From: Ruminococcus sp.
GTDB lineage: Bacteria > Bacillota > Clostridia > Oscillospirales > Ruminococcaceae
Direction of reading: 5' to 3'
DNA length: 41,938 bases
Assembly: GCA_017517145.1 (NCBI GenBank)
Contig: JAFXAJ010000126.1
Coordinates: forward strand, 1 to 41,938
Below, in pieces: positions 1-41,938 of this stretch. The position numbers and the translations under genes are program-made. The notes beneath the pieces were generated by a model that did no database searches, had not been told where the DNA came from, and was given only the letters and a program-made list of their open reading frames with translations. The number at the start of each line of letters is the position of its first letter. Positions within the stretch are counted from its first letter, which is position 1.

Positions 1-1314
1 ATCCCCGATGTTGCCATTAAAACATGGCTCAATACAATGACTCCTGTCAGCTTCGACGGCTCAAGCGCCGTTTTCAGCGTCCTTACCGGTTTCCAGAAGG
101 ACATCGTTATGAATAAGTACGTCAATGACCTCAAAGAGGCTTTCTTTGAAATGCTCGGTCTTGACGTAGACATAAAAATCAATGTGGAATCCGAAAATGA
201 CGACACTCCTGCTGCAATCCCCACAGAGGACGAGCTTGAAAAGAAAAATGCTGAGCTGGAACAGTCCTACAAATTCGCAAACTACGACTATACATTCGAT
301 ACATTTATTGAAGGTCCGTCTAACAGCTTTGCTCTCGCCTGCAGTAAATCCGTTGCGAAAAACTGCGGCGAAAATGACGTTTCAGGCTATAATCCTCTGT
401 TTATCTATGGTCCGTCAGGTATGGGCAAAACTCACCTTATTACAGCTATTGCAAATGAAGTCCGCCAGACTCGCCCTGAATACAACATCGTTTACATAAC
501 AAGCGAAACTTTCGGCAACGACCTAATCGCAGCTATCCAGAAAAATCAGATGTCAGATTTCCATGAAAAATACAGAAATGCCGATGTTCTTCTCATTGAC
601 GATATTCAGTTTCTCGCAGGAAAAGAACGTATGCAGGAGGAATTCTTCCATACATTCTATAAACTCCATCAGGAGGGAAAACAGATCGTAATCACCTCCG
701 ATAAGCCGCCAAAGGAGCTTATCACCCTTGAAGCCCGTCTCAGAACACGCTTTGAAGGCGGTCTTATTGCGGATATTTCCGCCCCTGACTTTGAAACAAG
801 ACTTGCTATTATCACACGCAAAAGTGAACTTCTCAGCCTGAAAATGCCTGCCGAAGTTTCAGAATTCATGGCAAACCGCCTGAAATCAAACATCCGTCAG
901 CTTGAAGGCGCTGTAATCCGACTCAAGGCTTTAAATCACTTCGCAGGAAGTCCCATTACAATTTCTATGGCTCAGAGCGTTATCCGTGATGTTCTCACCG
1001 ATGAACAGCCTATTCCGATTACTGTTGAAAAAATTATCAACGAGGTTTCTACCGTTTACGGCGTATCTCCCGATGACCTGCGCTCCAACAAGCGCTCACA
1101 ACAGATTTCTATTGCAAGAAAAGTCGCTATTTACGTTGTACGTGAGATTACAGATATGCCTCTTGCTTCAATCGGTACAGAATTCGGCGGCAGAGACCAC
1201 TCAACTATCGTTTATTCTGTTAACAGCATCGTTGCTTCAATCCAAAAGGATTCAAACCTCAGCAACCTTGTAAACGATATTATCAAGAATATTAAAGATA
1301 AGAGCAAGGGTTAA
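1..1314 (+). CDS. dnaA: Chromosomal replication initiator DnaA (5' end cut by window edge)
   Basis: DnaA binds origin boxes, oligomerises with ATP and opens the duplex. The reading frame is open from base 1 and the residues before the first in-window ATG (IPDVAIKTWLNT) read as domain I, so the gene starts upstream of the window and the ATG at 37 is internal. Domain I is followed by an acidic linker, then the AAA+ core with Walker A GPSGMGKTH (about residues 137-145 counted from base 1) and Walker B LLIDDIQF (DD at 200-201). Domain IV carries the DNA-recognition helix-turn-helix GGRDHSTIVYS near residues 396-406. Most DnaA proteins have RDHTT here, so the Ser at 1201-1203 is a substitution at a likely base-contact position. 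The gene is followed directly by the origin. Identity is certain; the missing N-terminus cannot be judged. Confidence 0.98.
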   Translation: MPDVAIKTWLNTMTPVSFDGSSAVFSVLTGFQKDIVMNKYVNDLKEAFFEMLGLDVDIKINVESENDDTPAAIPTEDELEKKNAELEQSYKFANYDYTFDTFIEGPSNSFALACSKSVAKNCGENDVSGYNPLFIYGPSGMGKTHLITAIANEVRQTRPEYNIVYITSETFGNDLIAAIQKNQMSDFHEKYRNADVLLIDDIQFLAGKERMQEEFFHTFYKLHQEGKQIVITSDKPPKELITLEARLRTRFEGGLIADISAPDFETRLAIITRKSELLSLKMPAEVSEFMANRLKSNIRQLEGAVIRLKALNHFAGSPITISMAQSVIRDVLTDEQPIPITVEKIINEVSTVYGVSPDDLRSNKRSQQISIARKVAIYVVREITDMPLASIGTEFGGRDHSTIVYSVNSIVASIQKDSNLSNLVNDIIKNIKDKSKG

Positions 1315-1350
1315 TTCAACGTTGAATTCACATTAAAGACAATGTGAATT
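1313..1350. repeat. Nested palindromes at the dnaA 3' end
   Basis: A perfect 16-base palindrome covers the dnaA stop (1313-1328, AATTCAAC/GTTGAATT). It overlaps a perfect 10-base inverted repeat, AATTCACATT (1325-1334) and AATGTGAATT (1341-1350), with a 6-base loop. There is no T-tract, so it is not an obvious intrinsic terminator. The half-sites resemble the nearby TTCAAC words, so it may be part of the origin's protein-binding array. Confidence 0.6.
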
Positions 1351-1886
1351 ATGTTGAAAAGTGAGTTTTCAACCGACTTTTCAACAGTGTGTTTAAAACT
1401 CCGTTGAAAAGTCATTATTTTATTAATGTCAGATATTTCCGCAAAAAGTTATCGCCTTGAAATTCTTAATTTTCATATTTTCAACGGGCTGAACTTTTCA
1501 ACATCTATTAAACTGTCGGGAAATATTTGTAAAAATTTAACCATTATCTCCCATTCAACAAATTTTTCCACTTTTCTTAAACTTCAACTCCACAAACTCA
1601 AACAGTTCCAACATTCAACAGGGGCTGAAAAGATGATTTTAACACTCCAAACAAATTTGCAACACCCGATTGTGGATGAATTTATGGCTTGAAATTGCGG
1701 AAAAATCAGCATACTGACTTTTCAACACACCCTACTACTACTACTATTTTATATTTACTTATTTTATCTTATCTTTTTTATTCTGTTTATTCTTAACTTA
1801 TCTTAACTTTTCTCAACTTCTCCGGAAACTTTCCCGGCTTCGCCGGCTGAATAGGAGGATTCGGTTTACAGGAGGATTTATATATA
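1315..1886. other. oriC: oriC: replication origin in the dnaA–dnaN spacer
   Basis: This 572-base gene-free spacer has the composition and position of a Firmicutes origin. DnaA-box-like words are mainly TTTTCAACA rather than the canonical TTATCCACA. Exact copies are at 1352-1360 (-), 1378-1386, 1495-1503 and 1719-1727. One-base relatives are at 1366-1374, 1402-1410 (-) and 1478-1486, a TTTTCCACT lies at 1564-1572, and CATTCAACA occurs at 1552-1560 and 1612-1620. The right part has a DnaA-trio and a long T/A-rich stretch (about 1745-1822). A short UUCG-type hairpin (1834-1846) and two Shine-Dalgarno-like AGGAGG runs precede dnaN. An 88-codon open frame at 1426-1692 is treated as chance. Origin function is inferred from context and architecture. 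Confidence 0.9.
1719..1800 (+). promoter_or_regulatory. Basal unwinding element: DnaA box, GC spacer, DnaA-trio, AT-rich DUE
   Basis: In order: a TTTTCAACA box (1719-1727), a short C-rich spacer CACCC (1728-1732), four TAC trinucleotides and a TAT (1733-1747), then an almost uninterrupted A/T stretch. The opposite strand reads as TAG repeats, which is the DnaA-trio motif known from Bacillus subtilis that loads DnaA onto single strands. The box, the GC-rich spacer and the trio have the expected order and spacing. Only the box sequence is unusual. This is the predicted initial melting site. Confidence 0.85.
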
Positions 1887-2990
1887 ATGAATTTTATTTG
1901 CAAAAAAAATGAACTCAGTGAAGCTATCAGCAACGTTTCAAGAGCTGTTCCTCAGAAATCAACTATTCCTGCTCTTGAAGGAATCAAAGTAAAAATTACT
2001 GACGGAGCTGTTGAACTTACAGGCTTTAATATGGAAATGGGTGTAACTACTTCTATCCAAGCCAATACAAGCGGTACAGGTGAATTTGTTCTCAATGTTC
2101 GTCTTTTCAGTGAATTTACAAGAAAAATGGCTGGAGATGAAGTCTCATTCACTATTGACGAAAATAATATTGTTAACGTTTCTTCAGAAGCTTCAGATTG
2201 TACTTTTTCAGCTATGTCAGCTGATGAATACCCTGATTTACCTGTGGTTAATTCTGAAAGATGCTTCAATGTTCCTCAGAATGTGCTCCGTTCTATGATT
2301 AATATGACAGGTTATGCTGTTTCTCAGAACGAAAGCAAACCTATTTTTACAGGTGAACTTTTTGATATTGATAATGAAAGCTTTACTCTCGTAGCAATTG
2401 ATGGATTCCGTCTTGCTATCAGAAATGAAACTATCCAAAATGAGGGTACTTTCAATTTTGTTGTACCCAAAAAGGCTTTGCAGGAGGTTGCTACCCTTAT
2501 TCGTGAGGATTGCAGTGAAAATTGTGTTATTAATGTCAGCGACAGACATATAATTTTTAAAATTAATAATTTTTACGTAATATCCAGACTTTTGGAGGGC
2601 GCATTCCACAACTATAAAATGAGTATCCCCTCAGGCTGCAAAACCGAAATTTTTGTTAATAAAAAGGATTTTGCAGCTTGTCTTGAAAGATGTTCTCTTA
2701 TTATTGACGAGAAAAATAAATGCCCTATTCGCTGTGAAATAGGAAACGGCATTATGAAAATCAACTGCAAAACGAGTATCGGAAAGGTAAATGATGCAAT
2801 TTCTGCCGATATTTCGGGAGAAGCTGTGACAATCGGTTTCAATAACCGTCTTGTTCTCGAAGCGCTCAAGGCTGCCGAGGGCGACAAGGTGAGAATCCGT
2901 CTTAACGGCGCAATGAAGGTTATTGAAATTCTTCCTCCCATGGGTGAAAACTATATTTTCCTTGTAATGCCTATTCAGTTAAAAAATTGA
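1887..2990 (+). CDS. dnaN: DNA polymerase III beta subunit (sliding clamp)
   Basis: The beta clamp encircles DNA as a dimer and tethers the replicative polymerase. The 367-residue product matches the family length and shows the clamp pattern of three repeated domains, with the N-terminal MNFICKKNELSEAISNVSRAV and a C-terminal end VMPIQLKN resembling the usual VMPMR tail. The start is supported by GGAGG at 1871-1875, eleven bases before the ATG. A second AGGAGG lies 18 bases further up. The gene sits directly downstream of oriC in the conserved order. The first two thirds use more A/T-ending codons than the neighbours, which is noticeable but not enough to suggest transfer. Confidence 0.98.
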   Translation: MNFICKKNELSEAISNVSRAVPQKSTIPALEGIKVKITDGAVELTGFNMEMGVTTSIQANTSGTGEFVLNVRLFSEFTRKMAGDEVSFTIDENNIVNVSSEASDCTFSAMSADEYPDLPVVNSERCFNVPQNVLRSMINMTGYAVSQNESKPIFTGELFDIDNESFTLVAIDGFRLAIRNETIQNEGTFNFVVPKKALQEVATLIREDCSENCVINVSDRHIIFKINNFYVISRLLEGAFHNYKMSIPSGCKTEIFVNKKDFAACLERCSLIIDEKNKCPIRCEIGNGIMKINCKTSIGKVNDAISADISGEAVTIGFNNRLVLEALKAAEGDKVRIRLNGAMKVIEILPPMGENYIFLVMPIQLKN

Positions 2991-3061
2991 GAGCCAATAG
3001 CTTTTAATTTTTTAAGCTAACGGTTCGAATTTATAATTTTTAATTATTGAGGAGGATAAGT

Positions 3062-3271
3062 ATGCCTGAAATTAAAATCACAACAGAATTTATAAAGCTT
3101 GACGCTCTGCTGAAATTCGCCTCAATGGTCGGTTCCGGCGGCGAAGCAAAAATGCTTATTCAGGACGGTCAGGTTCTCGTCAACGATGAGGTCTGCACCA
3201 TGCGTGGAAAAAAAATCCGCCCCGGTGATACCGTGAAAATTGTCGGCGGTGACGAGGTAACTGTGTGCTGA
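3062..3271 (+). CDS. rlbA: S4-domain RNA-binding protein (YaaA/RlbA type)
   Basis: This is a 69-residue S4-like RNA-binding protein of the kind always found between dnaN and recF in Firmicutes. It is thought to bind structured RNA, possibly rRNA, but its role is not firmly established. The S4 signature is visible: [25 protein letters not shown], then the loop [26 protein letters not shown]. The ATG at 3062 is chosen because GGAGG (3051-3055) lies just before it; an upstream TTG would place the ribosome site inside the gene. The end overlaps the recF start by seven bases, suggesting translational coupling. Confidence 0.92.
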
Positions 3272-4398
3272 TTACTAAGGTGAAAATAGACGGATTTAAA
3301 AATCTGTCTGAAATCTCCTTTGTGCCTGACACTTACTATAACATTATCGTGGGCGCTAATGCTCAGGGAAAAACAAATCTGCTGGAAGCGCTCTGGATTA
3401 TGTCAGGCTGCAAATCCTTCCGTGGCTCAAAGGAAAGGGACTATATCGCCCTTGATAAAAGCCGTTTTACCTCTGAAATCGGGATTTATGACAATTTTCG
3501 TCAGCAGAAAATCACCTACGAGATGATAAAAGGGGCAAATATTACCAAAAATATAACCATAAACGGCGTGAAACAAAAGGGTACACGAAATTTGTTTGAC
3601 GTTTTCAAATGTATTGCTTTTATCCCTGATGATGTAGAAATTATAAAGGGTGCGCCCGAAAAACGGCGTAATTTCATTGATATGGCGGCTTCTCAGCTGA
3701 ATCCTCTCTTTGTGGCGCATATCACGAAAAATCAGGCTGTCATGAATCAGCGCAATGCATTGCTGAAATCCATACTTCAAGGGGCTTCCGACAGCTCAAT
3801 TCTCGAAATATGGGACAAACAGGCGGCTCATGAGGGTGCGCTTATATCCTATATGCGTGACGGCTATATAAAAAAGCTCAACGGTGTGTGCTCAGAGCTT
3901 TATTCCGCTATTTCAGGCGGAAAAGAAAGGCTTGAACTGGAGTATAAATCAAACGTTTTCAAGGCGGAGGATTTCAATGAGCCCTGTAATGCCGCTGCTT
4001 ATGAAAAATATTTCAACAAACTCCGTGAAACGGAGGATTACGACATCCGCACGGGAATTACCCATTCAGGCGTAAACCGTGACGAAATAAATGTGAAAAT
4101 CAATGGCATCAGCGCCAAAGAGTACGGCTCGCAGGGACAGATTAAATCCGCTGCTCTCGTTATAAAGCTTGCTCAGGCGGAAATTTTTATGGAACGCAGC
4201 AAGGAAGCTCCCGTAGTATTTTTAGACGACGTTATGGGAGAACTTGACGAAAATCGTCAGCGTTTCGTTTTCGATATAATCAGAAATATGCAGGTGTTTA
4301 TCACCACTCCGAATGAAAGTGCGCTTCTTCCCGATATAAAGGGAAAAATCCTGCGTATGAACGGCGGCAGACTCACAGAGGAAAAATCAGATGAATAA
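3265..4398 (+). CDS. recF: DNA replication and repair protein RecF
   Basis: RecF is an SMC-like ATPase that helps load RecA at single-strand gaps. The 377-residue product has Walker A GANAQGKT (residues 30-37), the ABC-type signature YGSQGQ and Walker [14 protein letters not shown] near the C-terminus, all in family order and at normal length. The likely start is the GTG at 3265, with GAGGT about eight bases upstream inside rlbA; the next codon, CTG, cannot be excluded. The 3' end overlaps remB by eight bases, so rlbA, recF and remB form a tightly coupled unit. Confidence 0.96.
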
Positions 4399-4654
4399 AA
4401 CTATTTATCTTCATATCGGCAATAACTATTCAGTGGATGTCCGTGAAATTATCGGGATTTTCGATATGGATAATACCACTGTCACAAGCTGTACAAAAAA
4501 GCTCCTCGATAAGGCTGAAAAGGAAAAACGCCTGTTTTTAGCCACTTATGAGCTGCCGAAAACTTTTGTTATTACAAAAAAGCGAGTTTATATTTCTCAG
4601 CTTGCCGCAAGCACCCTTAAAAAACGTCTTGAAAAGGGCGGAGGATATAATTAA
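4391..4654 (+). CDS. remB: RemB/YaaB-type DUF370 protein
   Basis: This 87-residue protein belongs to the DUF370 group, whose Bacillus members (RemA, RemB) activate extracellular-matrix genes. The N-terminal [32 protein letters not shown] is characteristic, and the position between recF and gyrB is the conserved place for remB. An AGAGG at 4377-4381, inside recF, supplies the ribosome site nine bases before the ATG. The C-terminal third (ITKKRVYISQLAASTLKKR) is basic, as expected for a nucleic-acid-binding ring protein. Its target genes are unknown here. Confidence 0.85.
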   Translation: MNKTIYLHIGNNYSVDVREIIGIFDMDNTTVTSCTKKLLDKAEKEKRLFLATYELPKTFVITKKRVYISQLAASTLKKRLEKGGGYN

Positions 4655-4671
4655 CACGTAATTCAATTAAG

Positions 4672-4735
4672 CAGAGGCTGCCTCTGGCAGTCCGTCAAAA
4701 GAATTCAGAGAATAATTCATAATTCTGAATTCTTA
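4672..4735. repeat. Intergenic hairpin module plus AT-rich repeat before gyrB
   Basis: The spacer holds CAGAGG/CCTCTG (4672-4686). The 18 bases at 4676-4693 match 41854-41871 in inverted orientation at 17 of 18 positions. Next to it, 4709-4734 contains the AT-rich AATTCATAATTCTGAATTC unit, related to repeats at 7225 and 20721. No coding potential was seen. Confidence 0.65.
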
Positions 4736-4758
4736 AATAAAAAAACCGGGAGGTACTC

Positions 4759-6684
4759 ATGAGTCAGCAGAATAATAATTACGATGAAAATGATATACAA
4801 ATTCTGGAAGGACTGGAAGCTGTAAGAAAAAGACCGGGTATGTACATCGGTTCTACAGGACCAAGCGGTCTGCACCACCTTGTATATGAAATCGTTGATA
4901 ACTCTATTGACGAGGCACTTGCAGGCTTCTGCACCGAAATAAAGGTAGATATACTCCCCGGAGATGTTATCAGGGTATCCGATAACGGCCGTGGTATCCC
5001 TGTTGGTATTCACCCGAAGGAGGGGATTTCTGCGGCTACCGTTGTATATACTATCCTCCACGCAGGCGGAAAATTCGGCGGCGGCGGATATAAAGTGTCG
5101 GGCGGTCTGCATGGCGTCGGCGCTTCCGTTGTTAATGCCCTTTCGGAATGGCTTGAACTCACTGTCAGGGACGGTGAAAATGTCTGGTTCCAGCGCTTTG
5201 AACGTGGTCACTATGACGAGGAGCTGAAAGTTATCGACAAAACCTCGGAAACTGGTACAAGCGTTATGTTCAAGGCTGACGGTGAAATCTTTGAGCAGAC
5301 TGTCTACGACTTTGAAACGCTGCTGAAAAGACTCCGTGAACAGGCTTTTCTCAACGCAGGTATAAAAATTACCTTTTCTGACCTGCGTGACGAAAATGAT
5401 ATAAAATCCGAAACTCTCCACTACGAGGGCGGTATCCGTCAGTTTGTGGAGCATATACATGAAACAAGAGGATATATTCCCCTTAGCGAGAATGTTATTT
5501 ATGTTTCGGGTATGCAGGGGGATTCCTTTGCGGAAATTGCCCTCCAGTACAACGACAGCTACAATGAGATTATTCTCTCATTTGCAAATAATATCCATAC
5601 CAAAGACGGCGGATACCATGAAACAGGTTTTAAAAATGCCCTTACCAAGGTTATAAACGACTATGGTAAAAAAATGGGTCTGCTCAAGGACAAGGAAAAG
5701 CTCAGCGGCGATGACGTTCGTGAAGGACTTACCGCTATTATCTCCGTAAAGCTTACCGAATGTGAATTTGAGGGACAGACTAAGGGTCGTCTTGGAAATC
5801 CCGAAGTAAAGCCTTTTGTTGAAAAGCTTGTGCAGGAAAAGCTGATGAATTTCCTTGAGGAAAATCCAGAAACTGCAAAGGCTATCTTTGAAAAGGCACT
5901 CTCTGCACTGAAAGCCCGTGAAGCTGCAAAACGTGCACGAGATGCCGAGCGTAAGAAAAATGCTTTCGGAAATGCTTCAATGCCCGAAAAACTGGCAGAT
6001 TGTGCCGAGCGTGACGCAAGATATACTGAAATTTATATCGTAGAGGGAGACTCTGCGGGCGGTTCTGCAAAGCAGGGCCGTGACAGAAAATATCAGGCTA
6101 TTCTCTCTCTCTGGGGAAAAATGCTCAACGTGGAAAAAGCCCGTCTTGACAAGATTTACAGCAACGAGAAGCTTGCTCCCGTGGTTACAGCTCTCGGTAC
6201 AGGCATAGGCGAGGAATTTGACATTGAAAAACTCCGCTACGGAAAAGTTATTATTATGGCGGATGCCGACGTTGACGGTATGCATATCAGAACTCTGCTG
6301 CTGACATTTTTCTTCCGCTATATGCGTCCTCTTATCTCAAACGGAAACGTTTATATCGCACAGCCTCCCCTGTTCAAGGTATGGCGAGGCAAAAAGGAGC
6401 GATACGCATTCTCAGACGAGGAGCGTGACCAGTTTATCAGCGAGCTTTCCGAGGACGGCAAGTACAAGGTTGATGTTCAGCGTTATAAAGGTCTTGGTGA
6501 GATGGACCCTGAACAGCTTTGGGAAACTACTATGGACCCTGAAAGACGTACTATCGTAAAAATCGGTATGGAGGACGCTCTGAAAGCAGACGAGACATTC
6601 TCTATTCTCATGGGCGATAAGGTTGAGCCGAGAAGAAAATTCATCGAGAAAAATGCAAAGTTTGCCCAGAATCTTGACATATAA
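4759..6684 (+). CDS. gyrB: DNA gyrase subunit B
   Basis: This is the ATPase and TOPRIM subunit of gyrase, which introduces negative supercoils. The 641-residue product has the GHKL ATPase motifs [19 protein letters not shown] and [14 protein letters not shown], the transducer region, and the TOPRIM motif [16 protein letters not shown] (Glu429, Asp431) with DADVDGMH further on. GGGAGGT about four bases upstream supports the ATG. An oddity is SLWGKMLN at residues 450-457, where Escherichia coli has PLKGKILN and many Gram-positives PLRGKILN; Trp452 therefore sits at the position of E. coli Lys447, part of the quinolone-resistance region. It could in principle be ParE, but the position next to gyrA near oriC favours GyrB. 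Confidence 0.97.
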
Positions 6685-6696
6685 CGAGGGCAGGAA

Positions 6697-7224
6697 ATGG
6701 AAGAAAATATAAAGCTTGTAAAGGAATTTTCCCATACTGCGCCGATTCTGCGGCAGGGTATAAGAGCATATCAAAAAAAATATATTATGCCCATGTCATA
6801 CGTGAAAATGGTGTTGTATCTGGTTCTTGCCGTTGTTATGGCGTGTGGAATTATTTTCGGAAATATTGGAAATGCCATGAGATTTGCGGCATATCTGGTG
6901 ATAGCTGTGGCTTTTGCCCTGATTTTCCGCTGCTGGTATAATCCCATGAAACTCCGTGACAGCGTTGTTGAGAGTCTCTTGCAGCAGGAGGATTCACCTG
7001 TATATCGCCTTACCGTAAGGGAAAAGGAATTTGAAATTGCTGCTGTTCCCACAGAGGATGACGAGGAAATTGAACCTACAGTTATTCCTGCTGACAGTGG
7101 AACTGAAATAGTTGAGGGGGACGGATTTTTCCTGATTGTACATGGAAAATCGGTTTATTATATTATTCCTACAGCGGATTTTTCTTCCGCTGAAATGGAA
7201 ATTATGCGAAATATATCCAATTAA
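6697..7224 (+). CDS. Two-helix membrane protein, possibly YcxB-like, between gyrB and gyrA
   Basis: This is a 175-residue protein of unknown function. After a basic N-terminus there are two adjacent hydrophobic segments (about residues 36-53 and 61-79), then a soluble C-terminal half with an acidic stretch (EDDEEIEPT) and an ending, FLIVHGKSVYYIIPTADFS, that resembles the C-terminal domain of YcxB-like proteins. GAGGGCAGG precedes the ATG 12 bases after the gyrB stop, so it is co-transcribed with gyrB. The family call is tentative and no catalytic motif is visible. Confidence 0.7.
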   Translation: MEENIKLVKEFSHTAPILRQGIRAYQKKYIMPMSYVKMVLYLVLAVVMACGIIFGNIGNAMRFAAYLVIAVAFALIFRCWYNPMKLRDSVVESLLQQEDSPVYRLTVREKEFEIAAVPTEDDEEIEPTVIPADSGTEIVEGDGFFLIVHGKSVYYIIPTADFSSAEMEIMRNISN

Positions 7225-7322
7225 GAATTATGAATTAAGAATTAAGATTTGCTGAGGGTAATATATAACGACGAATTTATCATTGGCAATTCTAACCTCT
7301 AATCTCTAATTTCTAATTTCTA
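7225..7322. repeat. AT-rich intergenic repeat between the YcxB-like gene and gyrA
   Basis: The left end carries AAGAATTATGAATTAAG and the right end (7289-7322) a run of imperfect TCTAATTTCTAA units. The middle is unremarkable. The left unit recurs at 4709-4734 and 20721-20845. It may be a degraded small mobile repeat. No terminator T-tract is evident. Confidence 0.55.
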
Positions 7323-7336
7323 AGAGGAGGTTTAAC

Positions 7337-9964
7337 GTGTTATATAACGATAATTCAAAAATTATACATTCCGACCTTGTGGACGAAATGGAAAATTCCA
7401 TGCTGCAATACGCAATGTCGGTTATAGTTTCAAGAGCACTTCCCGATGTCAGGGACGGTCTGAAACCTGTTCACAGACGTATTCTCTATACGCTTCACGA
7501 GAACGGTCTGACTCCTGATAAAGCGTACAGAAAATGTGCCGATACTGTCGGTGCAGTTCTGGGACGTTATCACCCTCATGGTGACGCTTCGGTTTATGAC
7601 GCTCTTGTAAGACTTGCACAGGATTTTTCACTTCGCTATCCCCTTGTTGACGGTCACGGTAACTTCGGTTCTATCGACGGCGATAAGGCGGCTGCCTACC
7701 GTTATACCGAGGCTAAAATGGCTAAACTGACGCTGGATATGCTTCAGGACATCAACAAGGAAACTGTTGATTATATGCCAAACTATGACGACCGACTGAA
7801 AGAACCTGTTGTACTGCCCTCCAGATTCCCGAATCTGCTTGTAAACGGTTCTACAGGTATTGCTGTTGGTATGGCGACAAATATTCCTCCTCATAATCTG
7901 GGCGAGGTTGTAGACGCTTTACAGCTTCTTATTGATGACCCCGACTGCACTCTTGACCAGCTTATGGAGCATATCAAAGGACCTGATTTCCCCACAGGCG
8001 GTATTGTCATGGGTAAGGCAGGAATACGTGCTGCCTACGGTACAGGACGAGGAAAGATTATTCTCCGCAGCCGTACTCACTTCGAGGAAATCAAGGGAAG
8101 AAACTGTATCATAGTTGACGAAATTCCCTATATGGTGAATAAAACACTTATTCTCAAAAATATCAATCAGCTTTGCAAGGATAAGCGTCTGGAGGGTATT
8201 TATTTCCTCCGTGACGAGTCTGATAAGGACGGTCTGCGTATCGTTATTGAGCTGAAAAAGGACGCTATACCCGAAATTGTTCTTAATAAGCTGTTTGCTA
8301 TGACTAAATTGCAGGATACAGTTGGCATTATCATGCTTGCCCTTGTAAACGGCGAGCCTAAGGTGCTTACTCTCAAGGAAATGCTCAACCATTACCTTGA
8401 CTTTCAGGTTGATGTCATTCAGCGCCGTACACGCTTTGACCTGCGAAAGGCTCTTGAAAGAGCGCATATCTTACAGGGCTTTATTCTTGCTGCAGATTAT
8501 ATTGACGAGGTTGTTGCAATTCTCCGCAGCAGCAAGACTATCCCCGAAGCTAAGGAGCGCATGATAGAGCGCTTCAAGGATGTGGATATGAGTGCACTTC
8601 TTGACCGTGCACAGTACGACATGACAAATATTCATCATCTTGAACATCAGATGGGACTTTCAGAGGATCAGGCGGAAGCTATTGTTCAGATGCGTCTTGG
8701 TGCTCTCACAGGTCTGGAGCGTCAGAAGATAACCGACGAATTGTACGGTCTGTTGACTAAGATTTCAGACTTGGAGGATATTCTCGCAGATGTCAACCGT
8801 GTTTACCAGATTATTATGGAGGACCTTAACGTAATACGTAAGAAATTCAGCGACAACCGCCGTACAGATATTGAATCAGTCAGCGGAGAAGTGGATATAG
8901 AGGACCTTATCCCCGTTGAGGATTGCGTGGTAACACTCACAAATAACGGCTACATCAAGCGTATGCCCGTTGCTGAATACAAGACTCAGAAGCGTGGCGG
9001 ACGTGGTATCACAGGCATGAAACAGCGTGAGGAAGATTTCGTAGAGGAAATGTTTATCTGCGGAACTCACGATAATATTCTCTTTATCACCAACAAGGGA
9101 ATTATGTACAAGCTGAAATGCTACGAGATTCCCGACGGTTCAAAGGCTTCCCGTGGCTATAATCTCATAAATCTCCTGCCTCTTACGGAAAATGAAAAGG
9201 TAACGGCTATGCTGAAAACCGAGGATTTCGGAGACGACAGATTTATCACAATTGTTACGAAAAACGGAAAAATCAAGCGTACCAATCTTTCTCTCTACAA
9301 AAATGTGCGTAAAAACGGACTTATTGCAATTGGTCTTGATGAGGGCGATGAAATTGCAGGCTGCCGCATGACTAACGGAAACGAGCAGATTTTCGTTGCT
9401 ACACGAAACGGTATGGCAATCCGCATTGAGGAAGAAAAGGGCAGAGCGCTGTCACGTGCAGCTCACGGTGTAAAGGCGATAAAGCTGCGTGAGGGTGACT
9501 ATGTTGTAGGCATTGCAAAGGTTCGTGAAGGTGCGTCACTGCTGACTGTTACTGAGAATGGCTACGGAAAGCGTACAGAAATTGAAAGCTACCGAATCCA
9601 GAACCGTGGCGGTTATGGTCTGACTAACTACAAGGTTGATGAAATCCGTGGTCACGTATGCGGAATCAAGATTGTTGACGATACGGACGATGTGATTCTC
9701 GTTTCCAGCGACGGTATAATTATCCGAATCCATGCCGAGGATGTACGTATTATGGGCAGAATCGCCAAGGGTGTCCGTGTGATGCGTGTTGGCGAGGGCG
9801 CTAAGGTTGTGGCGTTTACTCGTACAGAACGTGACGACAGTGCAGAAACTGAAAAGGTTGAGCAGCTTACCGAGGAGCAGATAAGAGCCGCAGAGGCTGA
9901 GGCTGCCGAGGAGGAGAAAAACGAGGTTGTCATCGAAGCTGATGAGAACGAGGATGAAGAATAA
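7337..9964 (+). CDS. gyrA: DNA gyrase subunit A
   Basis: This is the DNA-cleaving and wrapping subunit of gyrase. The 875-residue product has the winged-helix core with RYTEAKM containing the catalytic tyrosine, and a C-terminal beta-pinwheel with the GyrA-box-like QKRGGRGI. It ends in a long acidic tail rich in Glu and Asp. The GTG at 7337 is supported by GAGGAGG six bases upstream. In the quinolone-binding helix the sequence is HPHGDASVYD: Ala84 and Ser85 replace the usual Ser-Ala pair (E. coli 83-84), while the acidic residue Asp88 (E. coli Asp87) is kept. The GyrA-box in the first pinwheel blade supports GyrA over ParC. Confidence 0.97.
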   Translation: MLYNDNSKIIHSDLVDEMENSMLQYAMSVIVSRALPDVRDGLKPVHRRILYTLHENGLTPDKAYRKCADTVGAVLGRYHPHGDASVYDALVRLAQDFSLRYPLVDGHGNFGSIDGDKAAAYRYTEAKMAKLTLDMLQDINKETVDYMPNYDDRLKEPVVLPSRFPNLLVNGSTGIAVGMATNIPPHNLGEVVDALQLLIDDPDCTLDQLMEHIKGPDFPTGGIVMGKAGIRAAYGTGRGKIILRSRTHFEEIKGRNCIIVDEIPYMVNKTLILKNINQLCKDKRLEGIYFLRDESDKDGLRIVIELKKDAIPEIVLNKLFAMTKLQDTVGIIMLALVNGEPKVLTLKEMLNHYLDFQVDVIQRRTRFDLRKALERAHILQGFILAADYIDEVVAILRSSKTIPEAKERMIERFKDVDMSALLDRAQYDMTNIHHLEHQMGLSEDQAEAIVQMRLGALTGLERQKITDELYGLLTKISDLEDILADVNRVYQIIMEDLNVIRKKFSDNRRTDIESVSGEVDIEDLIPVEDCVVTLTNNGYIKRMPVAEYKTQKRGGRGITGMKQREEDFVEEMFICGTHDNILFITNKGIMYKLKCYEIPDGSKASRGYNLINLLPLTENEKVTAMLKTEDFGDDRFITIVTKNGKIKRTNLSLYKNVRKNGLIAIGLDEGDEIAGCRMTNGNEQIFVATRNGMAIRIEEEKGRALSRAAHGVKAIKLREGDYVVGIAKVREGASLLTVTENGYGKRTEIESYRIQNRGGYGLTNYKVDEIRGHVCGIKIVDDTDDVILVSSDGIIIRIHAEDVRIMGRIAKGVRVMRVGEGAKVVAFTRTERDDSAETEKVEQLTEEQIRAAEAEAAEEEKNEVVIEADENEDEE

Positions 9965-9972
9965 TCCTGCCC

Positions 9973-10779
9973 ATGAAATTTATACTGTTTGTATTATTAT
10001 TTATTACAATTGCCGTCTTTTATGCTCTTTTTGAAAATGTTTTCGTGCTGTTCAGACGGCATGAGAATCTGGGCGGCAATGTGAAAATTCTTCATATTTC
10101 AGACTGTCACCGCAGCAATAAGCCATGGCGTAACAGGCGGATTATCTCTGCTGCAAAGGCAGAAAATCCCGATTTTATATTTATCACAGGGGATTATGTC
10201 TCCCGTACAGAAACGGATTTTTCCGCTGCTGAGACGCTTTTGCGTGACTTGTGCCTCGTTGCGCCCGTGTATATGTGCATGGGAAATCATGAGCAGAGCT
10301 TTCTCAATGACAATCTTGGAGAATTCTTTGAAGCTGTTGACAGAACAGATGCAAAAATGCTTGTGAACTGCGGTGAATATGCCGAAGTAAAGGGCAGGAA
10401 GTTTTATATCTGCGGACTTATGCAAAATTACACTACGTATAAAAAAGACGGCGGATATAAAAATCTTGATGGTTTTACTCTTTCTGAAATGCAGAATTTT
10501 CTGGGTGAATGTCCCTGTGAAAATACCCTGCTGCTTGCACATAATCCGCTTTTTGGGCAGATTTATGCTGACTGGGGCGCAGATTTTACATTCAGCGGTC
10601 ATATACACGGCGGTGTGGTACGGCTTTTCGGCAAGGGAATTCTATCACCTGAACGGCGGTTATTTCCGCAATATTCCAAGGGAATTTACGATATATCGGG
10701 AAAAAAGCTGCTTGTATCTGCCGGCATAGGCAAGCTAAGGATGTTTAATCCGCCGGAAGTTATTATTTATAGAATTTAG
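9973..10779 (+). CDS. Membrane-anchored calcineurin-like metallophosphoesterase (YkuE type)
   Basis: This 268-residue enzyme has an N-terminal hydrophobic anchor (residues 2-20) and all five metallophosphoesterase motifs in order: DCH in HISDCH, GDY in FITGDYV, GNHE, H in LLAHNP, and GHIHGG. These bind two metal ions and cleave a phosphodiester or phosphomonoester. YkuE-like members act at the membrane, but the substrate cannot be read from sequence. It starts eight bases after gyrA without a strong ribosome site of its own, suggesting coupling to gyrA. A strong terminator begins at the stop codon. Confidence 0.9.
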   Translation: MKFILFVLLFITIAVFYALFENVFVLFRRHENLGGNVKILHISDCHRSNKPWRNRRIISAAKAENPDFIFITGDYVSRTETDFSAAETLLRDLCLVAPVYMCMGNHEQSFLNDNLGEFFEAVDRTDAKMLVNCGEYAEVKGRKFYICGLMQNYTTYKKDGGYKNLDGFTLSEMQNFLGECPCENTLLLAHNPLFGQIYADWGADFTFSGHIHGGVVRLFGKGILSPERRLFPQYSKGIYDISGKKLLVSAGIGKLRMFNPPEVIIYRI

Positions 10780-10806
10780 GGACACGGCAAAAACGTGTCC
10801 CTTTTT
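10779..10806 (+). terminator. Intrinsic terminator after the phosphoesterase gene
   Basis: Perfect 8-base stem GGGACACG (10779-10786) and CGTGTCCC (10794-10801), A-rich loop, then five further T residues. It ends the gyrB–gyrA–phosphoesterase transcription unit. Confidence 0.92.
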
Positions 10807-10821
10807 TCAAGGAGGCTAAAT

Positions 10822-12339
10822 ATGATTAAAAAAATTGTTTCAGTAGTTACAGCTGTTATGACGGCGGCTGTCATAGCTGCAAATCCCTTGCAAAAGGCTG
10901 ATTCTTTTGACGTTTACGAAGACCCTGTGCGCCAGACGCTTTTTCTCAATCAGAGAAATCTTGCGGAATTTGTCTTTCTGGACGAAACAGGGCAGGGACT
11001 ATACAATTACGAAATTGTGATGAAAAACGCCGCAGGTGTTGAAGTAGGGCGCTTTGTAGATGATTACGGAAATGAATTCTCTATGCTTAATTCGTCAGGA
11101 ATCAGAAAAGCCGATAAATGGCAGATAACGGAAAAATATCTGGCTGACCTTGTTGCGCCCCTTGTTCCGAGATATGTTTCCGAGACATATTATGAAGAGA
11201 TAGGCGGAGAACCGGTAAAAACCTTGTCTAATCTGCATGATTATTCGCCCGATAATAGTATTACACTTAACTATCTTGAAGAATCAGAGGATTATTACGA
11301 TCATTACCGTGTATTTTCATATCCGCAGGGGGAAACGACCGCATTCACTATTCCTGCGAATAAAATCGGCATTTTCGTTGATAAAAAGTGGGAGAATTTC
11401 AATGCCAGAGGCTACTACAAAATGGGAGCAGACGGCGCAAAAAAGTACTTCGACAATAACGAAATGTTCGGAAGTCTCAAGGTCTGGGCACCCAAAAAGG
11501 ATACCAAAGAACTGCGAATAGGTGTTGCAGAGGTCACAAATCCTCATCACCCTATTTATCCTCCGAAATTACAAAATCAAAAAACGGAATATATAAAGTG
11601 TAAGATGAACGTTACAGAATTGTTTGACCTTTTATTTCTTTGGGATATGCAAGAAACAAGCCTCACCGAGGACGGAAAGGTCATGTATAGAGATAAAATA
11701 TTTAATCTTAGAAAAAGAAATAAAAATACTTGGGGAATGATTACTATAACAAGCGGTGCATGCGTAACTGTTGCGATGCCCGGTTCAGCAGGAAATGTCG
11801 AGTTTTACGTAGAAAAAGGCTCACGCCAGATGGCTGCGGAAATCCGTATTAACTACACTGACGATAACGGCGGAGGATGGCATAGTAATTGTACTGCTAA
11901 AAATTATTACGGAAAGGTGCACGAATTCAGAATCGAAACTCCGCAGATGCACGACGAAGGCGGCGTAATAGTCGATAATATTCCCGCAGGACAGTACACT
12001 CTTGAGCTGAGATCTATCTTTGATAATAAGCCATTTCCGCAGACTCACACGATAAATGTCACGGATAGTAAATATCAGCAGTTCTTTGTGGAAAGTTTTA
12101 ATACTGAATATACGCTGAAAAACGGCGATACGGACTTAAATAACTTAGTTGATGCCTCAGATGCAAGCAATATTCTTGCGGAATATGCGGCATTATCCAC
12201 AGGCAAACCAACAATATTTTTGGAAAACCAGAAATATGCCGCCGATGTAAACGGTGACGAAGTTATTAACGCAATTGACGCAAGTCTTGTTCTGGAGCAT
12301 TATGCAGATGTTTCGATAGGCGGAAAAGGTACGCTTTAA
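10822..12339 (+). CDS. Secreted dockerin-containing protein of unknown function
   Basis: This 505-residue exported protein starts with a signal peptide (MIKKIVSVVTAVMTAAVIAA). The ATG at 10822 is chosen because AGGAGG lies immediately upstream; an earlier GTG falls inside the preceding terminator. Residues from about 25 to 430 match no catalytic family I recognise; beta-rich stretches such as TINVTDSKYQQFF could be immunoglobulin-like. The C-terminus is a type I dockerin with two calcium loops: DTDLNNLVDASD and DVNGDEVINAID. Dockerins plug into cohesins of scaffoldins, so the protein is predicted to be carried in a cellulosome- or amylosome-like complex or on the cell surface. Its passenger function is open. 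Confidence 0.85.
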   Translation: MIKKIVSVVTAVMTAAVIAANPLQKADSFDVYEDPVRQTLFLNQRNLAEFVFLDETGQGLYNYEIVMKNAAGVEVGRFVDDYGNEFSMLNSSGIRKADKWQITEKYLADLVAPLVPRYVSETYYEEIGGEPVKTLSNLHDYSPDNSITLNYLEESEDYYDHYRVFSYPQGETTAFTIPANKIGIFVDKKWENFNARGYYKMGADGAKKYFDNNEMFGSLKVWAPKKDTKELRIGVAEVTNPHHPIYPPKLQNQKTEYIKCKMNVTELFDLLFLWDMQETSLTEDGKVMYRDKIFNLRKRNKNTWGMITITSGACVTVAMPGSAGNVEFYVEKGSRQMAAEIRINYTDDNGGGWHSNCTAKNYYGKVHEFRIETPQMHDEGGVIVDNIPAGQYTLELRSIFDNKPFPQTHTINVTDSKYQQFFVESFNTEYTLKNGDTDLNNLVDASDASNILAEYAALSTGKPTIFLENQKYAADVNGDEVINAIDASLVLEHYADVSIGGKGTL

Positions 12340-12353
12340 GTATAATTTTTGTG

Positions 12354-12400
12354 ATACTGCACATAATTCTCTAAAGGAATTTGTGCAGTATTTTATTTTA
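12354..12400. terminator. Terminator between convergent genes
   Basis: Perfect 10-base stem ATACTGCACA (12354-12363) and TGTGCAGTAT (12382-12391), with an 18-base loop, followed by TTTATTTTAT on the + strand. It overlaps the end of the - strand gene and probably serves the dockerin gene. Confidence 0.8.
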
Positions 12401-13013
12401 TAAATTCAAAAACGCCGAAAATAATTAATGCTGCACCGCCAACCCAAGAAAAATCATGATTCATTCTGCTAATTTTTTTTCCTGCAAATCCTCCAAAAAT
12501 TATTGCTGACGCTCCAACAATAAGAGTGAAAAACGACGCAGCGAAAGGATTTGTTGAGTTATTGCCAAGACTTAATCCCATGCACAGTGAGTCAAGGGAA
12601 CTTCCAATGGCGAGGGCAGCAGCCTCTGAGGGCGTAAGAACCTTGGAATTATCCACATCGGCGGCGGTATCGTCAAGATAAAGCTTTATTACAATGCCGC
12701 TGTTTCGGGTGTGGAGAAATAGCTCTCCCCGTTGAGAAAGACGGCGGACAAGATTGCGGACAAGGCTCTTGTAAATCGTGGAAATGCCCATAGACAAAGG
12801 GATAATTAAGCCTGTGACAGCGTAAATTTTATCAGGGATTGTATTGCTGAGCAGGGCGGCAAGGGCAAGAGAAATGCCGAGAAAAAGTGCACTCATGAAG
12901 CTTATTACCAGCGCCGAGCCAAAGGGAATTCTGATGCCGCAGGAGCGATATGCGACGGCAGCAAGGAAAGTATCGATACTAATAATAACAGATAGTATAA
13001 TTTCTTGAAGCAA
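12393..13013 (-). CDS. ytaF: YtaF/MntP-like membrane transporter
   Basis: This 206-residue polytopic protein resembles YtaF, a sporulation-associated relative of the manganese exporter MntP. Six hydrophobic segments are visible, in two halves. Each half has an Asp in the first helix (SIDTFLAAVAYR and GSSLDSLCMGLSLG), matching the internal repeat and conserved Asp residues of the MntP/LysE-like fold. The central loop IKLYLDDTAADVDNSKVLTPSEAAALA is typical of YtaF. The start appears to be TTG at 13013, preceded by GAGGTG with good spacing; no ATG lies nearby upstream. Cation export is a family-based inference. Confidence 0.82.
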   Translation of the reverse strand: MLQEIILSVIISIDTFLAAVAYRSCGIRIPFGSALVISFMSALFLGISLALAALLSNTIPDKIYAVTGLIIPLSMGISTIYKSLVRNLVRRLSQRGELFLHTRNSGIVIKLYLDDTAADVDNSKVLTPSEAAALAIGSSLDSLCMGLSLGNNSTNPFAASFFTLIVGASAIIFGGFAGKKISRMNHDFSWVGGAALIIFGVFEFIK

Positions 13014-13079
13014 GGGGAATCACCTCGCAACATAATATGCCAAAATAATTGGAGTTGTCACAGCAAGAAAGTGCAAAAA

Positions 13080-13273
13080 TTTTCCACTTAAACTGTCGAT
13101 AAACTTTCAACAGAGTGTTGAAAGAGGGGTTGAATACTAACTTGAATTGTTGAAAACTCTGTGGAGAGTGTGGAGAACAACGTATTTCCGATGTTTTAAA
13201 AGGTCAAAATTGTTAAAAACTTGTTGGATAATCGGGGAAACGGTGGTAATAATAAAAAATGTATTGTGGAAAA
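13080..13273. other. Second cluster of DnaA-box-like motifs
   Basis: In 194 bases between two divergent genes there are about eight words close to TTTTCAACA or TTTTCCACA: 13080-13088 (+), the palindromic pair CTTTCAACA/TGTTGAAAG at 13104-13124, 13128-13136 (-), exact TGTTGAAAA at 13148-13156, tandem TGTGGAGAG and TGTGGAGAA at 13160-13177, TGTTGGATAA at 13222-13231 and TGTGGAAAA at 13265-13273. The density rivals oriC. No DnaA-trio is evident, so a titration or regulatory cluster is more likely than a second origin. Confidence 0.6.
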
Positions 13274-13311
13274 CTTTCCGCAATAAATTAAAACAAAGGA
13301 TTTGATATTGT

Positions 13312-13671
13312 ATGAAAAAATTTTTATCAGCTGCCGCTATTATTTTAACCATGCCTATGATTATGACAGGATGCGGCGAAAATAACGAAAATCAGCCTGA
13401 TGGCACAGACCATTATGAGGAATATGACTATGGTAACAATGCCGACGACAGAGTAAATCACGATGACAGAGATGATATGTCGGCGGATGAGTTTGCACAT
13501 GATGCTATTGACGGCGCAGAAAATGCTGTTGATGATGTTGTTGACGGTGTAGGCGATGCTGCAAACGATATTGTTGACGGTCTTGACGGTGAACGTGAAA
13601 CTACCGATATTTCGGGAAATATCGAGGATTCCACAGAAACAACTGTTACAGATACAATTGTCGGAAGATAA
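13312..13671 (+). CDS. Small acidic lipoprotein
   Basis: This 119-residue protein has a lipoprotein signal peptide (MKKFLSAAAIILTMPMIMTGC, lipobox MTGC). The mature part is very rich in Asp, Asn and Glu. A central stretch (AIDGAENAVDDVVDGVGDAA, continuing with NDIVDGLDG) repeats small and acidic residues with Val/Ile every three to four positions, as in an amphipathic helix. I recognise no family. It is divergent from ytaF, with the DnaA-box-like cluster as its upstream region, and ends in a structured terminator. A surface or cation-binding role is only a guess. Confidence 0.7.
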   Translation: MKKFLSAAAIILTMPMIMTGCGENNENQPDGTDHYEEYDYGNNADDRVNHDDRDDMSADEFAHDAIDGAENAVDDVVDGVGDAANDIVDGLDGERETTDISGNIEDSTETTVTDTIVGR

Positions 13672-13672
13672 G

Positions 13673-13743
13673 TTTTCAACATTTTCAAAATGAAATGTTG
13701 AAAAAAGTCCCCGCTGATTCTGATTTCTCAGAAACAGTGGGGA
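13673..13743. terminator. Back-to-back hairpins between convergent genes, one built from two DnaA-box words
   Basis: The first hairpin has 12-base arms (13673-13684 and 13693-13704) that contain TTTTCAACA and its complement. The second pairs CCCCGCTG with CAGTGGGG (13709-13743) around an inner TTCTGA/TCAGAA stem. Read on the - strand the second is followed by a T-run, so it terminates the dipeptidase gene. The first may end the lipoprotein gene. Confidence 0.75.
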
Positions 13744-13763
13744 TTCTTACTATACAAAATGTA

Positions 13764-15032
13764 TTAACCGCAGATTTCTTTGATAGCCTCAGCCATGATT
13801 TCTGCATTGAGCAGGAGACTTTCCTCGGTGATAAATTCATCTGCTCCGTGCATATTTCCGCTGCCGCCCTCATATTCAGCGCCAAAAGCTACGCCGCCTT
13901 CGATTTCGTGAACGTAGGTGCCGCCGCCAATAGTGATGCAGCTGCCTTTTTTGCCTGTAATACGTTCATAAACACGATTCAGGGACTGTACAAATTCGCT
14001 GTTTTCATCAGTGTAATGCGGTTCAACGCCCATGCATTTATCAACGGTTACGCCTGCATTTTCAAGCTTTTTACATATAATTTCGCTGACTTCAGCCTTT
14101 GTTCTGCCGAAGGGGAATCGCACATCCACCGCACCTTCGATACGGCTCTTATTCAACTTTTCAACAGTATTCAACAATGAGATTACACAAGTGAAATCTG
14201 CCGAAATATCGCCGAAAATCGCCTTTCCCTCAACATCGCCATGTTGAAAGATTTTGCTCAGATTACGGAGAACTGTTGAATTTCCAACGTAGTCCGCAAG
14301 GAATTTTGTAATTGCATTTTCGCCCTTTTCGGGAGTAGAAGCATGGGCGGATTTTCCCTCGTAAAGCTTCATTTCGGATTCTGTTTCAACAGCACATGAC
14401 ATGGGAACGGCGTTTATGACTTCTCCAGCCTTGATTGTCATTTTTTCGCTGTTTTCTGCGGAAAAATAGATTCTCAGCATACCTTTTTCGCCGTTGATTA
14501 CAGGATATTCTCCGTCGGGGGTAAACACCATTGGGGGCAGTTTGTGCTTTTCACAGTAGTGCTCAATGTCATTTCCGCCGTTTTCCTCATTAGTTCCGAA
14601 AATCAGGCGTACGCCTTTTTTCAGGGGAATATTAAGCTCTTTCAGCGCTCTCATAGCGAAAACAGATGCAACTGCAGGGCCTTTGTCGTCGATAGTTCCC
14701 CTGCCTGTCAGGATTCCGTTTTCACGTTTTAAAGCGTAGGGATCGCTGGTCCAGCCGCTTCCCTCAGGCACTACATCAAGATGTGAGAGGATTCCCAGCG
14801 CAGGTTCAAAGGTATTTAAATCTGCTGAACCTGCATAGTTATCAACATTTTCAACGGAAAAACCATAGTCAGAGCATTTTTTCAGCATTATTTCCAGAGC
14901 TTCAGCGGACTTTTCTCCAAAAGGACAGTCAGCAGTTGGAGTGCCCTCAACGCTTCTTACAGCGATCAGCTCGCCGAGAAAAGCAATCATTTCTTCTTTT
15001 TTTGATTCAAGATATTTTCTGATTTCGGTCAT
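13764..15032 (-). CDS. pepV: PepV-like M20 family dipeptidase
   Basis: This 422-residue zinc peptidase of the M20 family resembles the cytosolic dipeptidase PepV. Metal-site motifs are visible: GILSHLDVVPEGSGW (metal His and catalytic Asp), GRGTIDDKGP (bridging Asp), FGTNEENGG (catalytic and metal Glu), FTPDGEYPV, and a late His in GSGNMHGADEF. The inserted lid domain (about residues 180-320) fits PepV. AGGAGA precedes the ATG. It is a single-gene unit bounded by hairpins. Predicted role: release of amino acids from imported dipeptides. Confidence 0.93.
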   Translation of the reverse strand: MTEIRKYLESKKEEMIAFLGELIAVRSVEGTPTADCPFGEKSAEALEIMLKKCSDYGFSVENVDNYAGSADLNTFEPALGILSHLDVVPEGSGWTSDPYALKRENGILTGRGTIDDKGPAVASVFAMRALKELNIPLKKGVRLIFGTNEENGGNDIEHYCEKHKLPPMVFTPDGEYPVINGEKGMLRIYFSAENSEKMTIKAGEVINAVPMSCAVETESEMKLYEGKSAHASTPEKGENAITKFLADYVGNSTVLRNLSKIFQHGDVEGKAIFGDISADFTCVISLLNTVEKLNKSRIEGAVDVRFPFGRTKAEVSEIICKKLENAGVTVDKCMGVEPHYTDENSEFVQSLNRVYERITGKKGSCITIGGGTYVHEIEGGVAFGAEYEGGSGNMHGADEFITEESLLLNAEIMAEAIKEICG

Positions 15033-15064
15033 AATCTTCTCCTAAAAAACATAATAATAAGCAA

Positions 15065-15086
15065 AAAACCGCAGAAATCTGCGGTT
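15065..15086 (-). terminator. Terminator of the ABC ATPase gene
   Basis: Perfect 10-base stem AAACCGCAGA/TCTGCGGTTT with a 2-base loop, followed on the - strand by a T-run. It lies between the upstream ATPase gene and the pepV start. Confidence 0.88.
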
Positions 15087-15146
15087 TCTCGCCTGTGTGT
15101 AAAACACAACAGTAGAAAGAAAGGATAAATATGAAAAGTGAATATA

Positions 15147-16286
15147 TCAGTTAACAATAGCCTTTTCTGTTTCCTTGTCAAAGAGGTGAATTCTGTTAGG
15201 ATCGATAGCAACCTTAATATCATCACCGGGCTTTGCAGTAGTTCTGGGGCTAACTCTTGCTGTAAGGTTGTGTCCTTCACAATTGAGGTAAAGGTATGTC
15301 TCAGCACCCATCATTTCTGTGATGTCAACATAAGCGTCAATAACGCCTGTTGTAGCATTAGAGAGGTACATTTCCTCATCGTGGATAGACTCAGGACGGA
15401 TACCGAGGATAATCTCTCTGCCAACGTAATGAGGAAGCTCATCATTAACCTTGGACTCAGGAACGATAATCTGGTATCTAACGCCTCTTGACATCTTTGT
15501 ATCCTTTGAGCCGAACTCAACGATGAACTGACCGTATTCTTCTTTAAGAACAGCGTCGATGAAGTTCATCTGGGGTGAACCGAGGAATCCTGCAACGAAC
15601 TTGTTTACGGGATTCTCGTAGAGGTTCTGAGGAGTATCAACCTGCTGAACGAAACCGTCCTTCATACAAACGATTCTGTCGCCCATTGTCATAGCCTCAG
15701 TCTGGTCATGAGTTACGTAGATAAATGTTGTACCGAGCTTCTTGTGAATCTTAGCAATCTCGGTTCTCATCTGAGCACGGAGCTTAGCGTCGAGGTTTGA
15801 GAGAGGCTCGTCAAGGAGGAATACCTTAGGTGAACGAACGATACAACGTCCGAGAGCAACTCTCTGACGCTGACCACCTGACATAGCCTTAGGCTTTCTG
15901 TCGAGAAGGTGTGTAAGGTCGAGAATCTTAGCAGCCTCGTTAACCTTTCTCTCGATTTCATCCTTGGGAACTTTACGGAGCTTGAGTCCGAAAGCCATGT
16001 TATCGAATACAGTCATGTGAGGATAGAGCGCATAGTTCTGGAAAACCATTGCAATATCTCTGTCCTTGGGAGCAATATCGTTTACGAGACGGTCGCCGAT
16101 GTAAAGCTCACCCTCTGAAATCTCCTCAAGACCTGCGATCATACGGAGAGTTGTGGACTTACCGCATCCGGAAGGTCCAACGAGAACGATAAATTCCTTA
16201 TCTCTGATCTCCAAATTTACATCTGTAACAGCAACAACACCGCCGGGGTATTTCTTATAAATATTTTTAAGTGTTAAGCCTGCCAT
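15147..16286 (-). CDS. msmK: Orphan sugar ABC transporter ATPase (MsmK/UgpC type)
   Basis: This 379-residue ATPase is of the carbohydrate-uptake CUT1 type. It has Walker A GPSGCGKST (about residues 37-45), Q-loop FQNYALYPHMT, signature MSGGQRQRV, Walker B VFLLDEPLSNLD and the H-loop THDQ, then a C-terminal regulatory domain with GIRPESI. No permease or binding-protein gene adjoins it. In Firmicutes such stand-alone MsmK-type ATPases energise several sugar transporters, which suits a glycan-degrading bacterium. It has its own promoter and terminator. Codon choice (many AAG, CTC and CGT codons) differs from the neighbours and suggests high expression. Which transporters it serves cannot be told. 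Confidence 0.92.
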   Translation of the reverse strand: MAGLTLKNIYKKYPGGVVAVTDVNLEIRDKEFIVLVGPSGCGKSTTLRMIAGLEEISEGELYIGDRLVNDIAPKDRDIAMVFQNYALYPHMTVFDNMAFGLKLRKVPKDEIERKVNEAAKILDLTHLLDRKPKAMSGGQRQRVALGRCIVRSPKVFLLDEPLSNLDAKLRAQMRTEIAKIHKKLGTTFIYVTHDQTEAMTMGDRIVCMKDGFVQQVDTPQNLYENPVNKFVAGFLGSPQMNFIDAVLKEEYGQFIVEFGSKDTKMSRGVRYQIIVPESKVNDELPHYVGREIILGIRPESIHDEEMYLSNATTGVIDAYVDITEMMGAETYLYLNCEGHNLTARVSPRTTAKPGDDIKVAIDPNRIHLFDKETEKAIVN

Positions 16287-16361
16287 TTAATCCTGTCCTC
16301 CAGTTCATTTTTCTTGCCGATACCAGTATTTCTATTTCAGCACAATATCAGCTATAATAAT

Positions 16362-16390
16362 ATAATACCACTTTTTCAAAAAAATTTCAA
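16362..16390 (-). promoter_or_regulatory. Promoter of the ABC ATPase gene
   Basis: On the - strand: TTGAAA (16385-16390), 17-base spacer, TATTAT (16362-16367), about 75 bases before the ATG. Confidence 0.7.
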
Positions 16391-16411
16391 GATACTAAAT
16401 TGACAAAGTTG

Positions 16412-17194
16412 CTATTGGTTGTTTAGCATAAATGCCGAAAAATAGCCAACGTAATCGGCACAAAAACGGTCAAAATCGGGTGGTGAGAACAAGTTTTCAA
16501 CATCTTTGTGCAATAATTCCATACACTGTCCTAACCCCAGATTTTCGGGTAAAATCAGACCTCCAACGGATAATCTCATTAATTTTTCAACATGATTTTC
16601 AACAGCGGCAAACATTCGCTTGACCTGATGATATTTTCCTTCAAATAACTCAATAAAAGCCAGTTTATCGCAGTTTTCAACAGCTTTCACCCTTGCAGGC
16701 AGACATATTTCACCGCTTGAAAGTTTAATACCATCAGCAAATATGTCAATATATTTACTTTCAAAACTTCTGTCAAGTTTCACAAGATAAATTTTCGGCA
16801 CATGGCTTTTAGGCGACAGCATACGATGTGCAAGCTCGCCGTCATCGGTTATCAGCAGCGCACCAAGGGAGTCCTTGTCCAGCCGTCCCGCAGGAAAAAG
16901 TCCTTTTTTACGCAGTTCAGGGGGGATTAGCTGCATGACGCTGATGCCGTCGTGTTCTTCGGTAGAACTGACATAGCCATCGGGCTTATTCAACAGTATA
17001 TAGCGGAATTTCGAGGCTGAAACAGGAATTCCGCAGACTTCAACGGCAGCGGACTCCAAATCAATTTTGGTATCGGATTTTTTGACGATTGCTCCGTTAA
17101 CGACGATTTTCCCTGATGCTGCAAGGGATTTAATTTGGCTTCGGGAGTAGTCAGAGCGTTCGGAAATATACTTATCAAGACGTATTACAGGCAT
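16412..17194 (-). CDS. RsuA/RluB-family pseudouridine synthase
   Basis: This 260-residue enzyme isomerises a uridine in rRNA to pseudouridine. An N-terminal S4 domain (IRLDKYISERSDYSRSQIKSL) is followed by the catalytic domain, with the Asp in AGRLDKDS and the conserved YILLNKPDG and GKYHQVKRM. The ATG at 17194 is preferred because AAAGGTG lies six bases upstream; a GTG at 17203 overlaps that ribosome site. RsuA (16S U516) is the closest match by length, but the exact site is not provable. The motif usually written LLLLTNDG reads ALLITDDG. Four TTTTCAACA words lie in the complementary strand of its 3' third. The tail after SPPDF is an extra 15-20 residues. Confidence 0.88.
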   Translation of the reverse strand: MPVIRLDKYISERSDYSRSQIKSLAASGKIVVNGAIVKKSDTKIDLESAAVEVCGIPVSASKFRYILLNKPDGYVSSTEEHDGISVMQLIPPELRKKGLFPAGRLDKDSLGALLITDDGELAHRMLSPKSHVPKIYLVKLDRSFESKYIDIFADGIKLSSGEICLPARVKAVENCDKLAFIELFEGKYHQVKRMFAAVENHVEKLMRLSVGGLILPENLGLGQCMELLHKDVENLFSPPDFDRFCADYVGYFSAFMLNNQ

Positions 17195-17273
17195 TTTTTT
17201 CACCTTTCAATGGAAATGGAATAAACCTCCGCAGCTGATTCATACTATTATCAAAAGCTTTGGAGGTCATGTT

Positions 17274-17702
17274 ATGTCAAAAAAATTAATTTCAATTGTA
17301 CTTATTGCAGCCACAGCAATGATTGGATTTATCCTCATAAATCCCGACAAGGACGGAATGGAAATTCCCGAAAATACATCGATTGCAGCATCTACAGAAA
17401 CAGAACGCATTAGCTATTTCGCATCTCATGGGTGGGATGTAGAGGAGATTTCGTCTAAAGATATAACGATTCCAGCCGACTTCTCCGAGGAGTACAGCGA
17501 GTATGCCGCATTGCAGGACAGACAGGGTATGCCTCTGCGTGAATATGCAGGAAAATCGGGGAAATTGTACGTTTATGAGGTACGGAATTATTCCCCTTCC
17601 GACAGCCGTATGCTGGCGGAGCTTCTGGTTTGTGACGGCACAGCAGTTGCGTCACTCGTCTACAGTGATAACGGCGACGGAAAGCAATTATCTGTAAATT
17701 AA
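17274..17702 (+). CDS. DUF4830-like membrane-anchored or exported protein
   Basis: This 142-residue protein has an N-terminal signal or anchor segment (LISIVLIAATAMIGFILI) and a soluble domain with the pattern seen in DUF4830 proteins: RISYFASHGWDVEE, then ITIPADFSEEYSEYAALQDRQG, LREYAGKSGKLYVYEVRNY and a final LLVCDG. Its function is unknown. TTTGGAGG supports the ATG. It diverges from the pseudouridine synthase gene and converges with the next gene, with only 18 bases and no clear terminator between them. Confidence 0.75.
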   Translation: MSKKLISIVLIAATAMIGFILINPDKDGMEIPENTSIAASTETERISYFASHGWDVEEISSKDITIPADFSEEYSEYAALQDRQGMPLREYAGKSGKLYVYEVRNYSPSDSRMLAELLVCDGTAVASLVYSDNGDGKQLSVN

Positions 17703-17720
17703 ACGACAATTCTAACAAAG

Positions 17721-18503
17721 TTACGTGTGAATTTTCGTCATATTCACTAAAATGTTATAACTTGAAATCAGGTCTGAAATACTGTTATAGCTGTTTCGAT
17801 AAAGCTCCAGAATCACGTTGGCATCAGGATTCAGACTGTTCAGCTTGTCAAAAAAGGGCTTGAAACGGAAGTTTCCCTTGCCGATTGGCAGGCAGTCGCC
17901 AAGTTCGCCGGAGTCGCTAATGTGGACATGGGCGACACTTTTGCCGGCAGCGTCTAAAAAAGCCATGGGAGTTTCACCTGCTCTGACAGCCTGTTTAGTG
18001 TCGAGGACAAATGCGAATTCTCCGCCTAACATAGCGGAAATATCACGTATAAAGGCGGATGAACGGCTTTGGCAGCGTGTGACGTTTTCAACGGCAACGG
18101 TCACGCCGAATTCCTTGCCAAGGCGGTAAAGCTTCGAGTATCGCTCGCAGTAGTGCTCCTTGCCCTTGTCTCCTTTTCCACCATGGAAAACAAAGATGTC
18201 AGCGCCTACGATGTTCATGAATTGAAAATACAGTTTGTAATATTCCATAGCATCTGTCATGCGGCGTTCATAGTCTGAAAAGAACATCAGCGGTTCAATT
18301 TCGCAGGTGAACGGGTGAACTGAGGGACAAGTCATATCAAAGCGCTGCATCAGTTTTGATAGACCGTGAACAAAGCTTTTTCGCAGTTCTGAGTGGGTAT
18401 TTACAAATAATTCCACACATCCCACACCATTTACTGCAAGCTGGTAAAGGCTTTCTTCCAAGGGTTTCGGGAACATACAGGCAGTAGATACGCCGACTTT
18501 CAT
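17721..18503 (-). CDS. Xylose-isomerase-like TIM barrel protein (sugar isomerase/epimerase family)
   Basis: This 260-residue protein has the AP-endonuclease-2 fold shared by sugar-phosphate isomerases, epimerases and endonuclease IV. Visible strand-end residues are VGVSTACMF at the start, a metal-type His/Glu pattern in IFVFHGGKGDKG, VAVENVTR, FVLDTKQAVRAG, VAHVHISDSG and VILELYRN. The ending is shorter than in typical endonuclease IV, so a sugar isomerase-like role is preferred, substrate unknown. AAGGAGG precedes the ATG. It lies 37 bases downstream of the Cys-cluster gene and is probably co-transcribed with it. Confidence 0.85.
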   Translation of the reverse strand: MKVGVSTACMFPKPLEESLYQLAVNGVGCVELFVNTHSELRKSFVHGLSKLMQRFDMTCPSVHPFTCEIEPLMFFSDYERRMTDAMEYYKLYFQFMNIVGADIFVFHGGKGDKGKEHYCERYSKLYRLGKEFGVTVAVENVTRCQSRSSAFIRDISAMLGGEFAFVLDTKQAVRAGETPMAFLDAAGKSVAHVHISDSGELGDCLPIGKGNFRFKPFFDKLNSLNPDANVILELYRNSYNSISDLISSYNILVNMTKIHT

Positions 18504-18540
18504 TGTTACATCCTCCTTTCTTATGTATACTATTAGTATT

Positions 18541-19026
18541 TTATTTTATATCAGACTCTGTTAAAAGAATTGTGTAATTGTCGTATAACGGGTGAATTGC
18601 TTCGGGGTATTTCTCGCCATAAGCGAAAATTTCCGCCGCCAATCCATTTTTGAGAAAATCTTTAAGCTTATCGTGGGACTGCTCAAAAACGGCAGTACAT
18701 AGGGAAGAAACGGCTATAATTCGTTGTCCGTCGTGCTCCATAATTCGGAAAGGCCATATTCGGCAGTCGAAAGGCTTTTTGTCGCCGAGGATACAGCCGC
18801 TGTCGCTGAGCGCAGGGCATTTTACAAGGTCATAGGCGGACATTTTCCCGAAATCTAGGACAAAGCCATTGCCTTTTGGTGCGAATTCCGCAGTTGGAAC
18901 AGTAAGTTTTACGACATCTGCTGTTTCTTTGTCGAATAAAGGAGTTTCCCACACATCGTAGCAATCGAAAATACAGCAGGTTTTACAGTCAGCGCAGGTT
19001 GATTTATTAAGTATTTTTTTTATCAT
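18541..19026 (-). CDS. Cysteine-cluster (YkgJ-like, zinc or iron-binding) protein
   Basis: This 161-residue soluble protein has a Cys arrangement like that of YkgJ proteins: CADCKTCCIFDC near the N-terminus, then CPALSDSGCILGDKKPFDCRIWPF. The spaced Cys residues should bind zinc or an iron-sulphur cluster. The biochemical role is unknown. AGGAGGAG precedes the ATG, and a near-consensus promoter lies upstream. It is the first gene of a two-gene unit with the TIM-barrel protein. Confidence 0.8.
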   Translation of the reverse strand: MIKKILNKSTCADCKTCCIFDCYDVWETPLFDKETADVVKLTVPTAEFAPKGNGFVLDFGKMSAYDLVKCPALSDSGCILGDKKPFDCRIWPFRIMEHDGQRIIAVSSLCTAVFEQSHDKLKDFLKNGLAAEIFAYGEKYPEAIHPLYDNYTILLTESDIK

Positions 19027-19051
19027 AATATCTCCTCCTTCTTATGATTAA

Positions 19052-19080
19052 ATTATATCACATAAACTTCTGAAAGTCAA
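19052..19080 (-). promoter_or_regulatory. Promoter of the Cys-cluster/TIM-barrel unit
   Basis: On the - strand: TTGACT (19075-19080), 17-base spacer, TATAAT (19052-19057), 25 bases before the start codon. Confidence 0.8.
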
Positions 19081-19200
19081 CAAAGGAGAAGGAGAAACAT
19101 ATTCAGAATCCGACATATTCCACACGCAACACTGTTAATTTGTATATAAATCCTATAAAATAGGTGAATTTTTTGTACCAAAACTATAACTATTGTATAA

Positions 19201-19229
19201 TTGACATTGCATGAAAATAATGCTATAAT
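19201..19229 (+). promoter_or_regulatory. Consensus promoter of proS
   Basis: TTGACA (19201-19206), 17-base spacer, TATAAT (19224-19229): a perfect sigma-A-type match. Only about 40 bases of leader remain before the gene, too short for a T-box. Confidence 0.9.
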
Positions 19230-19277
19230 AATAAAAGGAGTGTTTTAACCGCATTTTCATACGAAAGGATTTTTTTA

Positions 19278-20720
19278 ATGGCTAAAGATAAAAAAATGGT
19301 TACTGCGATTACCTCTATGGATGAGGATTTCGCACAGTGGTATACCGATATATGCAAAAAGGCTGAACTGGTTGAGTATACAAGCGTAAAGGGCTGTATG
19401 GTAATCCGTCCCTACGGTTACGCTATCTGGGAAAATATCCAGTCAATCCTCGACGGTATGTTCAAGGCTACAGGTCACGAAAATGTTTGTATGCCTATGT
19501 TCATTCCCGAAAGCCTTCTCCAGAAAGAGAAAGACCATGTTGAGGGCTTTGCTCCCGAAGTTGCATGGGTTACTCACGGAGGCAGCGAAAAGCTGGAGGA
19601 CAGGCTTTGTGTTCGTCCTACTTCCGAAACTCTTTTCTGCGAGCACTATTCAAATATAATCCATTCCTACCGTGACCTGCCTAAGCTCTATAATCAGTGG
19701 GTAAGTGTTGTACGCTGGGAAAAAACTACCCGTCCTTTCCTCCGTTCAAGAGAATTCCTCTGGCAGGAAGGTCACACAATTCACGCTACTGCTGAGGAGG
19801 CTATCGAAGAAACAGAAAAGATGCTTAATGTCTATGCTGATTTCTGCGAAAACTACCTCGCAATGCCCGTAATCAAGGGCAAAAAGACCGAAAGCGACAA
19901 GTTCGCAGGCGCTGTTTCAACTTATGCTATTGAGGCTCTCATGCACGACGGCAAGGCGCTTCAAGCTGGTACTTCCCACTATTTCGGCGACGGTTTCGCT
20001 CAGGCATTCGGCATTGAGTACACCGACAAGGAAAACAAGCGTGTATTCCCTCATCAGACAAGCTGGGGCGTTACAACCCGTCTTATCGGCGCAGTTATCA
20101 TGACTCACGGCGATGACAACGGACTTGTTCTTCCCCCTGCAATTGCACCTGTTCAGGTTGTTATTATCCCCATTGCGCAGCACAAGGAGGGCGTTCTTGA
20201 CAAGGCAAACGAGCTGAAAGATCGTCTGGCCGCTGCCGGTATCCGTGTAAAACTGGACGACAGCGAGAATTCCCCCGGCTGGAAGTTCGCAGAGTACGAA
20301 ATGAAGGGCGTTCCTGTTCGTGTGGAAATCGGACCTCGTGACATCGAAGAAGGCAACTGCGTTATCGCTTCACGCTGGAACGGCGAAAAGGTTACAGTAT
20401 CCCTTGACGAGCTTGAATCCGCTGTTGCTCAGAAGCTGACAGAGGCTCGTGACGGTATGTTCAACAAGGCTCTTGAAAATCGTGAAAATAAAACTTATTC
20501 ATGCTCCACTATGGACGAAATTATCGAAGCTCTCGAAAAGAACGGCGACGGTTTCGTAAAGGCTATGTGGTGCGGCGAAGAAGCCTGTGAGGACGAAGTT
20601 AAGGAGAAAACAGGCGTAGGCTCACGCTGTATCCCCCTCGTGCAGGAGAAAATCGCAGGCGTATGCGTATGCTGCGGCAAACCTGCACAGCATACTGTTT
20701 ACTGGGGTAAGGCTTACTAA
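19278..20720 (+). CDS. proS: Prolyl-tRNA synthetase, archaeal/eukaryal type
   Basis: ProS charges tRNA-Pro with proline. The 480-residue length and lack of the bacterial editing insertion identify the short ProS type. Class II motifs are visible: motif 2 around [30 protein letters not shown], and motif 3-like [14 protein letters not shown] followed by [15 protein letters not shown] zinc-type C-terminal region has Cys in [14 protein letters not shown] and [14 protein letters not shown] nine bases upstream supports the ATG. The promoter is a consensus one. It is a single-gene unit. Confidence 0.97.
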
Positions 20721-20850
20721 TTAAGAATGAATAATTCAGAATTAAGAATTATTGTAGAGATACCGTTATATACATTTAAAGCTGATAATACTAAATAAAT
20801 TACCGCTCCTCTCTCTTAATTCTTAATTCATAATTCTTAATTATACAATC
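20721..20850. repeat. AT-rich element with inverted ends (MITE-like)
   Basis: The left end contains TTAAGAATG...GAATTAAGAATTA (20722-20750). The right end (about 20815-20845) contains TTAATTCTTAATTCATAAT, the complement of the same words. Between them lie about 65 unremarkable bases. The same words occur at 4709 and 7225. It could be a small inverted-terminal-repeat element or a decayed terminator; no coding capacity. Confidence 0.5.
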
Positions 20851-20854
20851 ATTT

Positions 20855-20900
20855 GGCATTACTGTACAAATCAGTTCAAACTGGTTTGTATGGTATTGCC
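20855..20900. repeat. 46-base imperfect palindrome
   Basis: Two 22-base arms around a CA centre, differing at four positions, with core TACAAATCAGTT and AACTGGTTTGTA. It could be an operator for the downstream peptidase gene or the proS terminator. There is no immediate T-tract. Role undecided. Confidence 0.6.
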
Positions 20901-21040
20901 TAAAATTTAAATCTTTTAAATTAAATATATTAATATATTTTCTTAAAACAGGCGATATTTTTATACAATTTAAATACAATCAATCAACCAGTTGAAAATT
21001 ATGTGGAATTATATAAAAATCAGCCGAAAAGCGTCAGTAA

Positions 21041-21079
21041 CCGTCGAAAGACGGAAAAAATAATCCGCACCACCGGTGC
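21041..21079 (+). promoter_or_regulatory. Structured leader before the M23/dockerin gene
   Basis: Two compact hairpins in an A-rich context: CCGTC-GAAA-GACGG (21041-21054, GNRA loop) and GCACC-ACC-GGTGC (21067-21079). They sit 8-46 bases before the GGAGG. This could be a small regulatory or stabilising RNA structure; it matches no riboswitch consensus I can recall. Confidence 0.4.
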
Positions 21080-21101
21080 AAAAAATGGAGGTATGATTAT
21101 C

Positions 21102-22472
21102 ATGTACATCAAAAAACTCTTCACCCTTTTCTGCTCTCTGCTCTTCTCGTTGGCAATCATGCCTCCGAGTCTGACGGAGGCGCTCCGCACAAATGCCGCA
21201 GTTGCCGCACTGTGGCCCTTATCCTCGGAATATACCGAGATTACGACATATTTTGACCCTAACCGCAATCAGGGTGGACTCAGCGGACACAACGCCATTG
21301 ACCTCCCCGCCCCTCAGGATACACCCATTTACGCTGTTGCCGACGGTGTTTGTGTATCCTCAGACTGGATGGGTGACTATGGAAATCTTGTGATTCTCCG
21401 CCATGAAAACCTTGGAATTTACACATTCTACGCTCATTGTCTTTTCTCCGCTGTCAGTTCAGGTCAGACCGTTTCAGCAGGCGATGTCATTGCTTATGTG
21501 GGCAATACAGGGGCTTCCTACGGCAATCATCTGCACTACGGAATCTGCGATAGACTGGAAGGCGGCTATCCTGCTATCACTTATTATGACCCCCTGACAT
21601 ATTTTACATATTCTATGGGACAGGCTCCTGAAATGCCTGCTGACCCCATTATTCCTGAAGAACCCGAAACACCTGAAATTCCTGAAGTCCCTGAAACTCC
21701 TGCAATTCCCGAAGCTCCCGAAAAGCCTGCGGAGTGTGAATGCAGCGAAGAATACAGCGGAATTTACACAACAAAAAATATCACGACATATCTCAATGTG
21801 AGAAGCGGTCACAGCTCGGATTTCAACGTTATCGGCAAAATTTTCCCCAAGGACAAGGTGGAAGTAACAAAGGCTGATGGAAAGTGGGCACATGTAAAAA
21901 TTGGCGATATATCGGGATTCTGCTCTATGGAATATATCACTCCCTACGTTGAAGAACCTGAAAAAATTTCAAAAATGACAATAGCTGACCCTGTTTACCC
22001 TGCCGGAACTGTTTACTACGGCAACCCCCTTGACATCGGCGGAATTATAAGCTCTGAACAGCCTATTACACGCTTAACAGGCGGAATTTACGAGGTTGAC
22101 GGCATGACTCCCGTTTGTGTTGTAGAGGATAATCCCAACAGCCTTGACTATGATATGTCCGGCAAATTGAATAACGAAATGCTTTTTGATAAGCTTAAAA
22201 TCGGCAAATATATCTACAGTGTTGAAGCTGAGGATTCCAGCGGAAAGGTTTATCCTCTTATTTTCGTTTATTTCAATGTTGTAGAAAAGGCGAAAACAGG
22301 AGATGTAAACAACGACGGAGTGCTGACTGTCTGTGACGGCGTACTTCTCCAGAAATATATTCTCGGAATTGAAAATCTGACGGAAGAACAGTTGAAAAAT
22401 GCCGATTTGTCGGGAGATTTCTGCGTTGACATTTTTGACATGGTAATGCTCAGAAAAATTCTTACAGAATAA
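21102..22472 (+). CDS. Secreted M23 peptidase–SH3b–dockerin protein
   Basis: This is a 456-residue exported protein. After a signal peptide (KKLFTLFCSLLFSLAIM) comes an M23/LytM domain with zinc motifs HNAID (HxxxD) and HLHYG (HxH), plus FYAHC, predicted to cut peptidoglycan cross-bridges. A Pro/Glu-rich linker (EEPETPEIPEVPETPAIPEA) leads to a bacterial SH3 domain (TTYLNVRSGHSSDFNVIGKI), a further domain of unknown type, and a type I dockerin with calcium loops DVNNDGVLTVCD and DLSGDFCVDIFD. GGAGG at 21087-21091 fits the ATG at 21102 better than the one at 21093. Linking a wall hydrolase to a dockerin suggests wall remodelling tied to a cohesin-bearing surface complex. Catalysis is inferred. 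Confidence 0.92.
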   Translation: MYIKKLFTLFCSLLFSLAIMPPSLTEALRTNAAVAALWPLSSEYTEITTYFDPNRNQGGLSGHNAIDLPAPQDTPIYAVADGVCVSSDWMGDYGNLVILRHENLGIYTFYAHCLFSAVSSGQTVSAGDVIAYVGNTGASYGNHLHYGICDRLEGGYPAITYYDPLTYFTYSMGQAPEMPADPIIPEEPETPEIPEVPETPAIPEAPEKPAECECSEEYSGIYTTKNITTYLNVRSGHSSDFNVIGKIFPKDKVEVTKADGKWAHVKIGDISGFCSMEYITPYVEEPEKISKMTIADPVYPAGTVYYGNPLDIGGIISSEQPITRLTGGIYEVDGMTPVCVVEDNPNSLDYDMSGKLNNEMLFDKLKIGKYIYSVEAEDSSGKVYPLIFVYFNVVEKAKTGDVNNDGVLTVCDGVLLQKYILGIENLTEEQLKNADLSGDFCVDIFDMVMLRKILTE

Positions 22473-22477
22473 AAGCA

Positions 22478-22498
22478 AAGGGGCGCATTGCGCCCCTT
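22478..22498 (+). terminator. Hairpin after the M23/dockerin gene
   Basis: Perfect 9-base GC-rich stem AAGGGGCGC/GCGCCCCTT with a 3-base loop, six bases after the stop. The T-tract is weak, so efficiency is uncertain. Confidence 0.7.
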
Positions 22499-22559
22499 AA
22501 AATATCTGATTTTAACTTTTCAACACACTAAGGCACAATTCCATTTTGTTATTCCTGCC

Positions 22560-22589
22560 TTGACATTTTTGTAATATTAATGGTATAAT
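22560..22589 (+). promoter_or_regulatory. Promoter of the first cyclophilin-like gene
   Basis: TTGACA (22560-22565), 18-base spacer, TATAAT (22584-22589) with TGG just before it (extended -10). Confidence 0.85.
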
Positions 22590-22623
22590 ATATAATAGAT
22601 AAAAATATGAAAGAGGATTTCTG

Positions 22624-23409
22624 ATGAAAAATAAAGGTCTTGCAAAATTGTTAATTATCCTGACCATAGTTATGGGTGTTCTCACTGTTGCCCTGCTCTG
22701 GATTCAGGCACAGCAGAGAAAAAACAACGTGTATATCGAAGTTAATCCCGATACAATGAAGCTTGTTCAGCTTGAAGCACCAAAGGACGGCGACAAAATT
22801 GCAATTGTGGACACTACTCTCGGAGAATTCCGCTTTGTTCTCTATCCTGAACATTCCCCGAAAGCTGTGGAGAATTTCATTTCTCTTGCTGAAAACGGCT
22901 ACTATGACAACACTTACGTTTTCAACTCCGACAGCGGCGCATTTTTTGCGGCAGGAAGCAAGGAACGAAACGGAGAAATTGTCGATTCTTCGGCAGATTA
23001 TGAGCACGTTGAACGTGAGCTTCATCAGGATTTGTGGCCTTTTAAGGGTGCTGTCTGCGTTCTCAATACAACTGTTGAGCGCACCACAAAGGAGAAAATC
23101 CTCGGCGGAGGTAAATATTACAACGGCAGTCGCTTTACCGTGGTGAATACTCTTGAATTTGACGAAAATCAGAAAAAAAGCCTCCTCGCCGCATCTTCAA
23201 GTAAAATTTTGGGTGAAGCGTTCATCGAAAAAGGCGGAATCCCAAACTATTCCCAGCAGCTTACAGTTATCGGACAGACTTACGAAGGGCTTGATGTTGT
23301 GGAGAAGCTTGCGTCCCTTGAAACCGATAATACGGGTACTCACAAAATGCCAAAAGAAAATATTATGATTAATTCCGTTCGTATTGACAGCTATACAGCT
23401 GAAAAGTAA
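22624..23409 (+). CDS. Membrane-anchored cyclophilin-like protein with a degenerate active site
   Basis: This 261-residue protein has one N-terminal membrane segment (LLIILTIVMGVLTVALLWI) and an outward cyclophilin-type domain. The fold is marked by TLGEFRFVLYPEHSPKAVENFISLAENGYYDN and the end QTYEGLDVVEKLAS. The catalytic FHRxxxxFMxQGGD block is replaced by YVFNSDSGAFFAAGS, so the Arg, Phe and Gln needed for proline isomerisation are absent. It is probably a binding or chaperone-like relative rather than an active isomerase. AAGAGG supports the start. It precedes a second cyclophilin gene that has its own promoter. Confidence 0.85.
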   Translation: MKNKGLAKLLIILTIVMGVLTVALLWIQAQQRKNNVYIEVNPDTMKLVQLEAPKDGDKIAIVDTTLGEFRFVLYPEHSPKAVENFISLAENGYYDNTYVFNSDSGAFFAAGSKERNGEIVDSSADYEHVERELHQDLWPFKGAVCVLNTTVERTTKEKILGGGKYYNGSRFTVVNTLEFDENQKKSLLAASSSKILGEAFIEKGGIPNYSQQLTVIGQTYEGLDVVEKLASLETDNTGTHKMPKENIMINSVRIDSYTAEK

Positions 23410-23472
23410 ACGTATTTCACAGTATTTGGCATGGATGTATCATATATATTTACCAAAAATATGCCGAAACTA

Positions 23473-23501
23473 TTTACAAAAGACTTTATATGTTGTATAA
23501 T
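23473..23501 (+). promoter_or_regulatory. Promoter of the tandem cyclophilin lipoprotein gene
   Basis: TTTACA (23473-23478), 17-base spacer, TATAAT (23496-23501), about 90 bases before the start codon. Confidence 0.7.
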
Positions 23502-23589
23502 TAGTTAGTTAGTGGAAGTGTACCGCTTGCTTTGTGCTGTCTTAATGACAGCCGTATAAACTATGACCCATTGAAAAGAGGTAAATCTT

Positions 23590-25182
23590 ATGAATAAAAA
23601 ATTACTTGCTCTTGCAGTATGCGGAATCACTGCCGCTTCAATGCTTACAGCCTGCAATAAGGACGAATCCACACATACTACAAGCGGTGACGGAAGCACA
23701 TCTTCCTCACAGGAGGCAACTGAAGCAGTCAAGCCTGCTGAAAATGTGGAAATTATGAACTATACTGCTCCCGAAAAGGGCGACACAATCGTTGAAATTA
23801 ACTTCAAGGACTACGGTACAGTAAAACTTCGCCTTTTCCCTGAATATGCCGAAATGGCTTGCGAAAACTTCACAAAGCTTGTTGAAAGCGGATACTATAA
23901 CGGACTGACCTTCCACAGAATCATTCAGGATTTCATGATTCAGGGCGGTGATCCTCTCGGAGACGGTACAGGCGGAGAATCCACATGGGGCGGTAAATTT
24001 GACGGCGGTGTAAATCCTGCCCTCGCTCATGTAACAGGCGCTCTTGCTTACGCAAACAGCGGTTCTACATCTACAAACGGCAGCCAGTTCTACATCGTTA
24101 CAGGCGACCAGAATATTGACGACGAAACTTTCTCTGAATTTGAACAGTACGGTTATACATTTACTGAGAATCAGAAAAAGATTTACAAGGAAAAGGGCGG
24201 TACTCCCTTCCTTGACGGAAATTATACCGTTTTCGGACAGGTTATCGACGGTCTTGACGTTATCTTCAAAATCCAGTACGTGGCTACAGATTCCTTTGAC
24301 AAGCCTATTCTGGAAGATGTTGTTATGGAATCCGTAAAGCTTTCCACATATAACGGCGAGGAAATCAAGTGGAGTCTCAGCGACTATGACTACGAAGATC
24401 CCCTTGACGCTGTTCCCGTAAACTATACTGCTCCCGAAGATGGCGACGAAATCGCTGTTATCAAGTTCAAGGACTACGGCACAGTAAAATTCCGTCTTTT
24501 CCCTGAGTATGCTCCCAAGGCTGTTGAAAACTTCGTTTCACTTGCAAAGGAAGGCTACTATGACGGCGTTTCATTCCACAGAATCATCAGCAATTTCATG
24601 ATTCAGGGCGGTGATCCCGATGGTACAGGTGCAGGCGGTGAATCCGCATGGGGCGGTTCTTTTGACGGCGGTAAGTACTACAACCTTATCCATGCCGCAG
24701 GCGCTGTTGCTTACGCTAACTCAGGCTCAACTGCTACAAACGGCAGCCAGTTCTATATTGTTACAGGCGAAGTTTATGACGATGCAGGTTTTGCTGACCT
24801 TGCACTCAGCGGATATAATTTCCGTGACACCGTAAAGGAAATCTACAGCACACAGGGCGGAGTTCCCTACCTTGACGGAAGATACACTGTTTTCGGTCAG
24901 GTTATCGACGGTCTTGATGTTGTATTTGAAATCCAGAATGTGGAGACAAATGCCGAGGATAAGCCTGTTACAGATGTTATTATGGAATCCGTAACTATTG
25001 AGGAATACGACGGAAGCGACCTTAAATGGTACATTTCCGACTATAGCGGAGAAGATGCCGAGGATACAGAGAGTACAGAGGAAACATCTGAGGAATCCGC
25101 TGAAACTACAGAAAATACAGAGATAGAAGAAAATACAGAGAATACAGAAGAAATCACAGAAGCAGAAACAGTGGCAGAATAA
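23590..25182 (+). CDS. Lipoprotein with two tandem cyclophilin (peptidyl-prolyl isomerase) domains
   Basis: This 530-residue lipoprotein (lipobox LTAC, Cys about residue 22) has a Ser/Thr/Glu spacer and two cyclophilin domains, about residues 60-245 and 285-480. Both keep the catalytic block, LTFHRIIQDFMIQGGDP and VSFHRIISNFMIQGGDP, and the later NGSQFYIVTG. The domains are closely similar along their length, showing an internal duplication. The C-terminus is a long Glu/Thr-rich low-complexity tail. Predicted role: folding of exported proteins at the membrane surface. AGAGG eight bases upstream supports the ATG. The domain pair sits directly after the degenerate paralogue, so all three domains may derive from one ancestor. 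Confidence 0.93.
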   Translation: MNKKLLALAVCGITAASMLTACNKDESTHTTSGDGSTSSSQEATEAVKPAENVEIMNYTAPEKGDTIVEINFKDYGTVKLRLFPEYAEMACENFTKLVESGYYNGLTFHRIIQDFMIQGGDPLGDGTGGESTWGGKFDGGVNPALAHVTGALAYANSGSTSTNGSQFYIVTGDQNIDDETFSEFEQYGYTFTENQKKIYKEKGGTPFLDGNYTVFGQVIDGLDVIFKIQYVATDSFDKPILEDVVMESVKLSTYNGEEIKWSLSDYDYEDPLDAVPVNYTAPEDGDEIAVIKFKDYGTVKFRLFPEYAPKAVENFVSLAKEGYYDGVSFHRIISNFMIQGGDPDGTGAGGESAWGGSFDGGKYYNLIHAAGAVAYANSGSTATNGSQFYIVTGEVYDDAGFADLALSGYNFRDTVKEIYSTQGGVPYLDGRYTVFGQVIDGLDVVFEIQNVETNAEDKPVTDVIMESVTIEEYDGSDLKWYISDYSGEDAEDTESTEETSEESAETTENTEIEENTENTEEITEAETVAE

Positions 25183-25227
25183 AGATATGCAGTGTGCTTT
25201 TGACTGCAAAATTAAGGAGAGAATAAA

Positions 25228-26529
25228 GTGGATAAGTTTGTGATAAAGGGCGGCCGCCGTCTTACCGGTGAAGTCGTTATCAGCGGCGCAAAAAATGCAG
25301 CCGTTGCAATTCTTCCTGCCGTCATACTTTCAGATGAACCCTGCGTTATTGAAAATGTACCGACTATCAGCGATGTGAATATCTGCCTGCGCATACTTCG
25401 TGAGATGGGCGCAGAAATAATGGAAATGGGGAATAATTCCTATCGTATTGATCCTACAACGATACACAGCTTCTGCGTTCCATACGAAACAGCAAGAAAA
25501 ATGAGAGCTTCTTATTATTTTCTCGGCGCACTGCTGGGAAAATTCAACAAGGCAAGAGTTTCGATGCCCGGCGGCTGCCCTCTGGGCGACCGTCCCATTG
25601 ACCAGCATTTAAAGGCATTTTCTGCCCTTGGTGCAGAGTATAACCTGTCGCAGGGAATGATTGACCTCACTGCTGATAAGCTGACAGGAAATCCCATTTT
25701 CTTTGACGTTGTTACCGTTGGCGCAACTATGAATGCCATGCTCGCCGCTGTTAAGGCAGAAGGGCTGACAGTTATTGAAAATGCCGCAAAAGAGCCGCAT
25801 ATCGTTGACCTTGCGAATTTCCTCAATTCCATGGGTGCAAATATTATGGGCGCAGGTACGGACGTTATCAAGATAAGAGGCGTTGAAAGCCTGCATGGTA
25901 CGACATACGCTGTAATTCCTGACCAGATTGAGGCAGGTACATTTATGGCGGCTATAGCTGCCACTAAGGGTGACGCTGTAATAAAGAACGTTATCCCGAA
26001 GCATCTTGAATCCATTACAAAGAAAATGGAGAAAATCGGCGTAAATATAGAGCAGTATGACGACAGCATAAGAGTATGGGTTGACGGTCCTCTTGTAAAA
26101 GCGAATATCAAGACAGCGCCTCATCCCGGATTTCCTACAGATATGCAGTCACAGATTGCAACTCTGCTGACACTTGCAGAGGGTACAAGCATTATTACCG
26201 AAAATATCTGGGAACAGCGTTTCGGCTATGTTGACGAACTGAGACGCATGGGTGCGGATATTACCGTAAACGGAAAGGTTGCTCTTATCGAGGGCACAGG
26301 AAAGCTTATGGGCGCTCCTGTAAAGGCGTGCGACCTGAGAGCAGGTGCGGCGCTTATTATTGCAGGACTTGCAGCTTCCGGAGTTACTGAAATCGAGGAT
26401 ATTTTCCATATTGAGCGTGGATACGACTGTATGGAAGGTAAGCTTCGTCTGTTAGGAGCTGATATTGAAAAGGTAAGCGTTCCTGACAGCAAAGCAGCTG
26501 CTAAAACTGAAGGCAAAGAAGCGGTTTAA
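25228..26529 (+). CDS. murA: UDP-N-acetylglucosamine 1-carboxyvinyltransferase
   Basis: MurA transfers enolpyruvate from PEP to UDP-GlcNAc, the first committed step of peptidoglycan synthesis. The 433-residue product has the N-terminal IKGGRRLTGEVVISGAKNAAV and the active-site loop PGGCPLGDRPIDQH with Cys117 in the fosfomycin-target position (E. coli Cys115). Internal repeats of the EPT fold are visible. A GTG start at 25228 follows AAGGAGA. A short Ala/Lys-rich C-terminal tail (SKAAAKTEGKEAV) exceeds the usual end. Firmicutes often have two MurA paralogues; which one this is cannot be told here. It lies 45 bases after the cyclophilin gene. Confidence 0.97.
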   Translation: MDKFVIKGGRRLTGEVVISGAKNAAVAILPAVILSDEPCVIENVPTISDVNICLRILREMGAEIMEMGNNSYRIDPTTIHSFCVPYETARKMRASYYFLGALLGKFNKARVSMPGGCPLGDRPIDQHLKAFSALGAEYNLSQGMIDLTADKLTGNPIFFDVVTVGATMNAMLAAVKAEGLTVIENAAKEPHIVDLANFLNSMGANIMGAGTDVIKIRGVESLHGTTYAVIPDQIEAGTFMAAIAATKGDAVIKNVIPKHLESITKKMEKIGVNIEQYDDSIRVWVDGPLVKANIKTAPHPGFPTDMQSQIATLLTLAEGTSIITENIWEQRFGYVDELRRMGADITVNGKVALIEGTGKLMGAPVKACDLRAGAALIIAGLAASGVTEIEDIFHIERGYDCMEGKLRLLGADIEKVSVPDSKAAAKTEGKEAV

Positions 26530-26587
26530 TGTGGGCAGCACTCACGCAAAACAACATAAAATAGCCATAAGTAATACAATTTATTTA

Positions 26588-26614
26588 GGGACGTTCTGCA
26601 AGATAGAGCGTCCC
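26588..26614. repeat. 27-base hairpin repeat, copy 1 (inverted), likely murA terminator
   Basis: The ends GGGACG/CGTCCC pair; a TTTAAAA run follows. Its complement matches the copies at 36349-36375 and 41912-41938 at 25 of 27 positions, so it is the same element in the opposite orientation. Confidence 0.8.
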
Positions 26615-26701
26615 TTTAAAAATATCTTAGATGTTCCATTATATAACTTTTTTTGACAGAATAAGAGTGTGGATTATCCGCCTATATATTAAAAAATAAT
26701 A

Positions 26702-26730
26702 TTGACAATTTTATGATTGTGTGGTATAAT
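26702..26730 (+). promoter_or_regulatory. Promoter of tRNA-Thr
   Basis: TTGACA (26702-26707), 17-base spacer, TATAAT (26725-26730), extended by TGG, about 20 bases before the tRNA. Confidence 0.9.
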
Positions 26731-26750
26731 ATTATTGTATGATAATATCT

Positions 26751-26825
26751 GCTTGTGTAGCACAAAGGTAGTGCAGCGGTATCGTAAACCGCAGGTTGCA
26801 GGTTCGATTCCTGTCACAAGCTCCA
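26751..26825 (+). tRNA. tRNA-Thr (anticodon CGU)
   Basis: Acceptor stem GCTTGTG/CACAAGC, D-arm GCAC/GTGC, anticodon stem GCGGT/ACCGC with loop ATCGTAA (anticodon CGT at 26783-26785, reading ACG), T-arm GCAGG/CCTGT with TTCGATT loop, discriminator T and an encoded CCA. All arms pair; one G-U occurs in the T stem. It has its own promoter and terminator. Confidence 0.95.
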
Positions 26826-26831
26826 AATGAA

Positions 26832-26865
26832 AACCGCTGAGAATTAATTATTCTCAGCGGTTTTT
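26832..26865 (+). terminator. Terminator of tRNA-Thr
   Basis: Perfect 13-base stem (26832-26844 with 26850-26862), 5-base loop, T-run ending at 26865. Confidence 0.93.
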
Positions 26866-26928
26866 GTTATAATATTTTACGACTAAATCAAGAAAATAAA
26901 AAATTATGTGAAATTTTATCTAAAACTA

Positions 26929-26957
26929 TTGATTATTTATAATTTATATGGTATAAT
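26929..26957 (+). promoter_or_regulatory. Promoter of the LysR gene
   Basis: TTGATT (26929-26934), 17-base spacer, TATAAT (26952-26957) preceded by TGG (extended -10). Confidence 0.75.
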
Positions 26958-27004
26958 CATAATAATAATATTATGTAATATTGGATTAAGCGAGGTTAAT
27001 TTTT

Positions 27005-27991
27005 ATGAAAATGCAGCAGCTTGAATATATAATTGCCATTGCACAGGCAGGCAGTATCACTGCCGCCGCAAAAAATCTCTATCAGGCTCAGCCAAATATA
27101 AGCATTGCACTGAAAGAACTTGAAACTGAAATAGGTATGCAGATTTTCTGGCGTACTCCGAATGGTATGATTCTTACCCCCGAAGGCGAGGAATTTCTCG
27201 TCCGTGCAAAGGATATTGTCGAAAGTATGCACGGTCTTGAGGCTGATTATACTAATCGTGTGGAGGAGGGAATTACCCTTAGAATTTCTGCTGTTCGTTC
27301 TGCTTATATTGCCGGAGTTTTGGGCGATTGGGTAAATGAGCTCGATAAGGACGACAAGCTTTCCCTGCGTTTTTATGAGACAAATACAAACAAGGCTATA
27401 GATGATGTCAACAGCGGGAAGTCCGATATAGGTATTATCCGTATCCCTGAATCACAGTATGATGTGTATATCGAACAGATGAGCAGCCGTCGGTTCTTCA
27501 TTCGGCCTCTTATTTCATTCATGATGCAGCCTGTCATGTCTACGGAGCATCCCCTTGCAGACCGTGAGGAGGTATCACTGGCTGATCTTGAAAATTATCC
27601 CGAAATTGTTCATGCAGATGACGAGATGAAAAGCTTTGAAAGAAATTATATCGACTGTGAATGTGAAGCTAAGAATCTTAAACGTATATATGTTCAGGAC
27701 AATGGAAGCAAAATGATTTTCCTTCAGAAAATTACAGATTCTTATATGTGGGCTGCTCCCGGTTCCGGAAATATGCCCAAGGGTAAAAGTGCTATAACTT
27801 CAGTAAAATGCAGCGACGCTGTCATGAGAACTGTCGATATTATGATTTGCAAAAAGTCCAGCGAGAATAATCGTCCCGTAAAGGTTTGTATGGATTATCT
27901 CTCTGAAAGATGTGCAAATCTTGCCGGTACTATACCGTTCCCCGAAAATATTGCCAAAGATGTTGTGATTCCCCAAGAACTTGACAACTGA
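27005..27991 (+). CDS. LysR-family transcriptional regulator
   Basis: This is a 328-residue LysR-type regulator. The N-terminal helix-turn-helix (LEYIIAIAQAGSITAAAKNL, then ALKELETEIGMQIFWRTPNGM) is followed by a periplasmic-binding-protein-like co-inducer domain from about residue 90 to 300. LysR proteins usually control adjacent divergent genes, but the neighbour here is tRNA-Thr on the same strand, so no target is obvious. The effector is unknown. It is a single-gene unit with promoter and terminator. Confidence 0.92.
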   Translation: MKMQQLEYIIAIAQAGSITAAAKNLYQAQPNISIALKELETEIGMQIFWRTPNGMILTPEGEEFLVRAKDIVESMHGLEADYTNRVEEGITLRISAVRSAYIAGVLGDWVNELDKDDKLSLRFYETNTNKAIDDVNSGKSDIGIIRIPESQYDVYIEQMSSRRFFIRPLISFMMQPVMSTEHPLADREEVSLADLENYPEIVHADDEMKSFERNYIDCECEAKNLKRIYVQDNGSKMIFLQKITDSYMWAAPGSGNMPKGKSAITSVKCSDAVMRTVDIMICKKSSENNRPVKVCMDYLSERCANLAGTIPFPENIAKDVVIPQELDN

Positions 27992-27996
27992 CAAGT

Positions 27997-28034
27997 ATCC
28001 GCTTCATTGTGAAAATAATGAGGCGGATTTTTTT
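27997..28034 (+). terminator. Terminator of the LysR gene
   Basis: 12-base stem with one G-U pair (27997-28008 with 28017-28028), then a seven-T run. Confidence 0.92.
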
Positions 28035-28064
28035 ATATTCTTCCAAAAAATACAAGAAAACCTA

Positions 28065-28093
28065 TAGACAATAGTAAAAAAATGTGGTATAAT
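28065..28093 (+). promoter_or_regulatory. Promoter of the Nudix gene
   Basis: TAGACA (28065-28070), 17-base spacer, TATAAT (28088-28093) with an extended TGTGG upstream. Confidence 0.75.
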
Positions 28094-28164
28094 ATAAAGG
28101 AATGGTGAATACACCGAAAAGGTGTATTACGGTACATCACATCCGTTGGATAGAAAGGAAAATC

Positions 28165-28578
28165 ATGCTTCACGAAAAATCATGCGGAGCTATTGTTTAT
28201 CGCAAATATCATGGAAATACGGAGATTCTGCTGATAAAACACGTAAACAGCGGTCACTGGTCATTCCCGAAAGGACACGTGGAAGCCGGCGAATCGGAAG
28301 CTGAAACAGCACTCCGTGAAATTAAAGAGGAAACGAATATTGATGTAATTATTGACCCTACTTTCAGGGAAACAGTTACATATTCTCCGAAAAAGGACAC
28401 AATGAAGGTTGTGGTATATTTTCTTGCCCGTGCGAAAAATGTGGATTTTCAGCCGCAGGAAAATGAAATAGCGGAGATACGCTGGGTTGATATATCCTAC
28501 GCTTCCAATATACTTTCTTATGAAAATGATAAGACGATAGTTTCCAGAGCAAAAGCGGCAATCAAGGAAAACCACTGA
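28165..28578 (+). CDS. Nudix hydrolase (diadenosine tetraphosphatase-like)
   Basis: This 137-residue Nudix enzyme hydrolyses a nucleoside diphosphate linked to another group. The Nudix box is GHVEAGESEAETALREIKEE plus TNI; the usual Gly near the end is Asn. It is preceded by HWSFPKGHVE, as in Ap4A hydrolases. The ATG at 28165 is chosen because GAAAGGA lies about five bases upstream; an earlier ATG at 28102 would add 21 residues that do not look like part of the fold. A strong terminator follows. The substrate is not certain. Confidence 0.9.
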   Translation: MLHEKSCGAIVYRKYHGNTEILLIKHVNSGHWSFPKGHVEAGESEAETALREIKEETNIDVIIDPTFRETVTYSPKKDTMKVVVYFLARAKNVDFQPQENEIAEIRWVDISYASNILSYENDKTIVSRAKAAIKENH

Positions 28579-28652
28579 CGTATGTTGTTTTATGTAGGGG
28601 CAGATATTATCCGCCTGCAAATACAGAATTAAATATATTTTTTTCAACATTT

Positions 28653-28682
28653 TCCGGCAGATAATATCTGTCGGATTTTTTT
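28653..28682 (+). terminator. Terminator of the Nudix gene
   Basis: Stem TCCGGCAGAT/ATCTGTCGGA (28653-28675) with a 3-base loop and a T-run to 28682. Confidence 0.9.
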
Positions 28683-28692
28683 GAGTAAAAAA

Positions 28693-28725
28693 ATCGCAGG
28701 GACTGTTAAAAGCAGTCCCTGCGAT
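28693..28725 (-). terminator. Terminator of the thrS unit
   Basis: Perfect 13-base stem (28693-28705 with 28713-28725), loop TTAAAAG, followed on the - strand by a T-run. It lies about 125 bases past the thrS stop. The core GGACTG...CAGTCC resembles the terminator at 39308-39332. Confidence 0.88.
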
Positions 28726-28851
28726 TGATTATTTTACTGTAAGGGTGCAAATCATGCGCCCATACAGTGGGCAGTGCTCACACCCACCTGTTCTTTTCGT
28801 ACTTCTATCGTAGTTCTTATGCGAGGGAGTTACTTAATAATTACGCATTAA

Positions 28852-30798
28852 TCATCTTACTTTCTTTGCAATATCATCAAGAAGCTTTGAAAGCATTTCG
28901 CCCTGAGTCATAGAGCCTAAATCCCCCTCACGGCGGGATGTTACGGAAACTGTGCCGTTTTCAACTTCCTTGTCGCCAACTGTAATCCATACAGGCAGCT
29001 TTTCAAGACGTGCGTCACGGATTTTCTTTCCAACCTTTTCAGCTCTGTCATCAATTGAACATCTGATGTTTGCAGCTTCAAGCTTTGCCATAAGCTCGTT
29101 ACAGTAGTCAAGATGACGATCTGCAACAGGCACGATTCTCACCTGCTCAGGAGCCATCCAGAGAGGAAGCGCTCCTGCATACTTCTCAATGAGATATGCA
29201 AGTGTTCTTTCGTAGCATCCCAGTGATGTTCTGTGAATGATGTAAGGACGCTTCTTTGTGCCGTCTACGTCAATATATTCCATGCCGAACTTTTCAGCAA
29301 GAAGCATATCAATCTGAATTGTAACAATAGTATCTTCCTTGCCGTATACGTTCTTGTACTGAATATCAAGCTTAGGTCCGTAGAATGCAGCTTCGTCAAT
29401 GCCGATTTCGTAGTCAACACCCAGATTATCAAGGATTTTACCCATGATTGTCTGCGCTTCATTCCACTGCTCTGCTGTACCCTCGTACTTGTTCTTGGGA
29501 TTTGCAGGGTCCCACTGAGAGAAACGGAATGTACAATCTTCAAGCATACCAACGGTATCAAGAACATATTTTGCAAGCTCCAGACAGCCCTTGAATTCTT
29601 CTTCAAGCTGTTCAGGACGGAGCACCAGATGTCCCTCAGAAATTGTAAACTGTCTTACACGGATAAGACCATGCATTTCTCCTGAATCTTCCTTACGGAA
29701 AAGTGTTGAAGTCTCGCCCAGACGCATAGGCAGGTCACGGTAAGAACGCTGTCTGTTGAGGAATACCTGATATTGGAAAGGACAAGTCATAGGACGGAGT
29801 GCGAAACATTCCTTTTCCTCATCGTAGGGGTCGCCCAGAATGAACATACCGTCAAGGTAGTGGTCCCAGTGACCTGAAATTCTGTAAAGGTCACGCTTTG
29901 CAAGCAGGGGAGTTTTTGTAAGGAGATAGCCACGCTTCTGCTCCTCGTCCTCAATCCAGCGCTGGAGAAGCTGAATAACTCTTGCACCCTTTGGGAGAAG
30001 TATGGGAAGTCCCTGACCGATGCAGTCAACTGTTGTGAAGAATTCAAGCTCACGTCCAAGCTTGTTGTGGTCACGGAGTTTAGCTTCCTCACGCTGTTTT
30101 ATATCAGCTTCAAGGTCAGCAGCCTTGGGATATGCTGTAGCGTAGATACGTGAAAGCATCTTGTTTTTCTCAGAGCCTCTCCAGTAAGCGCCTGTGCATG
30201 AAAGAAGCTTGAAAGCCTTTACAGGAGCAGTTGTCATAAGGTGAGGGCCTGCGCAGAGGTCAGAAAATTCTCCCTGCTTGTAGAAAGAAATAGGCTCACC
30301 CTTGTCAGCGTGTTCCTCGCAAAGTTCAACCTTGTAGATTTCGCCAGCCTCTTTGAGAGCAGCAATAGCGTCAGCAGGAGCCATTTCGTACTGCTCTAAA
30401 GCAATACCCTCCTTGACGATTTTCTTCATTTCAGCTTCAATTTTTTCAAGTTCTTCCTGTGTGAAAGGCTTTTCAACGTCAAAGTCATAGTAAAAGCCGT
30501 TGTCGATAGCAGGTCCGATAGCAAGCTTGGCTTCGGGGTAAAGTCTTTTTACAGCCTGTGCAAGGATATGGGACGCTGTATGCCAGAATGTCTTTTTACC
30601 CTCAATTGTATCAAATGTGCAAACTTCAAATTCGCAGTCGCTGTCGATAACAGTACGCAGGTCTTTAACCTCGCCGTTAATTTTTACGCAGCAGGCAGCC
30701 TTATAAAGCCCCATGCCAATACCTTTTACAATTTCAGCAGCAGATGATGCAGCTTCGATTTCTCTTATGCTGCCGTCCTTTAAAGTTAACTTAATCAT
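28852..30798 (-). CDS. thrS: Threonyl-tRNA synthetase
   Basis: ThrRS charges tRNA-Thr. The 648-residue product has the N-terminal TGS domain (MIKLTLKDGSIREIEAASSAAEIVKGIG), the editing domain with HTASHILAQAVKRLYP and the zinc/editing Cys in DLCAGPHL, the class II core with RPMTCPFQYQ (zinc Cys) and HGLIRVRQFTISEGH, and the C-terminal anticodon domain. AAAGGAG precedes the ATG. It is the second gene of a unit controlled by an upstream threonine-type T-box. Confidence 0.97.
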   Translation of the reverse strand: MIKLTLKDGSIREIEAASSAAEIVKGIGMGLYKAACCVKINGEVKDLRTVIDSDCEFEVCTFDTIEGKKTFWHTASHILAQAVKRLYPEAKLAIGPAIDNGFYYDFDVEKPFTQEELEKIEAEMKKIVKEGIALEQYEMAPADAIAALKEAGEIYKVELCEEHADKGEPISFYKQGEFSDLCAGPHLMTTAPVKAFKLLSCTGAYWRGSEKNKMLSRIYATAYPKAADLEADIKQREEAKLRDHNKLGRELEFFTTVDCIGQGLPILLPKGARVIQLLQRWIEDEEQKRGYLLTKTPLLAKRDLYRISGHWDHYLDGMFILGDPYDEEKECFALRPMTCPFQYQVFLNRQRSYRDLPMRLGETSTLFRKEDSGEMHGLIRVRQFTISEGHLVLRPEQLEEEFKGCLELAKYVLDTVGMLEDCTFRFSQWDPANPKNKYEGTAEQWNEAQTIMGKILDNLGVDYEIGIDEAAFYGPKLDIQYKNVYGKEDTIVTIQIDMLLAEKFGMEYIDVDGTKKRPYIIHRTSLGCYERTLAYLIEKYAGALPLWMAPEQVRIVPVADRHLDYCNELMAKLEAANIRCSIDDRAEKVGKKIRDARLEKLPVWITVGDKEVENGTVSVTSRREGDLGSMTQGEMLSKLLDDIAKKVR

Positions 30799-30816
30799 TT
30801 TTTATTTCTCCTTTAT

Positions 30817-31191
30817 TTAAAATGCATTACCCACAATTTCAAATTCCTCGTCATACAATTCAATTGCCTGAGGTTCCATATATCCGTCCTCGCTGGACAC
30901 GGTAAAACAGAATGTTATGCCGTCCTCGTCAATATCCGCATATATGTCATCTATTCTGATAACTTTTTTCAGAAAATCCACAGTTCCCCTGTAAAGACCT
31001 TCTGCGGCGATAAGCTCAGCAATTTTCTTTTTGCCGCCGTTTATCTGTTCCAGAAGCATAGCCACATTTCTGATATTATCAGTGATACTTTCCTCAGAAT
31101 CGGTATAAAAGCGGATAAGCTGGGTTTTATTCCACAGCTTATAGGGCAGTTCAAAGGCTTCCTGTTCGCTGTTGTATTTTATATTGCTCAT
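30817..31191 (-). CDS. Small protein of unknown function in the thrS T-box operon
   Basis: This 124-residue acidic soluble protein has no signal or membrane segment. I do not recognise its family. Features include YNSEQEAFELPYKLWNK at the start, an amphipathic middle (IRNVAMLLEQINGGKKKIAE) and a beta-like C-terminal half ending ELYDEEFEIVGNAF. The ATG at 31191 follows AGAGGTG; an earlier ATG at 31242 lies inside the T-box terminator and cannot be the main start. It is 18 bases upstream of thrS and transcribed with it, so its level should follow threonine-tRNA charging. Confidence 0.75.
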   Translation of the reverse strand: MSNIKYNSEQEAFELPYKLWNKTQLIRFYTDSEESITDNIRNVAMLLEQINGGKKKIAELIAAEGLYRGTVDFLKKVIRIDDIYADIDEDGITFCFTVSSEDGYMEPQAIELYDEEFEIVGNAF

Positions 31192-31204
31192 TATTTCACC
31201 TCTT

Positions 31205-31446
31205 TTCGTACAAACAAAAAAGTCCCTCATGCCGAAAGGCACAAGGGACGATAATACACCGTGGTTCCACCCTGATTTATGCGTACATACGCAACTTTAG
31301 AACTTTATAACGGAAGTCAGCCGTCGTTTATTAGACGCACTCCGAGGCGGTGTGCATATATCCTTGATTTTACCGCATCACAGCAACAACGGCTCTCTGA
31401 AAAAATCGCAGCGGATACAGCCTTCCTCATCACAGATTTAAGCTAT
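31205..31446 (-). promoter_or_regulatory. T-box riboswitch (threonine type) upstream of thrS
   Basis: On the - strand the T-box sequence AGGGTGGAACCACGG (31273-31259) is followed by a terminator hairpin GTCCCT...AGGGAC (31249-31222) and six T residues. Further upstream are typical Stem I elements, GATGAGGA and AGAGAGCCG. Uncharged tRNA-Thr is expected to stabilise the antiterminator and switch on the operon. The likely specifier is ACC in the CACACCGCC segment (about 31349), but I could not fold Stem I with certainty; the threonine assignment rests mainly on thrS downstream. Confidence 0.92.
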
Positions 31447-31452
31447 ACATTA

Positions 31453-31481
31453 ATTTTAACACATTTTCACGCAGTTGTCAA
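31453..31481 (-). promoter_or_regulatory. Promoter of the T-box–thrS operon
   Basis: On the - strand: TTGACA (31476-31481), 17-base spacer, TAAAAT (31453-31458), placed just before the T-box leader. Confidence 0.88.
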
Positions 31482-31498
31482 GGGGGAATTATAAAATT

Positions 31499-31524
31499 AA
31501 GGGGGATCGCTTTACGTCCCCCTT
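31499..31524 (-). terminator. Terminator of the yfhO-like gene
   Basis: GGGGGA/TCCCCC stem (31501-31506 with 31517-31522), extended by AA/TT, nine bases beyond the stop on the - strand. The T-tract is modest. Confidence 0.65.
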
Positions 31525-31532
31525 TTGATCAA

Positions 31533-34500
31533 TTATTTCTTGTTTTTCTTCTTGTTTTTATTGCTGTTATTCTTATTCTTGTTATTATTGCTGTTATTAT
31601 TTTCTTTCTTTTCGGGCTGAGATTTTTCTTCGGATTTCTCCTCTGACTTCTTCTCCTCAGCCGTTTCAGCAGCCTTTGTTTCCTCGGCAGCTTCTGTTTT
31701 CTTGGGAGCGCCCTTGGATTTTATAATTTCCACAGGCTTCTTTTCAGCTGTTTCAGTTTCAGAGCCAGGCTCAATTACAGTGTAGATTCCCTTTTTCCAG
31801 TTTGCCTTAGCCTCAGCCTTAGCAAGCAGTGCAGGGTTGTTCTTTCTGTCGTAGTACCAGAAGAAAATTACTACGGTGATTCCCAGAATAAGCATAACGA
31901 TACCTGCGTTGAATCCGGGAGGTGAATAAGTCATTTCAATCTTGTGATGACCAGCAGGCAGTCTGAGGCCAATCATAGCGTTGAGTATACATACTACGCC
32001 GTCCTTGCCGTCGGTATTATTTACCATAAGGCTGCTTCCTGCGGAGTCGGTGCTCTCTGTGAACTGCTCCTCCATAACCTTGCCGTCAACCTTGATTTTC
32101 CAGCCCGGCTCGTAGGGAATTGAAGTATAGAGAATCTGTCCGTCCTCTACGTCAACCTCACCTACAATGCGGTTATCCTTAGTCTTGTCCATATCGAGAA
32201 CAAGAGGAGATTCCTTGAGCTGCTGGATTCTCTCGTGGAAAAGATCATAGTCGAAGTAGTAAAGCTGATAGTCCTTAACCATGATGAACTCGTTTGCGCC
32301 TGTCTTATCCTGCTGGATAATTGTCATACGAAGTTCAATTTCAGTACCTACGGGATATGAACCGAGGTCAACGATACAATAGTCATAGCCGTCATAGTAT
32401 GAACCAAGGCTCTTGAAATCTTCAAACTGTCCTGATTCATTCTTTGTTGTAGAAAGCCAGAGATTGCACTTCTTCTGGTTGTCCGACTTGAGGAACATAT
32501 AGAGGTTGTCCTCGCTCTGTGAAGTGAAATGAACTCTTACAGTGGGGTCAACCGCATTGGGCAGAGCGTCATAGCAGTACTGTCCTGCATAGTCTCTTAC
32601 TGTACATTCGTTAAGCTCAACGTCATTTACAGGGTCGAAGTTAAGACGATAGAAGTAAGATTCAGGATTGAGAGCTGTATAGTCTGTTGTACTTCCTGTC
32701 ATTGAACTGAGGAAGTTGTTCATGCTGTTGAAGGGGTTGTCATTTCCGAGGAAGCTGAGACAAAGAATATCATCATCAGCCATGAATACGATAGGAAGTG
32801 CATCGGGATTCTCGTAAATGTCAATTTTGTTCTCCTTGCCGCCTTCCTTTTTAACAGAAGTTTCGCCTACCTTTTTATAGTAGGAGCTGAGGAGAGTTCT
32901 TACGTCATCCTCTGAACGGAGTGAGGGGTCGTCAAGAACATACTTGATACCCAGCAGTGAATCCGCAAGGGGAGTATTTCCGTCATATCTTGTTTCATAG
33001 CTCTTTGTGGTATATCCAAGAGTTTCAATGAATCGGAGGATTCTCGCATTCATAACAGAGCTTGAATGTGAAATACCCTTTAAGCCGTAAGCCTGATTGT
33101 CGTTAACGTTACGGAAGTAGGTCTTTTCAGCACGGTAGAAGCCGTCGTCGATAGCCTCTAAATCTTCCATAACATCGGGAGCAGACATAATCTCGCTGTA
33201 TGAGCCTCTTGAAGAATAGTAAACTTCCTTATCAATCTTGTATACAGTGTCGAAGAAGTTGTAGCCTGCTTCAAAGAATACCAGACAAGCAAGGAACACA
33301 GAAATGATATTGCGTGACTTCTGAGTCTTTACGTGGCTGATGAGATAAGCAAAGGTGAGATATACTGCTGCAAGGAATACGCCGAAAATAAGCGTGCCGA
33401 GGAAAATATGGTCAACAGATTCGCCGTTGATTGTTACATTCTCCTTGTAAGGACCGATAGCAACGTACTTGTAATCCTCCTCGTTGTAGTTGAAGGTTTC
33501 TTTCAGTGCGTCAAATATAAATGCGAGAACAGCTATACCTGCAAAAGCGCCGATAGGAGCTTTCACGCTCATCTTGTAGCCATCAAGCTTGGAGAATGTC
33601 TCTGCAGCCATAGCAACAATAAGGAACGATACGAGGAAGCTGTAGCGGTAGGGAAGCCAGTTGGGGTCCTGTCCGCCATGCCACATCATATTAAGGGGCT
33701 TAATCCACATACTGAAGAACATGATGAACATCAGCAGACCATAACCGATTTTGCGGTTGATTTTGATTTTTGTGTTGAAGAAGTAGAGGATGCAGAGAAC
33801 GAATGAAAGCACACCGCAGTAGATTTCAGGTCTGCCGTACATTCTTGTACCCTCGTCAACGTTTACAGAGTAGTACTGATTTGGGAACAGCGTAGGAAGC
33901 AGCTCAATAGGATTGAACATTGTTTTCATGCTGTAATCAGGCTCGGAGAAGTCAAACTTACCCAGAGCAAGGGCATTGTACACAGGCATAATCATGATAT
34001 AGCTGCACATGAGGACAACTCCCGTAGCGAGAACCATTCTGCCGCATACCATGGCATAGTCGCCTACTCCCTTGAACTTTCTCTTTGCGCCGAAGAAAAG
34101 GTAGTACACAAAGTAAACAGCCACGAAAATAGCAATCATGAAGCCGATGTAGAAGTTTGCGATGAACATAATCGCAAGGGGAATGATATAGTTGATTTTT
34201 CTGCCGTCATCTACAAGATACTCAACGCCAAGTATGATAAGGGGCAGGAAAATAGGACCGTCAATCCACATGGGGTCAATAAGCTGAATTGAAACGTAAG
34301 CCATAAGAGCATACATAGTGGAGAAAATCACCGACTGTAAGGGCTTAACGTTTTTGGAGTTCTGTGCATAAGCGCAGAATGTCACACCGCAGGCACCGAC
34401 CTTACAGAGCTGCATAATCATAAGTGCTTCAATAATAAGGTCACGGGGCATGAATATGACTATAAAAGTAAACGGACTGGCGAGATAGTAACCTATAACG

Positions 34501-34793
34501 CCTTGATAGCCGCCGGAAAGATTTCGTGCCCAGCTGTAAAGGAAGCTTTCTCCCTCCCAGAAGCAGCGGCGGATATTTTCAAAATAGTAAACGTACTGAC
34601 CGTTAAGGTCAAGAGTCAGTACAGAGCGCTCTCCGAAGGGATAAACTCCGAAGATTGCGTAGCCGATAAAAGTCAGCAGTACAGGTATGAAGAAAGCTGC
34701 AATGTAGTACAGCGGCTTGAATTTAACATACCTTGCCGGCTCGTAAGCAGCGGCATAAACCGGCTTTTTGCTGACAGCGGATGCTTTAATCAA
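31533..34793 (-). CDS. yfhO: YfhO-family membrane protein
   Basis: This large (1086-residue) polytopic protein is of the YfhO type (GT-C-like fold). In Bacillus, YfhO helps decorate lipoteichoic acid. About a dozen hydrophobic segments lie in residues 25-530, including a first-loop Asp motif in LTLDLNGQYVYYFENIRR. A long extracytoplasmic region follows, then a last membrane segment near 955-975. The final 80 residues are low-complexity, Glu/Ala/Lys-rich and ending in Asn/Lys (NNNSNNNKNKNN). The start appears to be TTG with GGAGG seven bases upstream. It is a single-gene unit with its own promoter. The substrate is unknown. Confidence 0.88.
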   Translation of the reverse strand: MIKASAVSKKPVYAAAYEPARYVKFKPLYYIAAFFIPVLLTFIGYAIFGVYPFGERSVLTLDLNGQYVYYFENIRRCFWEGESFLYSWARNLSGGYQGVIGYYLASPFTFIVIFMPRDLIIEALMIMQLCKVGACGVTFCAYAQNSKNVKPLQSVIFSTMYALMAYVSIQLIDPMWIDGPIFLPLIILGVEYLVDDGRKINYIIPLAIMFIANFYIGFMIAIFVAVYFVYYLFFGAKRKFKGVGDYAMVCGRMVLATGVVLMCSYIMIMPVYNALALGKFDFSEPDYSMKTMFNPIELLPTLFPNQYYSVNVDEGTRMYGRPEIYCGVLSFVLCILYFFNTKIKINRKIGYGLLMFIMFFSMWIKPLNMMWHGGQDPNWLPYRYSFLVSFLIVAMAAETFSKLDGYKMSVKAPIGAFAGIAVLAFIFDALKETFNYNEEDYKYVAIGPYKENVTINGESVDHIFLGTLIFGVFLAAVYLTFAYLISHVKTQKSRNIISVFLACLVFFEAGYNFFDTVYKIDKEVYYSSRGSYSEIMSAPDVMEDLEAIDDGFYRAEKTYFRNVNDNQAYGLKGISHSSSVMNARILRFIETLGYTTKSYETRYDGNTPLADSLLGIKYVLDDPSLRSEDDVRTLLSSYYKKVGETSVKKEGGKENKIDIYENPDALPIVFMADDDILCLSFLGNDNPFNSMNNFLSSMTGSTTDYTALNPESYFYRLNFDPVNDVELNECTVRDYAGQYCYDALPNAVDPTVRVHFTSQSEDNLYMFLKSDNQKKCNLWLSTTKNESGQFEDFKSLGSYYDGYDYCIVDLGSYPVGTEIELRMTIIQQDKTGANEFIMVKDYQLYYFDYDLFHERIQQLKESPLVLDMDKTKDNRIVGEVDVEDGQILYTSIPYEPGWKIKVDGKVMEEQFTESTDSAGSSLMVNNTDGKDGVVCILNAMIGLRLPAGHHKIEMTYSPPGFNAGIVMLILGITVVIFFWYYDRKNNPALLAKAEAKANWKKGIYTVIEPGSETETAEKKPVEIIKSKGAPKKTEAAEETKAAETAEEKKSEEKSEEKSQPEKKENNNSNNNKNKNNSNKNKKKNKK

Positions 34794-34880
34794 TGTTGTT
34801 CCTCCTTTTCGGGACAGGCTGCGGCGGTGTGCAGAATCCGCCGTAAAAAAGCCATTCTTCCCTATTTTATTATCCTTTAT

Positions 34881-34909
34881 ATTATACTATAAAATCTGAA
34901 ACTTTTCAA
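34881..34909 (-). promoter_or_regulatory. Promoter of the yfhO-like gene
   Basis: On the - strand: TTGAAA (34904-34909), 17-base spacer, TATAAT (34881-34886). Confidence 0.75.
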
Positions 34910-34997
34910 GTGTTATGTGACATTTTATAATTAAATGTACATCTTGCACAAACTAAAGCTGTTTTTTCTGTTGTTTTGACGAAGCGTTGAATCGCTG

Positions 34998-36266
34998 TTA
35001 AAAAATGTCTTTTTTCTTTTTAATGTGTCGTTTTATGAGCACAAATGCCATGAGCAGTATGCAGAACACAAGGAATACAGGCACAATCCAGCGATTCGCC
35101 GTTTCGTCCTCGGCAGATTTCATCTCCGTCCACAAATCCTGCATAAGCTGATTTGCCTCGTCAGAAAGATTGACGAAAACGGTGGTCTTGTCACGGATGA
35201 AATCCTGATCGGGATAGGAAATATGGCTCTGCTGAACCTCCTCGTCAAGCATCTCGTAAGCTGCCTGATGGGGCGTAGAATAGCATATATAGTCAATATT
35301 TGAATAGGCTATGTCAGGCTCGCACATGAAATTGATGTACATTTCCGCAGCCTCTTTCTGTCTGGCATTCGTGGGAACACACATAGCGTCAATAAAAAGA
35401 TTCGTTCCGCTTTTCGGCACAACAAAGCCTAAATCCTCGTTATCCTCCATGATAGTCAGTGCATCTCCTGCATAGTAGGGAGCTATAAGAGCATCCCCGG
35501 CCCCCATTTTGTCGAAAACCTCGTCCATGACATAAGCCTGCACGTTCTTTTTCTGGGAGAGAAGCTTTGCCGCAGCATGGCGCAGCTCCTCCTCATTTTC
35601 CGTGTTAATGGAATATCCCAGCATAATTTCGGCAATTGCGAAAGCGTCACGGGGATTGTCAAACATGAGAATCTGGTCTGCATAGTCCTCATTCCAGAGC
35701 AAATCCCAGTCAATGTCCTCCGCCGCCATGTCAATCATGGTTGTGTCGTAGATTATACCTACAGTTCCCCATGTGTAGGGGACGGAATAGGCATTTTCGG
35801 GGTCATAGTCCTGATTGTGGAAATTCTCCATGATATAGCTGAAATTGGGGATATTATCAAAATCAAGGGGCTGAATCATATCCTCATTAATCATCTTGCT
35901 TATCATGTAATCAGAGGGAATTATAACATCATAAGAAGCAGCACCGCCCTTTAATTTAGCGTACAGCTCCTCATTGGTGGCGAAGTTGGTGTAGTTTACC
36001 TTGATGCCCGTCAGTTTTTCAAATTCGCCGTTGACATCGAGAGTACCCTCGTCCGCACCTGTAGATATATATTCTCCCCAGTTGTAAACATTAATTGATA
36101 TACCTTTATCCTTGAATCGGGTATAATATTCGGTATCGGCAACAGTGAGCGTCTGCTGAACGGATTCCTCCTCTGTTTCCTCGGCGGAATCTTCATTTTC
36201 AGCGCATGAAGCAAGCATGGACATACTCAATATCGCCGCAGAAATTAAAGAAAATATTTTTTTCAT
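34998..36266 (-). CDS. potD: Polyamine ABC transporter binding lipoprotein, with C-terminal membrane anchor
   Basis: This 422-residue spermidine/putrescine-binding protein follows potABC. It has a lipoprotein signal (ISAAILSMSMLASC) and the PotD pattern INVYNWGEYIS, FEKLTGIKVNYTNF, YDVIIPSDYMI, YSVPYTWGTVGIIYD and YYAGDAL. Unusually, the end carries a hydrophobic segment (WIVPVFLVFCILLMAFVLI) and a basic tail (KRHIKKKKDIF), so the protein should be anchored at both ends. The start ATG at 36266 is chosen because GGAG lies six bases upstream; an ATG at 36278 overlaps that site. It is the last gene of the pot operon, separated from potC by 263 bases holding repeats. Confidence 0.92.
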   Translation of the reverse strand: MKKIFSLISAAILSMSMLASCAENEDSAEETEEESVQQTLTVADTEYYTRFKDKGISINVYNWGEYISTGADEGTLDVNGEFEKLTGIKVNYTNFATNEELYAKLKGGAASYDVIIPSDYMISKMINEDMIQPLDFDNIPNFSYIMENFHNQDYDPENAYSVPYTWGTVGIIYDTTMIDMAAEDIDWDLLWNEDYADQILMFDNPRDAFAIAEIMLGYSINTENEEELRHAAAKLLSQKKNVQAYVMDEVFDKMGAGDALIAPYYAGDALTIMEDNEDLGFVVPKSGTNLFIDAMCVPTNARQKEAAEMYINFMCEPDIAYSNIDYICYSTPHQAAYEMLDEEVQQSHISYPDQDFIRDKTTVFVNLSDEANQLMQDLWTEMKSAEDETANRWIVPVFLVFCILLMAFVLIKRHIKKKKDIF

Positions 36267-36348
36267 TTTCAACTCCATATTTTTATTTTGAGCTTATAGC
36301 CTTCAGTCGGGAATTATATAAGTGTTAGAGCACGTGTGAAAACTAAAA

Positions 36349-36515
36349 GGGACGCTCTCTCTTGCAGAGCGTCCCCTCTTTTCAAACAGTCCACAGGACT
36401 GTTTGAAAATTCACCCCTTGCAGGGCGCTTGAACGCTATGCGGGACGCTGTCCCACACCCTGCCAGAGACTCTGTCTCTGGACTCTGCCAAAGGGCAGTG
36501 CCCTTTGGAATCCCA
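36349..36515. repeat. Mosaic of nested palindromes inside the pot operon
   Basis: Successive hairpins: the 27-base element GGGACGCTCT...AGAGCGTCCC (36349-36375, copy 2); TTTTCAAACAGTCC/GGACTGTTTGAAAA (36379-36409, 14-base arms); a short GGGAC/GTCCC; CCAGAGAC/GTCTCTGG near 36463; and CCAAAGGGCA/TGCCCTTTGG near 36487. It contains no reading frame of note. It resembles the composite intergenic repeats seen in many Clostridia genomes. Confidence 0.8.
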
Positions 36516-36529
36516 ACCTATTGTTCTAT

Positions 36530-37324
36530 TCAGATTTTTCCTGCCTTTTTCAGCGCCTTTTTCTCAATGATATTCTTCACGATAAGAATAATCACAACGG
36601 TAATGAATATCAGTGTTGAAAGGGCGTTGATTTCAGGGGATACCTTTCGCCTTGTCATCGAATATATCGTTATTGGCAGCGTCTGTGATGTTGAACCGCT
36701 GGTGAAATAGCTGATTACAAAATCATCAAGGGAATAGGTGAATGACATGAGAAAACCGCTGATAACACCCGGCATAATCTCAGGGAGTACAACCTTGCGG
36801 AATGCCTGAAAAGGACTGCATCCCAGATCCTGCGCCGCCTCGTAGATATGAGGGTCCATTTGGTTGAATTTCGGCATGACGTTGAGAATAACATAAGGCA
36901 CATTAAACGTAATATGCGCAATAAGCAGCGTAACAAAGCCGAATTCCAGATTCATACGTGCCGCAAAAAATACAAAAAGCAGCATCAGAGATACACCTGT
37001 GACGATTTCGGGGTTGATAATCGGCATATTTGTCACATTCATAACAACTGTTTTCGGCACTTTTTTCATGCTGTTAATACCGATTGCCGCAAAAGTTCCA
37101 AGCACTGTTGAGAGAACGCTGGAAAGACAGGCGATAATTATAGTATTTATCAGCGAGGATATAATAATTCTGTTGTTGAAAAGCCGTATATACCAATCAA
37201 AAGTAAATCCGCTGAAAACGCTTCGGCTCTTTGTCTCGTTGAATGAGAACACAATCAGCACAAATATAGGAATATACAGGAAAAAGAGGACAAGTCCAAG
37301 ATAAATCTTACCTAATTTTTTCAT
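36530..37324 (-). CDS. potC: Polyamine ABC transporter permease PotC
   Basis: This 264-residue inner-membrane permease has six hydrophobic segments and the ABC permease EAA loop (YEAAQDLGCSPFQAFRKVVLPEIMPGVI), which contacts the ATPase. The ATG at 37324 follows AGGAGG; an earlier in-frame start at 37363 would lie inside potB. The N-terminus (KKLGKIYLGLVLFFLYIPIFVLIVFSFN) is typical of PotC. It is ten bases downstream of potB and is coupled to it. Confidence 0.95.
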   Translation of the reverse strand: MKKLGKIYLGLVLFFLYIPIFVLIVFSFNETKSRSVFSGFTFDWYIRLFNNRIIISSLINTIIIACLSSVLSTVLGTFAAIGINSMKKVPKTVVMNVTNMPIINPEIVTGVSLMLLFVFFAARMNLEFGFVTLLIAHITFNVPYVILNVMPKFNQMDPHIYEAAQDLGCSPFQAFRKVVLPEIMPGVISGFLMSFTYSLDDFVISYFTSGSTSQTLPITIYSMTRRKVSPEINALSTLIFITVVIILIVKNIIEKKALKKAGKI

Positions 37325-37334
37325 TCCGCACCTC

Positions 37335-38141
37335 CTACATAAGCACCTGATCGTCAGGGTCAAACTGGTTCATAACTGTCATAATCACGAGAATTATCAC
37401 CATGAGTACAAGGGATATTGCCGCACCTAAATGGGGATTATAGGCATTTCCAAGAAACTGCATTTCAATCAGGTCACCGATGAGCAGATTTGAGCCGCCT
37501 CCAAGCATACGGGAAATAATAAAGGTGGAAATTGCAGGAACGAAAACCATTGTGATTCCCGAAGTAATTCCGGGAACGCTGAGAGGCACAATAACACGGA
37601 AAAGCGTCTGGAAATAGCTGCATCCCAAGTCCTCCGCCGCCTCAAACATACTGTTGTCAATTTTCTCCATAACAGAGTAGAGGGGGAGAATCATAAAGGG
37701 CAGATAGTTGTAAACCATGCCAAGAACAACAGCTCCCGATGTATTTATCAGTTTGAACGGTCCAAGTCCGACCATGCCGAGAAGATGATTTATAATTCCG
37801 TTATTGCCAAGCAGAGTCATCCACGCATAAGTGCGGAGGAGGAAATTCATCCACATGGGAAGCATAACAATCATGAGCATAGTTCCCTGCTTATGCTTCT
37901 CCATTCTTGACAGGATAAATGCCACGGGATAGGCAATTACAAGGCATATCGCCGTAGCTATCAGAGAAAGCCATATAGAACGGACGAAAATATTTGCGTA
38001 CTGTCCCACATCGGAAATATACTTCATGGTGAATTGTCCGTCCTCGTTGGTGAAAGCAAAAAAGCCGATCATCAGCAGGGGAACTACGATAAATACCACC
38101 ATCCACACGAGATAGGGTGCGGAAAAATATTTAAGCTTCAT
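37335..38141 (-). CDS. potB: Polyamine ABC transporter permease PotB
   Basis: This 268-residue permease pairs with PotC. It has six membrane segments, and the EAA loop reads FEAAEDLGCSYFQTLFRVIVPLSVPGI. The start YLVWMVVFIVVPLLMIGFFAF and the motif MLPMWMNFLLRTYAWMTLLG are characteristic. GGAGGAAT precedes the ATG. Only two bases separate it from potA. Confidence 0.95.
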   Translation of the reverse strand: MKLKYFSAPYLVWMVVFIVVPLLMIGFFAFTNEDGQFTMKYISDVGQYANIFVRSIWLSLIATAICLVIAYPVAFILSRMEKHKQGTMLMIVMLPMWMNFLLRTYAWMTLLGNNGIINHLLGMVGLGPFKLINTSGAVVLGMVYNYLPFMILPLYSVMEKIDNSMFEAAEDLGCSYFQTLFRVIVPLSVPGITSGITMVFVPAISTFIISRMLGGGSNLLIGDLIEMQFLGNAYNPHLGAAISLVLMVIILVIMTVMNQFDPDDQVLM

Positions 38142-38143
38142 GG

Positions 38144-39187
38144 TTATTCCTCCGATTTCTTCATGATATGAATATCAAAGGGGTCAAAGGCAAGTCCCAC
38201 CATAGTTCCGGCTGCTTCCGCCTTAGTGGAATGTACCGTCCATTTGTGGTCAACGCCGTCTATAATCATTTCGTAGTGAACGCCCTTGAACACGACAGAT
38301 TCAACGATTCCCGTCAGCTTTGCAGAAGCAGCAGGAACAATCTTCACATCTTCGGGGCGGATAACCACATCAACAGTTTCATTTTTGCCGAAGCCTTTAT
38401 CAACACATTCAAACTGTCTGCCGTTGAATTCCACAAGGCAGTCACGGAGCATGGAGCCGTTGAGTATATTGCTTTCACCGATAAAGTCCGCAACAAAGGC
38501 ATTTACAGGCTCATTGTAAATATCTGTAGGAGAACCTATCTGCTGTATAGAACCGTTATTCATAACAACTATGCTGTCGCTCATGGTGAGGGCTTCCTCC
38601 TGGTCATGAGTAACATAGACAAAAGTGAGTTCAAGCTCCTGTTGAATTTTACGCAGTTCAATCTGCATTTCCTTACGCAGTTTCAGGTCAAGGGCACCCA
38701 GAGGCTCATCCAGAAGAAGAACTTTCGGATGATTTACAAGGGCACGGGCAATAGCAACACGCTGCTGCTGACCTCCTGAAAGGCGGTTTACGGTACGTTT
38801 TTCGTAGCCCATAAGATTGACAAGCTCCAGCATTTCTCCCACACGGCGGACAATTTCCTTTTCGGGAACTTTTTTCACACGAAGTCCGAAAGCGATATTT
38901 TCGTAGACGTTGAGATGAGGGAAAAGAGCATATCTTTGGAAAACGGTATTGACGTTTCTCTTATGTGGGGGAACATCATTGATACGTTTTCCGTCAAAGA
39001 TTACATCGCCGCTTTTAGGCTCAAGAAAGCCTGCGATTATGCGGAGAGTTGTGGTTTTTCCGCAGCCTGACGGGCCGAGGAATGTGACAAATTCCTTGTC
39101 TTTAATATCAAGGCTGATATTTTTGAGAATCTGCTCGCCGTCCTCAAATTCAACGATAATATTTTTAAGACTTACAATATTTTCCAT
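38144..39187 (-). CDS. potA: Polyamine ABC transporter ATPase PotA
   Basis: This 347-residue ATPase powers the PotBC channel. It has Walker [11 protein letters not shown]-loop [19 protein letters not shown], signature [10 protein letters not shown], Walker [12 protein letters not shown] and the H-loop THDQEEA, followed by the C-terminal TOBE-like regulatory domain ([10 protein letters not shown]). AGGAGG precedes the ATG. It is the first gene of potABCD, read from a promoter about 30 bases upstream. Confidence 0.97.
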
Positions 39188-39219
39188 ACAAACGACCTCC
39201 TGTAAGGTTTCGACGCTTA

Positions 39220-39248
39220 ATTATAGCATATATTTGCATAAAAAGCAA
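39220..39248 (-). promoter_or_regulatory. Promoter of potABCD
   Basis: On the - strand: TTGCTT (39243-39248), 17-base spacer, TATAAT (39220-39225). The -35 element is weak, leaving room for activation. Confidence 0.7.
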
Positions 39249-39307
39249 TATATTAAGGAAATTTTATGTGTGTAATTCTTGAATATATAAATGGCATCTC
39301 TAAAATC

Positions 39308-39332
39308 AAAGGACTGCTAAAAGCAGTCCTTT
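39308..39332 (-). terminator. Terminator of the ylxM–ffh–rpsP–khpA unit
   Basis: Perfect 10-base stem AAAGGACTGC/GCAGTCCTTT with loop TAAAA, eight bases past the khpA stop. The core is nearly identical to the thrS terminator. Confidence 0.85.
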
Positions 39333-39339
39333 ACGCACT

Positions 39340-39573
39340 TTATTCTATTGTAACTGTAACCTTGAGTTCCTGCTTTGCAGCGCCGGCTCTCATAATAGTT
39401 CTCAGTGCCTTGGCAATTCTGCCCTGTTTGCCGATAACACGTCCCATGTCATCGGGAGCTACTGACAGACGAAAGTTAATAACGCCCTCCTCGTCAGGCT
39501 CATCTTCTTTTATGGTAATAGCAGACTTATCCTCGACAAGGCCTGCTGCAATTGCATAAAGTAAGTCTTTCAT
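39340..39573 (-). CDS. khpA: KH-domain RNA-binding protein (KhpA/YlqC)
   Basis: This 77-residue single KH-domain protein has the GxxG loop GKQGR in DDMGRVIGKQGRIAKALRTIM. KhpA binds RNA, often with KhpB, and affects cell division and envelope genes in some Firmicutes. GGAGG precedes the ATG. It follows rpsP by 66 bases in the conserved order; rimM and trmD, which usually come next, are absent because a terminator follows. Confidence 0.95.
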   Translation of the reverse strand: MKDLLYAIAAGLVEDKSAITIKEDEPDEEGVINFRLSVAPDDMGRVIGKQGRIAKALRTIMRAGAAKQELKVTVTIE

Positions 39574-39639
39574 AAGTCCTCCATAGCTTCGGAATCAGGA
39601 GCATTGGACAAACGTCCACGCTCCCCCTCAGCTTATTGA

Positions 39640-39882
39640 TTAAAGGATACCTTCCTTCTTAAGAAGTACCTTTACTGTGTCTGTAGGCTGTGCACCCTTA
39701 GCGATCCAGCTCTTAGCCTTATCTCCGTCAATCTTGATAACAGAGGGCTCCTTTGTAGGATCGTAGTATCCGATTTCCTCAACGAATCTACCGTCTCTGG
39801 GGTATCTGGAATCTGCAACAACAACACGATAGAAAGGAGCCTTCTTAGCACCCATTCTTCTCAGTCTGATTTTAACTGCCAT
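39640..39882 (-). CDS. rpsP: 30S ribosomal protein S16
   Basis: This is an 80-residue small-subunit protein. It has the conserved [26 protein letters not shown] start and the [10 protein letters not shown] motif. GGAGGTGAATATAAA precedes the ATG. It sits between ffh and khpA, the usual order. Codons match high expression. Confidence 0.98.
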
Positions 39883-39941
39883 TTTATATTCACCTCCACA
39901 TGATTATTTTTTGTATATTCAAGGGTTTCCCCGTGAAATCA

Positions 39942-41324
39942 TCAGAAAGGCAGATTTCCGCCGCCCTTACCTGTCATTTTGTCAAAATTCATGCCTGCAA
40001 TCTGTTTTCTTGCCTTGCGCAGGTTCATTTTACCGCTTTTTCCTGTGAACTGCTTCATCATCTTCTGCATCTGTTCAAACTGTTTCAGGAGACGGTTAAC
40101 ATCCTCTACTTTATTGCCCGAACCGGCAGCGATACGTCTTTTTCTGGAAGGATTTATAATTGAAGGTTTTTCACGCTCCGCCTTTGTCATGGATGTGATG
40201 ATAGCCTCAATTCTGAAAAAGCTGTTTTCATCTATATCAATATCGTCAAGCTTATTTCCCACACCGGGAATCATGCCGATAATTGACTTCATACTGCCCA
40301 TTTTGCGAATCTGTCTCATCTGGTCCAGTAAGTCGTTCATGTCGAATTTATTCTCCTTGAACTTCTTGGTAAGCTTTTCAGCTTCCTGATGTGACATGAC
40401 ATTTTCCGCTTTTTCGATAAGGGTGAGAACGTCGCCCATACCGAGGATTCTTGAAGCCATACGCTCAGGGTGGAACTGCTCGAAATCGTCGAGTTTTTCG
40501 CCCATACCAACAAATTTAATAGGCTTGCCTGTAACGGAGAGTACGGAAAGCGCCGCACCGCCTCGTGTATCGGAATCAAGCTTTGACATGAGCACGCCTG
40601 TGATACCTACAGCATCATCAAAAGCCTTAGCAACATTTACAGCGTCCTGACCTGTCATAGCGTCAACAACGAGCATAATCTCGTGAGGAGTTGTAAGCTC
40701 CTTTATTTTTTTCAGCTCATCCATGAGAGCCTCGTCCACGTGCAGACGACCTGCGGTGTCGATGATAAGAATATCATGTCCGTAATCCTTTGCATGGGCA
40801 AGAGCTTTCTGAGCGATGATAACGGGGTCAATCTGTCCCATTTCAAAGACCTTTACATCAGCCTTTGCGCCCACAACCTGAAGCTGATTTATAGCGGCAG
40901 GACGATAAATATCGCAGGCAGCAAGGAGGGGACGATGACCTTCCTTTTTTAGCATTTTCGCAAGCTTTGCGGCATGGGTGGTTTTACCTGATCCCTGAAG
41001 TCCGCACATCATGATAACCGTGGGAGGTTTAGAAGCGTAATTGATTCTTGAATTACGTTCGCCCATGAGAGCGCAGAGCTCATCGTTAACAATTTTGATT
41101 ACCTGCTGAGCAGGTGTAAGGCTGGTGAGAACTTCCTCGCCTACAGCTCTTTCGGATACCTTAGCCACAAAATCCTTAACAACCTTGTAGCTTACATCGG
41201 CTTCAAGGAGAGCGAGTTTAACTTCACGCATAGCCTCCTTGACATCTTTTTCCGTGAGCTTTCCTCTGGATTTCAGCTTTTTAAAGACGTTATTCAGTTT
41301 TTCGGAAAGTCCCTCGAATGCCAT
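39942..41324 (-). CDS. ffh: Signal recognition particle protein Ffh
   Basis: This 460-residue SRP54 GTPase targets ribosomes making membrane proteins. N-domain, then G-domain with GLQGSGKTTHAAKLA, DTAGRLHVDEALM and SKLDSDTRGGAAL, then a Met-rich M-domain (FDMNDLLDQMRQIRKMGSM, GSGNKVEDVNRLLKQFEQM). The C-terminal end GKGGGNLPF is normal. GGAGG precedes the ATG, 10 bases after ylxM. Confidence 0.98.
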   Translation of the reverse strand: MAFEGLSEKLNNVFKKLKSRGKLTEKDVKEAMREVKLALLEADVSYKVVKDFVAKVSERAVGEEVLTSLTPAQQVIKIVNDELCALMGERNSRINYASKPPTVIMMCGLQGSGKTTHAAKLAKMLKKEGHRPLLAACDIYRPAAINQLQVVGAKADVKVFEMGQIDPVIIAQKALAHAKDYGHDILIIDTAGRLHVDEALMDELKKIKELTTPHEIMLVVDAMTGQDAVNVAKAFDDAVGITGVLMSKLDSDTRGGAALSVLSVTGKPIKFVGMGEKLDDFEQFHPERMASRILGMGDVLTLIEKAENVMSHQEAEKLTKKFKENKFDMNDLLDQMRQIRKMGSMKSIIGMIPGVGNKLDDIDIDENSFFRIEAIITSMTKAEREKPSIINPSRKRRIAAGSGNKVEDVNRLLKQFEQMQKMMKQFTGKSGKMNLRKARKQIAGMNFDKMTGKGGGNLPF

Positions 41325-41334
41325 AAGCAGCCTC

Positions 41335-41673
41335 CTATATCAAAAGCTCCAGTCCTTTTTCGACTTCGGCGTTGATTTTATTTCTGATATTTTCATTTTC
41401 AACCATAGCGGCAGCAGAACTGATGCTGTTGAAGCACTCCTGCATTTTGCCAAGTCTTTCGGCAAATCCCAGTTTTTCCTCATAATTGAGGAGAATTTCC
41501 TCCCCACGTTTTATGAAACTGCGGACAGCCTGTCTTGTGATACCCAGCGGATTGCCTATTTCCGAGAGGGACAAGTCCTCGCAGTAATAGAGTTCCATGA
41601 CATCACGCTGTTTTTCGGTAAGGAGCTCGCCGTAGAAATCGAGAAGCATTACAAATTTAAGCTCTTTCGCCAT
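41335..41673 (-). CDS. ylxM: YlxM-like helix-turn-helix protein
   Basis: This 112-residue protein resembles YlxM, a sigma-factor-like helix-turn-helix protein almost always next to ffh. The motif TEKQRDVMELYYCEDLSLSE, continuing IGNPLGITRQAVRSFIKRGE, is the sigma-70 region 4-type fold. It may modulate SRP assembly. AAAGGCGG precedes the ATG. It is the first gene of the ffh unit and has a consensus promoter. Confidence 0.92.
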   Translation of the reverse strand: MAKELKFVMLLDFYGELLTEKQRDVMELYYCEDLSLSEIGNPLGITRQAVRSFIKRGEEILLNYEEKLGFAERLGKMQECFNSISSAAAMVENENIRNKINAEVEKGLELLI

Positions 41674-41715
41674 AAGACAGCCGCCTTTCGGGTGTAATGA
41701 AAAATCACTTTACAC

Positions 41716-41744
41716 ATTATACACTATTTTCAGCTGTTTGTCAA
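41716..41744 (-). promoter_or_regulatory. Consensus promoter of ylxM–ffh–rpsP–khpA
   Basis: On the - strand: TTGACA (41739-41744), 17-base spacer, TATAAT (41716-41721), about 45 bases before the ATG. Confidence 0.9.
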
Positions 41745-41771
41745 GGGGGTATGCATATTTTAAAAATAAAT

Positions 41772-41814
41772 AACAATTGCAATATACATTATAATAACGC
41801 ACATTGCAATTGTT
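41772..41814. repeat. Perfect 12-base inverted repeat upstream of the ylxM promoter
   Basis: AACAATTGCAAT (41772-41783) and ATTGCAATTGTT (41803-41814), spacer 19 bases. It lies about 28 bases upstream of the -35 element. It has the form of an operator or activator site; no known regulator is assigned. Confidence 0.6.
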
Positions 41815-41853
41815 GAGTTTATCGAAAATGTATAACTATTAAAAAAATAATAA

Positions 41854-41938
41854 GGACTGCCAAAGGCAGCCCCTCAGTCTGTCGAAAAAGTTACAATAAG
41901 ATATTTTTTAGGGGACGCTCTCTCTTGCAGAGCGTCCC
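41854..41938. repeat. Intergenic hairpin repeats at the right edge (27-base element, copy 3)
   Basis: GGACTGCCAAAGGCAGCC (41854-41871) matches 4676-4693 inverted. The last 27 bases (41912-41938) are identical to 36349-36375. The element may continue beyond the window. Confidence 0.85.

Follow-up and report, generated by a model that had tools for sequence, protein, structure and literature searches.

The stretch of DNA analysed here (41,938 nucleotides; hereafter the window) is contig C126 from its first base, in a Ruminococcus genome of 1.964 Mb that is 80% complete. Profile matches give the gene order dnaA, dnaN, recF, gyrB and gyrA, with dnaA (1..1314, forward strand) having lost its 5′ end at the contig start (open reading frame from 37) and dnaN following on the same strand at 1887..2990 (TIGR00663, E 1.6e-80). 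The first product falls within the DnaA equivalog family (TIGR00362, E 2.6e-141; 471.7 bits, above the cut-off of 343.9), and its closest named relatives are Ruminococcus MAGs and R. flavefaciens isolates, with DnaA identities of at most 93%. The GC skew flips sign at the dnaA–dnaN spacer, from −0.119 over 1–1314 to +0.092 over 1887–12000, and 40 of 42 relatives have a lower skew 5′ than 3′ of it. The spacer itself contains four exact copies and four near-copies of the word TTTTCAACA in 572 bp, a box cluster that, like the change of skew sign, is characteristic of an oriC of the dnaA–dnaN type. The spacer, 1315–1886, is likely the chromosome's replication start site, and the contig does not reach the origin's upstream half.

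Probable DnaA-box words on both sides of dnaA

The exact copies of TTTTCAACA, all predicted DnaA boxes, are found at 1352..1360 (reverse strand), 1378..1386, 1495..1503 and 1719..1727 (forward strand), and the near-copies are TTTTCAACC at 1366..1374 (forward), TTTTCAACG at 1402..1410 (reverse) and 1478..1486 (forward), and TTTTCCACT at 1564..1572 (forward). The canonical box TTATCCACA has no exact copy in 1315–1886, where the closest word is the one-mismatch TCATCCACA at 1671, in agreement with the preliminary description, which had TTTTCAACA replacing the usual word in this spacer. Compared with the consensus TTWTNCACA as given in PMC7561715, the nine bases of TTTTCAACA match at all positions except 6 (C to A) and, because T is already permitted at position 3, the true novelty amounts to one base. 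Across the 1.964 Mb of the genome, TTTTCAACA occurs 188 times against 30 for the reversed-word control, compared with 30 against 21 for TTATCCACA. From the genome total of 188, 0.055 copies would be expected in the spacer, which is 73-fold denser in the word than the genome as a whole (Poisson P = 3.6e-7 for at least four copies). The word also extends beyond the spacer, with 18 copies in the whole window (1.18 after shuffling), eight of them at 13.1–16.7 kb.

Conservation of TTTTCAACA in related spacers had been set as a test in the preliminary description, and 75 dnaA–dnaN spacers were compared, consisting of the window and 74 of 80 named loci (six without a dnaN match were dropped). Grouped by DnaA identity to the window, they comprised group A (≥75%; 42 spacers including the window), group B (55–70%; 16 spacers) and group C (<55%; 17 spacers). 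The word is kept in 40 of 41 group A spacers without the window (41 of 42 with it; the one spacer missing it is L026) and in 15 of 16 from group B, and is present in 4 of 17 from the distant kin of group C. Without having been chosen beforehand, it is the commonest 9-mer in the spacers of both A and B, with 136 copies against 4.4 expected in the 41 group A spacers (window left out) and 60 against 1.5 in the 16 of group B, a roughly 30- to 40-fold enrichment over an order-2 model in non-coding DNA. Three group A spacers of 1.3–1.5 kb (L038, L039 and L041) carry 16–17 copies each, compared with 0–9 in the other 39.

Single substitutions in the 41 group A spacers define the word further: at position 3, T (136 copies) has almost entirely displaced A (4), and position 6 is A in 136 of the 171 TTTTCNACA copies, with C in 32, G in 2 and T in 1, and so is mostly not the C of the canonical box. 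Changes at positions 2–4, 7 and 8 are rare, none exceeding 11 copies against 136, and position 1 is little constrained. Substitution counts were used in place of an expectation-maximisation motif search, which collapsed onto AT-rich low-complexity sequence and was dropped. The word is likewise common 5′ of dnaA, with 103 copies spread over all 42 group A loci that extend far enough (reversed word, 0) and a presence in 14 of 17 group B loci, and this occurrence on both sides of dnaA gives the origin a bipartite appearance. In the trio-proximal box of 107 relatives, positions 2–9 read TTTCCACC in 29, TTTCAACA in 26 and TTTCCACA in 19, a split which means that position 6 is A in only part of the relatives.

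Counts of TTATCCACA, TTTTCCACA and TTTTCAACA were 39/9/14 in the class sample (37 spacers), 24/48/20 in the order sample (48 spacers) and 0/5/7 in other genera of the same family (6 spacers), the leading word being TTATCCACA in the class, TTTTCCACA in the order and TTTTCAACA in the family and genus. A two-step change of the box word thus seems likely, with T at position 3 arising before A at position 6, the order being read from these counts. TTTTCCACA, which matches the cyanobacterial box published in PMC10225481, remains a minority word in group A spacers, and TTTTCAACA is not exclusive to the group, since the class and order samples contain it too, though less often.

Domain IV of the window DnaA (1000..1311, forward strand), the DNA-binding domain, has R399, A423, D433, H434, S435 and Y439 at the contact positions (E. 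coli numbering), so three of six differ from the R399, P423, D433, H434, T435 and H439 that PMC7561715 reports as base-contact residues for Firmicutes and E. coli. Every one of the 42 group A DnaAs, that of the window among them, has A423, S435 and Y439. S435 and Y439 are likewise found throughout group C (17 of 17), where TTTTCAACA is absent from 13 spacers, and therefore cannot be the sole cause of the word. Of 97 Clostridia loci from beyond the close group, 40 have P423, and 24 of these contain TTATCCACA, compared with 17 of the 57 others (Fisher p 0.0037, kinship ignored); a search for a single domain IV residue accounting for the box word found none. Thermotoga maritima oriC similarly combines a divergent box with retained TAG triplets of an extended trio and Asn at the 187 column (B. 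subtilis numbering), but its box is unrelated to TTTTCAACA, and all but one of its base-contact residues are described as unlike those of Firmicutes (PMC7561715). Seven rumen or gut Clostridia loci (L073, L075–L079 and L081) have a DnaA recognition helix altered from RDH to RHY (D433H, H434Y), with trio-proximal words still like TTTCCACA or TTTTAACA.

The presumed unwinding element and its triplet arrays

The 1719..1727 word is the predicted trio-proximal box of a basal unwinding system (BUS) and is followed on the forward strand by a 4-bp spacer, CACC (1728..1731), five CTA triplets (CTACTACTACTACTA; 1732..1746) that place five 3′-GAT-5′ trios on the bound strand, and an AT-rich stretch with TTATC repeats (1747..1810), presumed from its sequence to be the unwinding element. 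The order of box, spacer, trios and AT-rich DNA had been proposed for 1719–1800 and is present as claimed. A box 4 bp from five middle-adenine triplets falls within the published BUS definition (at most 16 bp and at least three such triplets; PMC8287927), and under the accompanying box rule of at most two mismatches to TTATCCACA the word only just qualifies. As the B. subtilis BUS is described in PMC8287927 and PMC10721633, the window shares its order (DnaA-boxes, GC-rich gap, DnaA-trios), orientation, 4-bp gap (published average 4, PMC8287927) and top-strand CTA, and the window DnaA retains Asn187, Ile190, Ile193 and Glu228 (the Asn187 codon lies at 517..519, forward strand, by alignment to 8btg), while Arg202 of the B. 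subtilis protein is His. It differs in the box word TTTTCAACA and in having one clear box at 1719 and no tandem pair, and many of its relatives differ further in possessing CAA trios together with Ser, Gly or Ala at residue 187. Several group B spacers have two abutting boxes (e.g., TTTTCAACAGTTTCAACA) that resemble the tandem boxes of B. subtilis. The preliminary view that the origin keeps its unwinding logic and changes the word can thus be retained in refined form, the change being one base from the consensus and the A at position 6 being limited to part of the relatives.

A strict search for box, gap and triplets on the expected strand matched 17 of 43 group A, 9 of 16 group B and 8 of 17 group C spacers (26 of 59 in A and B, window counted), with a gap of 4 in 32 of all 34 matches; reversed, complement and reverse-complement control readings matched none in A and B and two in C. 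Most of the 26 group A spacers that failed carry CAACAACAACAACAA, or CTATAACAACAACAA and similar sequences, at the array site. With further GTDB genomes added, a larger set of 171 loci was reduced to 117 distinct DnaAs by dropping 54 duplicates (over the last 330 residues), whose array class never conflicted, and a wider triplet set allowed an array to be scored in 107 of the 117. The gap is 4 bp in 102 of these 107 relatives' arrays, a count that is partly built in because the scoring favours CTA, CAA and a 4-bp gap (the last by one point). Of 81 group loci, 57 have TTATC-like repeats such as those at 1763–1806 of the window just after the array, 21 of them among the 32 CTA-type loci and 36 among the 49 of CAA-type.

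When the 107 arrays are sorted by how many of their five top-strand triplets have A in the middle, 46 have none, 12 have one or two, and 49 have three to five. The last class (CAA-type) possesses mostly CAA, with some TAA, in place of CTA, and with CAA on the top strand the DnaA-bound strand carries T where the DnaA-trio has its central adenine, so that in 49 of 107 arrays three to five of the five triplets depart from the middle adenine of the BUS definition. Each position of the array carries on average 1.79 bits, whether computed from 32 CTA-class segments or from 49 of the CAA class (flanks, 0.64–0.74), and by this equality CAA is as constrained as CTA. CAA arrays are present in R. flavefaciens FD-1, ATCC 19208, MA2007, YAD2003 and YL228, and XPD3002 has a mixed array. 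In the 12 intermediate arrays the first two triplets are always CTA, with CAA in ten, TAA in L053 and a doubtful TAC in L278, and 13 of the 49 CAA-type arrays keep CTA or ATA as the first triplet. The intermediates suggest a path in which later triplets change first and the triplet near the box tends to change last, an order contradicted by L101 (CAA CTA CTA CAA CAA).

The exact box-4bp-CWACAACWACWA pattern was found in 0 of 345 order-level genomes, a sample in which the genus was represented only by the window's genome and one other, and since the pattern demands a 4-bp gap and CAA as the second triplet, this indicates that the exact form is rare outside the genus, no more. At class level 10 of 391 genomes matched, of which seven resemble chance or coding repeats by eye and three, from one genus, provide a lead; no dnaA or dnaN match was found in the ten stretches of about 3 kb each. 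These three loci (L295–L297; genomes G840, G653 and G692), from a far Clostridia family, share TTTCCCACC-GCCC-CAACAACAAC followed by AT-rich DNA, a candidate origin that is intergenic in L295 and has a skew flip in one of the three. L185, the only DnaA sampled in this genus, has Tyr187, and the gene after it is mnmE, not dnaN.

Array class and DnaA residue 187

The cryo-EM structure of the B. subtilis protein places a bond between the amine of the central adenine and the essential Asn187, and the strands separate more slowly when thymine takes the place of that adenine, with an A-to-T origin growing and initiating worse than an A-to-C origin (PMC10721633). Residue 187 was picked from that study prior to tabulation. 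It is not Asn in 40 of 49 CAA-type loci compared with 4 of 58 others (B. subtilis numbering): arrays without a middle A have Asn in 44 and Ser in 2, those with one or two have Asn in 10 and Ser in 2, those with three to five have Asn in 9, Ser in 30, Gly in 9 and Ala in 1, and the loci with no array have Asn in all 10. Five of the CAA-type loci with Asn187 belong to one clade (L010, L227, L228, L232 and L233) and four occur elsewhere (L029, L101, L224 and L246), while a four-member clade (L045, L281, L282 and L284) has Ser187 with mainly CTA arrays. As the exceptions run both ways, Ser187 appears to tolerate CTA, and CAA does not appear strictly dependent on the change at 187.

Among 100 order and class loci outside the group, residue 187 is Asn in 83, Ser in 5, another residue in 8 and unalignable in 4. 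Two of the five Ser187 loci (L157 and L182) have mixed CTA/CAA runs and one (L133) has a weaker match containing CAA. CTA-type arrays occur with Thr (L131), Val (L174), Tyr (L186) and Ile (L211), and four Asn187 loci (L136, L144, L172 and L173) have CAA in the array or run.

Ranked by mutual information with array class over 323 variable DnaA columns in the 107 loci, residue 196, which contacts the third trio base, came first and residue 187 sixth, or eighth once DnaN columns were counted. Among loci of at least 70% identity, 187 was ninth of 294 columns and twelfth with DnaN, and in this subset a DnaN column without a known trio link outranks 196, indicating that shared ancestry inflates these scores. 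A tree of DnaA and DnaN, built by a quick method with residues 178–206 omitted and with good support for 59 of its 114 inner branches, places 6 changes in the array and 7 at Asn187. One parsimony resolution puts changes at 187 on 4 of the 6 array-change branches (9 changes in total) and changes at residue 435 on 5 of 6, yet with 29 changes in total. Depending on ancestral ties, the array and residue 187 share 2 or 4 of 6 branches (104 and 96 of 200 resolutions), and sharing 2 has a P of 0.006 weighted by branch length or 0.011 with uniform weights. Independent contrasts gave a mean of 2.8 (array-first) or 3.0 (residue-first) concordant pairs, none opposed and 1.2 or 2.0 flat, with a median sign-test p of 0.25, the pairs being too few to reach 0.05. 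The association between array and residue 187 clusters by phylogeny, with exceptions in both directions.

An origin model and its alternatives

Taken together with its relatives, 1315–1886 is very probably the downstream half of a bipartite origin of the R. flavefaciens group of Ruminococcus, with a rewritten box and trio-based unwinding. DnaA domain IV would bind TTTTC(A/C)ACA boxes flanking dnaA on both sides and, by homology with the B. subtilis BUS, a DnaA oligomer would start from the 1719 box, cross the 4-bp gap and load on the bottom strand of the CTA triplets, where the AAA+ domain would capture the first two bases of each 3′-GAT-5′ trio and open the AT-rich DNA. The box would have drifted from TTATCCACA to TTTTCCACA to TTTTCAACA, the domain IV contacts A423, S435 and Y439 differing too, and in part of the genus the array would have gone from CTA to CAA, mostly alongside replacement of the trio-reading Asn187 by Ser, Gly or Ala. 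If this explanation is true, DnaA of the group would favour TTTTCAACA over TTTTCTACA or scrambled sites. That both origin codes were rewritten successively, the box and then in part the trio (3′-GAT-5′ to 3′-GTT-5′), with co-evolution of residues 187 and 196, is a reading we consider somewhat favoured.

The box word could instead mark the site of a different origin-binding protein, with DnaA still acting on scattered, degenerate canonical boxes; domain IV does retain R399, D433 and H434, the canonical-like TCATCCACA is present at 1671, and the majority of TTTTCAACA copies lie outside the origin. Such a protein is nevertheless improbable, as TTTTCAACA occupies the exact place of the trio-proximal DnaA box and flanks dnaA on both sides, is one base off TTTTCCACA and alternates with it at the same site, and TTATCCACA barely exceeds its control (30 against 21 genome-wide, none in the spacer). 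An artefact of composition or coding, in which AT-rich DNA or GTTGAAAA as a possibly common in-frame string generates the word, would fit the general excess hinted at by the genome-wide totals (188, and 30 for the reversed word), but is scarcely credible beside the 18 copies against 1.18 in the shuffled window, the spacer's 73-fold excess over the genome's own rate and the enrichment of the same word in relatives' non-coding spacers (about 30- to 40-fold over the order-2 model).

For the CAA arrays, a neutral repeat with the true trios elsewhere, or DnaA on the other strand, would account for the persistence of Asn187 in 9 of 49 CAA-type loci and for residues other than Asn at 187 beside CTA-type arrays (4 of 58, and L131, L174, L186 and L211 outside the group), and a strand switch would retain an adenine (the top strand reads AAC from 3′ to 5′). 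We regard this as rather unlikely, since CAA arrays match CTA arrays in position, length and mean information (1.79 bits), 12 intermediate arrays have CTA as their first two triplets, and a strand switch would demand reversed polarity away from the box. CAA arrays as rewritten trios are a natural candidate for a form anticipated by Pelliciari et al. 2021, where the trio is defined by its middle adenine and deviant trios lacking it are suspected (PMC8287927). The literature searched, with subscription journals mostly outside it, yielded no report of a trio without adenine or of this origin.

The CAA-type DnaA-bound strand reads TTGTTGTTG, a tandem TTGT, and is in this respect like the E. coli ssDUE, for which PMC10316083 describes recruitment through TTGT/TTATT motifs reached via DNA bending from the boxes. 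At the 187 column the E. coli protein carries Gln208 in place of Asn; the CAA-type motif differs in lying only 4 bp from its box. The likeness is a lead, and if two-code rewriting is true it would supply the suspected trio of Pelliciari et al. 2021 and link the TAG-type trio to the TTGT of E. coli.

The box word alone is a modest natural variant, well supported at the sequence level, and interest is raised by the relatives, in which a second origin code was apparently rewritten too, with steps visible in living species that include named isolates. Such origins may be overlooked or wrongly scored by origin-finding software that expects TTATCCACA and trios with a middle adenine. Nature has here supplied a series of DnaA proteins matched with their origins, the two varying together at a single residue and a single base, and through these pairs what sets the single-strand specificity of DnaA becomes directly testable.

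A second cluster of TTTTCMACA words lies about 11.5–15 kb to the right of oriC (13080–13273, 13673–13704 and 16494–16682). Its intergenic part at 13080..13273 (no strand assigned) is upstream of a small lipoprotein-like gene, with a lipobox judged by eye and no Pfam match, four copies sit within a pseudouridine synthase gene, and the cluster includes an inverted pair able to form a hairpin. The intergenic part is found in six of six relatives (L305–L310) and the inverted pair in five of six, and at the position matching 13080–13273 all six have at least three copies, compared with two in the window. The cluster is possibly a DnaA reservoir.
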